NCBI GenBank assembly: GCA_014621425.1 | Contig: JAANBB010000161.1 | Span: 1-64,000, forward strand | DNA: 64,000 nt | Source: Cylindrodendrum hubeiense | Lineage: Eukaryota; Ascomycota; Sordariomycetes; Hypocreales; Nectriaceae | Direction of reading: 5' to 3' | Shown: piece after piece, positions 1 through 64,000 of the stretch | How positions within the stretch are numbered: position 1 is the first letter of the stretch | How the letters are laid out: each line of letters starts with the position of its first letter | Position numbers and translations under genes: made by a program | The notes under the pieces: model-generated | Seen by the model: only the letters and a program-made list of their open reading frames with translations | The model's database searches: none | Told to the model about the DNA's origin: nothing

Positions 1-2
1 CG

Positions 3-1364
3 GCCCAGCCGGCTCCGGTAAGCACCATTCCGCAGCTGCGGCCGGAGCCGGGAGAAGCGCCGTGGGCGTGGAGTGTGCCCCGACGAAGGGTGCTGGATAC
101 TCCGATTGCTCACCGGCCAGCACGATTCGAGCCAGGACTACTCGACATACCGCCAGAGTATTTCACAGCCGATGCACCAGACCAGGTCGAGCCAGCACGA
201 ATCGGACCGGGACTAGATGAACCGAGAGGATTCTTCCAAGAACAAATCGAACCGCCACGAGGTGGACCGAGACGAGGTGGACCAGGACGAGGTTGGCCAA
301 GAGCACCTCCTACACGCCCGGATATGCCGTGGGCGCAGAACAGGGACACAGGGTTGGTAAGACGAATGGACAGAGCGCCTGCAAGACTAATGGACAGGCC
401 GTTTTTGCGGCCGATGAACAGATCCGACGCAAGACCAATCCACAGACTGCCCGAAATACCAGTCCACAGACTGCCCGAAAGGCCAACCCACACACTGCCT
501 GAAAGACCAGTCGACCGACTGCCTAAACGGCTAATTTACACACTTCCCGAAAGACCAGTTGACAGAGTGGCCGGAATAATACTCAACAGACTTCCCGAAA
601 GACCAGTCGACAGACTGCCCGAAAGGCCAATCCACAGACTGCCCGAAAGACCAGTCGACACACTGCCCGAAAGACCAGCCGACAGACCGCGTACCAGATC
701 GATGGATGATCCGCCTGCGAGACTAATTGATAGGCCGTTTTTGCCGCCAATGGACAGACCGACCGCAAGACCTGTGAACAGGCCGTCTACAAGACCTACT
801 AGCATCGCCGATCCTCTTAACACAACGTGGGGCAGTCTGCGAGATGAATTCCGGGCAATCGAAGAAGAGATGCGCGCACCTCAGCCTGCACCGCCAAGAG
901 CATTCGGGAGAGTCCCACGCGAAGGTGAAATCGGAGTACGCGGGGGATTCAACGCCCCTCCGGCAGGTCAACGCACATTTGGCGGCGTCTTCCAGGGCCG
1001 AGTGCCGCCTGGTATGACCCCCGTGGAAAGAGAGAGGAACCGACGCGACAACATCGTCGAAGAACTTGCTTACAGGGCTGCGCAGCGCCGACTGCATGAA
1101 CAGGAAGAGGTGCGTAACGAGATGTGGGCGCCACAGACCAGAATCTACTCCTTCCTCTCCGATACCGCACTGCAGAACTATTTGGAAGAACTTGAACGGG
1201 ACGAGGAGGAGCGTGAAGAGCGGCAGCTCCGACATCATCATGATAATTACTACCAGCACCATGGGCACCATCACCATGAGCCCCAGCGCCAAGAACACCA
1301 GCGCCGTGGGCATCAGCACCAGCGCAATTTCTTCGACTTATTTCGGAGAAGGGACAGGAGATGA
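3..1364 (+). CDS. Repeat-rich Arg/Pro protein with His-rich tail (5' partial)
   Basis: The frame is open from the left edge, so the gene begins upstream; the first codon usually proposed (GTG at 75) is not a credible start. The visible part is very basic and proline-rich. Between about 435 and 715 it consists of degenerate 8-residue repeats of the form RLPERPVD / TLPERPVD / RLPERPIH, encoded by 24-bp tandem units. The region after about 800 is less repetitive and charged. The last about 45 residues are His/Gln/Arg-rich (runs such as HHHH) and end FFDLFRRRDRR. No signal peptide, membrane segment or catalytic motif is visible. I do not recognise the family. The long open frame and repeat periodicity in codon multiples support coding. 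Function unknown. Confidence 0.6.
   Translation, partial: AQPAPVSTIPQLRPEPGEAPWAWSVPRRRVLDTPIAHRPARFEPGLLDIPPEYFTADAPDQVEPARIGPGLDEPRGFFQEQIEPPRGGPRRGGPGRGWPRAPPTRPDMPWAQNRDTGLVRRMDRAPARLMDRPFLRPMNRSDARPIHRLPEIPVHRLPERPTHTLPERPVDRLPKRLIYTLPERPVDRVAGIILNRLPERPVDRLPERPIHRLPERPVDTLPERPADRPRTRSMDDPPARLIDRPFLPPMDRPTARPVNRPSTRPTSIADPLNTTWGSLRDEFRAIEEEMRAPQPAPPRAFGRVPREGEIGVRGGFNAPPAGQRTFGGVFQGRVPPGMTPVERERNRRDNIVEELAYRAAQRRLHEQEEVRNEMWAPQTRIYSFLSDTALQNYLEELERDEEEREERQLRHHHDNYYQHHGHHHHEPQRQEHQRRGHQHQRNFFDLFRRRDRR
435..715 (+). repeat. 24-bp tandem repeat (8-residue coding unit)
   Basis: About eleven degenerate copies of a 24-bp unit, with cores resembling cagactgcccgaaagaccag, lie in frame in the partial gene at the left edge. 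Unit variants change mainly the last two residues (VD, IH, TH, AD). Such arrays change length by slippage or recombination. Confidence 0.75.
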
Positions 1365-2243
1365 TTCTTTTGGCGACCCCAAAGTCCTTCCGACACCCTT
1401 CAACTATTTGTCTAGGCACTAACCGCTCTTACAGGCTATTGTTCGACAAGAGCTGTATCATCGCTTGCCGAGATTCGAGCTGCCCCAGAACAATCAAGAC
1501 GATTAGATGTTAATGGAGATACAGAAACAGACGAGACCTAATATCAATAGCGCAACACGGGACATGTGCCTCCGTAGGCGATCTTCAGGATATTCTGAAT
1601 AGTATCCCAAGAGGTGCCAACACGAGAATGGGGGTGTTCGGGTTGAATGGATGGACAAATGTCATTGTGTGAATTTCCTGCAGCACAGATAGCAGCAGTT
1701 GATCCTGTTGTAGTGCAAGGCACTACAACAGAGTATGTAACATTGTTAGTACAGTTAATGAAGACGTCCTTATTGTTGGCCCAACTTTCATGAGTTGAGA
1801 GTCTAAATGCATGTAGCATCTTTGAAGATTTCTCTCTTATCCATACTAAGTTATGCTAATCCAACAAGTAACTATTACAATCTATCAAAAGTTAGAAAGT
1901 GTCGCATTTGCTAACTACGGCAAAAGTGATATGAACACTCCGCCAATGCGTAGTGCAACGATGGCATATGCTAGATGTGACAGAAAACATTACGAGCAAT
2001 CGGTATTGTGGGTAGATACACTTCACTCGTTTATTAGAACCGCAATACTATCTACCACCGCACACCTCGGCCTTGATACAAGCATTGAAAAAGCTGGTGC
2101 AACAGCTTGGGCAAGGTAACAAGGCAAGAGCTCTTGGTCCCACCCATATTAAAACCCCCAGTATATTAATCAGCACCACCACACTATATCTAGTTGCTAA
2201 TATCGTCCTTGTTCGCGTAACGTCCGCAACATTTACTATATGT
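1365..2243. other. Intergenic, no supported gene
   Basis: Spacer between the repeat protein and the 3' end of the GLEYA adhesin gene. Short ORFs occur on both strands (for example 1544-1819 minus with several Cys), but none has a recognisable motif, signal peptide or splice support. Confidence 0.5.
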
Positions 2244-4057
2244 TTACGTAAAGGTATTAGAGTCGCAAGCCCGAACGAGATAGCCAGTAGTATCTGTAGT
2301 ATGCACACCACCAGGGGTGGTTACTTCAAATATACTCTGTCCAACACTACCTCCGTTCGCCCATAACCAAGTGATAGGGATGGCATCACCTTTATTCATG
2401 ATAACTGCTGTCGCTCCACCTATGTAAGGTCCTGGGCCAGTCCTTGATGACTTGAATGCAGCATTGTTATCGTTCCAGGTGCTGTATGCTGCATCACCTA
2501 CCCAGAGGTACCCCCAATTGTCAATAAGATTCGCGCTGGAGGAAAACGTGTACGTTCCAGTCTCCTTTGCAATGAAGAAGCCTTGAATCAGGAGCGCTGC
2601 ATATTCCGAATCGAAGCTCGAGCTCTGATCGGAAAGCTGGAGTTGGGTGTTGCCATTGGGCCAGTATGGTGCGCCGAATGTTAGGGAGTTGAAATGGCCA
2701 CTAAAACCAGGGGTTAAACCCTTGAAATATGTCGACGTGAACCCAGTGATCACGTTGTTGGCATTGAATGTATGACTGTATTTTCGGTATGCTGCTCCGT
2801 TGGACACGATGGTAGTGGCCACGGCATATTCTGTTTCTGTCTTGATTGTGGTAGCTGCATGCGTGTTTGTAAACAGGTCGGTAACTTCGACGGTAGTCGT
2901 TTCAAACCTAGAAGATGAAGTTAGTCGCTGTGACAGATCTTTGTCCGGGCTGGATATCCACTCACTCAGTTTCACTACGAGTCACGACATGAGTTTCAGT
3001 TATCGTGACGATTTCTGGTGTCCGGGTTTGAACATCAGTGACGGTCGTGGAGGGGGTTGGTAGAGACAGGGCTGAGCAAGCGCTGGAGATAGCAGCACTG
3101 TCACAATCCTCTGGGATATAAGTCGGTTTTGATTCCACGTCGGCGCGTCGCTCTATCAATACTACAGCAGCGGTATAGGCAGAGCTCAGGCAATAAAGTG
3201 TCGAAGTTGAGGTCGTAGAGGTGGTAGTCGTAATGTCCGTCTATTCCAGTAAGCTTTAGACATTCGGCAGTCTAGCGTTTTCACAACATACCTGGATGTG
3301 GGTTTCATCTGCTGTGAAATCGAACGTCGCCAGTTGAGTAGTGATTATAGTGACAGTGACAAGATCAGTACTTGTTACGTCGTCCGTCACGGAAATGGGC
3401 GTTGGGGTAGCAATGTAAGTCGTGAAACTAATTGTTGGAATCAGTAAAGTCGGTCGTGGATGGGCAATGGACTACACACATTGTCTCCGTCGTTATGGAC
3501 AGATAACTGGAACAAAACAATGTCGCAGCATTATCTTCCAACAGGGATGAAATGATATCGCAGTCAGGTTTCGTAGTCATGGTCGAAGCTTCGGGTGTGG
3601 GAGTCAAATACGGGGTCGAATAGGACGTGGTTGAATCAGACGGGGTCGAAGGGGTCGAAGGGGTCGAAGGGGTCGAAGGGGTCGAAGGAGTCGAATAGGA
3701 TGGAGTCGAATAAGACGGAGTTGAATAAGATGGCGTCGAATCAGTTGGAGATGAATAGGAAGAGGTTGAATCAGACGAAGTCGAATCAGGTGGGCTTGAA
3801 TAAGACGGAGTCGAAAAGGACGGGATCGAATCGGACGAAATTGAATCAGATGGATTCGAATAAGACGGAGTCGAAGATAATGGAGTCGAATAGGGTGTAG
3901 AAACGCCGGGAGTCGAGTTACTTGTTGTGTCCTCCGCAGACGGGGTGGTATCGCTCAAGGATGTGCTGACTGTTGCGGACGACGAAGCAGGGCTGTGACG
4001 GCAGGGGCCTGCATAGGCTATGGCCGCAAAGGCTGGGATTAAAAAAGTGACGTGCAT
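2244..4057 (-). CDS. GLEYA-domain cell-surface adhesin
   Basis: Secreted wall or surface protein of about 550 residues in four exons. Exon 1 (4057 to about 3485) encodes a signal peptide (MHVTFLIPAFAAIAYAG) and a Ser/Thr/Pro stalk with repeated STP triplets. Exon 2 (about 3433-3292) and exon 3 (3240-2966) continue the Thr-rich stalk and carry a short Cys-containing segment. Exon 4 (2907-2244) encodes a PA14/GLEYA-like lectin domain: TSTYFKGLTPGFSGHF, WGYLWVGDAAYSTW and a terminal TGYLVRAC strand. Introns are about 3484-3434 (the donor can slide a few bases), 3291-3241 (GTATGT...TAG) and 2965-2908 (GTGAGT...CTAG). The frame joins cleanly across introns 2 and 3. GLEYA domains of yeast flocculins and adhesins bind sugars; the ligand here is unknown. 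No GPI signal is evident after the lectin domain. Confidence 0.82.
3638..3700 (-). repeat. 9-bp tandem repeat (STP codons) in adhesin stalk
   Basis: Five to six near-perfect copies of ggggtcgaa on the plus strand, read on the minus strand as Ser-Thr-Pro triplets in the adhesin stalk. Looser copies (ggagtcgaa, gacgaaatt and others) extend to about 3900. Copy number would change stalk length without breaking the frame. Confidence 0.85.
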
Positions 4058-6652
4058 TCTGAAGAGTCAAGTAAACGCCTCAGACAGGCAAGGAACAAGC
4101 ATGGAGGCAGAAAATCGTGTTCAGGGAACGAAGGCAGGAAGACAACTCAAGACAAAATCGGCGAGAGAGGCGGGTGTTATACAACCCGCCATATTAGTAG
4201 ACTAAGCCATGTCAGCTTCCCCTTTACAATATTATGGCTTGCGGATCGTTATTTGCACAGCGAGATCACAGCCTCACAGTGACAAACAACCCAACCAAAC
4301 TACATGCCATGTACTACGTAGTAAGCGCTATTGGGATTCATGTGCCAGCTACAGAGGTAGTGCGGGAGTGGACTAATCGACTGTGAATAGCCACTAATAA
4401 TAACCCAGCACATCAATAAATTCCCCAGAAGGGTGGGAGAAAGGCCATCGTTAGCCTTGGGGTATTACGGAGCTAATAGCGCCACTCGGTACGAAGTGCC
4501 GGTGGAGGAACACTTGTAGGCGCCAGACAACGGAGTGATGGGGGGTATTGAAGCCTTTGGGTCACTGTAGGTAGGATACAGTAGCTTGCCGGAAACGTGT
4601 ACAGCTGAAGCGTCCGTTGTCTACAATGCCTCCAATTAGCATCTCAAACACGCGAAGGAGAGTTGATTACCCGCCCAGAGAGAGCTCAGAAGATTGCCAG
4701 AATGACTGTGACTGCCAGAGGAAGGCGTGAATTTGGTCAACTTTTGCTCTTGACAGTGGTGGCGCACATGCAGGGGAATGGCGTGTGATAAGAAGTCTTG
4801 GCAACGATTGGATCTTGTCAACGGCGTCTCCACCAGCAATTACCACATCCTGTTCTAGACCCGCCCTTCCGATCCGCGCTACCACGAAGTGAACGCATTA
4901 TTTTGACGGACGAGCAAAAGCTGAAAGAATACGACGAGACTATGCCGTCTTTTCCGGCCTGTTATCATATTGCCTTTTGGAAAAGCCATGTTAGATTAAA
5001 AGTTTATGCCTCGCCTCCCATATCCGATAGTACCCGGGCTTTCTTTTCTTCTCTAGCCTCGTTCAATATTGCCAGAGACCTCGAAGCAATACCGAAATAT
5101 GAACAGTCATAAACCCAATTGACACTACATCCAGTGCAGGGAGAAGCAACTTCTTTTTTTAATGAACTTGTTGCGCAGTTGCCTTTAGATCTTGCTTCGA
5201 ACGAGCTCACTACCCGTACAACCTTGCTGGAAGCTGCTGCCTGTTAACAATAATTATGTTGTCCTCAGCCTTATCCCGTCATACCATAGGCCCGGGGGTT
5301 TATTGGTGTTGTGGGAGCCATTTTATATATATTGGTTGTTTTTACGGTCGAGAGTTGTGTTGGAGAGTGTTAATTAATGGGATAAGTTTGGCCTCCAATT
5401 TTGATCGAGCATGTCCAAGAAAGGATTGCATAATTAAAAACCCGCCCTCGCGGATTAAAGACTGAACAACTTTAAAAGTATAAGACTTTTTCATATGTCG
5501 AGTCAATATAACGAGCCAAGTTAAGACCTCTTGAAGTGGATTGTGACGGGGATGGTTGATGACACAGAAATCACACCGCTAGCCCCTGAAAGGCTTCCCT
5601 TTCAGAAATATGCTTAGTGGGATAAGAATCTTTGTTCTTTTGAGGGCTTCAACAGGATGTTCCGCTTTGTTTTAGGACTATTGGCTCAACCCGATTGGTG
5701 CAGTCATTGATGCTGATGGGGAAGGTTTTGGGTACCGCAAACCAGATGGTCCACCTTCAACAACAACCCAAAAATACAAATAAATAATGAGATGACTACT
5801 GTGTGGCTTATGATTCAATACCGTAGAATAGATGGAAGGAACTAAGAGAAGTCCGTGAATCGATAGAGTTGAAAAATGCCCTTCTTAAAGCTGAGAGCTT
5901 TCTCCCCTTTAGTTCCTTAGCAGCCCGCATTTCTCGCTCCACTACCCTAGAGGTCACCCTTTGTCATCCATGATCAATACATTGAAAGAAATATCTTTTT
6001 TTTACAAATTAAATACACTATATTAATAAATTGAAGTTAATATTAGACTTAGGGTGTATGAAATCAGTTTGAGTTGTGGGACTGGGTGCATCAAAGGGTA
6101 GCGAAAGCTTAGAAGTTTGAATGCATTGAAGACAGAAAAGAGCAGCAAAGGTTGCAAGAGCTAGGAAGGTTATTCCAATCCAAGCCTTGTACTCATCCTT
6201 ATAGTTACCCCCCTTTTCATTTTATTTTAATGTAGATGAACTAATGGGATATTCATCATTTATCTTATTATTTTATCCTCGTGCGGTTTTCGTATTGTTG
6301 CAGCCTGTGTGTACGTACCCCAATAGATTCCTCTAAATGTCAGACCCGTAATAGTTTGAAAGCGGGCGATGGTAAGACCATATGCTCGGAGACGTTAAAA
6401 AAAGAACTGATATTTAAAAATTGGCATAATGACACTAGTGGCCCGGTTTTGTGTTCATTGAACATGCCTATATCGATGGAATAGGCAATCGCAATTTTCT
6501 TGATGTCAAAGACGAGGAGCAAACAATTTGGGACTCATCTCAATGTTAGAATATATCAATTTTATACATGTGTCTACTCTCGAGAATACCAAAAGAACTA
6601 ATCCTCCATTTGTATCGTGTTACTTTGTATCGCATTTAACCAAAACCCCTGC
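4058..6652. other. Long intergenic stretch without a supported gene
   Basis: About 2.6 kb between the adhesin and the tartrate dehydrogenase gene. From about 5,950 it is AT-rich. A 104-codon plus ORF at 4798-5112 has no recognised motif and I do not call it. The proximal part presumably includes the adhesin promoter near 4060-4350. Confidence 0.5.
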
Positions 6653-7871
6653 TTACTGGATCGTCTTGACAAGAGTCTTTTTGATCTCTGCCACCACTGC
6701 AGCTGTCACTTCCTTTGTTGTCGCAGTGCCACCCAGATCTGCTGAAAGAACACCAGCATCGCACACGTTCTCGACGCACTGCATCAGCTTGAGGGAGGCC
6801 TCCTCCTCACCCAGCCAGGTCATCATCTCGGCAGCGGTCCAGAAGGTGGCCACAGGGTTAGCGACGCCCTTTCCAGTGATGTCAAAGGCAGAGCCGTGGA
6901 TGGGCTCGAACATGGAAGGGTTCTCGCGGGTAGGGTCGAGATTGCTGGTAGGGGCAATGCCGATGGACCCAGCCAAGGCGGCAGCCAGATCAGAGAGAAT
7001 ATCAGCGTGCTAGATTAAGCGTTAGAACCACGTATGTAATCAAATTGGCAGTGGGTCTTACTAGGTTGGTGGCGACAATAGTGTCCAAGGTCTCAGGCTT
7101 CAGGACCATGCGAGTGGTCATAGCATCAACCAGCATCTTGTCGACCGTGACATCAGGGAACTCAGTAGCAACCTCAGCTGCAACTTCATCCCACAGGACC
7201 ATGCCGTTTCGCTGAGCGTTACTCTTGGTAACGACAGTGATTAGCTTACGGGGTCGCTTCTGGGCTATCTCAAAAGCAAAGCGCATGAGACGGGTAATGC
7301 CATGGCGGGTGAAGATGGAAACCTCAGTGGCGGTCTCCCAAGCACGGCCGCGGTGGGAGCGGCCACCCTGACCGGCGTACTCTCCCTCGCTGTTCTCGCG
7401 GATGATGACCCAGTCAAGGTCACCCGTCTTGCAGTTGCGGAGGGGCGACTGGGTACCCTTCAAGACCTTGGTAGGTCGGACATTGGCATACTGCTGGAAG
7501 GGTTGGCAAATTGCCAGGCGCAGGCCCCACAGAGAAATGTGATCAGGGACGTCTGTGCCGTAATGTGAGCAAAGGAGACCAATAACCGCAGAGTGTCAGA
7601 TGAACATACCAGGGGCACCAACGGCACCAAAGAGAATAGCGTCGTGCTTCTTGAGCTGCTCCAAGCCGTTGTCAGGGATGTACTTCCCAGTCTTCTTGTA
7701 GGTATCAGAGCTCCAGTCGTAGTGAGTGAAGTCGAGCTCAAAGGTCTGAAGGGTGTCGGCCAGAGCCTTCAAGACTTCAATACCAGCCTCGATAACCTCA
7801 GGGCCAATTCCATCAGCAGGAATGGAGGCGATGCTGTACGCCTTCTTGGAAGCAAGGGCGCTAGGAGACAT
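6653..7871 (-). CDS. NAD-dependent tartrate dehydrogenase / D-malate dehydrogenase family
   Basis: A 369-residue beta-decarboxylating dehydrogenase (isocitrate/isopropylmalate superfamily) in three exons: 7871-7610, 7552-7062 and 7009-6653. Introns are GTATGT...CAG and GTAAGA...TAG, and all phases agree. Visible motifs: IPADGIGPEV near the N-terminus; DWVIIRENSEGEYAG; TKSNAQRNGMVLWDE; the Asp-rich metal region VDAMTTRMVLKPE and NLHADILSDLAAALAGS; the NAD-binding segment FEPIHGSAFDITGKG. TKSNAQ and RENSEGEYAG are more like tartrate dehydrogenase/D-malate dehydrogenase than Leu2-type IPMDH. Known family reactions include oxidation of tartrate, conversion of meso-tartrate to D-glycerate plus CO2, and oxidative decarboxylation of D-malate. 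No organelle presequence is obvious. It is divergent from a glycerate-kinase-like gene across a 545-bp promoter, which fits a route that yields D-glycerate. The exact substrate is inferred. Confidence 0.88.
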
Positions 7872-8416
7872 GGTGGGGGATGCAGGAGATTGGTAGGACT
7901 GGGGGTTGAGATGGTGAGGTTGCGGTGAGAAGCAATTATGCAGACTCTTGATTGAGCATGCCGTCTTTTGTAATCGTTGATTCTTCGGGACTTCTCCGAC
8001 CGCGGACGTAGGACGGCCCTTTCATGCAACGCTTCGTCAGGGTGGGCGCACAAGTGTAGGCGGAGCGGACGTAGGAATTGCCGCGGACATTTCATAGTCC
8101 GCCTGAATCAGTCCACGCGGACGTGTCCCCGTAAACCATCGTCAGATGTCAGTCCATTCGCTTAACAGGGTGGATTAATGCCGGCATCCGGAGAAGACCG
8201 TGGAGAATGCGGGGAACGAATCTGAGATTGATTCAGTCTGAGAGTAATCGACGCCGAGATGGCAAAGGACGAGTATGGGGATGCCGAATGCGGGGAGAGC
8301 GCGGAGGCGGAACACCGCGTAACGACTCGCGAGATGTTAACCGCTCCTCGTTAACCAAAGGCTATCATCAAATTTCACATCTCAATTAAATCTCAACCCA
8401 ATTTTATCTGGACATC
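7872..8416. promoter_or_regulatory. Bidirectional promoter with GCGGAC element array
   Basis: Shared upstream region of the tartrate dehydrogenase and glycerate-kinase genes. An exact 12-mer GCGGACGTAGGA occurs at 8002-8013 and 8065-8076. Further GCGGAC copies are at 8083-8088 and 8117-8122, and an inverted GTCCGC is at 8097-8102, giving the palindrome GCGGAC-N8-GTCCGC at 8083-8102. The clustered CGG-containing elements resemble binding sites of zinc-cluster regulators. That role is inferred. Confidence 0.55.
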
Positions 8417-9373
8417 ATGATAGATCCGAAAGCAATTGATGCCGTCTTGGCAATTTTCATTCCCCTTATCCAAACCCACCGCAAGACTACCTCGACTCCG
8501 TATGTGCTGGGGTTGTCAGGTCTGCAAGGCAGTGGCAAATCGACATGGGCTGCAGCACTGTCCGGCGCGCTGATTGCTCAGCACGGCTTGAAGACCCGGA
8601 TCCTGTCACTGGACGACCTCTACTCCGACCATGCTGAGCTGGTGGCTTTGCGGGAGGCAAACCCAGACAATGGGCTATTGCAGACGCGAGGCCAGCCCGG
8701 GACCCACGACGAAGCCCTTGCACGGGAATTCTTCGACCAGGTTCTTGCAGCAAACTCCAACAAAAGCCCCGAGGCCTTCATCAGGTGGCCGGTCTACGAT
8801 AAGAGTCTACACAGTGGCCAAGGAGGCCGAGTACCCAGAGAACAATGGGAGCAGGTTCCTATCAGCGAGGGCCTCGACGTTTTAATCTTTGAAGGCTGGT
8901 GTCTCGGCTTTCAGCCTTTGTCCAAGGAACAGGTCAGCCAGAAGTTGGAGGAAGACAAGGCCTTTGCTACTAGCGGGACCCCCCAATCTGAAGAGTCAGA
9001 GCTCATCCAGACGCTTGCCAGCCACGACCTGAGCCACCTGCTGCTCATCAATGATAATCTTCGGCGCTACTGCGACTCGTTCTCAGGCCCCAAGTTCTTT
9101 GATGGGTTTCTGCATCTGAGCACGGACAAGTTGATCCACGTATACGAGTGGAGATTGGGGCAAGAGAAGGCGCTTCGGAAGCACAAGCCGGGGATGACGG
9201 ACCAACAGGTTATTCAATTCGTGCGGGGATACATGCCTGCATACGAACTATTCCTAGCCCGCCTCCAGCAGGAGAGCTTCTTCAAGGGAGATGGTGCGGG
9301 ATCTTCAAAGGTGCATGCACAGATTGTCCTGAACAAGGGTAGAGAGGTGGTGCAGGTGAAGAAGCTGGAGTAG
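8417..9373 (+). CDS. D-glycerate 3-kinase-like P-loop kinase (Tda10/GLYK family)
   Basis: Intronless 318-residue protein. Walker A is at residues 35-42 (GLQGSGKS). Other family signatures are SLDDLYSDH, TRGQPGTHD, RWPVYDKSLHSGQGGR and IFEGWCLGF. These match the fungal/plant family that includes yeast Tda10 and the plant D-glycerate 3-kinase GLYK, which phosphorylates D-glycerate to 3-phosphoglycerate. The ATG at 8417 sits just after an AT-rich leader and gives a normal family N-terminus. It is head-to-head with the tartrate dehydrogenase gene and followed on the same strand by an MFS carrier. Together they would import a dicarboxylate, convert it to D-glycerate and feed glycolysis. Kinase identity is well supported; glycerate as substrate rests on family and neighbours. 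Confidence 0.85.
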   Translation: MIDPKAIDAVLAIFIPLIQTHRKTTSTPYVLGLSGLQGSGKSTWAAALSGALIAQHGLKTRILSLDDLYSDHAELVALREANPDNGLLQTRGQPGTHDEALAREFFDQVLAANSNKSPEAFIRWPVYDKSLHSGQGGRVPREQWEQVPISEGLDVLIFEGWCLGFQPLSKEQVSQKLEEDKAFATSGTPQSEESELIQTLASHDLSHLLLINDNLRRYCDSFSGPKFFDGFLHLSTDKLIHVYEWRLGQEKALRKHKPGMTDQQVIQFVRGYMPAYELFLARLQQESFFKGDGAGSSKVHAQIVLNKGREVVQVKKLE

Positions 9374-9890
9374 ACACTTCCGAGTAGTCATCTTAGATCA
9401 ACGCGCGCACAATTGAATAGTCCGTCTCTGTGTCAATTGCCAGTCTGATCCTTTCCCTAACCCGAGGTCTCGTCCGGTACCTGCTAGTGTTGCACTTTGC
9501 ACCCTACCCATGACTCCCTTTGACCGCATTCCTGGATCCTGGCGTAGACTCCAACTCCAGCTGACCGGGTTCATTCCCCCGCTTCACGGTCCCGCATCGG
9601 CTTGTCGCGGCGGCACATTCTTTGTCCGACGCTAAGGCATCTAAGGTTGCGCCAATCCAAGGTCTAGATCCGGTCTAATGGCAGTTGACCTTGGGGAAAA
9701 TCTGGGGCCCCGGGGGGGAACTCGTCACGGAGAAACGACAAGGTCAGGCCATGACCACTCGCGTCTGTGCAGTAGCCTTGACCCCGTGAGATATAAGATG
9801 CCAATCCGGCCGTCAGGATTTGTCTGAGATTGCCAGCTCTATATCCCACACACTTCTTCTCTTCTCTAAGACATCTTCTTGGCGATCAAC
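9374..9890. promoter_or_regulatory. Promoter region of the MFS carrier
   Basis: About 517 bp between the kinase stop and the carrier ATG. A TATAAG element at 9792-9797 lies about 95 bp upstream of the ATG, followed by a pyrimidine-rich stretch (cacttcttctcttctc) typical of a fungal transcription start region. CGGAC-type triplets occur near 9420, 9475 and 9625 in inverted form but do not make a clear palindrome. Confidence 0.45.
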
Positions 9891-11478
9891 ATGACGGCAG
9901 ACAACAAGCGAAGCAGCATTGAGAGAAAGCCTGAGGACAGCTTTGTTGAAATGTCCGCCGATCCCATGGAGAAGGGAGGCGTCCTCGGCGAGGAGGCTGA
10001 TTACTCTGGCGCTGTGAAGAAGACCAGCCCTGAGGAAATCCGTCTCGTTCGTAAGTTGGACTTAAGAATCATGCCTACTCTCTGGGCCATGTATTTTCTG
10101 AACTATGTACGTCAAGGCATCAATGTTTTAGTGTTTTGGAATGGCTATCTAACCTTCAACTTTGTAGCTGGATCGAAACGCCATTGCTCAGGCGCGACTG
10201 AACAACCTGGAGGAGCACCTCGGTCTTGTAGGAACCCAGTACAACACCTGTATCTCGATTCTGTTTGTTGGGTAAGTTCAAACTTCCAGTCACCAATTTC
10301 CTGTGGCATCATACTAATTTGGATTCAGATACCTGCTCATGCAGATTCCGTCCAACATGTTGATCTCCTCGAAACGCGTCCGTCCTTCGATTTATATGTC
10401 TATCTGCATGATGGCCTGGGCCATTGTCTCTGCATCCACAGCTCTGGCCAAGAACTATACAAGCCTGGTTGTCGTTAGATTCTTCCTGGGCGTTACAGAG
10501 GCACCTTTTTATCCTGGAGCCCTGTACCTCCTGTCAATCTTCTACACTCGCAAGGAGATCGCTACACGACTGTCGATTCTATACTCGGGCAACATCTTTG
10601 CCACTTCGTTTTCTGGTCTCATCGCCGCGGCGACTTTCAACACAATTGATGGAGCACAGGGCCTCACTGGATGGCAGTGGCTCTTCATCATTGAAGGTAT
10701 CCTGACATTTGTTGTCGGTATCGTCGGAATGTTCACCCTGGCTGATAGCCCATTGACCACTCGGTGGTTGGAGCCGGAAGAGCGACAGCTCGCACATGAT
10801 CGCATGGTTCGGGATACCGTCGGTCTTGAGGAGAGCAAGGGAGCCAGAGCTGGATTCTTCCAGGCCGTTCGTGATCCTCGACTTTGGCTTTTCTGCTTCA
10901 TCCAGAACATGCATCTCTCGGCATGCTCCTTCAACAACTTCTTCCCCACTGTCGTTGGCTCTCTGGGATTCAACAAAACCATCACCCTAGTCCTCACTTG
11001 CCCCCCTTACCTCGTCTCTGGTTTCTTTGGATACCTCGCCGGCATGTCTTCTGGCAAGCACAATGAACGGACCTGGCACATCACCGTATGCATGAGCATC
11101 GCATTGGTTGGTTACATCATATCTTGTGCCACGCTGAACACCCCCGCTCGGTACATCGCATGCTTTCTGTTTGCTAGCGGTGCTTACGCCGTCAACTCTA
11201 TGATTCTAGGCTGGGTATCTGCGACGCTTGGATCAACTCCTGAGAAGAAGTCTGTCAGTTTGTCGGTTGTCAATGTTGTGGCCAATGCATCCTACATCTA
11301 CACAGCATACCTGTACCCGTCGAGCGATGGACCTCGTTACTTGACCGGAATGGCGAGCAATGCTGCGTTTGCCGTCATGTGTATTGCTGCGACTTGGGTC
11401 CTTAGGATCTGGCTTATTCGGGACAACAAGAAGCTTGACCAACAGGGCACTACCCAGGTCACAAGATACGCATACTAA
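9891..11478 (+). CDS. MFS transporter, anion:cation symporter (Dal5/TtuB-like) family
   Basis: A 489-residue 12-TM carrier in three exons: 9891-10106, 10168-10271 and 10329-11478. Introns are GTACGT...TAG and GTAAGT...CAG. The ATG at 9891 is the first in frame; an upstream TTG is not used. The charged N-terminus is followed by family signatures: LRIMPTLWAMYFLNY, LDRNAIAQARL on TM1, GYLLMQIPSN, RFFLGVTEAPFYPGALYLLS and GWQWLFIIEG. This family carries anionic substrates such as allantoate, nicotinate, phthalate and, in bacteria, tartrate (TtuB). Its position next to tartrate dehydrogenase and glycerate kinase suggests uptake of tartrate or a related hydroxy-dicarboxylate. Other organic anions remain possible. 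Confidence 0.87.
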
Positions 11479-12316
11479 TCCCAAATCAGCACAGACGCTG
11501 GGGATCACAAGGCTGCGTAAACATGGAGATTGCAGCAAGGGATATTGGAATTGTATGCTATTCAGGTTATTTGAGATTTGGTGGATTTGTCAATGAAGAA
11601 GAATTGATTTGGAGTATCACTATCAACGCAAACCAAAAAATGCAAATGCACTTAAGAGTAATTGGCTAATAGTGACACCCTGATGTTCCCCAAAATTACT
11701 CCAGACCTCTAGAAATGGTGTGAATTTGGAGTAAAATTTTGTTCCTGCTGTACTGTTAGCGCTCTAGCGGTCCGAGATCATGTCACATTTATTCTAGGCT
11801 ATCATCTCACCATGCATCACCGGAGTGTGCATCATGTGCTGTAGTTGGAAAATGTAGTACATCATGGTGGTGTTGCTACACGTGGTTAGAGGCGCATCGA
11901 AATCGTCAATGTGCTGGTGAGTGGTACATTGATGATAAGTTTATTTGGTCCAACCTGGATGATGCGTGCCGTAGAAACTAACTAGATTGCCCACGAGACA
12001 GCACCGCCCCTTCAAAACAACTGATTTTGACTGGCATCCGCCAACAGTGCTGCGATAACAACAATGTAGGCCAGTTGCTCTTCCTAGCTTAGCGGGCCTT
12101 TTCAGTTCTGACACGTCATCTTCCGACATGCCACCCGGATCTGTCGCGCCATTTAGGTTGACACGTCATCCAAATTTTGCTTCCTCTGAATTAGCAAATA
12201 TCAATTGGTTATTCTTACCCCATACTTGCTGTCTCTGCGGAGATACTATAAACGCTTTGTCTTGACTTTAAAACAATAAGATCGAAAAGATTGCTCATTT
12301 GTCAAGAGCACTCAGC
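11479..12316. other. Intergenic with GNAT promoter
   Basis: AT-rich spacer downstream of the carrier. A TATAAA box at 12247-12252 lies 65 bp upstream of the GNAT start codon. No coding sequence is supported. Confidence 0.5.
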
Positions 12317-13122
12317 ATGTCTTCGACAAACTCTACGAAACTTCGCATTCGATACAGCACTAAAAATGACCTTGAGGCTCTTGTTCGCATTACAGATGTC
12401 GCATTCGGAGACAATATCGTGAGCCAGGCGGTGTTCCCAAAGCGTCTTCGCATTAAGCCAGGAACGCAGGATGAGTGCGAGTTCCGGCTTAGAACTTATC
12501 AAGCGAATTTCGGCGCACCAGGAAACCATTATATTTTAGCTGTTGAGGATGTTCATATTGCAGATGGCACAGAGGATACAAGAGAAGAAATCGCTGGGTT
12601 TGCCCTCTGGATATCACCTCTGACACGAGACCAAGAGAAGCGCAAAGAGAAAGAGGAAAAGGAAACGAACCGCAAGACCCATATGACCTCTCCTCCGCCT
12701 TGTATGGATCTGGAAGCTAGGACGATGATCAGAGATGCGATGCATAATTTTGAGAGGAGCATGATGGGTCAGAAGGGAGCATCTGACTACTGGTGTAAGT
12801 AATCACCCACCCAAAATTACTATTTCTTTCCATCAACTCCATCTGCACTGCCTCAACTTACTTCTTTCTAGGTCTCCAAACTATCGGGGTGGACCCGAAA
12901 TATCAGCGAAAAGGAGTTGGAAGGCTAATGGTACAGTGGGGCATTGATAAAGCTGCCGAAGAAAACAGAGACGTCTGGCTGATAGCTACTCCACTTGGTA
13001 GAAAGCTCTACCTTTCGATGGGCTTTGACATTCTGGGAGAAATGACATTATTGGGGGAGATCCAGACGCAAATGGTAAAGAAGAGACCTAGCAACTCGAA
13101 TGCTAGTGAGGAGGAGCAATAA
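12317..13122 (+). CDS. GNAT-family N-acetyltransferase
   Basis: A 242-residue protein in two exons (12317-12794 and 12872-13122) with one 77-nt intron GTAAGT...CTAG. The N-terminal half, LRIRYSTKNDLEALVRITDVAF, is the usual first strand and helix of a GNAT fold. Exon 2 holds the acetyl-CoA pyrophosphate-binding motif A (VDPKYQRKGVGRLMVQWG, the R/Q-x-x-G-x-G/A core) and the C-terminal SMGFDILGE strand. A Lys/Glu-rich linker separates the two halves. This gene type is widespread in Aspergillus and Penicillium as small-molecule acetyltransferases of unknown substrate. The ATG at 12317 is preferred over the upstream TTG. Substrate unknown. Confidence 0.85.
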
Positions 13123-13416
13123 TAGGATGTCTGCCCGATTTTCACAGCAGTAATAGTGGCATTGACACATTGAACCTTCTAGTATCAAAGTATGTTGTTA
13201 TTTGAGAGTATTAATTGTATTACGTCAAGCTATCTGGCAGCATATCGACTAAAGTTGGGTATCTCTTAACTGCGAGGGAAATAGTCGATATGCACTCTAC
13301 GTTGATACCAGCCTAGCTATCTATTTCACGTGAGTAGAGCTTTGCGGAAAATGTGTATAAAGTCCCCTAGCATCCCACCAGTATCGTTAAAGAATGTTAT
13401 ACGTACACCCTCAACC

Positions 13417-15835
13417 TTACCTTAGGTAGTTCCATGTTGGATCAATAGAAGCATCGAACTCCGCAGCGACGAGAAAAGGGTTGTCAATAGCACTGAATGA
13501 ACTGGCGAATAGCTGGTCATACCACATCATAGACTCCTGGCCCTCGACAAGCCCGGCATCCATGGAAGGATCAAGCGAGTCTGTAGCCACAGAAAATGCG
13601 GAAGAGGGATCTTGGGCACCTGCGATGCCTGATCGGTTAGCAGCGACAGCTTGAGACTCCGCGCCAGCATTGACACCCGTGGTTGCGAATAACTGTGCAC
13701 GCGACTGTCTTTGTCGCGAAAGCATGTCTGTTTGCAATGGACCCGCACCTCTATGCATTGGCATTATGTTTTGATGCTGCACATTGGTTTCCAAGCCCAC
13801 GTTTAGGGTTTGTGTCAAAGCACCAGACTCGTTGAACGATCTTCCCGAGGCCGCATCGGTGTTGGTAACAGCAGCAGCTGGATCAGACACCGACATTGTC
13901 CCTCGGCGCTTGTTTGAGGGAGATATGTTTTCTTGGCCATCGGATGGTGCACTTTGAGATGTGACAGCCCTGAACAATGCCTGGGACCCGGGCAAAACCT
14001 CAGCCGAGTCGCCGGCAACAGGGGGAGGACGGGATAACTCCCAAATAGCAGATATGAGCTCCTCAACGGCTTCAAGACAATACTCTGGCCATGAAGTGTC
14101 TCGCGCAGCTAGATGAATGAGCATATCCTTGCCAGCCATGACGTGCCTTCAAAGAAACATTAGCGTTAGTTTAACGGATTGGGGGCGGTGACCTTTACCT
14201 CAGGGCACTGTCGAGTGGGACCTGGCTCTCAAAAGCGGCGTGAACAAGAACAAAGGTACTAATCCACACGGCCCAAGTAAAAGAGGGCCAGAGAAGGGGC
14301 ATCGCCAATCGTCGTTCAGCGCGGTCGTTTCCGATGCGGTGATGTTTTCGGTGCCTCTTAAACAGAATACATATCGACTTCGCCGCAGAGATACAGGCTT
14401 GGAAAGCAGAAGAGTATGATGGAGAAGAGGCCTCAGATGCCAAACCGGGGCGGTTCAGACATATAGTAGACTCGTGCTTTAGGAAAAGCAACATTAGACG
14501 ATGGCCGGGGGATATCTTTGGACGACTGGGGGTATCAGTATCGCTAAGATTGTCCGCTTCATCTTCCTCTTCGACAATGTCCTGGATCTCATTCGACCAT
14601 TTCGCGAGCTCCGTCTGGACAAATGCTGTTCTATCAGCAGTGTCCTGACGCTTCATAAAGGATTTGTTGCGGAGTTCCAGAATAAGCCCGCGAATCCTGG
14701 CTTGCTTGGCAAGATAGGTGAGCAGTTGGAGCTTCTCAGCTCCATCAGCAGCATCAGTGGGTCCACCATGATGCTCGTCGCCTGGGTAGCAAACATCCAA
14801 ATCATCGTCCTGTATATCCAGAGGCAGCCCGAGGGACTGACAGAGAAATCTTTCAAGGATGTAGATGCACCAGAAGACGCGGCGGCGAACAGATGCTTCC
14901 TCAGCAGTGAAGAAAGGAAACCGAGTTGGACAACGATGAAGTCCTAGGTGAAAGGCCATCCGAACAATTAGGCCACCCAGGCGGGATGCTGCATTCAGGC
15001 ATAGCATTGACGTGAGAAACAGTTGGATAGCAAGAGCTGCCTGGGTGGCCCTAATCGATGCCGGCTGACTCAGTGCGAATTGAGAGCTTGCTACAGCTTC
15101 TTCCACACTTTGGAACACGAGGGCCGACGGAATAGGCTTCGTAAGGGCATCACCCTGACGACTGTCGGCAAGCGAAATGGACAGTATTGATCTGAGGATG
15201 ACACAGTCTAAAGAAGGAATGGCAGATATTCCTCGCTTTGAAGCTTCTTCAAATATCCGGAGTGTATCTGGACCATGGAGAAAGGGGATAGCGGGATGCC
15301 AGGACTCGAAGAAGCTCTTAGACCAATCAACCAGGTCTTCGAAGCTCGGTTGAAGACTGCCGACCCCTGGGTCACTGACAACCTCATGGGGCTTCCATAG
15401 GAGCTTCTCCGGGTTCGTTTTCGCCAAGTTCGTTTGTCGGAGCTGGTCGTCTTCGCCCGGTACTAAGTTATTGATTGTCGTTGCTTGGGTCGTTCTCGTC
15501 GCGGATCTCCTGGCCAGTCTCAAGTACACGGCACGGATGTAGTGAATGCCGCTGCCACTCCCGACAAAGCGAGCCACATCATGCTCTCCGGTATCGCGCA
15601 TTAACCCATATTCTCGAGCCGGCTGGGATCCTGATACTGATCGTTTTCGTTTGCGTGCTTCGGCTGAATATCCAGGGGTAGAGCATGAGGCAGTCTCGGA
15701 GGCGCTGAACGGTGATTGGTGAGTGGCCATCGCGCTGCGACTCCTCGTGGAGCCATATGCCGCAGAAATATCAGGGGAAGTATTCACTGCAGAGATGGCA
15801 CTATCGCGTCCGAGAGGAAAAGGCTGCCTCTGCAT
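13417..15835 (-). CDS. Fungal_trans-domain regulator lacking a zinc cluster
   Basis: A 788-residue protein in two exons (15835-14199 and 14146-13417) with intron GTAAAG...AAG. It has a low-complexity N-terminus with a basic patch (RKRKRS) and RFVGSGSGIHYIRAVYLRLARR, the segment that usually follows the zinc cluster in this family. Next comes a fungal-specific regulatory domain with FFESWHPAIPFLHGPDTL, GGLIVRMAFHLGLHRCPTRFPFFTAEEASVRRRVFWCIYILERFLCQSLGLPL (split over several helices) and DDDLDVCYPGDE. The C-terminus is Ser/Gln/Asn-rich. No Cys6 motif is found in frame or in the 175 bp upstream, where the divergent neighbour instead encodes a bare Zn2Cys6 domain. It may act through another subunit, or a more distant 5' exon may exist. 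The start at 15835 is the first in-frame ATG. Confidence 0.75.
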
Positions 15836-16010
15836 CGCGTCGCGTGAACCAAGGCAAAGGAATGACGTTGGAGCGGACAAAGAAATGTCCGAAGCGGGGT
15901 TATGATTGAACTTCGTTTGGTCGCTTCGGTGGGGCGTCGCTTCAGGACTGTGCTAACCTGGACCACCAAGAGCATTTGCGCAGAAACGGTCGGCCATTGC
16001 GCAAGAGCAT
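15836..16010. promoter_or_regulatory. Compact divergent promoter between two regulator genes
   Basis: Only 175 bp separate the start codons. The region holds inverted 8-bp arms, CCGAAGCG at 15889-15896 and CGCTTCGG at 15922-15929, an everted CCG/CGG arrangement that could bind a zinc-cluster dimer. The role is inferred. Confidence 0.4.
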
Positions 16011-16870
16011 ATGGCCGATAATGAATTAGAAGACGGTGAGGGTGGGCATTCCTTGAATCCCATTGCCTGCAGCTACTGTCGGCAGAGAAAGCGCAAGGTG
16101 AGTCCTGTCTTACACTCGGTCTACTGATTCCGAACCACTCTTCCTTTCGGAATAAGTTGCTGACAAGTGACGACAGTGTGATCGCCAACTGTCTGTTCCC
16201 TCATGTATAGACTATGGTGGCATTGAACTAAACTCTCATCTTTATCTAGCCCTCACTGCCTTCAATGCAGTCATGACCCCTCCAACTGCCACTATCCGGA
16301 ACAGAACAAGAGGTCCGTCACCCCAACTCGGATATGTTGCCTTATTAGATACTGATATCCCGAAAAAGAGGGATCCCCATTGGGTTCATCAATCGATTGG
16401 AAGCGCGATTAGTTGAGACAGAAGATGCTCTCTACCGGGTTCTTCAGTTTATCGACCAGCGCTCAGCTGATGAACCAAATTCGCTGCAGCACTCCCGACA
16501 AAGTAAAGCCGAGCGGATAAAGGAATGGGACACCCTTCCGTTGCAATCTATGGATGAAATACATCAATGGTATCAGCAGAGAATCGGCACAAGCCCTTCG
16601 AGCGTAGGGGATGCCTCGATTGAGAATTTGCCGCAGCTGAGCACTACATGGCCCCCTCGCGCAATTAATCACACAACGGTACCAGTACCAGTACCAATTG
16701 TCACTATGCCTGAGACAAACTCACAACCAGAGGTAGTTACACACACTAGAGAGCCTATTTCAACCTCGGATGGAGACAACATGTTGGAAGGATCATGGGA
16801 AGTGGACCCTCAGGCAAGCGAAAGCAAGGCCAAAGATTTGGGAAAGAAACACCCCAATCTGTATTTTTAG
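16011..16870 (+). CDS. Short Zn2Cys6 DNA-binding protein without regulatory domain
   Basis: A 221-residue protein in four exons: 16011-16097, 16177-16190 (14-nt microexon), 16250-16312 and 16369-16870. It encodes a complete zinc cluster with Cys at residues 20, 23, 30, 37, 40 and 47 (C-x2-C-x6-C-x6-C-x2-C-x6-C), followed by EQNKRG and a likely coiled-coil dimerisation helix (GFINRLEARLVETEDAL). The rest is acidic and proline-rich and ends at KKHPNLYF. No fungal_trans domain follows. The microexon boundaries (GTCTGT donor) were chosen because they alone restore the CDRQLPHCLQC spacing. It is divergent from a regulator that has the opposite composition. Confidence 0.75.
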
Positions 16871-17339
16871 GAAGTCAATATTCACAAAAGATTATCATCA
16901 TTGTCTCTATTTGCCGCAACGCAAAAGGGATGGGTACTTTGTGCCTTAGAGCCTGTTCTTCCAATCTAAGGTCTCAGTTCCTTCAAGCGAGGTTTCTGCA
17001 AGGCGCTGCTAAGCGGCTAGCTTCTTGCCGCCAATACCCGATCCCCGCACATGTACTCTGTCTGGAGAATGGGCTGCAGAGGGTTACTGCTTCTTGTGGC
17101 TCCTCACTGCATGTGATGTTTATGATCGGGATAGTCAATAGGCTTGTCGGCTTCTTAAGAAACAACATTTATCAGCGTCGCCGGATTTGTGAGCCGGTGG
17201 GTCCGCTCCCAACCCCACACTCGGTATGCGGTTCCGATGTTGCGGGGATATCACTACCATCGTATTTGTATTCAAGGAAGTTAGAATCGATATCAAGAGG
17301 GAATCCCATTGAGCTCAATCATTCTAATTGCAGTCAAAA
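16871..17339. other. Intergenic, no supported gene
   Basis: Spacer between the short zinc-cluster gene and the YCII-like gene. An open frame at 16795-17433 overlaps both flanking genes and has no family motif. The last part is the YCII promoter. Confidence 0.5.
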
Positions 17340-18001
17340 ATGTCCTTTACCACTCACTCTCTCCGCCGAGTCTGCGTTCGGGCCTACTCGACTCCGAACT
17401 CACGAGCGTTTCCCACCCCTTCATCTTTCGTGAGCATTGCACATCAAAGTAGAAGTATGGCTACTGGCAGGAAGCTAGAGTGGTTGTGCATTCTACCCGA
17501 TAAGCCTGATGTCCTTGAACGTAGGAAAGAAGTTAAAGGGTATGCTGGCGATTCCACATGGTTCATCCTGGTGGATCCTTCATTAATGCCTGGGTGCGAT
17601 TACTAACATATTGGGTTCAAGTCAGCATTATGAAGCGGTGAAACCCTTGGTTGCTTCCGGAAAACTCGTTGCTGGTGGTGAGCTGCCCTATTTCTTGTGT
17701 TCTGCGCTACATTCGTAAGTTTGTTGGATTCTAACGTCATTAAAGGAGCAATGTTCGAAAAGCATCCTGTTGAAGGAGAACCCGCATTGTTCAAAGGCAG
17801 CGTTATCGTTTATACTGGAGAAAGTGCCGAGGAAGTCCAGAAACTCATCAAGAATGATGCTTACGCCCGAGGTGGTGTGTGGGATCTCGAAAAGGCTCAA
17901 ATCATTCCGGTAAATTCTTTCCTCAATCCTTCGAAGCAATAATCCATGTTAATTTTTGATCCTGTCAGTATGTCCCGGCTGTGCGAGAGCCCCTGTCCTA
18001 G
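17340..18001 (+). CDS. YCII-related domain protein
   Basis: A 150-residue protein in four exons: 17340-17539, 17622-17677, 17746-17909 and 17969-18001. The first intron has a perfect TACTAAC branch site. A basic Ser/Arg-rich N-terminus (about 40 residues) resembles a mitochondrial presequence. The body is a YCII fold: EWLCILPDKPDVLERR, SGKLVAGGAMFEKHP, FKGSVIVYTGESAEEVQKLIKNDAYARGGVWDLEKAQIIP. The last exon adds YVPAVREPLS, the usual family ending. Reading straight through the last intron gives a stop at 17942, but the spliced version fits the family better. YCII proteins have a conserved His/Asp pocket and mostly unknown chemistry. It may be a small metabolic enzyme in mitochondria; the substrate is unknown. 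Confidence 0.8.
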
Positions 18002-18103
18002 ATGATTTAGGCTTCAAGGGCCGCTCAGGGAGGAACGTTTCACAGTCTTTTTCTTTTTTAAGAGGAATGGCTGCTGGATATTGTTGACGGAGTTTGGCAT
18101 TTT

Positions 18104-20660
18104 CTATAATTCCGGAGGATATAAAAGGCAATCTACGTCAAGTTGTTCTGCCAGGTCTAGAAGTTCCCGTGGGGAGAGTCCAGCCATTGCATTAGCCGCA
18201 AAATGATCCCATCCAGTCTCATCAATAATCGAATGTTCCTCGTGCTCATGCTCCCCTTGCACCTGGTGCTGCAAATCATCATCTATGTGGGAAGATTCTG
18301 GGAAGTCGGGTAGGTCACTAGCTGGAGTAAAAGAAGACAGCTTTTGCTCTAGTTGACTGAGTTCCACCTTTCGGAGAGGCGCTACCAGGCTGCCTTTGGC
18401 AATCATTGTATCGAGAATATAGTTTATATCATCACGCCAGCTATCATCATGTAGAAGATATGGGCAGATGACGGTGATAAGATGAAGAAGGAAGGCGGAA
18501 GAAGAGGCATATTCGACTTGGAAAGGCAAGAAAGATTCTAGATGAAAGTCCGAGAGTTAGTAAAATACCGTACTATAAAGAAAGCAGGACAACTTACCCA
18601 GGAGGTCTTCATCAGCTAGCGCTCGAAGAGTGCTTAAAACCGTCTGGGCCGAGTCAACGCATGACTGTATGAGTGAAGCAACAGGGGGTGAAAGATTGAT
18701 TCCCCGAGAGACTTGGGTCGTGGCCTGTTCTATATGCATGTGTAGAGCACACATGATTTGTGGTCTGGTAGTGAGAACTACACACTTGGTGATATTAGAT
18801 TTGAACTGTTGGAAAATGGGTCGTATATGACTCACATGATGATAGCCCAATATTAAGCGTGTTGCAGTTCGTGAAGCTTTGCTGATAGAGTCTTGGAAGT
18901 AGGTGCTTATAAGGCCATTCAAATCCCGAGCCACTTCTGCTAGATTTCGTAGAATTGACTGCGTATCGGTGAGAAGAGTGCCGTCAAAATTCTTTCCAAC
19001 ACCGTAGACGGCTAGAGTAAAGGGTGAGCAACGTTCAAGATATGTAGGATTAGAGCACTCCAAACTCACTTGTCAAAATTCGGGTTGTCAAGCGGGACAA
19101 CCGGACTTGAAGTGTCATGGTCAATGCATTGAGAGAGTCATCCATCTGAGATGGGAGCTTCGTGGTGATGTCTTCGTCTCGGATAGAGCTGGTTGCTCCA
19201 ATGAGTGCTGCCCAGTCAAGGTCAAGCATGTAGACGATCCAAAACACAATGTGACACCGCTTGGAGAGTTCAACACCAACGACATCCTCGCGCATATGCC
19301 GATGCATTCCGGCAAGAACACATATACGGAGAGCCTGTCCAATCTATGCGAATGGTATCATGTGAGCAAATATACTAGCACTGAAACATAGTCCATACTT
19401 ACGTGTTGGAAAGCGGGCACCCTCATATCAACGGACTGAAAGTAAATGGCCGCTAATGTGAGCGCCTGAGCTGCGACGACGGGGTCATTGTCAATCTCTG
19501 CCAGGTCTGGAAGCAGTGACATAGCTCGGGAAGCATAATTAAACCCAGGTGGCTTGTCACTCTTGCCTCCATTGCCCAAGAAGGCTTTCCCAAATGCCAG
19601 CATTAGCAAAAATTGAGCATACCAGTGTCTACATCTCTTGGCTTTGGTGGGGGCATCCTGGTACAGCTCTCTCATGTTGCGGAGGAATTGCTGCTCATCA
19701 ATAATATTGGCAAGTGGGCCTAAATAAAAGGTGGCAGTCTTGACCAAGAAAAGGGCGTAATCCGAAGGCGGTAGATTGGAAACATCGGGGGCTTCATCAG
19801 GGCCTAATGGCCGCCGTTGCATCTTAAAGGCGGAGCCATCAAGATGCCATGGAGCTGGTTCGCAGCCGGCATCGGGAAGATGCTTCCCCACAAGCGAAAG
19901 GACGCGACGGCAAAAGGCCCAAGATGACGAGGGACCCATGTACCCTGGGTATGAAGTGTTAGCGACTATTTCGACGGATCACGGCTCCGTGACGCTTACA
20001 GTATCTCCCATTGGCTTGTGCGAATGTGTAGTCATTGTCCACGAGAGGATTCTGCTGAAAGGCTGGCTCCACTCTGTCGAGGGTCGGGTCGATAGCACTC
20101 TCAGGGAGCGTTTGTTCGGATTGTTGCTCCTGGGACGTCCCCGGTGGTGTTAAGGCTGGCATGGATCAGCATGGGATGCATTGACTCGACTGGACAGTCC
20201 TACTTGTGTCAGCCATCTCGCCTCTACCGGATGTTATTGAGCCCTCATCAATATCGAAAACCTGGGCTCCAACACCCGGTCTTCTCGAACTAAGGGGGCG
20301 ATTTGACCATGTCTCACTGTCCAAAATGGAACCGGATGCACTGCCGTCTTGGCGGCTTTCCAAGGCTCGCAGATAGCTGTTGGTGGGGATGCAGGTTAGA
20401 CTCGGTCTAGAGACAGCGGGGCGGGAAAAAGAAACAGGATGGAATAATGCCACTCACCTCTCTGGGACTGAAACTCGCTTGTCCGTGGCAGGAAATTGAC
20501 ACGCTACATGCTTCCGATCGCATCTTGTGCATGGCTGGGAGCCGGAGCACTTGACTTTCATGGATCGACATCGATTACAACTGCGACAAAAGGTCAGGGC
20601 TGGACGAGCGCCACAGAAGTGGAGACGGGGAAACCGGAAGACACGCACGCCTTTGGGCAT
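18104..20660 (-). CDS. Zn2Cys6 transcription factor with fungal_trans domain
   Basis: A 731-residue regulator in seven exons: 20660-20458, 20376-20204, 20155-20000, 19944-19403, 19343-19070, 19011-18598 and 18537-18104. All phases agree and the total length is a multiple of three. The zinc cluster has Cys at residues 28, 31, 38, 44, 47 and 54, followed by the linker VPESYLRALESR. The regulatory region starts YWYMGPSSSWAFCRRVL and includes ALTLAAIYFQSVDMRVPAFQHIGQALRICVLAGMHRH (in two exons) and a typical helix-rich C-terminus ending in an acidic segment. It is divergent from a flavin-reductase-like gene. Two TCGG-N9-CCGA palindromes lie 100 and 190 bp upstream of its ATG, and two more lie between prnD and prnC about 4 kb away. 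It is therefore a candidate autoregulated controller of the proline genes, comparable in role to PrnA/Put3; orthology is not established. Confidence 0.85.
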
Positions 20661-21089
20661 TTCTTGGCTATTCTGGTCCGCTGTGTTTTATTCGGCATCT
20701 TGGTGGCAGTATGTAGGCGACTGGCAGTCGGTTTACTGGGCTGTTGTCGGAGGACGAGGTCGGGGGATGCTTCCGACTATAAGTAACAGGTCGACGCTTC
20801 CGGCTACTCAGAATGGGAGCGCTTATCGGCGGGGGGTGATTTGTCAGTCGGATGCCGCTCCCGACGTGCGAGTCAGTCAGGGCGAGATCGGCTACAAATG
20901 TCGGAGGGGTTCGCATCTCTTATCGTTTGGCAACACATTGTCTGCGACTCAGACACATAGTCAATAAATATTCCTTTACGACGGGGCTCTATTTAGGCCT
21001 GTTCCAAACCAAACCCGGAGAACACGAGATTTACCCCGCATTACTACCCTGCCAATTTTACGAATTGAAGCTCCCAGCCAAAGCCGACA
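20661..21089. promoter_or_regulatory. Bidirectional promoter with two TCGG-N9-CCGA palindromes
   Basis: Region between the zinc-cluster regulator (minus) and the flavin-reductase-like gene (plus). Perfect palindromic half-sites TCGG and CCGA separated by nine bases occur at 20760-20776 and 20848-20864. Two further TCGG half-sites in direct orientation lie near 20888-20904. CGG inverted repeats with fixed spacing are the established recognition mode of dimeric Zn2Cys6 proteins (Put3 uses CGG-N10-CCG). Confidence 0.6.
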
Positions 21090-22176
21090 ATGGTGTTGAG
21101 ACTCAACGCATCTCGTTCACTAATTGCCCTGAGGTATGGGAGATTCCAGTATTCCAGGCAATTCCAACTAACAGTGGTCTCCTAGGCAATTGAATGCACT
21201 CCGTGGACAAGCATCTGCTGTGTCTAGGGCAATCCCTTCCTCCTTGAGAATGAATTCCTCAGCAGCCGCAGCCGCAGCAGAACCGGCTCCCAGTCCACCG
21301 AAGACAACAAACACATTCTCAGCTGTACAAAGTTTTGGCAACTTCGAAGAGATAAGTGCCAAACGGGCGGACTTTGATCATTCCAACTCCCCAATTGAAG
21401 TCACTAAATCCCCGGATCCAACTTGGTCCTTTGGTGACGGCGTCCGGAACCAGTCGTCTTCGGCCACAGATCCAGCTGCCAAGGTCCACAAGGAAATCGA
21501 CCCCTATTCCCCAGACCGATCCGTCCTCCAAAATTACAGACTTTTGATTTCTGGAATCGCACCACGCCCGGTGGGGTTCCTCAGTACGGTCTCCGCGGAC
21601 GGCAAATCCAAAAATCTCGCCCCTTTCAGCTATTTCCAAGTTGTTGACCAAGACCCGCCCATGTTTATCGTCGGCTTTTCATCAAGATTCGGTGCTATCA
21701 AGGACACCTACCAAAATCTGAAGGATACTGGCGAATGTGTCATCAACACTGTCTCAGAAAACATGATCGAGGCTGTTAACGCGTCCTCCATTGATGCTCC
21801 TTACGGAGTGTCTGAGTGGGATATCACTGGTCTTCATGAAGCACCTACAACAACCGTCAAGCCATCTCGTGTCCAGGAGTCTGTATTTTCCGTCGAGGGC
21901 AAGATTGTGGACATCAAGGAGTTCGCTCCCCACCAACCCGGAATGAGTAGTGCTGCTGTGGTCTTGATTAAGGCAACGCGGTTTTGGGTTCAAGAGGATG
22001 CGGCCAATGAGGATTTTACTCACATTGAGCTCGACAAGTTGCGACCGATTGCCCAGTTAGGGGGTATGTCTTATGGTCGTATTAGCTCAACCTTTGAGGT
22101 ACCCCGGAAGCGGTGGGTGGATGAACAACCCAAGAGTGAGCTTCTTACCAAGTTGGAAGAGAAATCGGAGCAATGA
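21090..22176 (+). CDS. Flavin reductase-like (FMN-binding split barrel) protein, probably mitochondrial
   Basis: A 344-residue protein in two exons (21090-21133 and 21186-22176). The short first exon supplies the true ATG and a basic, Ser/Leu-rich mitochondrial-type presequence (MVLRLNASRSLIAL); starting inside exon 2 would lose it. The domain has ISGIAPRPVGFLSTVSADG, NLAPFSYFQVVDQDPPMFIVGFS, KDTYQNLKDTGECVINTVSE and a C-terminal LAQLGG-like YGRIS segment (QLGGMSYGRIS), characteristic of flavin reductase-like FMN-binding proteins. The reaction is unknown; these proteins bind FMN and may supply reduced flavin or act directly. It shares its promoter with the zinc-cluster regulator, so it may be co-controlled with the proline genes nearby. 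Confidence 0.82.
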
Positions 22177-23107
22177 GGACGGGTGGATTTAAATGTGTAA
22201 TATATTGAAATTCTCAACTAGAATTCTTTTTTCATACTTGATGTTGTGGTAAAGATCAGAAATCGCAAAACTCAAGTGCCGTAGAACTTAATTTGCGACC
22301 CAATGATGGATAGCATTCTCGCATTCTAAATCAACTCATAGACGCTGACAGAAAGCGACACTTCACCACCTTATGAAATCAAAATACCGATGGAACAAAC
22401 CCATGATTGCTACTCGTAGCGTGAACTACCCGCGGAGAGAATTCATGCCTTCGTGAGGAGAAAGGCATCCAAATCATTCAACGCCCCGGCTGCAACTGTG
22501 CTGTACCGTTTCTTCGGCTCCTTTTGTTCTAGTATATTCACATACAATTCCAAATGTTCGTTACTACTTGCGATTCTCTCCAGAGGTCCCGATCAACAAT
22601 GAGGTGAAAATAGTGGCGTGGAGATGATAGTGCCTGAGATCTGGGACCTATGCGACGTTTGGAGATTAGCTAGCTGCGGTTAATGGCAAATATATGTTCA
22701 AGATGAACCGATCATCCTAGTCCATTATATCTGGCGCTATGTTAACCTGTCCGCTGAATCTTTCCCTGTGGTGTCTCTTCGCGGTTGATTTCAAGTATCG
22801 TTTGCAAATGAGAAGCGGCTGCCCACCCCCGGGATTGATCGCTGCTTGCGTAAAGGGTTGACACCGTTGTATTCATTGACTACCAGATAATGTTATTAAT
22901 GTGATATATGAGTATTGGTGAGTTTAATTAGAACTATATCTCACTGCTCAATACATTTAATATCTAATTATGGAGAGGTTGATTCTTCACTCTGTTCCAT
23001 CGAATTATCATGAATCACAATTCAAGAACCAACCAACCACCCCATCCACATTCTTCGCTGGGTACATTTTAACTACATTTGTTGCTTTATCTGTCTATTT
23101 GCTCGAT
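22177..23107. other. Intergenic between convergent genes
   Basis: About 0.9 kb between the 3' ends of the flavin-reductase-like gene and prnD. AT-rich around 22,200-22,260 and 22,880-22,970, probably 3' UTRs. No coding sequence is supported. Confidence 0.5.
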
Positions 23108-24546
23108 CTATCCAAACACTCTACGGCGAATCTCTTCCCTCATTGCTGCTGCCATGTGCTGGGTTCTCTCCACTGCCCCGCGATTCTCCACTGTCCGGCG
23201 ATACAGGTACCCCATACACTCTCCAACTGAGCCCCAAATAAAGGCTTTGAGTATTCTAGGTGACTTGTCGCCGATCCTAGAATCAGCGACACACTTGTCA
23301 TGGTCCTGAAGTAGCTTGCAGCTGAGTTCATCCGCCATTCCCAAGATTTGACCACACTCCAGAGGTGTCAAGGGGAGGCCAGCCAGTACCCTTTGTTTGT
23401 GGGCCTCGAGAGCCTTTTCTGCACTTGCAGCGTTGTGAGTACCCAAAAATAGGGCGGCGCTGGGGAATTCAAGGTGCTTGGCCCCTTCTGGCATCCTACG
23501 AGAGATAAACATATCGGCAATCTCATCGTAACACCGATCTGTTTCCTCTTTCGTGTCGTGGATCAGGGACCGAATTTCGTTTTCGATGTAAGCCCCTCGA
23601 ACCAGCTTGACCGCCACAGTAAATCCTTCCTGTGCCGCCAGGGTTAAATGTCGCTCGGCGTTGGCTTTTGATCCTTTAAGATAGCCCTGGATAGTGTTGT
23701 ACATTAAATTTTGGCCTCCTCGATTGTGCTTCCGCATCAATGCAATGGCCCACTCATCAAGCATAGGCTGCAAAGCCTGTTGCTCGGCGTCAAGCCACAA
23801 TCGGCACCCCCTCTTCTTCGTCTCTTCGCAAATCTCATCCAAGGTTCTCTCTAGATACTCGGGCATTGGCTGCTTGTCTTGCATAGCATCCAATGCGATT
23901 TGGCCAGCACCAGTTACTCTGCCACAGTGTTAGCTCGATTGGTTCCACAGAAACACTGCGTAGAAACTCACTTCACTGCCAGGAAGTCACCTGCATCGAG
24001 CATATCCAAAGTCTCCACGTTTCCCTTTTTCCACTCATCAATGATTTCGTAGTGTTTTGGGCCATACTTGGCGCCGTCAGAAGGGATGTGGTCGAGTGCC
24101 TCAATTGGATCCAACACAACTTCCCTAGCATATCCGAGAATAACACCGTGGTAACCTAGTTTCTTTGTATCCCGGACTGCATCTGAACCTTCTTTGCAAG
24201 TTGTACCGGCGCAGAAGTGGTTGTAGACTGCCCACCGCAGCAGCCGATTCAGTACAGGGTTTTTGTCCGCATTCAGGAGGGCAGATTTCGAGTTGACGAC
24301 GAGCTCCATGATAGCTAAAGATGGTCGAAGTAGCCAGGGCTTTGACATGACTGTGGTCAAAAGAGCAGAGCGCAGTAGGGTTTTGGCTGGCAATTTGGAC
24401 AGAGCCGTCTGCTCATCCGTAGGTACCCGTGTGGGCTTGATAGCGGAGGCATGAGTGAGTAGCCTTCTCCCCTGTTGCAGCCCAAAGAGATGGGAGATAA
24501 GAGGGAGAACCTTTTGGTGGCCGTGCACTGTATTTTGGAACAGCAT
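23108..24546 (-). CDS. prnD: Proline dehydrogenase (proline oxidase), mitochondrial
   Basis: A 461-residue FAD enzyme in two exons (24546-23972 and 23918-23108); the intron is GTGAGT...CAG. The N-terminus (MLFQNTVHGHQKVLPLI...GRRLLTHASA) is a mitochondrial presequence. The PRODH barrel shows AGTTCKEG, LGYHGVILGYAREVVLD, RLWLDAEQQALQPMLDEWA, NTIQGYLKGS, VKLVRGAYIENEIRSLIHDTKEETDRCYDE, FLGTHNAASAEKA and the terminal RAxEN-type segment YLYRRTVENRGAVERT. It oxidises proline to P5C in the first step of proline catabolism. The GTG at 24630 is rejected in favour of the first ATG. It is head-to-head with prnC across 570 bp. In A. nidulans these genes are clustered with the regulator prnA and permease prnB; no permease is seen here. 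Confidence 0.92.
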
Positions 24547-25116
24547 TCTGTCTTGGGTGTGTTTAGTGTGAAAAGATGGGTTTATCAGCAGCCACGACCA
24601 AAGGAGACCAGCGAGGGTGATATACTTCACCCATCCGGGCTACCAACCCCGATCTGTAGAACCCCTCATTTCAAAACACAAAGACAAGCCTACACGGATA
24701 TGCGAGGCACTACGGGAACAAATGCCGACATTGTTATCATTGTTCGGCTTGAGCTAAAGCTACAATTCAGGTAAGGTGGCGGCGAGCGGGGACGCGTAAC
24801 GTGGTCACACGATCATCCTCATGCAGTGATGACGATCTACGTGATAATCAGATACGGGCATTAGCCAATAGTTGAAGCAAATTCAGTGGCGTTGACGATG
24901 GTTTGGATAGGCTACAATCGGTTCGACTAAAAGGGGAGGTTGCATTGCCGACACGGTCGGAGTCTGGTGCCGACTGTCGGAATCTGCTTCCGATCCCTGC
25001 CGATAGGCTGCCATAAGAGGCACTGTTGATCTGCTCGAAGTCGGCTTACTTCAGGGACAAACACTCGGTCATTTACATTTCAATCTCTTCATAAAGCCTC
25101 TTCATCAATTTCCATC
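24547..25116. promoter_or_regulatory. prnD-prnC divergent promoter with paired TCGG-N9-CCGA sites
   Basis: Two adjacent perfect palindromes occupy 24957-24973 and 24977-24993, with centres 20 bp (about two helical turns) apart and 124-160 bp upstream of the prnC ATG. Their sequence and spacing match the two sites upstream of the zinc-cluster regulator at 18.1-20.7 kb. CGG/CCG triplets also surround them (for example tgccgacacggtcgg). Confidence 0.65.
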
Positions 25117-26950
25117 ATGCAGAGGTCTCGATTTGCCCGACGGGTCCAGCTCGCGGACTTGCATGCTGCAAGCCGGGGCAGCATTGCAACTCCATCTATG
25201 CGACGATGCCTTTCCCTCTTGCATCCTCCCAAGTTCGAAAATGAGAAGATGGTATGTTTTCCTCTAGCATGTGTTGGGTTTAGCGCTGACTGTAGAACCC
25301 CAGTTAGATTATGCGAAAGGTTCTCCCGAAAGGGCTGAGTTGACAAAGACGTTAAAGAGGCTCAAGAGCTCTTTTCCCGTCAAAATTCCCATTTCTATCA
25401 GCGGCGTAGCAGTAAGTCTAAGTCGCATCATTTTATAAACCGTCACTCTTTAACACAGTAACCAGGTGAAAACCGAGCAGACACGGAAGCAAGAGAACCC
25501 ATCATCTCACCGCGAGATTGTGGCAGAGTATGCAATCGCCACACCCGATCATGTCAATGAAGCCATCGACGCTGCACTGAAGGCAAAGCCCGCTTGGGAG
25601 GCCATGCCTTTTGAGGATCGAGCTGCCATTTTCCTGCGCGCATCAGAGCTGATCGCTGGAAAGTATCGCTCTGATATCGTTGCGGCGACTATGCTCGGCC
25701 AGGGCAAAAACATTTGGCAGGCAGAAATCGAGGCACCTACTGAGACAGTGGACTTCTTCAGGTACTATATCCAAGAAGCATGGTCATTGTTCGCGCAGCA
25801 GCCCACGACCCAGCCCTCGGGGCAATGGAACAAAATGGAGTACCGACCTCTGGAGGGCTTTGTCTACTCAATCGCGCCATTCAACTTCACCGCACTCGGC
25901 GCCACTCTTGTCGGCCCTGCTGCTCTTTTGGGCAATGTGGTCATCTGGAAACCTTCTGATTCTGCCCTTCACGCCAGTTGGCTCCTTTATCAGATTTTGC
26001 TCGAGGCAGGTCTTCCGAAGGACGTCATCCAGTTCGTCCCTGGTGACGCCGAGGAGGTGACCAACACTGTCCTCAAGAGGCCCGAGTTTAGTGCCCTATC
26101 TTTCATTGGATCCACCCAAGTTTTCAAGGGTCTGCAAAAGAAGATTGGAAATGGCGTCGGTGACGGCATCTACAATTCATACCCAAGAGTCGTTGGAGAG
26201 ACTGGTGGTAAGAACTGGGGAGTCGTCCATTCTTCCGCGGACGTCAAGAGTGCTGCTCTCAATACCATTCGAGGCTCCTTTGAGTATCAGGGCCAAAAGT
26301 GCTCAGCAAACTCTCGAGTTTATGTTGCGGAATCCGTTTGGCCCGAGTTTAAGAAGCATCTGCAGGAACAGGTTGCGGAGCTCAAGGTCGGCAACGTGGA
26401 AAATTACGAAAACTTCATCACACCTGTCATCCACGAGAGGTCATTTGACAAACTGAATCAGGTCATTGAGGATGCCAAGACTGATCCCGAACTGGAGTTG
26501 GTTGTGGGTGGCAAAGCCTCGAAGGAGGAGGGCTACTTCGTCCACCCAACCATTTATCAAACCACCAACCCCCGTCATGATATCATGTCTCGGGAACTCT
26601 TTGGGCCCATCCTTGGAATATACGTCTTCCCTGATAACAAGTGGGAGGATACCCTGAAGACCATTGACAGCACATCTCGATATGCTCTCACCGGCAGTGT
26701 GTATGCCAATGACCCCTACGCCTCACGAACGGCGCAAACCATATTGAAGCACGCCGCCGGTATGCTTTACCTTAACACTAAGTGCACCGGCTCAATGGTA
26801 GCCCAGCAGCCATTTGGAGGCAGCCGTGACTCGGGCACCAATGATAAGACGGGCACAATGGCTCATCTGCAGCGATTCGTCAGTGTCAGGTCCATCAAGG
26901 AGGAGTTCGTACCATTAGAAAAGGTTCAGTATCCTTCAAATGAGGTATAA
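25117..26950 (+). CDS. prnC: Delta-1-pyrroline-5-carboxylate dehydrogenase, mitochondrial
   Basis: A 575-residue aldehyde dehydrogenase in three exons: 25117-25251, 25304-25411 and 25466-26950. Exon 1 encodes a strongly basic presequence (MQRSRFARRVQLADLH). The acceptors at 25303 and 25465 were chosen because the nearer AG sites bring in stops. ALDH4 hallmarks: APFNFTALGATLVGPAALLGN, VIWKPSD, FVPGDAEEVT, FIGSTQVFKGLQKKIG, VGETGGKN, the catalytic Cys near residue 360 in FEYQGQKCSANSR, and QQPFGGSRDSGTNDKTG. It oxidises glutamate semialdehyde/P5C to glutamate, completing proline use begun by the divergent prnD. About 155 bp after its stop lies one copy of a duplicated element, and a decayed copy of its last 30 codons sits 1.1 kb downstream. 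Confidence 0.93.
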
Positions 26951-27096
26951 ATATTCGGTAGAAACAAAATACGAGTAATTGCCTATTGAGAATTCATCGC
27001 CTCGAACACTGTGTGACAATTATAATTCTGATCTACGAGTATATAAGACTCCTTCATTCAAACAGTGATACTAACAATCTTCTGCTGATTGATATT

Positions 27097-27225
27097 GTGT
27101 GGGGGAACGGCGCAGAGATGGCCAGAGACCCAACAACCAACCCACCAAAATCAGGTGCTGTGACTGTGGTGATAACGGCGCAACGGCGGTGCGTCCGCAA
27201 TGTCGGTAAAGGCGGAGATAAAAGA
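27097..27225. repeat. Dispersed element R, copy 1
   Basis: About 125 bp (gagatggccagagacccaac ... gtcggtaaaggc) repeated in diverged form at about 27941-28066. Both copies translate on the minus strand into similar peptides (ITTVTAPDFGG vs ITTVTVPAFGG, then VVGSL), so the ancestor may have been coding. Family unknown. Confidence 0.7.
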
Positions 27226-27940
27226 CTCTCAAAGTGAACAAAATAGACCAGCCTGACCGATACCATCAATTGGCACCATCTGATCAAACGGGTCACAATA
27301 CAATGCCGCAAAGATGGGCTAAAGAAATAGCGTAAATTCGTCGTGCTAGAAAAATCGTATGCTAGATGACCATGACGATGTTAAAAGGTTTAAGATCCGG
27401 ATGAACCTGACCGCGATCTCTCAATCCTACCCTGTAGCTCTTAATGACTGACTAATTGACCTTATCCAATGACCTCAATGCCTGCCGGAATATCCTAAAA
27501 AGGGATATCCGCCTCAAATGGGCTTACATCCTGACTGACACACACACCAGCCAAGAACGCCTTAATAGGCATTTTTCCCCGGAAGACCAGCTATCCCTAA
27601 CACAATATTAAGCCTGATCTTCCTAAAGGCTCAGTCTTTAGAACTTGAATGATCTCTACCAGCTCTTAAATATAACTATAGGTGTACATCCCGCTGTCTA
27701 AAATTCGTTTGATCATTCTTAGGGGAGGCCGCTAGTATATAAACGAATACCGCCGCTAATAAGGCATGTTCCTACTCCGGCGCTGATTTATTAATAAGTA
27801 TAAGTTTGTATTTCAACTGCCTTTCCAACTTGATAAAGCTACTCTAAATTATAATAGTAATAAAAGCTATACAATTTCAAACTCTATTGACCTTCCAGTT
27901 GCGTTTTCCACAACTCGAATATTAGAAATACTGAGCTTAC

Positions 27941-28066
27941 TGTGTGTGGGACGGGCACAAGAGATGGTCAGAGACCCAACAACCCACCCACCAAAAGCAG
28001 GTACTGTGACTGTGGTGATGCTAGCATAATGGCGACGCGTCCGCGATATCGATAAAGGCAAGGGTA
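27941..28066. repeat. Dispersed element R, copy 2
   Basis: Diverged direct copy of the element at 27097-27225, in an AT-rich setting. It ends a few bases before the prnC-like relic, suggesting that the two were moved or preserved together. Confidence 0.7.
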
Positions 28067-28071
28067 AAATA

Positions 28072-28161
28072 GCTTACCTGAAGTTATTTGTCAGTGTCAA
28101 ATCCGTTAAGGAGGAGCGCGTGCTAATTGGATAAAGTCAGTATGTATTAAATGAAGCATAA
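28072..28161 (+). pseudogene. Relic of the 3' end of a prnC-like gene
   Basis: Ninety bases align without gaps to the last 30 codons of prnC, including the stop; I count 63 of 90 identical by hand. The conceptual peptide keeps FVSVKSVKEE (FVSVRSIKEE in prnC) but carries an internal TAA. Nothing upstream matches the rest of the enzyme. It is a dead fragment, probably from an old paralogue rather than from the adjacent gene. Confidence 0.75.
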
Positions 28162-28166
28162 ATGTT

Positions 28167-30278
28167 TAGATAAATTATTCATATTTGTATCTTTATATAT
28201 CTTATTTCCCGTTTATTTTGCAGTAGCCTCTCCTTTCTTTTTTTTCCATTTCTTTTTGCAAATAACACTAAGAGGCTTTCTTATTTGAAATCTATAATAA
28301 TGATAATCTTCTGGGTATATATATCAACTCGTATCTTCTTTAAACCTATTTTAAAAAATTCTGCAATGCCTGATAAGTCCTCAAGCTTTCTTAATGACAC
28401 AGTACTAACTCTTATTCTAGCTCCTTATATCGTTTTACTTTACTTCTCCTAGGTTCCCCTAGTTTTCAAGTCATTGCCTTGAATTTCTTCCATCTTGTTA
28501 CTTTACGTAAATACAAGATTAAACCCCTTATTTGGGTATAGTTCCCAGGCATGCTGGCATGCAAAGCGCCATGGTTGGATGTATCTCATTCAGAGTCAAG
28601 CCACAGTAATGAAGGCCTATTTTCGATTGACCTTGCTAGTATCAACCTCAAGGAGTGCGGTTTGAGTAGCAGGAATTGAGTACAACTAATAGGCAACCAC
28701 TACAATATTGGTACTTCTTCCTCATTTTTCTGATTCCATATTCAATAGCTGAGGGAGACACAAAACGTGACAGGATAAATTTGTTCAAATTAATACTGTG
28801 CACCAACAGTTTACGAGACGGCTTTTTGCTGGCCGTAACTTGATGTGGCCTACTCGAAATCTCGCCATTCCCACACCGCCATGTACCTCTTCTGCGTATC
28901 TCAATGCCAACCCCTGACATCCTCACACTATTTATGTAACCACCGAAGCCACTTCCATGACCTAATCATTATCAGTACATAATAGGTGAGCCATCCAAGG
29001 TCGCACTCACAAGATGCAGCCACAAAAGAACGCCGAGATATTCGGCAAGACCAGATGCAAGAATAGGTGAAGAAAAGCTAAAAGACGGAAGCAAAAATCA
29101 TCTGGCTCATCGCCCAACACTACCGGTAGTTTGTCTCACACGTCCCCTACCTGTGACTGAGACTAACTGCTAACGTCATAGAGTTTGGCGGCGCCATCGG
29201 CGGCGCGAAACGGAGATGTGGATGAGAGCGGTGAAACCATGTCGACTCAGCGCGCCAGCAATAATTGGTTCAACGAGGTAAGGGTGACAACAGCCAGGAT
29301 GCGACCTTTATGTGCGGCGTAACGAAACTGCCGCTGGGCTCAACCGTTGAGTTCAACGAATCGGGTCTGGGGTTAGAATCGTCATCCGGTGACATCGACG
29401 CGGGTTAGACATTGTGGTCGCATGACATACAGGCTACACACAGAGTACAAAGGATCAAGATACGGCAGAGAATAAAATATTCAAATCCCTATCGCACGGG
29501 GACGGTGCAACATCTAGCTGCTGTGGTCTGTGTTGCCATGCTTTTAGGCTTCGACGATTTACTAGTTAAGGCCTCACCGCTTGTCAGAGACACAGCTTTG
29601 GCAGTGAAGATAGAAGAAAATCAATGTGCGGCTGCCAGGAAAGCACTATCAAAAGACGAGGATGCTCTACCCTATAACAGTGGTGAGGGATCAGGGCCAA
29701 CAACCACGGAGTGCCCGGGCATTGTGCATTTTCGCTAAGGATGCAATTTTTCACCGCCTATCGGGTGCGTACCGTATCACATGACCCATAGCGACAATGC
29801 ACGAGAATCGTAGCACTGATGAGGGGGTTGACTACCTATATTTATATAGCGCTACGCTCATTTTCCCCTCAGTCGAATCTTGCGGTGCACAATCATCCCT
29901 ACGTGTGTGCGCCCTTGTGAGTAATTCGTGATGAGAGCCATTTAGATGGAGGCGCTTTTAATAACATGAATGTTTTATAAGTTCAATCCGCCTTAGCGCC
30001 TCGATTTTCGGGCCAAATTCGCTACGCACAATTTAATGTACACTTTCTGAAAAATTGTTCCGGTTCAGCTGTGTAGGTGTTGGGAAGCCACAGAGGTAAG
30101 TGAAGCAATATTCGCGTGCTAGATTAGATTAGATAAGACAAGAGGGAAATTCTGCTTACGACGCTGACTCTGAATCAGAGGTTCTCGCCCCTATTCCTCC
30201 AGGTTTCTCTGGCTATTGGTACAAGTTGGCCAGAACAGTGGGTTGTCAACGTCGTTATGACACAACCCCTCGCCGCCA
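28167..30278. other. AT-rich decayed region without a supported gene
   Basis: Low-complexity, A/T-heavy sequence (especially 28,140-28,560 and, before the relic, 27,570-27,900), consistent with decayed repeats. Short ORFs at 28648-28926 (minus) and 29412-29738 (plus) show no motif. A GTAAG donor-like site near 29,278 follows an ATG at about 29,239, but no continuing exon is convincing. Confidence 0.5.
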
Positions 30279-30581
30279 ATGACGATAGAAGAATTGATGA
30301 ATTGCGGCCCGGCCAGCGGGCCGGAGGGGCCCACTGTATTCGGCGGAGGGGTCGGTGGGGACCGCATCAGTCCGAATCGAGGCCCGGTGCAGCTGGGACC
30401 GAAGCGGAAGACAGTCACGCAATGGACTTGTTGCGCTTGCGGTCACCCCGGTATGTCAGTGAACCTCGCCACGTGCTTATACTGTAGAACACCCCGCTGT
30501 GCATACTGCACTGTCGAACGTGTGAGAGTAAAGGCGGCGTGTGTCGGTCATGAAAATATGCAATGGGCAGTGCAATATTGA
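30279..30581 (+). CDS. Small zinc-finger-like hypothetical protein
   Basis: A 100-residue ORF. The N-terminal half is Gly/Pro-rich. The C-terminal half has paired Cys motifs, WTCCACGHPGMSVNLATCLYC followed by RCAYCTVERV, resembling the RanBP2-like or zinc-ribbon fingers common in small Pezizomycotina proteins. It has an in-frame ATG and no intron. The surrounding sequence is gene-poor. Function unknown. Support is the eight clustered Cys and the Trp before the first pair. Confidence 0.55.
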   Translation: MTIEELMNCGPASGPEGPTVFGGGVGGDRISPNRGPVQLGPKRKTVTQWTCCACGHPGMSVNLATCLYCRTPRCAYCTVERVRVKAACVGHENMQWAVQY

Positions 30582-31427
30582 AGGCGAGGACCATGGTCAT
30601 GGGGTTGGTCATGTGCGCACACCCACAACCTCAGCCACTTTTTCTCATTGGCTAATGTTCGAGCGTGCAGACAAGGACTTATCTCGCCGGTTCAAACTGC
30701 AAAATGCCGTTGCCTTCATGCGGCTGCCTCGTCAACACTTAGCCGGCCTCGTTGCCTTGCCACTTGTTCAGCCCCTTTTCGACGACCACGCTGTCACCTG
30801 CAACCACACTCCTCAAATCACATGGCCGGGATTACCCGACCGGCCGCTAGTTCGCAACAGCATCTCAGTTTCCTCCGCCCTTCCTCTTCCACTCCAACTC
30901 TTTGGTTTTGGGCCTCTCGGGTCGACAGCCTCGCTATGGATTCTTACATGCAAGCACGCCGCTAGATCAATATGGAGCCAATCAAAAGTTTTAGTTATGG
31001 TTTACATGGATGTTCTTTCTGCTTCGCCTCACTCTTGCTGCGTGTCTGATTTGAGAACCTCATCCCTACCGAATAGAACAAGACCTCGGAGCAACTATGC
31101 CTCCCAATCGCATCATGACGTGGTCAACGGTCCATCACAAGACCACGGGCATGGGCCTATGACAGTTTGGCTGACCCAACCTTCTCGGGTAGACAAGACC
31201 ATCTCAGACCGCCTCAGATTGCCAAATGTTCCTGCGGCCCAAATCCCAAGCGCAAAATCTCCCACCCGATATCACTACCTTCGCTCGGGGGCAGGACATA
31301 AAGCACCACCCTCCCAATATGAAAGAGAGACCCCATACAAAAACCGTGCATTAATATTTATCGACGTGCACGTCAAGCACCTGTTCCTAAACTCTTTTCT
31401 TTAATACCCGAAAGTCATGAAGAGGTC
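30582..31427. other. Intergenic; long plus ORF judged non-coding
   Basis: An open frame of 287 codons covers 30541-31404, but its translation is low in motif content and overlaps the small zinc-finger gene. I treat this as spacer and promoter for the gene starting at 31428. Confidence 0.4.
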
Positions 31428-33648
31428 ATGAGCTCTAGCCGGATACCGGAGCCCCCTCCCAGTAATTATGATTGGAACCAACGCATTATTAGTGAGGATG
31501 CGGTGAATCGATCAGCCGTTGAAGTATGGGAAGGCGATCTAGATGGAGACATCCTAGAGCTCTTCCAGCGCATCCCTAATGGGTCTCCAAGACTACATTA
31601 TCAAGCCGAAGAGCTAAAGGCAATCTTCCCTCCTCACGCTTTGAAGGAACTATCCGATGGCATCACTGGCACATCTTGTGAGCCCATCGCATGGCTTGAC
31701 GACAGATCCCAGTCGGGTGAAATGAGAGAAGAAATGGGTTGGCTGAACCGTGCTTCTTTGTTTGCAGCACTAAGAGAAGATGTGAGTCAACCCTGTTTTC
31801 TGCCGGAACCTCCACAGCCCATATAACAACCCCAGACGATATGTTAATCGAATTCTAGCGTATTCTAGTAAATAGAGCAGATGCGGGCAGTAAACCAAAC
31901 GCCGATCGACGACTACTGTAATGCCTGCTTCAATGTCCCCAGAAATGGAACCATAACCTGATAACTGCATCAGATATCTACCAAACCCAGATTGGCGAGG
32001 TCTGTCACCCATCATCTTGACTGCTTCGACTCAGCAATCGGCTATTTTGAGCGTGTTTCTATGGAAGCATCTCACTGCAGCCTGTTCCATACAGGCCTCT
32101 TTTTCTGTAAGTTCCAATAATAGCCCAATTTGAACTCGAGTATTCAATCTAAGGAATGGAGACTAATGAGTGTAGGATAACGGACGTGATTTTTTCTCCT
32201 TGGAATTTCACATTCCCTTCTATGTGTGGAAAGAAACAAAGACTGTGGTTCTCGATAATCGAAAAAAGTCCGACGCGTCTCATCTTAGAGAATCAATACC
32301 TCTATCATTCTTGAAGAGTACCCATGCGAATTCTGGAGAGGAAAATACTCTTGACTGCTTGTACGAAAGTCAGTGGTCATGTGCAGTCGCCGGTTTTGAC
32401 AACAAGATATGGAATGGATACGGTCTCACTGATACCTACTTCTACGATAAAGACGACCAATTCGACAGATCAAGCGCCAATTATCACCAAAGCTGTGGCG
32501 ATGTGGAGGGCGATGTTCCTAGTGATCCCATTAGCGGATCAGATGCTAACATACCAATACACGACCCTCGTGAATATTTTGTGGTAACTCTCCGCGAACG
32601 AATACACGATATTACTGAAGAATGGACCAATATCATCACTCGGCTTGAACGTAAAATGGGTTATTATGTGAGTTCCCTTTCTTATAGATTCCACCTGTAT
32701 ACACATCTCAATATACGTCTGTTCCAAAGCGGCACCAGTCACTTGTCGGATTACAGATGCCAATCAGAGACTTTGCATCATGCAGATTCCGTACTGAATT
32801 ACCGTAGATCAATGAGCACATGATCTTGGGCGATGATCGACCGTCATTTAGAGCTGCCGATGATTGTTCGGAGTCTCTCCATGAATCATATTTATGGACG
32901 GAACAAGCTAACCGTCTCATAACACGCCTCAGAAAACGAATAAGAAATACTAATAGCTCCTGGCAGTCGTTCAGAGCTAGAGATACCCACTACTTCTACG
33001 GAGTTGATCAACAAAGGGATTCATCTAGTCGTATAGAATCCCGTCTTCGCTCAATCGACAGAGAAATCTGCGAACTTGAAAGCCTCCAAGTCAGATTAGG
33101 AGATTTGTGGGATAAAAATGGACAGTTTAGAGACTCGGTCAGTTCTGGAGCCTCATCCTCACTTTGTATGGGCCTGCCTTTACGAACAATTTTGTACTAA
33201 CTTCCACTAGCTAGAGCTATATCTGCATGTTAAAAACAACCAAACCATCGTCTTGCAACAGTTCAATATCAACTTTGTAAGCCGACTCAGAAGCAGGCTG
33301 AAGTAAAGTCGTTCGCTGATTTGCGACTAGATCCAAATCATATCCCCGCCCGCATTAGCTGCAAGCATGATGCAAGGTGATGTTTTGCCTTGGAAATCGG
33401 GGTTTTTATCGTGGCTAGTTATAACCGTGGTCTTATGGATTTTAACGGCAGCTGTACGGCCAGCGTTGACTTGGTACCACCGAAACATGGGCCTGAAGCC
33501 AAAACCCAGCCTTACCCCTCCGCAATTTGCCCATCAGTCAATGACAAATGGCTTCCATTTGCAAGGAGTTATCAAATTGCCGCAGCCTACCTTTGCGCGA
33601 CGCCCATACCGCTATTTCGAGTTTGGGAAAGACCAAAATGAGAATTGA
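31428..33648 (+). CDS. Uncharacterised protein with C-terminal membrane segment (CorA-like layout)
   Basis: A 583-residue protein in seven exons: 31428-31781, 31859-31917, 31974-32106, 32176-32667, 32808-33137, 33211-33276 and 33331-33648. All phases agree; the intron at 33138-33210 has a TACTAAC branch site. The N-terminal part is soluble and acidic (RRLLYLPNPDWRGLSPIILTAS, FFSLEFHIPFYVWKE). The middle is helical and charged (LRERIHDITEEWTNIITRLERK, SRIESRLRSIDREICELESLQ), like the coiled stalk of CorA-type fungal proteins. Near the C-terminus lie a weak hydrophobic stretch (FIQIISPPALAASMM) and a clear TM (FLSWLVITVVLWILTAAV), then a short basic tail. The intron at 32668-32807 is unusually long (140 nt) and may hide a small exon. 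No GMN motif is visible, so channel activity is not claimed. Confidence 0.72.
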
Positions 33649-34418
33649 AAATCTGTACGCTGGATGAAACAAGCAGAGATGAGAGACAAGTAGTAATCAA
33701 GACATGGCTTAGATAAGCCAGCGGTACCACCTCCTCCAATGGAAAGCCAGGTATTATTTTTCTTTCGACTTGTATCTAAAACTCCCTACTACTTATCTTC
33801 AACAATATTATGCCTGTCAAATGGCCCAACACAGAGAGTGTGCTCATAATGATGTGATTGCTACGCATGAATCCTTGATACCTATGGCAAGCTTCGTGGC
33901 TGACTGTTATTGGGCGAGCAGATTCCATACGCTTGTAAGCCTCGTTTACAAAAAGCCGACCCTGTTCAACCTGGTCAGACCTGCCTGCTTCCCGTTCGGA
34001 CGCCTCTTTTATTCCCCCATCAGTACCTAATTTCCGCGTAGTGTAGGCGCTTTGAGTCATTTAAGATTGTATTAGCAAACTAAACAAAGAATCACATGTA
34101 CTTCTTTTCTATCTTCTCTTCTCTTTCTTTTTTTTGCCAGCGAGGTTGAGATGCTTGCCACGTCGCTTTGAGTATCACAGGGAGGGGGGGATGATGTGGT
34201 AGCACTTAGATGGCTGCCTCGTGAGCAGCCTTACACATGTACCCGATATCTGCCCAACGTCCAACATGCGCCCAATGCGCCTCCCACCAACAACCCAGAG
34301 ATCTTCATCTGCCGTATAATAGATTTTCTTCCTGGAGGACAATCCTTCAAGCGCACAGTCAATTTCCAGACTCTACACACCGTTCTCATCAGAGACAACT
34401 GCGCCCCTCACCTGACTG
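33649..34418. other. Intergenic, no supported gene
   Basis: Spacer upstream of the ArgRS-like gene with a pyrimidine-rich tract (cttctcttctctttcttttttt) near 34,105-34,135, typical of a fungal promoter. No motif-bearing ORF. Confidence 0.5.
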
Positions 34419-36425
34419 ATGATGGCATGCCTTACTAGCACGCCAAAGGGCCTCGATGCCCTCCTAGAAGGGCTCTCTCTGGATCCATTGCCTCAATACG
34501 TATCGAATGATGCTCTTACCAGACCTGTTGGAATATGGCGATCCTACTTCGCAAAGTTTCTTTCCACGGTAGTGGACTGTGAGGAGGCTGCGATCCAGGA
34601 AGCCATCAGCTCAACAACAGAAACCTCTCTCGGAGACTTGGCTCTCATTTTACCTCGGCTCAAGCTGAAAAATATTGACAACAATGGTCTAAAATCTTTG
34701 GCTTTTGAGATAGGTGAACGGGTTTGTCACACCCTGTCTCCAAACCTTCACACTTGATTCAGCCTAACTTGCACATCTTAGCTTCCTACTTCGCCGCTTT
34801 TCTTGCCCCCCTGGGTTGATGGCATCCATCTTCGGATGTTCTTTTCTCCAGATACTCTCCCCCGGCTCCTTCTCCCGTACATCAGAGATCGGAAATCGTT
34901 ATACGGCCATGACTTGTCCCAAGGCCTCCGGGATCCAACGTTGCCTGACCAGGGCAAGAAGAAAGTCATCGTGGAATTCTCCTCTCCAAATGTTGCTACT
35001 GATTTTGATGGTAACCACCTTCGAAGCACCTTCCTGGGCGCCTTTGTTGCCAACATTTACGAGGCCATGGGATGGGAGGTGGTACGCCTCAACTACCTCG
35101 GCGACTGGGGCAAGCAAATTGGCTTGCTTTCTGCGGGATATGAAAAATTCAGTTCTGATGAGAAGTTGCAAAATGGTGGAATCAATCATCTGCTAGAAAT
35201 CTACGCGAAGATTGAAGAACTATTCAGACCAGAACAAGACGCAAGGGAGAAAGCAAAACAGGACAAACAGAACACCGCGGATATTGAAGGAAAAGGTATC
35301 TTCGCTCAAAGAGACTCGATTGTAAAAAGTCTGGAAGACGGTGATGAAGCAGCTCTTGCGCTATGGCAGCGCTTCCGAGACATCACTATTGACGAACTTA
35401 ATCTCGGGTACGGACGTCTGGGCGTCAAGTTTGACGAGTACTGGGGCGAATCAGAGGTCAAACCCAAGACAATTGTTGAAGTTGAAGACACACTGAAAGA
35501 GAAAGGTGTCCTTGAAGAGAGCGATGGGTCGTGGATGGTTGACTTTGTGAAGCATGCTGGGAAGAAAGGTCTCGGTACGCAAATTGTTCGAGGTCGTGAT
35601 GGCTCCACACGCTATCTCCTGCGAGACATTGCTGGAGCACTCGATCGCTCACGCAAGTTCGAATTCGACAAGATGATCTACGTGGTGTCTTCGAGGCAGG
35701 ACAACTATTTCCAGCAATTGTTCACATCTCTCGAACTGATGGGCCTCTCGGATCTCAAACAGAAGCTCCAGCATGTCAATTTTGGCTCCATCCAAGGACT
35801 CAAGGGCAGCCTGCTTTCCAACATCCTCAACCAGTGCGCGATTGGAATTCATGATGCTCTGCGAGAGGAACATGGTGATAGTGATATCGACAGCGACGGT
35901 GTTGGGTCCATCAGTGACATGTCTCTGGTCAGCGGGTTGCTCGCCCAGGATATGTCTGGAAGGAGGGGGCACAGCTACACCTTTGACCCAAAGAAAATAG
36001 CGTCTTCTAGCTCTCATACTGGCTTGGTGTTGCAGGCATGCCACAGAGTGTTGAATGCCTCTATCGACAAGTTGAACACTAGCGATGTCGAGGCTGCTGA
36101 GGTAGACTACACTGCGTTGAGCGATGATGACTCTGCCGATCTGCTACGGCTCATGGCGCAATTTCCTGATGTTGTTGCAGCAACTTATAAGTCGTTGGAG
36201 CCTCACACACTCCTTAGCTACTTGTACAAAGTTGTCAGTTCGTTGTCTATCCTGGGCGAAGGAGAGGATGAAGAATTCGAAGGTGAGGGTGATGAAGGCG
36301 GACCTAGTGAAGCATGCGAGAAACCCAGTTTGGAGGAGAAGAAGGCGCAGCTCTTTCTGTATCAGAATGCACAGCAGGTCTTGGAGAATGGGATGAGACT
36401 ACTAGGATTTCCAGTTGCTTCATAG
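34419..36425 (+). CDS. Arginyl-tRNA synthetase paralogue with degenerate catalytic signatures
   Basis: A 648-residue protein in two exons (34419-34721 and 34782-36425); the intron is GTTTGT...TAG with a CTAAC branch. It has the full class Ia ArgRS layout: N-terminal Add1-like domain, Rossmann core (KVIVEFSSPNVA, ANIYEAMGWEVVRLNYLGDWGKQIGLL, DGSTRYLLRDIAGALDR, YVVSSRQDNYFQQLF) and C-terminal DALR domain ending NGMRLLGFPVAS. The HIGH-equivalent, normally HAGHLRST, reads DGNHLRST (residues 177-184), so the first His and the Gly are lost. The KMSK-equivalent loop, normally GMSTRKGT, is shortened to GLKGSLL. An acidic insert sits before the last helices. Aminoacylation is therefore doubtful. It may be a pseudo-enzyme or a repurposed paralogue beside a canonical ArgRS elsewhere in the genome. 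Confidence 0.85.
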
Positions 36426-37152
36426 TATATACTAGTTTTGATATCGAAATACATTGAACATATGTGCTTACTCCAATAGAAACCGTCCTCTTGGTATGAA
36501 ACAAAATGAATGGTACTCGTACTCCCGCCTATGTAGGAAGAAAAGAGATAGTTACCCTACTCGTGGTACTCAATGTCGATAGGGAAATTTCAGATGCCAT
36601 TGAAGTATGGCCCAATATAAGAACCAGCCCAGTTTCCTAAGACTAGCCTATCGGTAAGCCTCATATTAAGATATGTCTATCGTTCGAAGCCATATAACCC
36701 TGATGCCCGAGCCAATTTTCCATGTTCCTGAGCGTTATCAATCTTATTGAATAAACTCCAATCAGAAGCTCTCCAATCCAATGAGAGAGAGTTTGACACT
36801 ACAACCACAGCGCTACTAGTGATTGTGAACAGAGCATTTTAGGTGTTGAACAGTAATGGATCCACCGTGATGGATGAATAGTGTCCTATGATTAACAAAG
36901 CCAGGTGGATAAAGCCCATTGAATGAGAGCCCTTAGCTTGACTTCAACCCCATATATGTAGTATGGGTCCGGGAACTGGATCCAGACGAAATTTTATTGC
37001 CCCCCACAAATCCGCCGGGATTCATTGCAAAAATAACGCTGCTTCAACAGAATATGTGTAAGCCGAACCTAGATGGCTCGCCTTGACTAGAATGACTCCA
37101 AGGTTATTACCGATGGTAGTGGGATAGCTCTGCAAATGGAATGGAAGCCGGC
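36426..37152. other. Intergenic, no supported gene
   Basis: About 0.7 kb of moderately AT-rich sequence between the ArgRS-like gene and the tRNA array. No ORF with a motif and no further tRNA-like fold was seen. Confidence 0.5.
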
Positions 37153-37157
37153 AAAAA
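37153..37157 (-). terminator. Pol III terminator, tRNA-Phe copy A
   Basis: Five T residues on the minus strand, ten bases after the tRNA 3' end. Confidence 0.7.
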
Positions 37158-37166
37158 GGTATTGAT

Positions 37167-37293
37167 TGCGGTTTATGTGGATCGAACACATGACCTTCAG
37201 ATCTTCAGTCTGACGCTCTCTGTCAGTGAAGGTTAGTGATATGACTCGAAGAGGGATTATTGTGACAACATACCCCAACTGAGCTAAACCCGC
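37167..37293 (-). tRNA. tRNA-Phe(GAA), copy A, with 54-nt D-loop insert
   Basis: Read on the minus strand. The 20-nt first part (37293-37274) is GCGGGTTTAGCTCAGTTGGG, containing an intact box A. The second part (37219-37167) starts AGAGCGTCAGACTGAAGATC and holds the anticodon loop CTGAAGA (GAA), variable loop AGGTC and T-arm ATGTG-TTCGATC-CACAT (box B), and ends AAACCGC-A. Joined, they give a normal 73-nt tRNA-Phe; the G5-A68 mismatch in the acceptor stem is shared by all three copies. The insert (37273-37220) begins GTATGT, has TCACTAACC near its end and finishes CAG, like a spliceosomal intron. The canonical position 37/38 carries no intron. A T5 run follows the gene. CCA is not encoded. 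Confidence 0.9.
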
Positions 37294-37366
37294 TTGGATG
37301 AAAGACGAGATGCTTCATGTGGATTATGTTCCCAGGCTGAAACACCAAGGCAACAAAATGGAGAAC

Positions 37367-37374
37367 AAAAAAAA
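37367..37374 (-). terminator. Pol III terminator, tRNA-Phe copy B
   Basis: Eight T residues on the minus strand, eight bases after the tRNA 3' end. Confidence 0.75.
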
Positions 37375-37381
37375 TGAAGTG

Positions 37382-37508
37382 TGCGGTTTATGTGGATCGA
37401 ACACATGACCTTCAGATCTTCAGTCTGACGCTCTCTGTCAGTGAAGGTTAGTTATTTGTCTCGGAGAAGGGAAGTTGTAATGACGTACCCCAACTGAGCT
37501 AAACCCGC
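37382..37508 (-). tRNA. tRNA-Phe(GAA), copy B, with 54-nt D-loop insert
   Basis: Exonic parts 37508-37489 and 37434-37382 are identical to copy A. The insert (37488-37435) begins GTACGT, has AACTAACC as a branch-like site and ends CACTGACAG. Its middle differs strongly from copy A while both ends are conserved. A T8 run follows as a Pol III terminator. Confidence 0.9.
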
Positions 37509-37583
37509 GCTTGTGATTCGGAGGCTTCAGTCTTCCCTATTTATTCTGTCTCGTTCCAGATTGGCAAAGAAGGAAAGATCACC

Positions 37584-37590
37584 AAAAAAA
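37584..37590 (-). terminator. Pol III terminator, tRNA-Phe copy C
   Basis: Seven T residues on the minus strand, nine bases after the tRNA 3' end. Confidence 0.75.
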
Positions 37591-37598
37591 GAAATCGA

Positions 37599-37726
37599 TG
37601 CGGTTTATGTGGATCGAACACATGACCTTCAGATCTTCAGTCTGACGCTCTCTGCCAGTGAAGGTTAGTGATTTGCTTGGAGTGAGGGATTAATGTGTGG
37701 ACATACCCCAACTGAGCTAAACCCGC
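37599..37726 (-). tRNA. tRNA-Phe(GAA), copy C, with 55-nt D-loop insert
   Basis: Exonic parts 37726-37707 and 37651-37599 match copies A and B. The insert (37706-37652) begins GTATGT, has TCACTAACC and ends CACTGGCAG. The single A-to-G change near the end keeps a possible G-U pair with the D-arm. A T7 run follows. The three genes lie in tandem on one strand at about 215-bp spacing. Confidence 0.9.
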
Positions 37727-38168
37727 GTGTTTGATGCCAGATTCTGCCGCTAGCTCAGACTATGGAGATGGGCCAGAACCTAGTTGAGGTGATGCCCACC
37801 CTAGACACAAAAAGGTTCATCCTTGCAACCAGGTACCTAGTCCTGCTACTGTTACAAATACAAAGCATATGAAACTTGTGAAATCTCCTTTATTGCATAC
37901 TGAATGATTCGTCTAGAATACACTTCAGTGGTAGTGTTATCTAGTTAACCTCCGAATATCTTGAACATCCACCTTGTAGTAATCGGCAAACACACATGAG
38001 ATGAACTACTCAATGAAAATTAATAATTCTTCATTTAAGTTGTTTATTTATTTGGTCATTTATTTTACAATAGTAGAGTTCTTGATGTATCATCTCTCAA
38101 CAATCTACTTTATCAACTGAAGGCTTCCAAAAATCGTACAAGATAAAGGAACACGAAAGCTTCTAGTT
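37727..38168. other. Intergenic, AT-rich
   Basis: Upstream flank of tRNA-Phe copy C and 3' flank of the b5 reductase gene. Strongly AT-rich around 38,010-38,100. No gene seen. Confidence 0.5.
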
Positions 38169-39164
38169 CTAGAACTTATGAATCTGATCCTTTCTGTATC
38201 CAAGCTGACTGAGAACTCCAGATGAATTCCTCTTCCCGACAAGGGACTCCTCCATTGCTGGGGGGCCACAAACGAAGACCTTTGTGTCTTGTTTAGAAGA
38301 TGGCACAACCTCTTCTAGCAAGGCTTTCGTGATGTAACCTTTTCGGAAAGGTGATGATGTACTTGGATGACTGACGGTGTAAATCGCCTTGAAGCGACCA
38401 GGGAAGTCTTTTGAAAATTGCTCAAACTCCTTTCTCAGCAGCACATCTTCGTCGCCATTGACGCCGAATACGAGAGTAATGGATGTCTTGTCATCAGGGT
38501 TTCGGAGGATACCCTGTGCCAGCTGGTAGATTGGAGTGATGCCAGCACCTCCAGCGATGAGTGTGATGTGGGAGTGGGTGTTGGCCTTCCACTGGTATCC
38601 TTTCAGAGGTGCCGCGAACAGTAGCTTCTCGCCCGGCTCCAACGAATGCAAGTGACCGCTAGCTTTCCCATTCGGATATTTCTTGACGAGAAGTTCCAAA
38701 AAGCCAGGCTCATCTGAGGAGGGAAACATGAGACTGGATTCTGAAGAGTGCTAAGGGATGTGGTACTTACCGGACGCGCTCACAGGAGTGTAGGGACGAG
38801 GAACAGGCAGCCAACTTCCCTTGGGCCATGAAACGGTCAACAGGGCGGCTATCAAATGTCAGTCTTTGATATTTCTGATATTCTCACGACCTAACTCACA
38901 TGTGAGCGAAAGTCCAGACACAGCGTCTTCCTGGGGTAGCTTGAAACGAAGTCGCTTTGTGTTGTGGTTTACGGCCTCGGAGCTTTCTAGTGACAGAGAC
39001 ACGAATGCGGGGCCGCCTTTGAAGACCCTCGGAGGAGCGCTTGACTCTGCGGAAGCAGATCCCATCATGATTTTGGATACGATCCCGAGGCCGATACCAC
39101 CGGCAGCGAGGGTAGCAATGAGAGGTGCTGGTCGTACTTGACGAAACTGGATAGCCCAAGACAT
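38169..39164 (-). CDS. mcr1: NADH-cytochrome b5 reductase, mitochondrial type
   Basis: A 295-residue flavoprotein in three exons: 39164-38900, 38848-38771 and 38713-38169. Introns are GTGAGT...TAG and GTAAGT...CAG; phases agree. The N-terminal region has a hydrophobic anchor (APLIATLAAGGIGLGIVSKI), as in Mcr1. The FAD-binding domain shows RPYTPVSASDEPG and the glycine-rich GHLHSLEPGEKL region. The NADH domain shows LIAGGAGITPIYQLAQGI, LVFGVNGDEDVLLRKEFE and VFVCGPPAMEE. It transfers electrons from NADH to cytochrome b5 or related carriers at the mitochondrial outer membrane/intermembrane space. Length and C-terminus are normal. Reading exon 3 alone from its internal ATG would miss the FAD domain. 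Confidence 0.92.
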
Positions 39165-39536
39165 GATAAAAGAACTAAGGTGATACGGAGTAAATAAATT
39201 GCGAATTCAATCAAATGCGCGCTGATGCTCTATTTATCTATTCAATTGCTGCTTTGTGATACGAAGGATGACGTGAGGTGTGTGCGGCACTGCCGGAATC
39301 CGGACATTTCTCACTTTTCCGGGACCGAAAATCCGCCGAAGGCCGCGAACGTTCCCCGCCATCCCTGCGAATTCCGCCCAATCTATGTAAATCACGCCAC
39401 GTACCCGAAATAACCAAATCCTTCGCAAAATACCGTTGTCTCCTCCTATTCCTTCCGGCTTACTTTTAATGTGAGTATTAGTTGTGGTATACCGACCGGC
39501 AGTTGTTCATCGTAGTCCAATTGGGGTCGTCTGTCC
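39165..39536. other. Intergenic spacer
   Basis: Promoter of the b5 reductase gene and 3' flank of the sugar-porter gene. No gene seen. Confidence 0.5.
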
Positions 39537-41135
39537 TTAGACACACGCTAGCCGCCCGAGTCTCAAGCCTCCACCAGACTGCTGCTCTTTGGAGTTCTTC
39601 TCTCTCTCTTCATACTTTTTCTCGATCGCTTCAAGACTGAGTCCCTTTGTTTCAAACATGAACAAGCAGACTGAAATTGTGCAGACAAGGCTGGAGAAGG
39701 CGAACAGGTAATACGCGCCGAAAGTGGACTTGGCGAGGAGGACTGGAGTGACCAGTGCAACCACGTAGTTTGCACACTAGAGATGATGTTAACGCGGTTT
39801 CTTCCATTGACCTCGAAGATGATGAACCTACCCAGTTTGAACACTGCGCAAGACTCGAGGCGCTGCTTCTTGTCTTTCTTGGCATGCTCTCCACCACCCA
39901 TGTGCGGAATCCAATCGCCCATGTGAAGCTGAAGGACATGGCAAAAAGATAGATGGACACAATCACAATCCATCTTCCGGCTCCGTGATCGGCGTGGACT
40001 TTATCGGCAGCGTAGAGCGAGCCCATCAGCAGCATCAATGCTGTGATTAGAACTCCACCCAGGATCCCCGAGGTACGGCGTCCCCATCGGTCGGCGCAGA
40101 GGGTTGCAGGAATAGTAGCTCCCATGATGACCAATGCGGAGACACCAGAGGCCAAGAATGATGCTCGCTCACTGCTGAGTCCGGCCTGAGTGAATAGGAT
40201 GGGCGCGTAATACAGGACACCGTCAATGCCACTGAATTGCTGCATGCCCATGATAAAACAAGCGAATGCGGTCCTCGATCTGTAGGGCGCCGAAAAGGCA
40301 TGTGCGAACTCCTTGAAAGTATGCGTAATGCTTTGCCAGAAAGTTTCATCTAGGTCCTGAGTCTCGTCCGGGGGCAAAGATTGTGATAGAAGCTCTTTTT
40401 GCTCCGCCTCATCCAAACCTAGTTGGGCTACAACAACACGAGCCTCATCAATTCTTCCCCTGGAGAGCAACCAGCGAGGTGATGGAGGTGTGATGAAGTA
40501 GATTGTCGATAAAACGAGGCCAAGGAACGAGGCGATGGCTGGAGGTAGTCGCCATGTGATAGAAGAAGTTGCATCCCCCAGGCGTGATGTGCCGTAACAA
40601 ACAAAGTATCCCGTAGCTAGGCCTGAAACAATTAAGAACTGGGGCAAAGCTGTCATAATACCCCGAACTCGAAAGGGAGATATCTCGGAGACCTGAACAT
40701 AGACGTTGCTAATGAACAAGCCTTCCCCCATGCCCTTAATAAGTCGGCCCAATACGAAAACGCCAAGAATTGGAGAGCCGCATTCAATAGCAGCCCCGAT
40801 GCCATATGTGACGGAACCAACGGCGATGAGGCTGGTGTGGCCGAACCGATGGGCAAGGGCACCAGCAATTAGGGCTGTCAAGGCGCCTGGAATAAGAGAA
40901 GATGAGACAATCAACCCATGCACAGTTGCCGAGAATTCACCAAATGTCTCTTTAAAGGCGGGCATGGTGGTGATGGAACCGACACTGCCAGTGTCGTACC
41001 TAGGGGGCAGTTAGCAAATTTCGAGGTGAGATAGAGAGAAGCAGGCTAGAAGCAGTGGCCGTACCCAAAGAGAAATGCAACACATGATGTTAGAATGCTT
41101 GCGCTCACGTAGAAAGGCACCTTGAACGCCATCAT
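39537..41135 (-). CDS. MFS sugar-porter family transporter
   Basis: A 492-residue 12-TM carrier in three exons: 41135-41065, 40999-39832 and 39776-39537. Introns are GTACGG...TAG and GTAGGT...TAG; phases agree. Hallmarks: LFGYDTGSVGS on TM1, AHRFGHTSLI, GRLIKGMGEG and QVSEISPFRVRG, the PSPRWLLSRGR motif after TM6, QQFSGIDGVLYYAPILF on TM7, DRWGRRTSG, and a C-terminal FETKGLSLEAIEKKY (PETKG variant). The Asp of GYDTG is retained, suggesting proton symport. Substrate could be a hexose, pentose, inositol or quinate; the sequence alone does not decide. The N-terminus before TM1 is short because an in-frame stop lies just upstream; ATG codons at 41135 and 41132 are both possible. Confidence 0.88.
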
Positions 41136-42929
41136 CACAGAGATCCCGAATGAGATATGCTTCTGCGAAGTTTGCGAGGAGCCGCCTTGATCTTGATCGT
41201 GCAAACTCTTGTCAGTGTGTGTGACTTATCTAAAGTGGACTCGCTGCAAGGCGCTAAACCATTAGTTTGCCCTCAGCAGATGATAAGCTTGTGGTAAGCA
41301 TCCACCGCAGACACCACCTTAAGGTGTGGATCGGTCGCCGCTACCCAAAGTTACCGGCCCAACCATATCCTCCATCGGGGCCACGATTTGTTATTTCCGA
41401 ATCCTTTTCAGCAATTCCGTCGACAAGGTGTCAAGCACAAGAGCGGGTTGGGTATCAGGGCAGAGTGGACCATGCAACCCAAGATAAACGAGAATGGGTC
41501 CTCGCTGTCGGTGGGTCGGAGGTGCGGTGAGGCGAGGTTGGAAAAAGCGCCGTTGTAAAGATTCGCAGCATTCTCGATTAGAAAGCCATCCTGACAGGCC
41601 ATAAAACTGCAATGTTAATTATAGAGTCACTCTGACTAATGTGAATACTGGTAGAAAAGAATGGTAGCAACGCTGTCTCCTAACGACCTCACTTCGAAGG
41701 CAAGATAGCGAGTAATGAATGAACTGAACTTGTGGTTTTGATAGACACCAGAAGCATCGGCGGGCATGAATGACTTTTAAGAAATCAATGGGGAACAACT
41801 GTCGAATATTTCAGTGCCGTACTATCGATGAAAGCCGTATCGGTAGTACTTATGATCTTTTCATAAAAGTCTGTTCTTTTTCTCGTTCCCTCAACACACC
41901 CATCACATGCGCCAAGACGATAATGGCACTGGTCCACGATCTTCATGCATCTGGGTGGCGCTGCCGATTGGACACGGGCGGCTAGTCCTTCCTAGAGCGG
42001 ACAACACAATGCTAAGCACCAGGCACGTAAACTAAACCCAGCGACTAGCGGAACCAATGCGGAGTTGACAAGAACTGGTGGCCGGTATGCCCAAAAACGG
42101 ATTGGTATAGAGTCACCGACCCATTGTATTGTGCAATCCCGAAACTCCGATCGCCATCTTTTAAAACACAGAGTTTTTTTTCTTTCTTTTCACAGCTCGT
42201 CATCACACTAGGCGGTCCAGGACGGCAGTAAAGTCCCCTACAGTCTCCGCCTAATGATAGAGGAGCGTGCCTATACTGGACGATGAACGGTCCTGCGACC
42301 CAATAATCTTTTAGAACATGCACAATACAAGCGGCCCAATAGCAGGGGAGGCCGAGACTAGGGACGATGAAATCGGATAAAATTGATAAAACCTATCGAC
42401 ACTACCTAAGGTATTGTCTGGTCAAATGGGTCACTAAAATATGCTATAAGAATGGACTACGAATACTGAGAATTAAGTATAATTAAGATGACTGCTTGGG
42501 TGACTGATGATTAGCATGGTCGCGATGCCAATGGCGATCCTGATGATGAAGGTGGACAGTCTACCTTGCTGTACCCATGACCTTCCCCATCGACCTCAAA
42601 GACTGACTAATTGAGTTAAACAAGTTGTTGCCTACCTAGAGCAGCCTTTCAACTGTTACCAAGTGTGACATGCATTGCTCAAAATGACATCACTGGATGC
42701 ATCTGCAAACCAGAATCTATTGCAGCCCGTCTACAATATAACGTGGAATCTGCCAATTATGATAGCACTGGGTGAATGCCTGTTAGAGGCTATGAAATGT
42801 GAGTATGAGTACAGTATCACGAGATAGAGTCGATAAGATCAGACTAATATTACGTGTATTTATGGTCTGAATGTATTCCCTTGCGTGGGCACCTGGTATA
42901 TATGCCGCAAAAATTAAAAATATACGACT
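41136..42929. other. Long intergenic stretch without a supported gene
   Basis: About 1.8 kb between the sugar porter and the 3' end of the histidine kinase. Small ORFs on either strand have no motif. The part after about 42,330 is AT-rich and shares the phrase gactgactaattga with the decayed region near 27,450, perhaps remnants of one repeat family. Confidence 0.45.
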
Positions 42930-45900
42930 TTATAAGTCATTCAAGATTCCCTTCGACTTGAGAATCGCTCCCAATTCCTTTAGCCTCACAGGTTTTGTGA
43001 GGAAAAGGTCCACGCCGCTGCTGAAGGCTTCCTTTTGGGCCTCCTCCGAGGCCAGCCCAGAGAGCGCCAGGATGAGAGTTGGCTTCAGTTGGGCCTTTTG
43101 TTCCATGGCTCGAATCCGGCGCGTGGCTTCGAACCCATCCATGACCGGCATTGAGATGTCCATGAGGATGCACTTGTACTGGCCCACATTTGTTTCAAAC
43201 GCGTCCACGGCTTCCTGTCCGTTTGTGGCCGTGCTGTACAAGCGTCCGATTTTGTGCACGTACGACGCCAATATCTTCAGGTTTATGTTATTATCATCCA
43301 CGAGCAGAAATTCCGGGCATGCGAAGTAGCCCGCAGACTGGTCCAGGCTCTCGGTGATGCCGAGAGAATGCGGTGGGCTGATGGGTGACCGGGGAGTTAG
43401 AGGACCCAGGTTATCAGGTGTGTTGGTCACATTAAACGATATCGGGTTAACTTGGGCCTCGGTCCAGCGTTTCAATACCTGTGATATTGTTCTGGCAAGT
43501 TTGAGAGGGCCGATACTGTTTCGCTGTTAGTTGATAAACTCAAGGTATTGGAGGGTAATACTCACGGTTGTGAGATGAATTCCGACACTCCGAGTCGTCC
43601 AGCCTTCTTGGAGCCAGTGGTATACTGATATGCAATGAGCTCATTTGTGCAAATCACAACGCTGGGTACATTTGCCAGCGGCCCATCTGGATCCAAAGAA
43701 CTGGGCAAGGAATCTTCGGACCAAATCACGACATCTGGTGCTAGCTGCTGGGTTTCTAGCTCTGCATTGACCTGCATATTAAGCCAGTCGCGGCAGATCC
43801 TTTGGACCAGGGGATGAGCTGAAAGGCCTGGCGAGTCGGTTGACGAAAGGTCCTCGGGAGTCCGCTGCTTGTTGAAGCCTACTATCTGAGCGCGCAAGCC
43901 TGCAAGTTCACGCATCTGCGCCTGGAAAGTCTTCTCGATTTCTGAAGGCTCAAGTGGGGATTCAGGGAGGGACATGACCGGTGTCAACGGTAGCGAGACA
44001 AGCACCGTTGTTCCAACTCCGATTTGACTCGACACCGCGATATGGCCATTAAGCTGACCCACAATCTGTTTGACAAGGCTCAATCCAAGACCGGTCCCCG
44101 GTGCGAGCTGGTTCTCTTGCGAAAAGGCCTTGTACAAGCCATTTTGGAGAAAGTCGTCGCTGATTCCCACTCCTGTATCGGCGACTGTTAGGTTTACCAA
44201 GCGTTCACTGGAACTGGTCCCCGATGGGCCCTGCTCAAGCGACACCTTGATTAGACCTCGGTGAGTATATTTCAGCGCATTCCCGAACAGGTTCATCGCA
44301 ATGCGGCGGATGGCACCTGGCTGAGTGTGAAATGCCCAGGAGAGAGAAGGGTTGATCATGAGGACGATTGTGACCTCCCCAAACTTCACTTGGACTTCTC
44401 CCTTCTGCGTAAGGGTCGGGCCCAGGTCTTCCATAGCTCGTGCTGAATCAAGGCGCCTGATTGCAGTGTTGTCGGTATGAGAGAAGCGTGTTGCTCTCTT
44501 TCTGGAAAGTTGAGCGATAGATAAATGCTGGAAGTTGAAGCCTGCAGAAACACTTTCCATGACCTCTTCGACGAGAATATCGAGGCGGGTGTCCTTGTAA
44601 AGGACTTGCATGCCAGCTTCAATAGATTGATCACTGTCTGGTCGAAGCCCCCTGGGCGCGCTGTCTCTTCTCAGGATCTTCTCCTTGCCCATGAAATTGT
44701 TGATCTTGGAGTAGTCAAGGAGGTGGTCGACAGTGTCAGTCAGGGTACGGCAACATGTCTCGATGGTATGCGCCAGATTTTCTTGTAAAGCATTCAAGTT
44801 TGTATCGTTCAACAACTCGACTCCGAGGATGATACCGTGGAGCGGGGAGCGGAGCTCATGCGAAAGCGACCCGAGCGCGTCAGCCTTGGCCTTATCGGCC
44901 ATGACGGTTTCAAGGCGGAGCTGCTCAGTAGCTGCGAGTATGCCAAAAGCCCTCAGGTAGTTCAAGTCACCCTCCAGAGTGAAAATCCGAGCCGGGTTGG
45001 ATGTGTAGGCGAAGGCACCGACAGACCATCTTTCCTTTTTCGGGTTCCAGATGGGCACAAACGCAACACTTCGCGCTCCTGGAAACGTCTCGAGGAGGAC
45101 GCGTCCTTCATCTTTTCGTGCTCGCGCCCCGCCTTGCTGTCTTCCCGTCGCACCGTTGCATTTTGAGGGGTTCTCGCACCGTTGTGTAGCAGATTGCTTG
45201 CTGGCATCTGGAACAAGCCACCATTGGACATCTTCGTCTGTTGATTCGCTACGCTGTAGCTCTCTATTCGCGTTGAAGTTGAAGATGTGGCCCTTTGGAT
45301 ACCGTCGAAGGAGTCTCGCAAGGAATTTCTTGGGTAGAGACTTGGTTGATGTTGAGCTGTAGGACGTGTGAATTCCAGGCTGATCAGAACTAGAAAATCC
45401 CAGTACTTGGCATGGCGGCCACGAGCGGTCAGGTGAGGAGATGTCTTCATCCTCGTCATCGGTGATACAACCGCACTTTATTGACTGATTAGTACCAGAG
45501 CCAGTTTTCGTCTCGTTTGCCTGGTTGGGAGAGGCCCCGGTGAACGTCTGTGAACTCGCGTCGATGAATAGACATCCTTCTATGTCGATCGATTCTCTGA
45601 TGATATTGGCGGCTCTTGGGAAAATGGTTTCGGGGTCCAGCTTTGACTCTTCATCCATCTTCGAATATGGCGGTTCTTGAGGGAGAATAACATCGGGAGG
45701 CGACTCGTGCGGCATTTCAGGTGCTCCTTTTCTTAAATATTCCTCTGGCTTGGAATCTGGTTCAGCCTTCTGCTCGGAAACCGGGGGATCCCGTTGATTG
45801 GCGGTCCCATCATCTCCACCTCGGAGAAGCTCCCGGTTGGTGTTGAAAATACCCGCTTTCTTCACACCAAGCTCGGGTGATAACGTTCGCTTGCCTTCAA

Positions 45901-46719
45901 GAAATGATCCAAGGCCTCGAGTTATGCGTTCGTTACGTGCCTGTATGCTCTTAAGCCTGCTCGCTTCCAGGTGACCCATGATGATCCTCGATAAATTGCG
46001 CATCAAATCCGATTGGCTCTCGGTCCAGTTTGTTATAGGCTCGGTGTGGATGACACAAAAAACACCGATGTTGATGCCTCGACGAGTTGTGATGGGAGTT
46101 GCGGCATAGAACCTTGCGGGGCTTCCGGGCTGGCAATAGGGTCTCGTCATGAAGCGCGGGTCTTCTGTGAGATCATCCACTATGACCATTGGCAACTTGT
46201 CCGAATCATTGGGCTGGTCGTATTGGTCGGTCTCGGCCTCGCAAAGGGTATAATCGCACACGCCGTGAGCGCGGGGAATGGCGGTTCCGCACAGCCAGAG
46301 CGTCTCGTCGTGGCCACTTTGCGGCAGGCTGGGGATCAGCGGGAGAGTGGGAGTTGCTTCGGTGATGATGTACTGGTGGGTTTGATCGAAGAGGGAGATG
46401 AGAGACCTGTCGGCGCCGGTCTGGCAGGCGGCGAGTTGAGCAAGCGCAGTCAGTGTGCCGTCGGAGCAAGTGACCGAGCTCGGAGCGTGGGGATGGGCAT
46501 GCCGTCATTGTTGAACCTGGCCAGGGCCAGCAAAGAGCCGTCATATCTGCGACAGGGCGATGGTTAGGTGAATGTTTAGGAAAGCATGGGGAGGGAAGGC
46601 ATGGTGAGGAAAGCCGAGGTGTGTAAATCGCAGGGCAGTAGCAATGGCACTTACTTGAACGTCTCGCGCTCGCGTGTCGTCTCGCATACGACCTTTGGGG
46701 TTCGAGGTGGTGCCGTCAT
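42930..46719 (-). CDS. GAF-containing hybrid histidine kinase, with a one-base frame break
   Basis: Three exons: 46719-46655, 46546-43566 and 43515-42930, about 1,210 residues. The N-terminus (TRERETFKYDGSLLALARFN) leads to a GAF domain (about 46,460-45,900). HisKA has the phospho-His in LSHELRSPLHG (about 44,860). The ATPase domain shows NLFGNALKYTH, DTGVGIS and GTGLGLSLVKQ. The receiver domain has FLLVDDNNINL, the acceptor Asp in LMDISMPVMDG (about 43,160) and FLTKP. Such kinases sense signals and feed the HOG-type phosphorelay. Exon lengths sum to 3,632, not a multiple of three. The frame of the first about 50 residues meets a stop near 46,450, whereas GTLTALAQLAAC and the whole GAF domain read in the next frame. 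One base appears missing near 46,465, either a true frameshift or a sequence error. No intron explains it while keeping the conserved region. Confidence 0.85.
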
Positions 46720-49028
46720 GGCAGTCGGTCGGGGGCCGTTGGTGGCCGCAGGTACCACAAAGCGCACAAAAGGTGACTGCCCAGGTGATTGCCCAGGTGA
46801 TTGCCCAGCCGGGCGATGAGCGATCCCCAGTGCGATGAGCGATCCCCCCCACTGGAGTCGATGGTCAAATAATGCAGGGCGGGAGATGGACAGGGGCTGG
46901 CATGGGGCAGACTACGATGTAAAGGACAAGATGGAGAGCGCGGGCGGAGCATCTGCCATCGCCAGCACCCATCATTTCCCGCAGCCCACGGCGGCCACAA
47001 GAAGAAGCGATGATGCGGCGGCGTGCGCTGTGGGGACCGCTGGGCCAAGCAGATAGCGGGGGAGGCCGAATAGCGGAGAACAAGTAAGCGCTGCAGCGGG
47101 ACAAGCTGACAGGATCCCCTCTGTACCCTCGAGATCGACAAGCTACGAACGCCATGGACATTGGCCGAGGCGGCTCGAACCTTGAGCTTGAGTGCAACCA
47201 GGGGCGAGTCATGCGAGCTGGGACAGGTACCAACTTAACTCACTCCCTGTCCCGGGAATCAGGGCCCAATCCCGGAGCACCTTGTCAGCATCCGTCGCTC
47301 AAAGAAGAATGCACCAGGCACTGGGATCAGCTTCCTTCTACTTATCGCTCCCTTGTTCTCCCAACGGGCGCGGGAACCTCAAGCCCATGAATTTGGTATT
47401 ACTGATCACACCCAACGGGAGCCACTAGCGTGACGTCATCATGCGCCTGTAGGCTGGAACCCTTCCCTCACAGCCCAACTCCGGCCAGTCGACTGCCAGT
47501 CAACTGCCAAGGAAAAACGCTAGCAAGCAGTCAAAAGCAATCGCATCTTTCGAAACCCCACCTGGAAGGAGCTAGACGTGACAAGAGCCAATGCTAGTGC
47601 TTGGGAGCAGCTCAGGTCAGGTGTTGGGTGCGTTATGCGTGGTGCGTTGTGCGGCGTGGTACAAATGCGTAGCCGACGTTGATTTAGGTTGAACATCTCA
47701 GCGTCGCACTAGGCAGGTTGACCTCAAACCTCAAATCGAAAATAATTACTCTCATCACACGAGAAGAATACCCAATGCAACGAGTGAAAAATTATCCAAT
47801 AGACTTGTCAGAAAATGAGCGGGCAAGGAGCTTTGGAAGTGGTATCGCATTCAGCCAGCTAGGCATGGTGGTGACTTGAAGCATTTTATCCCACGGTGGG
47901 TCAAGGCAAGTGCAACCAGATACGAGCGCACCATCGAATATAGATATAGAAAATGCGTGACTATGCGTAGCCATGCTAATAGTGTACCCTGATCTCAATA
48001 TTTCCTGGCAGGCGCGTGACCTACATTCTCCCTCCAGCTCCCTCCAGCTCCCTCCTGGTGTGGCGCATGCTCAAGGGAATGCAAGAACGCCTAGTACAGA
48101 CAATGGTAAGACCAAGGCGCTTTTGCCCAACTAGTAACAATTACCACAAAATACAAGGATCCATTCAAGGGAGAACGTTGTTTCACCGTCTACAGTGGGG
48201 AAACACGAGGGCGGCATAGGCTGATGGTAATTTATGCTTTCGACGATTCAAAACGACAACGATTATCAAGCTAAATGTCAAATCCAGAATGTCCATCCAT
48301 CACTAGCGTAATCGAGTTTGAATATTAACCCCTAGCAACTAGTATGTTGGTTGCTGGGAACGAAGGCTTGCGCTTGATACGAAGACTAGCGCGATATTCA
48401 TCACTTTGAGATAATCACGAAAAGGGAGGGAGAGAAACGACCATGCCTTATCCTTTCTTGGCATATAGGACCGCCGTGTTTCAGTCTCTCGGAGCCCAAG
48501 CACCGCACTCTAGATGTGTCATGTACTTACGAGCTGATCCATGTTTATTTTCATCAACCCAATTAACATCCAGGGAGAGTTCGCTAAAGAGCTTTCTATT
48601 TTAAGACCACGGGCCTGCCGTTGATAAAGTATTCGAGTTGTGTGGCGTAATATTGATGTCTTGGATGGCAACTTTCCCTATCGGTCTAGAGCAGTGTCAC
48701 CCTGGATCCAGTTATCAGCACACGATGAATGTCTCAGCAGGGAGGAATCCAGGAAAGTATGTCCATCCTCAAAAAGGAACTTTCAGGTCGATAGGCACCA
48801 CTAGCCTTGAAGTTTGGAATTTACTATCATCACACGCCCCACCTGTCGCATTATTGCAGGCATTTATCTTGTAAGACTTCTCCTGAGCTCAAGCTGGACG
48901 CGCGCTGAAAGTCTCGACCAATTTCTTACCAGCCTCTTGACATTCTTACCACATCTATTCATTCTATCCAGTACTGGGTATCGCCCTGAAGAGTAACTGC
49001 GAACTGGCCTAACGGTATCTTCATCCCG
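46720..49028. other. Long intergenic region with small tandem repeats
   Basis: About 2.3 kb between divergent genes (histidine kinase and WSC protein). It holds short direct repeats: ggtgattgccca about three times at 46,770-46,808; gcgatgagcgatcccc twice near 46,812-46,848; ccctccagct about three times at 48,030-48,055. No coding sequence is supported, although CG-rich 46,700-47,400 may be a long 5' leader of the kinase. Confidence 0.5.
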
Positions 49029-50774
49029 ATGAATCCAATTCTCATCAAACCTCTCCTGCTCTGGGTGGCATTCGTCTGCTGTCGCCCAGCAGTTGCGCAA
49101 CAGCTCTCGATCTTTCCAAACGTCAGTGCAGTTGATTTATTCGCTGCCACCTTTGGTTCAACCGGGATTCGAGGCTTCGCTACCATCTTGAATGGCGGGG
49201 AGAGCTCAGGATATTTTATAAATGGGCCTCTCGGTATGGGAGAGGGAATGATTCTGACAACAGGAGACCCTATGGGAGCTTTACCGGGGGGAGATGTCAA
49301 CGTTGCCACGGGAAGAGTGCCCACAGACGAACCAGGGTTTGACAGAACCAAAGTTATCATCAACTTCATTGTACCAAGAAGCATCGAGGCATTGAAAATA
49401 AGCTACATGTTCGCAACAGCCGAAACACTGTGAGAAAGAAAAAGGCAAATGAGGACACAGAGCAAACTACTAATACATGAAAGTCCCAACGTCGATTTCA
49501 CGTCACAATTGAAGCTAAAGGGTGGTCGCAGAGATATTGCCGACGACCAGATGGATATCAAATTCGACGGACAGACAATAGCAACTGAGAATGCGGCAAA
49601 CCCAGAACTAGGTCTTTTGTCAGCTACCGCGGATATGTCGTACCCTCGTTCTACGACGATGCGCTCACGCAGGATTTCGACGGAGGCCGGAGAGCATACT
49701 CTTGAGTTCACAATCTACGATTCCAGAGACGCCTTGCGGGACTCCGCGCTGCTGGTGAGCGTGAGCGACGAGTTCGGGTCAAACCCTCCAATCAAGACTG
49801 CTGGCCAGAAGGGCTCAAAAGCGGGCACCAAGTTTGGTACCACGTCCCCCGAATCTGACGAATCCACCTTCAAATCGGACCAATCGGCCATTTCTTCTGT
49901 GCCCGTAAACGTGGCATATAATCAGCCAAGAATTCACCAGTATTCCTATGGCGGATGTCTGAAATCCGAGGCTGGTTACCCAACCTTTACCCAGAGGGGA
50001 CAAGATGAGAAAATGACACCTTCTCTGTGTCTCTCTCTAGCAAAGGGAAGCAAGTACTTCGGTGTTTGGGAAAAGTATGGCCCTACTACTCTTGGTTTTC
50101 GATAACCCGAGACTAATACGAGTGATAGTCTCTGTTATGCTGCAGACTTTCTCAGTCAGACCAATATGGCGCCTTCAGAACGTTGCAACTTGCGCTGTGC
50201 AGGAAATGAACGCATTTTCTGCGGTGGCCTTGTAAGCCCGGAAGTCCATCGATCACACTTTGGCGAGTCTCCAGGATTTCAGCGCAATATTCCTACATCT
50301 CAGCAGGGGTTTCGGGCAACATTCCTCCTTACTTTGTATATCCAAAAGAAGGATGATACCCCATCCCTGGATGGAGCAGCTATTACGCCTCCCGCTGGGG
50401 CCGTTGGCTTAGTTTCCAAACCTGCTCCTACCGCACCAGGAAGTGTTACGTCAACCGTAACCATGGTTAGATATACGACCGTTAACCCAGCCGACCGTCG
50501 CTATCTTGTCATTGCCGAATTTCGCACTACTATCCAGTTTTATTACTGTGCCACTTGCCACACGACGGCTCCTCCTTCTGTTAAGATGACCACCTGCGAG
50601 GCTTCTTGTGATGGGTGTGGTAGTGAAGGACAAGATAGCACCATGCTTACGGTCCCCGTGGAGGCTATCGCCCACCCAACATCGCTGTATGGAAGCTTTT
50701 TACGGACAGTTGCTTCGACGAGAGCGAACCCGGGCAATCCCAGTATTCCAACAGACGCTGTTGCCTATGAGTGA
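49029..50774 (+). CDS. Secreted WSC-domain protein with N-terminal anchor-type beta domain
   Basis: A 545-residue protein in three exons: 49029-49429, 49484-50074 and 50129-50774. Introns are GTGAGA...AAG with branch CTAAT and GTATGG...TAG; lengths sum to a multiple of three. A signal peptide (MNPILIKPLLLWVAFVCCRPAVA) is followed by a beta-rich domain resembling bacterial 'choice-of-anchor' domains (ATILNGGESSGYFINGPLG, GEGMILTTGDP, HTLEFTIYDSRDALRDSALLVS). A Ser/Thr-rich linker leads to a WSC domain (YSYGGCLKSEAG, CLSLAKGSKYFGVWEN, LCYAADFL, CNLRCAGNERIFCGG) and a Thr-rich C-terminus with Cys clusters. WSC domains bind carbohydrates and occur in wall sensors; no TM or GPI signal is evident here. 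Likely extracellular carbohydrate binding or adhesion; function inferred. Confidence 0.78.
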
Positions 50775-51370
50775 AGGTAGAAGGCGCAGGGAGCATAGCA
50801 TTGCATATCCTTTCGCGACAGGCGTTGTTGTTTTGGTTGCGGCTTTGACAATTGGCGATACCGATCCAACTGAGAGACATGAGACTATGTATCTATCACA
50901 TATATATATTATACCCGCCCCAGTGGCTATACCTCAGCTGATACGTGCTTACTCGAGCGCAAGACTGCTGACTGTTCTCCACCGTCATCATAGAGCGCAG
51001 AGTGTGGATAGCTTCAGTTCCACCTGTGTTAATTAAACATGTTGTTTGAGTACCCAAAAGTAAATCTTCTAGCTTGAATGATAATAGTATTTAGCAGTGG
51101 CAGTGTGCCTAAACTGCAACAGAAATATAACCACTGACACAGTTCGCTTTTATGCATCTGCAATTATTAAACCACCCTTGTTCATTATTATCCAGGCAGA
51201 TGTGCACAATCACAATAATGCAATTACAGCGGGTCACGTGCATTAGGCGTGATTGACGAACTGGTGAGACCGCTGATCATTTCACCCTCGGTATCACCCA
51301 GGCATGCAAGTCTGTTAAAGCTAAAATGACGCGTCCCCTCAATTATACATGATCTTTCACCGAAACTACA
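50775..51370. other. Intergenic spacer
   Basis: 3' flank of the WSC gene and promoter of the HET gene. An open frame continuing past the WSC stop (50608-51036) has no motif. Confidence 0.5.
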
Positions 51371-53267
51371 ATGCGCCTCTTGCATATCAAGACTCTGCAG
51401 CTGCACTCATTTCAAAACACGAATTTACCAAGATACGCCATCTTGTCGCACACCTGGGGAGATGAGGAGATCATCTTCGACGATGTTCAGAATAGGCCTG
51501 CGCGCAGCTGGAGAAAGAAGCCGTCCTTTTCAAAATTAGAAGGATTTTGTAACAAGGCTCACCAGAATGGTTATGAATATGTCTGGATTGATACCTGCTG
51601 TATCAACCAGAGCAGCAGTGCCGAATTATCTGAGGCTATCAACTCCATGTTTCAGTGGTACAATGAGGCAGAAGTCTGCTACGTCTACCTTGAGGATGCT
51701 ACCGCAAACGCGTCCATAGATGGGTGTCGGTGGTTTACTCGTGGGTGGACGTTACAGGAGCTGATCGCCCCGACAGACGTCAGGTTTTTTGATAAGAACT
51801 GGACATTTATCAATGATCGATTCTCGATGGCGGCTGTTCTCGCAAAAATCACAGGCATCAAAGAGATAGTTCTTCGGCACGGACACGAGTCGTACCCTTC
51901 AAGATGGGCAGATCATAGGCCAGACACGCCTTCATTCCTTATTGCTTGTCGTGCGGGTGTCGATGGTGGTCCTCGGTTTACGGTGATGGCATAGCCCAGT
52001 TCAGCGTTGCACAGCGTATGTCCTGGGCTGCAAAAAGGGCAACAACACGAGAAGAAGACATTGGCTACTGTCTCTTTGGTCTATTTGATGTCAATCTGCC
52101 TTTGCTCTACGGCGAGGGCCCAAGGGCATTTACCAGGCTTCAGGAAGAGATCGTACAGAGAAACGATGATCAATCGATCCTAGCCTTTAACCAGGGATGG
52201 GGAACGATTCTTGCCAGCAGCCCGGAGTGCTTCGGTGTTGGTGAGATATATCCGAAGTGGGCACTTGACAGTGAACTCGAACTTGTCAGTAATCGCCAAT
52301 CCAAGCTTTCCCTAACTAATGGTGGACTGAGTGCGGACATTTTGATATGCCCACTGCGGGACTTTAGACCATTGGATTCAGAGGATTATTATATCGGCAT
52401 TTTGGATTGTGCCATGGGTCCAGACTTACTCTCCAGACCTGCCATTCTCCTCAACCCAGTCTATCTCGCTGAGCATACATTTCGGAGATTTTTACCCGGC
52501 ATCTTATGCTGTGTGGATCAACCTGGGCTTGGCCGTCTGATTGGAAGTCCAATCGGCAATTGGACCAATTGTAAGGACACTCCTATGACAAGGATACTAG
52601 CAAATGACTGATTATTCTAGTTGATTTCGATATTGCTGAGGCCCAGATTCAAAGGATTACGATTGTCCCTCAGTACGATCGCCGCAAAGATCCTATTGTT
52701 CAGGGGACTCCATTACGTATAAAACCGCTATTTGAATGCGATCCTGGAAAATACAGCGTGGAGGATACGTTTCCGGAAAGACTCAGTGAAACCATGCTGG
52801 CTTCCTGCCGATACACCGTGAGAGGCATCATCATGTTCTATAAGCCGTCGTCTCCCCGGTTTTGCGTTGTTTGGGAATCCAAAAAAGCCAAGCCCCCTAT
52901 TCGTGATGGAGACGAGCAAATTGCATCAATGTGGTGCAAAGTTTGGCCTTTGGCCGATCTGAAGCGAGGAAGCGCCACTGTGCGCGACGATGCAGCGTTT
53001 GCTAAGAATGTCGTCAAAAATGTCCGCATGCGCGATAGATCCTTCGACTCCCTGTACGACTTTGATGGCAATGACAAACCGCATATCGATTCTGCGCTTC
53101 TGGGAGGAGCGGAACCGCGGAGAATCACTGCGAAACTAAACACGGCGGCTTTTCTTGGGCGGACAATAATTGAGCTGGAGGTTCACATTACAAAGGTCGA
53201 CGACATTCCCGCGTTCGCGACGGAATCTTCTAATCTAGCGAGAAATGGTTTTCAGGGCAGTACATAA
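51371..53267 (+). CDS. HET-domain (heterokaryon incompatibility) protein
   Basis: About 600 residues in three exons: 51371-51950, 51995-52570 and 52621-53267. The first intron boundary is the least certain (GTGCGG donor, 44 nt), but frame and length agree. HET-domain motifs are RYAILSHTWGDEEIIFDD, YVWIDTCCINQSSSAELSEAINSMFQWYNEAEVCYVYLEDA and CRWFTRGWTLQELIAP. Next comes the usual VAQRMSWAAKRATTREEDIGYCLFGLFDVNLPLLYGEG block. No NACHT, WD40 or other repeat domain follows; the C-terminal 300 residues are unassigned beta-rich sequence. HET proteins trigger programmed cell death on non-self recognition. A second HET gene starts about 9.6 kb downstream. Confidence 0.85.
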
Positions 53268-53347
53268 TTTTTATTTGGTTTTATATACTATTTCCCTTAT
53301 GGGTAGAATCATGGTTGTCGTTATAAATTTTCGTCCCACAACGCAAC

Positions 53348-54184
53348 CTAGGCACTGACAAGTGATTTGGCGTTCTGCAAGACGGTGACGGGTCCAGAAG
53401 TAATATCATCGTAGTCCGCAGGGCAGAAGTAATACCAGCCAATACCATGACCGACAATGGTCTCGGCGTAGTTGGTCAACAGAGAAGCATCGGCAGTGTT
53501 GCCCTCGAAGTCTTCGCCGTTGAACTGGTTGACGATCACGGCTCCCTGAGACTCGTAGCCAGTCGGGATATTGGTGTTGAGAGTACTCTTGCCCTCGTAC
53601 TGAGGCAGTCCGTAGCAGTTGAGGCAGCTCTCAAATGCGATGACGATATCGCAGATGCCATAGTACTCTTCAGCCGCCTTGACGCCAAAGTTGCAGACGG
53701 TGGTAATGGACGTATCAAACGCCGCGCGGGCAAACGTAATGGCCTCGTTAAGGTAATCGAAATCAGCCTCGGACTCGTCGAAAAAGATGCCGTGAATCGA
53801 GATGTCGGCCGCGGAATATGAAGCCCAGTTCGCATAATTCGTAATGTTGGCCTTCAGCTCATCCATCGGGGCTTTTGCGTAGTTGGTTCGGACGTAGCCG
53901 ACGTTGTTGACATTTGCGATGGCATTTAGCTGCGACACGCCGCTGACGAAGTTCTCGTCATCGTCGGCTGGTTTGCCTGACAGGCCGGGGCCGTTGTTGG
54001 GGTTGACGACGACGGTCCAGTCGATGTCGGGGTGGGCCTTGGCGGCCTCGAAAACGGGTTTCCAGTTCGCAGCGTTGTCCTTCCACTCAGCGGAAGGATA
54101 GACGTAAAGGGGGAGCAGAACCCCGGTGGCAGAAACAGAGGTAATCAGGCTGACCAGAGCACTGCAAGTAATGAAGGAACGCAT
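53348..54184 (-). CDS. Spherulation-specific family 4 (spherulin-4-like) secreted protein
   Basis: Intronless, 278 residues. Signal peptide MRSFITCSALVSLITSVSATG. The mature part is the spherulin-4 TIM-barrel-like fold: VLLPLYVYPSAEWKDNAANW, DWTVVVNPNNGPG, NVGYVRTNYAKAPMDELKANI, ISIHGIFFDESEADFDYL, TTVCNFGVKA and GIGWYYFCPADYDD. The acidic FFDES resembles a glycoside-hydrolase catalytic region, so a polysaccharide-degrading role is possible; in related fungi some members act on galactosaminogalactan. The ATG at 54184 follows the tandem-repeat leader and gives a clean signal peptide; an upstream in-frame ATG (54331) would read through the repeats and is rejected. Confidence 0.9.
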   Translation of the reverse strand: MRSFITCSALVSLITSVSATGVLLPLYVYPSAEWKDNAANWKPVFEAAKAHPDIDWTVVVNPNNGPGLSGKPADDDENFVSGVSQLNAIANVNNVGYVRTNYAKAPMDELKANITNYANWASYSAADISIHGIFFDESEADFDYLNEAITFARAAFDTSITTVCNFGVKAAEEYYGICDIVIAFESCLNCYGLPQYEGKSTLNTNIPTGYESQGAVIVNQFNGEDFEGNTADASLLTNYAETIVGHGIGWYYFCPADYDDITSGPVTVLQNAKSLVSA

Positions 54185-54195
54185 GATGAAAAGGC

Positions 54196-54270
54196 CAAAA
54201 ATGGTGAATGAAGGAGTGAATGAAGAAGTGAATGAATGAAGGAGTGAATGAAGGAATGAATGAAGGAGAG
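54196..54270. repeat. GAATGAAGGA-type microsatellite in 5' leader of spherulin-4 gene
   Basis: Imperfect GAATGAAGGAGT/GAATGAAGAAGT units repeated about six times just upstream of the spherulin-4 start codon, on the plus strand; on the transcript this is a CTTCATTCACTC-rich leader. It may vary in length and affect leader length. Confidence 0.8.
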
Positions 54271-55772
54271 GAGAGAAGAGAAGAAAAGCGTAAATACGTG
54301 AAAGGCAGAATTGAATGTGACCTCGCATCAAAAGAATGTGCGCATCTTGGAGACTTTATAAAAACCATTGTCGGGGAAAATAAACCATGCATTGCGTAGC
54401 CGCTCATCCCGTCTTGCGAGAGAGTGGGCTTAATGAAACAATCATCCCATGTCGCAGATCCTTCGTCGCATGTTTGTGAGACATTAGCCAACACTGGATT
54501 GATCCTATGGGATGGAGGACGAAACTGATCAGGAAGGCCGCAAATGAAACGCGATCGAGATAGATTAAATGGTCATCTTTTGGGCCCCTCCGAAAGCCGG
54601 CCATCCGGGGTAGACGAATCATCTGCTCACGTCTCCTGTGGGGATGACAGCGCCGCGACACCGAGCCGCCTCCAGGGGTCGATGCCATCATGCTCAATTG
54701 TCGCCTCTCCACTATTGTCACCTGCCTGAGTAAGAGAGGGAACAGGGCAAATAACTCAAAGGTATTAAGAAACAAAATTGACAGGCAAAAAAAGCAGCGT
54801 CGAAAGATGCATGCAGATTGCTGGTGATGCCATGTCGCAAAATCCTCCCTATGCCTGTGGAGTATTGCCTCACCCGCATGCTCATGTTATTTGGCGCCCA
54901 TGATGCCCCACGGGTGTACGCGCGTTACTTTTTTTTTCACTCATGCCCAGTGCGGCCTACCAACAACATTAACAAAATTAATATCGGTTAAGTTACGTAT
55001 TACATCTGTTGGTAGAGCAGTCTAGCGGAGGGGAGCACCAACATTTAAGATCCAGGGTAGTCCGGGAGGGTCGGAACGCGAATTATGACCCAACTCTACA
55101 ACACCAGCGCCTCATATTTCTTCTAACTTGTTAGCTGTTGGTGAATGAATCAGTGGTTGTAAGCACTATCGGGAAATTGCTTCATCAATCATGGCTGTCA
55201 GGTTCCTGTTCCTCCGAATCAGCTGATGAACATGTTGATTGCTTTTAGTGCAGACCGCTACACGCGATAATTCGTAGCCATCCTGCTAAGGACATGTCGG
55301 TGAGCTCGATCTCGCTCGCACTCTCTCGCTTACAGGCGCGCATCCTCTCATTCCATGGCTTCCATCTCACGTCATTCCTTGTCACTCTCCACTACGTACT
55401 AACACCAGGTATGGACGCAGGACTAAAGATGTAGCCCGTGGCTGGATCCCGCTCGGGCCAGGGAGATCTTATAGGCGGATGAACGAGTCCGGACCTCGGC
55501 AAGTGAGCCCAGCGACCTTGTGCTTCTCACCAGGGTATCTTGAAACACGGTAGGCATCCGCCTCTGAGCATAAAGCCACATGGCGTGCGGGAAATAAGAA
55601 ATAACGGATTTAATCAAGCTTAGATCCACCGGCTTTCGAAGTGAGATGAGCGCAGCAGGGTGGCATAATTTGTCTGAGCACTACAACCAGTCATTCCCCG
55701 GGCGGGATTAAAATACTAGGGAGTAGTAATGCACAATGATGTGATGTAATAATTTCTTTACTATTGACTACT
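54271..55772. other. Intergenic, no supported gene
   Basis: About 1.5 kb between the spherulin-4 and UstYa-like genes. Short ORFs only, no motifs. A tRNA D-arm-like phrase (gttggtagagc at about 55,010) is not followed by a cloverleaf. Confidence 0.5.
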
Positions 55773-56667
55773 CTATTCCTCATCCCCAAATACGGCAGCA
55801 TTTTCAAATGCCCAGTCTCGGATGGCATCGAAATTACGGCAGGTGTGTAACGTGCTGAAATCAGGCCAGTGGCCTTCAAATCCCTCGTAGTACTTAAATG
55901 TATAGACACCAATATCGCTTTGACACATCAATGCTATTCGCAAAATTTCGATGCAGTGGTCTTGGCAGCATGTTAGCGCAGTCACCCATAAGTCGATTAG
56001 TTCACTCACCAAGATGCCCTCTTAAATCTTCAGCCTCCACCTCGATGTCTCCGCCGTGGTGAGAGTAGTACTCTTTGTAACTGTCCTGCCTCAGGAGATT
56101 GAGGCAGTGGAGCTGGTGAAAGACTTGTATCCCTGCACGATAGCCTTCCTTGCCTGTTCTCGGGTCTTCTACCTTGAGCGAGGCAGGGTCAAGTCCAAGA
56201 CGATTAAGTTCGTCATTTCCAATCATCTGATCACCAACATCATAGGTAACGTGGTCCCATGCCTTGTCAACATCGGCCCCGTACCCCATGTACTCCGTCT
56301 TTTCCTGGAGAGGTGTTATATTATAGCGAACAGTTTGGTATTCAGCCACTGATTCTGCCGGGGCTACTTTGTATTAGAACGGGAAAACTTTCAAGAGTCT
56401 TCTTGACTTACAGTAAGGCGAAATTTGTCCAGTACAAGACAGCACTGAGGGCTTGCCGAAATGTAGACAATAGGAGAAGGCAAAGAGGGATAATGAAGTG
56501 GACAATAGTAAGCCGTGGAATAGCCAAATCAGTTTGGGTGTGATCTGTGCACGCTGCGCAAGCAGTTTGTGGAATGGAACCCGCTTTTCCAGTCCCAACA
56601 GGAGTGTCTCCTTCTCGGAGATTTGCTGCTCCTCATCAAGAGGGACTTGCTGATAGGTGTTATCCAT
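55773..56667 (-). CDS. UstYa-like (DUF3328) oxidase-family protein
   Basis: A 265-residue protein in three exons: 56667-56412, 56363-56010 and 55960-55773. Introns are GTAAGT...TAG, then GTGAGT...AAG; phases agree. It has a cytosolic charged N-terminus, a single TM (LIWLFHGLLLSTSLSLFAFSYCL) and a luminal domain with the two family signatures FHQLHCLNLLRQ and DHCIEILRIALMC (HxxHC and HCxxxLRxxxMC). YSPAESVAEY after the TM is also typical. UstYa-family proteins catalyse oxidative macrocyclisation in dikaritin-type RiPP pathways (ustiloxin, asperipin, phomopsin); others serve in non-RiPP clusters. It is divergent from a repeat precursor gene 1.26 kb away, which fits a RiPP role. Its substrate is not shown. 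Confidence 0.88.
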
Positions 56668-57925
56668 TATGGCTTCCAGCGCCTGTAAAAAAATGCCAAG
56701 ATGTAACAAAAATACAAAGGCCGCCCAGCGTCCAGAAAAGAAGAGGCACAGTCGTGTGGGAGTGAAGTAAACGGGAAACGAAAGTTTTGTCGGGCTGCAT
56801 GCAGTGCTTAAAGCACAGTTTAGGACTGGGCAAAGTCACCAAGCGGGGCAGAATACTATGAGCAGGGCAGATTTAAAAATAGGCGATGTTCTTCAGACAA
56901 ATATTAAACCGATGTAACGATTATGAAGCGATGAGTGCACGAAAACGCCAAGCTCAAACATGGGGGAAATCGGGGTTAGCCGAAAAGAGACAAACGAAAT
57001 ATGACAGCGGGATTTCCCACGAACAGATCGAAAAATATCTCGGGGTAGAAATGTCTGAACTAGCCAGCCGACATGCGGGGTGCAGTATCATGGCCGACGT
57101 TGCACAACCGGAGTGCAACCCCCTTCCAATGAAGCAAAGGGGCCGGTTTCCTAGGTGCGACATAGCCGGTCCTGTCCAATGAAATGCGTGAAGTTGCGGG
57201 TTTTTAGCGCAGGGGTAGTATGTTAAGCCTTGTTGGGGGTTGTTTGACAATCTGAAGCACTAGTGTGGTTCATCCTCGATGGGGTTCAGCAGAGCGCAGC
57301 GATGGCCCTAACCAGCTCTCAAACCAGGGGGCATTAGCCGCTTAACATGCCGGCCAATTACATCAGGTCTCAAATAATCGCCAAGGCCTAGACTTAGATC
57401 GCCATGACACTTGTTAGAGCGCGCATAGGGATCTTCGCCGACACTAAGTGCTATTGGATTAGTTCCAGCGGCAATACTGCTGTCTTCGGTCCTCAACAAC
57501 CAGAACCTGCTTAGTGCACCGACTCGAACTCGAGTTTGATGAACAAATCAAGGAGCCTCCAACTGTAGAGAGCGGTTAATCGGCATCATGAAATGTGGTT
57601 AACCACTAGATTCGAAAACTTGCTTTCTCCTGTCTGGCAGCCTGTCTAGCGGCCTGGCCTCAGGGGCTTCCCTGAGAATCAACAAGAGTCCCAGCCTCAT
57701 GTGCTGGCAGCTCATATGCTGGTGGCTCATGTGCCGGATATGATATAAAGGTTCTCAAACCTGCTCAGTCAATATGGCCTGATCATCTCACTACACAGCT
57801 TCACTTTGACGCAACTTCTATTCATCAATTCTTTAGGGTTTCAGGCTGAGCCTCCTATCCATTGAACCCTTACATTTTTTTCAACTGCTGGCCAGTATAT
57901 CACTTCACGTCTTTCAATATTCAAC
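56668..57925. promoter_or_regulatory. Divergent promoter between UstYa-like and precursor genes
   Basis: A 1.26-kb spacer. A TATAAAG box at 57744-57750 lies about 180 bp upstream of the precursor ATG. Near-repeated phrases (ctggcagctcatatgctgg, tggctcatgtgccgg) sit at about 57,700-57,735. No coding sequence is supported. Confidence 0.5.
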
Positions 57926-58616
57926 ATGAACTTCTCCATTCTCTTTGCGACTGTCTTTGTCAGTCTGACACTGGCCATTGGCTTCACTCCCTCTGGCGTC
58001 ATCGTTAGACAATATGGAGTATGTAGTTATTCAAGACGTGCCTAGAGTCTTTTGCTAATACTGCTTACAGGTCCCATTAGCTATCATGGCCATGCCAGCT
58101 GCTGGTTTCCCCATTTACAGGACCATTGAGATCAGAGAAGTGAGTTGAATTATCTTGGAGTTCATAGATCCCTCGCTAATACACCCCAGCCTCATCACCA
58201 GGGGCAGCAGGCCAACAACGCGAACGCCAATGCGAATGCCAACGCAAATGCCAACGCGAATGCCAACGCCTGCAACAACAAACGAGACGAGGAGCTTGAG
58301 GCTCGCCACCATCAAGGGGGGCAGACCAACAATGCCAATGCTGCCAACGCCAACGCCAACGCCAATGCCAACGCATGTAACAATAAGCGGGATGAAGAGC
58401 TTGAGGCTCGTCGACCACCAAGGAGGACAGACCAACAATGCCAATGCCAACAATGCTAACGCCAACGCTAATGCCAATGCAAACGCCAATGCTTGCAACA
58501 ACAAGCGTGATGAGGAGCTTGAGGCACGACATCATCAAGGGGGGCAGACCAACAATGCCAATGCTAATGCTAATAATGCAAACGCGAATGCCAACAATGC
58601 TGCGACCTGCAACTGA
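57926..58616 (+). CDS. Kex2-processed repeat precursor (KEP), candidate RiPP precursor
   Basis: Three exons: 57926-58018, 58071-58139 and 58190 onward. Introns are GTATGT...CAG and GTGAGT...CAG with CTAAT branches. Exon 1 is a signal peptide (MNFSILFATVFVSLTLAIG). Exon 3 contains four repeats ending ACNNKR (dibasic Kex2 site), each followed by DEELEAR, then HHQGGQT and an Asn-Ala run with one Cys. Units: 58190-58285, 58286-58390, 58391-58508, 58509-58616. Unit 3 has 118 bases, one too many, so the frame stops at 58459 (143 residues, odd Cys/Gln tail) while units 3-4 read cleanly in the next frame to 58616. This is a real frameshift or a sequence error. KR followed by DEELEAR resembles Kex2 sites with acidic spacers in pheromone and RiPP precursors. 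The cores have no Tyr, Phe or Trp, unlike known UstYa substrates. The product is unknown. Confidence 0.8.
58190..58616 (+). repeat. Four 96-118-bp tandem units encoding Asn-Ala-Cys cores
   Basis: Unit lengths are 96, 105, 118 and 108 bp. Length differences come from the number of aac/aat-gcc (Asn-Ala) codon pairs, the mark of slippage. Each unit keeps one Cys near its end and, except the last, a KR site. Confidence 0.9.
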
Positions 58617-59038
58617 AGGACTAGAAGGCCAGGCCCCTTTCAAGCCATCCATGTTGGTCTAGACATAGCGGTCTGAGGCGGGTTGTCTAGGAAGGTTTAG
58701 AGGGACCGGCGGGGATGTAGGAAAACACTCTAGCCTACTAAGTAGCTTTAAAAACCCAGGATAGATCTTAACATGGCAATTCAAGAATAATGTGCAATAC
58801 TCTCATGTATAGGTATAGTGACTGAAATAGGTACAAATGGGACCTTTTCGCGGTCGCAATAGGATGAATTGTACTTGGATAAAAATGAATACAAACAGGC
58901 ATGTTCATTTCGTTTCGGCCGTTTCATCAGCGCACATGGGAGGGGTGTCCCTGAAGGGGTTCTCGTCTGTGCGCTCATGTAGCATCCTCTCGGCTAACCT
59001 CCAGCTACTTTGCGCAAATAACAGACCAATTGCTCCCT
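58617..59038. other. Intergenic between convergent genes
   Basis: 3' flanks of the precursor and methyltransferase genes. No gene seen. Confidence 0.5.
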
Positions 59039-60599
59039 TTATTCCGGCTTCTGGCCAGAGACAACGAGACTATAATTCGCATTAGTAATAAATCCCAAGC
59101 AAGCGAGACTCAAAACTCACATTCGCCAGTAGCCATGGATGTTCCTGTTCCTCATATCCTTCCGGACGTCAATTAGGAACAGCTCAACTTCCTCACGCGT
59201 CCAACCTAGAAGGCGTGTAAATAACGCCATGCTCAGGCCCGAAAGCCCGCTGAGCACGTTTTCCAGAACCCAGCCGCCAATGTCCTTGAACTTGGGGTCT
59301 CTGGGCCAGCCGTTCATCGGCCATTTGTACCACTTCTCGGTAACGTTGGTAAACCCTTGGTCAAGCATCTTCTGTTTCAGCTCCATGGATGTGTCTAGGC
59401 TTCGTCCTGGGAACTTGGCAGCTCCATCTCTCATCAGGTTACCCCACTTGTAAACAGCTTGGTCCTCGGTAACGGTGCCATCGTCGCAGGCTAGGGGGTA
59501 CACCGCGTCGGCGGTTTCGACCCACCCTCCAGGGGAGAGATTTTGAAACGCCTGGCCGAGAAGTTTATCCCAGTCGGAAATTGAACCTACCAGAAATCGG
59601 AGGTAGATAAGGTCCATTGGTTCGCTGTAAGTCCACTCCGCTTCCACATCATCGACCAAAAAAGTCGCATTGGGCGGTACGCTAATTCTAGTTAGCGAAT
59701 GCGCATGGGATGTCTCTTGAGGTGTATCTTGATCTTATCACAGTTACGGAAACTCACAGTGTTGGCTGAATGGGACTCAGGTCCACACCGATGACCTGCC
59801 TCAAGGTTAGGAACTGCAAGTAATATAGTATTAAGCAACATACTTCTGTCTCAGGGTGTTCATCCGCTAATTTTCTCATCAGTTTGAAGCTAATTCATAT
59901 CAGTTGGTAGAGACTCACCCAAATCCATAGCCCAGGCGCCCGTTCCGCAACCGGCATCCAGAACACGTTTCAGAGGGGTATCTACGCCAGCTGGACATGT
60001 GAAGAGTTTGTTGTTAAAAGTTAAGACGCATAGATGATGCTGTAGATCTAGGGTATGTCAGAGATATGTGTGTCAGGGTCATGACAGGTAAGGTTCTGTC
60101 TAGTAAACAGGAGCTCTCACCTAGCCGTTCATTTTCTATTTCATCGTTCGGTAAGTGGTAGGCTACATTGGGAGTTAGCTGGTTCAAGGTCTGGGAACTT
60201 AAATAGGGATATCAACGGACATCCTTCCTTGTAAGCATGATATGTCCGGCCGTTTTCCATGCGGTACTTGGCGATACTGGAAGCAAGCGATGTGGTGCTG
60301 CTAGCAGTGGAGGCCTATGTGTGTAAGTGTTGGGCTTTGAAGAAGCGGAAATACGAGCAATGCGACAGTGAACTCACAGCATCAATGGCGGAGTCATCAT
60401 CGCTCAATTCAACCGTCTATTCGTCGTCTCAACATAAATCTCCGATCAACTGATCGCCTGCTGCGGGGATGACCCCGGGAAATTTCCTTACATCGGGTTC
60501 AAGTGCGGGGATGTCTCCGTTCTGGGAACTCGCTACTGTCCGAGGGCTGCTTTTCCCACTGCTGGGGCTTTTCTTACCGGACGGCTCCTGGTCTGTCAT
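59039..60599 (-). CDS. LaeA-like SAM-dependent methyltransferase
   Basis: A 354-residue protein in nine exons: 60599-60492, 60416-60378, 60314-60221, 60162-60121, 60047-59919, 59866-59844, 59795-59758, 59681-59121 and 59069-59039. Phases agree throughout. The N-terminus is Ser/Pro-rich; then YRMENGRTYHAYKEG and YHLPNDEIENERLDLQHHL lead to SAM motif I VLDAGCGTGAWAMDLA, then DEHPETEVIGVDLSPIQPT and VPPNATFLVDDVEAEWTY. Post-motif LSPGGWVETAD and C-terminal IHGYWRILVVSGQKPE are also typical. The last exon is tiny and would be missed by reading to the stop at 59117. Members are often linked to secondary-metabolite clusters; LaeA itself is a global regulator. Here it could modify the precursor peptide or regulate the group. 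Target unknown. Confidence 0.87.
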
Positions 60600-62875
60600 G
60601 CTGGCACCCGTTTTGGCGATCTTCTTCAACTCTTCTGGGCTACGGGTATTTAGCACGTTGTTTTCTAACCCTTCGGGAAATTGGTTTAATGTGGAAAATA
60701 ACGCACCTTAAGTACAATCCCCGGGTACAGGGGTGTCGGTGCCAGGTAGCATAAAATGGCTCGGGTGTGGTGTGATGGCAAGGTTACATATGCAATGTTG
60801 GCATAGCATTTCACATCCCAGGCAGGTTTTTGGACACTAATCCCGACGTGATGCATCGCTGGTTTATACATAGCAGGGCTCTTCTCCGGCGCTACCTCCA
60901 TACCGCTCCTTGAGCACAAGGGCCCTTGCATGGCATTGTCAGCTCAGGCTAGACTTCGCATTGTGTGTCTGCATGTCAGGAGCTCTTTTCACCATGTCAT
61001 TATTACATAAAGCCGGCCCGTATTATTCCTAAAGATTTATGATTTCAGTTAATGAATAGCAATACAGTAGATATTCACATTCTTATGACCTAAGCACAGG
61101 TACATTCTTATGAACTAAGAATAGATTTCCCTATTAGCCCAAAGGCTAGGTCAAATCACAGAATCTAGGATGAGATTCTCGATAAATATCACATAAAACG
61201 AGCACTACTTTCGTTCACAGTAGTTCAGTCCAGGTTACTTATTGCCTCAAATGTCCACGCCATGCCCAATCATAGCATCCACACTGGCGGGCCCAACACA
61301 GATGCATGCATTGCACCCCGGTGAGCTGCAGCTCACAGGAATGCAGAGGTTATGCAAATTCTTTAAAGAATCGCTAGCGGAGAACTGTACAGATGGCGAC
61401 CAGAGAATAGAATCCAGGCACATGGATGCGCAATACGCCATTGTGCATGCTGTCGTGGCAGGGACAGTTGAACAATGATGTATGCGACCGAGATATTTCA
61501 CAGGATGAAGTCCATAATGACAAAGACTCACACCCTATTAACCGTATCAAGAAAGGTATCATTGTGACTGCAGCATTCAGTCAAGTCAGTTGCACTATCA
61601 AATCCACTACAACTACAATGATGGCTCGATTAGACGGCAGATTAATAATACGTGAGTTAGGCGATCTATGATAATTATTTTATATATTTAATAGTGTTCA
61701 GTATGTGAATCATACCAGCTATGGCGTGAGCATATGTGAGACTACTTGTCTCTCAAAAAACCTTACATCACTCTCAGCTACCTCGTTAGGTGATTTAATG
61801 CTTGTCACCTTTAGGGTTTCTCTAGGTTGACCGCCATTAAGCTGTTCACAGGTAGTTTTGCTTTTCGCGAAGTAACAGAGGTGCTCCCCAAGCACTACAG
61901 TACCTAAGGAGATTGCAGCAGTTGCAACGTCAAAATCAATGTTTGGTATTACAGTATCATGCATCCCAAAGGTTCAGGATATATAAAGAGATCCTTGTTA
62001 CCGGGCCTCTTGTTTGTATAAATATACCTCCTACGGTGGTGCTACTCTGTATTGAAGTCAAGGTTGTCTTGGGTGGTTTACCCAAAACCAAGTCCGAGGT
62101 TCAGGCCAAGCCGATTGTTGCCCAATCAGCCACCAGAGGCCGCCTGTCATCCCTAATTGACCAAGAAGAAATTTCATGGTTGAAAAACAAACATAGCTGG
62201 TAAGCCAATTACTGTGGCTTGTCCAAAGTCAACACTGTTGCCTGGTTGGGCCGCAATCAGGTTGTAAGCTACCAGGAGCCCCACGCGAATAGAAGCAGCG
62301 GGAAAATGCCACATAGTTAAGCGACACTAGTCCATCCTCCGTCATATTTTGCAGTACGGGGAATTCGCGATGGTTCATGTTGGTTCTCTCCCTGAGGCCC
62401 AGACAGTATTTTATAGTTCATTCGAGAATTCGCTGCTAAAGAACCTGTTAGCTGTAGTTACCAACGATGTGGGCAGAAAACTCGCATTTTGAATCTCTTG
62501 GTGTGTCAGATGAGGCAGTCAAGCCAGCTACCACTGGACACAGATTCCATAACATCAAACAAATCACAGGATTGGCCGTGTCCGTGTCAGAGAACCTGTT
62601 AGACAAGTCCCATTTCAAGGGCATGCGAATGGCTTGCATTGCATGACTGCATTGTGGCCCTGCGCCACACCAGTAGCTTGTCTGCCTTGCATGCTTCAAC
62701 TTCAGTGGCGACATGGAACATGAAAGAGCTGACAAAATCAATACTAGTCGACGAAGTGCCTCATCCTCTTCACCTTTAATTTATTAATTTATTCGCATAC
62801 AGTGTCATCGTCATTTTCTGGGTTCGCAATAGCACGGATCTCACTGTATCTCACACGTGTTCTTGATTAGCCCCA
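60600..62875. other. Long intergenic stretch without a supported gene
   Basis: About 2.3 kb between the methyltransferase and HET genes. A near-duplicate 18-mer (acattcttatgacctaag / acattcttatgaactaag) occurs at about 61,077-61,128. ORFs at 61242-61478, 61913-62203 and on the minus strand have no motif. It probably holds the HET promoter at the right end. Confidence 0.5.
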
Positions 62876-64000
62876 ATGGTCAACACCACACCCCAGTCGG
62901 CCCAGGGCTATCAGCCTTTGACTGCAGCGAGCAACGAAATACGAATCTTGTGCCTCGAACCCGCCGAGAAATCCGAAAGCGAAATTCGGTGCCGAATCGA
63001 ACACGTACCGCTCGCAGCAAGCTCCAACTACGTCGCGCTCTCTTACTGCTGGGGCGGGTCTGACAAGACAGTGCCTGTCACAGTCGACGGCCAAACTACT
63101 TTCGTCACCCCTCGCCTGGCTGGTGCTTTAGCGGAACTCCGGCGACGTAAGTACACTCGAATATGGGCCGACGCGATTTGCATCAATCAAGATGACGACG
63201 AGGAGCGCAGTCATCAGGTCCTCCGCATGGCCGCCATTTATCGCTCAGCTGGCGCCGTGATAGCCTGGTTGGGTGATGCTGATCCTTCGGCAATCCAGAG
63301 CGTGATACGTCTCATTGATGGAGTTGAAGCGTTATTGAAGTTCAACAACCACTCGGACAAGTTGCAGTGTCTTGGGAGTCGGAGCGCTTGGCATCGGGTC
63401 CGGGATTCAAAAACACCTAATGACCAGATGAGACGCAAGCGCGCTTTGCGCCGTGTCGTTCTTGGCGTCCAAAAGTTGCTCGACAAGAATACTCCTAAGG
63501 ACCTCTACCCAGTCAACAAAACGAAAGATGCGTTGGCACATATTCGCAAAAACTTGAGAGACTCCGATTGGAGGGCCCTCGGCAAGCTGCTAAGCTGCGA
63601 ATACTGGAGTCGGGTCTGGATCATCCAGGAACTATCCATGGCGAACCGATTACAAGTTGTTTGGGGACGACATGACTTCTCCTTCCTGGACCTCACCCAC
63701 CTTGTCATGGCTTATAAGATCATGCGCAAAGCTAATGTAGTGGAAGACGCTGTTCCCTCCAGAGCCTGTCGACACATCAAAAATCTCCTTGAATTTAAGA
63801 ACCTCCAGGGCGGATTGACCTCCGTCCCGCTGATTCGAGCGCTGAAGATGACGTCCTTTGCCAAGTCTTCAGATGTTCGTGACAAAGTCTATGGGTTGAT
63901 GGGGTTAACGTACGACGGCTCTGTTATTTTCCCTACTCCGAGTTACGGAAGCGACGTCCGGCGTGTTAATGAAGATGCGACATTGCGTATTATCAGACTC
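62876..64000 (+). CDS. HET-domain protein, 3' partial
   Basis: Open from the ATG at 62876 to the window edge (375 codons, no stop). A short N-terminal segment is followed by a HET domain: IRILCLEPAE, SNYVALSYCWGGSDKTVPV, RIWADAICINQDDDEERSHQVLRMAAIYRSAGAVIAWLGD (several parts) and EYWSRVWIIQELSMAN. A CINQ core with DDDEER and the RVWIIQE segment are diagnostic. The domain continues with VRDKVYGLMGLTYDG, the usual block after the HET core. C-terminal domains lie outside the window. It is a probable non-self recognition/cell-death protein and the second HET gene in this window. Confidence 0.88.
   Translation, partial: MVNTTPQSAQGYQPLTAASNEIRILCLEPAEKSESEIRCRIEHVPLAASSNYVALSYCWGGSDKTVPVTVDGQTTFVTPRLAGALAELRRRKYTRIWADAICINQDDDEERSHQVLRMAAIYRSAGAVIAWLGDADPSAIQSVIRLIDGVEALLKFNNHSDKLQCLGSRSAWHRVRDSKTPNDQMRRKRALRRVVLGVQKLLDKNTPKDLYPVNKTKDALAHIRKNLRDSDWRALGKLLSCEYWSRVWIIQELSMANRLQVVWGRHDFSFLDLTHLVMAYKIMRKANVVEDAVPSRACRHIKNLLEFKNLQGGLTSVPLIRALKMTSFAKSSDVRDKVYGLMGLTYDGSVIFPTPSYGSDVRRVNEDATLRIIRL

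Follow-up and report, generated by a model that had tools for sequence, protein, structure and literature searches.

How can a nuclear tRNA gene that is interrupted in its D-loop by what resembles an mRNA intron give rise to a tRNA? Canonical nuclear tRNA introns lie at position 37/38. Three tRNA-Phe(GAA) genes in the 64,000-nucleotide stretch of Cylindrodendrum hubeiense DNA analyzed here (the window), together with their relatives elsewhere in the genome, resemble the canonical cases in that a nuclear tRNA gene is interrupted. They differ in that the junction is at position 20/21 rather than 37/38, the introns measure 53-57 nt and carry spliceosomal signals, and the anticodon loop is uninterrupted.

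The split tRNA-Phe(GAA) family

The three genes of the window (Table 1) have identical exons of 20 and 53 nt, including the discriminator A. The inserts follow GTTGGG, between tRNA positions 20 and 21, and the splice junction can slide by one base, being read either as GGG/GTATGT...CAG/A (20/21) or as GG/GGTATG...CA/GA (19/20). A preliminary description of the window had proposed three tandem genes with identical exons of these lengths, D-loop inserts of 54, 54 and 55 nt after GTTGGG, inserts with an initial GTATGT or GTACGT, ACTAACC about 15-17 nt before the end and a terminal CAG, and T5-T8 terminators. The coordinates on the (-) strand bear out the genes and their inserts, the signals are present, with the A of the branch-site match CTAAC 13 nt from the last base of the intron, and runs of seven, eight and five T were read after genes a, b and c. 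ARAGORN (bacterial settings) called no tRNA in the window, and the Rfam models gave no match there at gathering score. A histidine kinase frame of the window matches, in its residues 1-450, a protein of Cylindrodendrum hubeiense (Nectriaceae) at 100% identity and 98% coverage, in keeping with a very probable origin of the genome in that species or a very close relative. About 740 bases from the tRNA-Phe cluster, positions 34782-36425 (+) of the window encode arginyl-tRNA synthetase catalytic and DALR domains.

Table 1. Positions of the split tRNA-Phe(GAA) genes of the window, of two further tRNA-Phe loci and of the U6 snRNA genes
Feature	Position	Strand	Details
tRNA-Phe(GAA) gene a, split	37599..37726	(-)	exon 1 37726-37707, intron 37706-37652 (55 nt), exon 2 37651-37599
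Gene a D-loop intron, GTATGT...CACTAAC...GCAG	37652..37706	(-)	
Gene a T7 run, presumed Pol III terminator	37584..37590	(-)	read directly
tRNA-Phe(GAA) gene b, split	37382..37508	(-)	exon 1 37508-37489, intron 37488-37435 (54 nt), exon 2 37434-37382
Gene b D-loop intron, GTACGT...AACTAAC...ACAG	37435..37488	(-)	
Gene b T8 run, presumed Pol III terminator	37367..37374	(-)	read directly
tRNA-Phe(GAA) gene c, split	37167..37293	(-)	exon 1 37293-37274, intron 37273-37220 (54 nt), exon 2 37219-37167
Gene c D-loop intron, GTATGT...CACTAAC...ACAG	37220..37273	(-)	
Gene c T5 run, presumed Pol III terminator	37153..37157	(-)	read directly
Split tRNA-Phe, intron unlike the others save for splice signals	C295:14944-15070	(+)	
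Decayed split tRNA-Phe copy	C31:41605-41731	(-)	
U6 snRNA gene with 58-nt spliceosome-type intron	C41:36727-36888	(-)	
U6 snRNA gene, uninterrupted	C450:12981-13083		

Genome-wide, nine tRNA-Phe(GAA) loci were found: seven intact split genes (the three of the window, in C70, and one each in C444, C295, C13 and C111), one decayed split gene (C31) and one intronless gene (C557). A query of the whole genome with the joined exons gave 14 matches, corresponding to these nine loci, and an 18-mer from the anticodon arm recovered the same nine with eight exact matches and one with a single mismatch; at two to three mismatches it gave 60 further matches, compared to 34 for the reversed control. The preliminary description had held that many intact tRNA-Phe(GAA) genes elsewhere, together with an absence of spliced RNA, would count against its reading; a single intact unsplit gene is present among the nine loci. 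That gene, C557, appears intact from its sequence, with paired changes at 4:69 and 49:65 compared to the split genes (the T stem being GTGTG/CACAC in C557 and ATGTG/CACAT in the split genes) and a T5 run. Its joined D-loop reads GTTGGG-AGAGC, the junction expected from the split genes. In a scan of genome contigs, the D-loop was likewise joined in 22 of 22 prokaryotic records carrying the same 28-mer, and two scans of viral contigs for tRNA-Phe relatives gave no match. One record, PBGD01000032.1, titled as a Flavobacteriales MAG, contains a tRNA-Phe that shares the 28-mer and the T arm with the split genes of the fungus; this record may include contaminant DNA from a eukaryote or an archaeon.

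Split tRNA genes may escape annotation, as ARAGORN and Rfam missed or miscalled them here: outside the window, ARAGORN called no tRNA in the sequences containing C444, C295, C13 or the decayed C31, and miscalled C111 as tRNA-Ser. In tRNAscan-SE 2.0, as described, non-canonical introns are analyzed for candidates of the archaeal model (PMC8450103). Two tRNAs of about 130 nt (C87:49861-49990 and C168:187907-188037) were called Phe(AAA) by ARAGORN, and by eye they resemble tRNA-Ser(TGA) genes whose anticodon loop is interrupted by a long intron.

A search for split genes in other isotypes used patterns for the same junction after box A. The pattern TRGYNNARNNGG followed by GTRNGT gave 24 matches, compared to 33 in the reversed control; three of the 24 had a loose box-B match within the tested stretch, and of the four printed none resembles a tRNA 3' half by eye. 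With one more G after TRGYNNARNNGG there were 13 matches (control 7), seven of them the known tRNA-Phe genes; of the other six, two were read and neither is tRNA-like. The patterns were limited to two D-loop geometries, and 63 of 1,339 tRNA candidates were scored, 59 listed and part of these read, so that split genes in other isotypes are possible.

Splice signals, exon conservation and predicted folding

The features taken to define a U2-type intron (5' GTRNGT, CTRAY near the 3' end, a YAG end, and a length within the range of the organism) were found in all seven intact introns. The 5' splice site is GTATGT in four, GTACGT in one and GTAAGT in two (GTANGT overall), the branch site is CTAAC, whose A lies 12-13 nt from the final base of the intron, and every intron ends in CAG. 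For each intact intron, none of 200,000 shuffles contained the three signals together. The lengths and branch-site distances fall inside the range seen in a set of 14 candidate mRNA introns from the window, identified by a rule of ours under which open frames are linked and loosely matching signals required. The candidates range from 44 to 90 nt in length, with a median of 53.5, and nine of the 14 have the branch A at a distance of 9-13 nt from the intron end. The two sets do not match in every respect, however, since no candidate mRNA intron begins with GTATGT or GTACGT and ten of the 14 end in TAG.

The intron of C295 is, in our reading of the sequences, the strongest evidence on the splicing system. 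Compared to the six other intact introns, it matches at 13-14 of the 14 signal bases, with the signals at nearly the same spacing, whereas outside the signals 19-24 of 43-46 positions match. Shuffled means were 20.9-22.7, and the observed level was attained by 27-263 of 300 shuffles, indicating chance similarity. This intron may have diverged to saturation while its signals were held, or it may be a separate intron at the same site. In the decayed copy, C31, the initial GT has become TT (TTATGT) and the CAG has become TAC, CTAAC is kept, and exon bases have also changed; having lost both splice sites along with exon pairing, this copy can be regarded as a natural control. Six of the seven intact introns share CTTCACTG before RCAG, a feature that splice signals alone do not explain and that recent common descent could. 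A search for an intron donor with ACTAACCTTCACTGRCAG gave no match at zero to one mismatch outside tRNA-Phe, and at up to three mismatches gave 55 matches compared to 75 in the reversed control.

The 73-nt exons of six split genes are identical, and those of C111 differ at two positions. In pairwise comparisons the seven intact introns show between 4 and 25 substitutions and, in addition, between 0 and 48 gap columns. The flanks of the split genes are mostly dissimilar; the exception is the upstream flank shared by C13 and C111, with 13 differences in 60. Because the exons have remained identical while the introns diverged, the simple reading is that selection on the mature tRNA keeps the exons alike; gene conversion that spared the introns is hard to picture. 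The joined exons show the features of a functional tRNA-Phe(GAA), namely stems, boxes A and B, and a T-run. All four cloverleaf stems pair except for a mismatch at 5:68, which is a family trait, since it occurs in all seven intact split genes and in C557.

For the joined exons, the predicted energy of the cloverleaf is -16.3 kcal/mol in six genes, -18.9 in C111 and -0.5 in the decayed C31. The predicted minimum, calculated for unmodified RNA, is another fold (-19.2 kcal/mol in six genes, -19.9 in C111). The precursor is also predicted to fold otherwise, at -30.8 to -35.1 compared to -13.3 with the cloverleaf, and in C111 at -32.9 compared to -15.9. In six of the seven intact introns the 3' portion, ACCTTCACTGRC, has complementarity to the anticodon arm of its own tRNA, on both sides of the arm, and six of the seven folds predicted for the intact genes show the sequence that follows the branch site paired with it. 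A role of this pairing in blocking premature tRNA folding would be attractive but is not proposed here: 41-354 of 1,000 shuffles equaled the best duplex between intron and exon 2, and the stretch is absent from C295.

Routes of intron removal

We infer that the split genes are transcribed by Pol III, that the spliceosome removes their introns, and that the introns originated by reverse splicing followed by gene duplication. With exon 1 containing box A and exon 2 containing box B, TFIIIC and Pol III would transcribe the split gene, and Pol III would stop at the T-run. U1 and U6 would then read the GTANGT 5' splice site and U2 the CTAAC branch site, the intron would be excised as a lariat, and the spliceosome would join GTTGGG to AGAGC to give an ordinary tRNA-Phe. 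It is highly probable, judging from these sequence features, that the tRNA-Phe(GAA) genes are working Pol III genes with U2-type spliceosomal introns at 20/21.

The inserts might instead be non-canonical tRNA introns that the tRNA splicing endonuclease cuts via a bulge-helix-bulge (BHB) motif, in which case the splice-like signals would be coincidental. A D-arm intron with an hBHBh' motif, at position 12/13, is described for Cyanidioschyzon merolae tRNA-Ile(UAU) (PMC9602550), and BHB motifs are reported for archaeal non-canonical tRNA introns (PMC8450103). The introns at 20/21 are likewise D-arm introns, the genome contains two endonuclease-family matches, and for other tRNAs of this genome, e.g. 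Leu(CAA) and Arg(TCG), ARAGORN places an intron in the anticodon loop. Unlike the C. merolae and archaeal introns, however, those of tRNA-Phe have full spliceosomal signals and no BHB above chance. None of the seven intact genes has all three BHB elements in either junction phase, and 179-604 of 1,000 shuffled introns attained the best score, two of three elements, in an analysis that had no known BHB as a positive control; for five copies in one junction phase, the score was reached by 192-738 of 2,000 shuffles. Coincidental triple signals in seven introns are not credible, even though six of the seven share descent, and cleavage by the endonuclease is very unlikely. The evidence supports the preliminary description, which proposed that these tRNA introns could be processed by the spliceosome or along a new route. 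Of the two it favors the spliceosome, short of showing it, because C295 keeps only the signals, C31 has lost its splice sites, BHB motifs are at chance level, and an intron of the same kind interrupts one of the U6 genes found in this genome.

The split genes might also be dead copies, multiplied by duplication once one of them had acquired an intron, with C557 supplying all tRNA-Phe. The seemingly intact state of C557 and the clear decay of C31 are in keeping with this, and the existence of one intronless gene means that the split genes need not be essential. Nevertheless, six split genes have retained identical exons despite the divergence of their introns, and the decay of exons and splice sites, which coincide in C31, is absent from the other split genes. 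Phe makes up 129 of 3,021 residues (about 4.27%) in six open frames of the window, and the related Neonectria lugdunensis is reported to have 207 tRNAs (PMC11433043). By analogy with the count in this relative, eight intact genes of about 200 would suit the demand for Phe and one intronless gene would not, and we see little chance that the split genes are dead. A further alternative is that the genes form part of longer non-coding Pol II transcripts, from which the inserts are spliced like any Pol II intron, the tRNA being cut out afterwards. This would provide a capped route to the spliceosome, and three of the genes are in tandem, but the other four intact genes lie on four separate contigs with T5-T7 runs, and the sequences of boxes A and B are intact in all seven. 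In S. pombe, moreover, U6 is described as a Pol III transcript that can be spliced (PMC8917221), and passage of the tRNA-Phe genes through Pol II transcripts seems most improbable.

Introns in other Pol III genes and implications of the split tRNAs

Two U6 snRNA genes were found among the 47 of 2,596 candidates that were scored. One of them, C41, matches the model with 65.1 bits over positions 1-105 and contains a 58-nt insert with the form GTGAGT...TACTAAC...CAG, located between ACAGAGAAGAT and TAGCATGG. Over the 451 nt read at this gene there is a single B-box match, GTTCGAGCC, which lies inside the intron. In the uninterrupted C450 gene the B-box match is about 220 nt downstream of the ACAGAG box, a place that the stretch read at C41 does not reach, so that C41 may have a second one. 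Schizosaccharomyces U6 introns reportedly contain a B-box match as well (the title of Frendewey et al. 1990 says so), and the C41 gene resembles them in this respect. Spliceosome-type introns, as identified by their signals, are thus present in two Pol III gene families of this genome, tRNA-Phe and U6. No sign of an intron was seen in the 5S genes, of which 47 of 47 listed are 120 nt long; only the best 47 of 2,450 candidates were scored, so that a split 5S gene could be missed. RNase P, SRP and MRP RNA gave one match each, with no candidate intron by our loose filter, which finds a candidate in 166 of 500 random 440-nt pieces of the window (the strict filter in 6 of 500). The RNase P match spans 422 nt compared to 301 model positions, and the MRP match 440 nt compared to 266.

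The S. pombe U6 gene contains an mRNA-type intron in a Pol III transcript and, as described, the spliceosome removes it (PMC8917221); a reverse-splicing origin is suggested for the intron (PMC8917221, PMC10484740). The tRNA-Phe genes resemble it as short Pol III genes for a non-coding RNA that contain an intron of the mRNA type, with removal by the spliceosome being probable here. They differ in that the host is a tRNA and seven intact genes are affected. The U6 intron of S. pombe is close to catalytic nucleotides of the spliceosome, which provides a reason for reverse splicing into U6, whereas tRNA-Phe has no such obvious reason. Reverse splicing into U6 seems to have occurred in the present genome also. 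U2-type introns and a Pol III host gene (U6) were already known; the combination of a tRNA host with a spliceosomal route is not known to us, and we did not find it described. A search of the open-access PMC literature, with most subscription papers and preprints outside its scope, found no described spliceosomal intron in a tRNA gene.

We think it likely that most genes of the tRNA-Phe(GAA) family are matured by the spliceosome, tying the translation of Phe codons to spliceosome capacity, and that the D-loop introns arose by reverse splicing into Pol III RNAs, possibly twice at one site. If this is true, U1 and U2 must be able to recognize an uncapped Pol III tRNA precursor either ahead of tRNA folding or in spite of it, and the family would offer a clean system for studying the entry of spliceosomal introns into new genes. 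Maturation through the spliceosome would also constitute a new category of tRNA route. The splicing of tRNA and that of mRNA are treated as separate systems, with different enzymes, substrates and origins, and a spliceosome-dependent tRNA family would join them.
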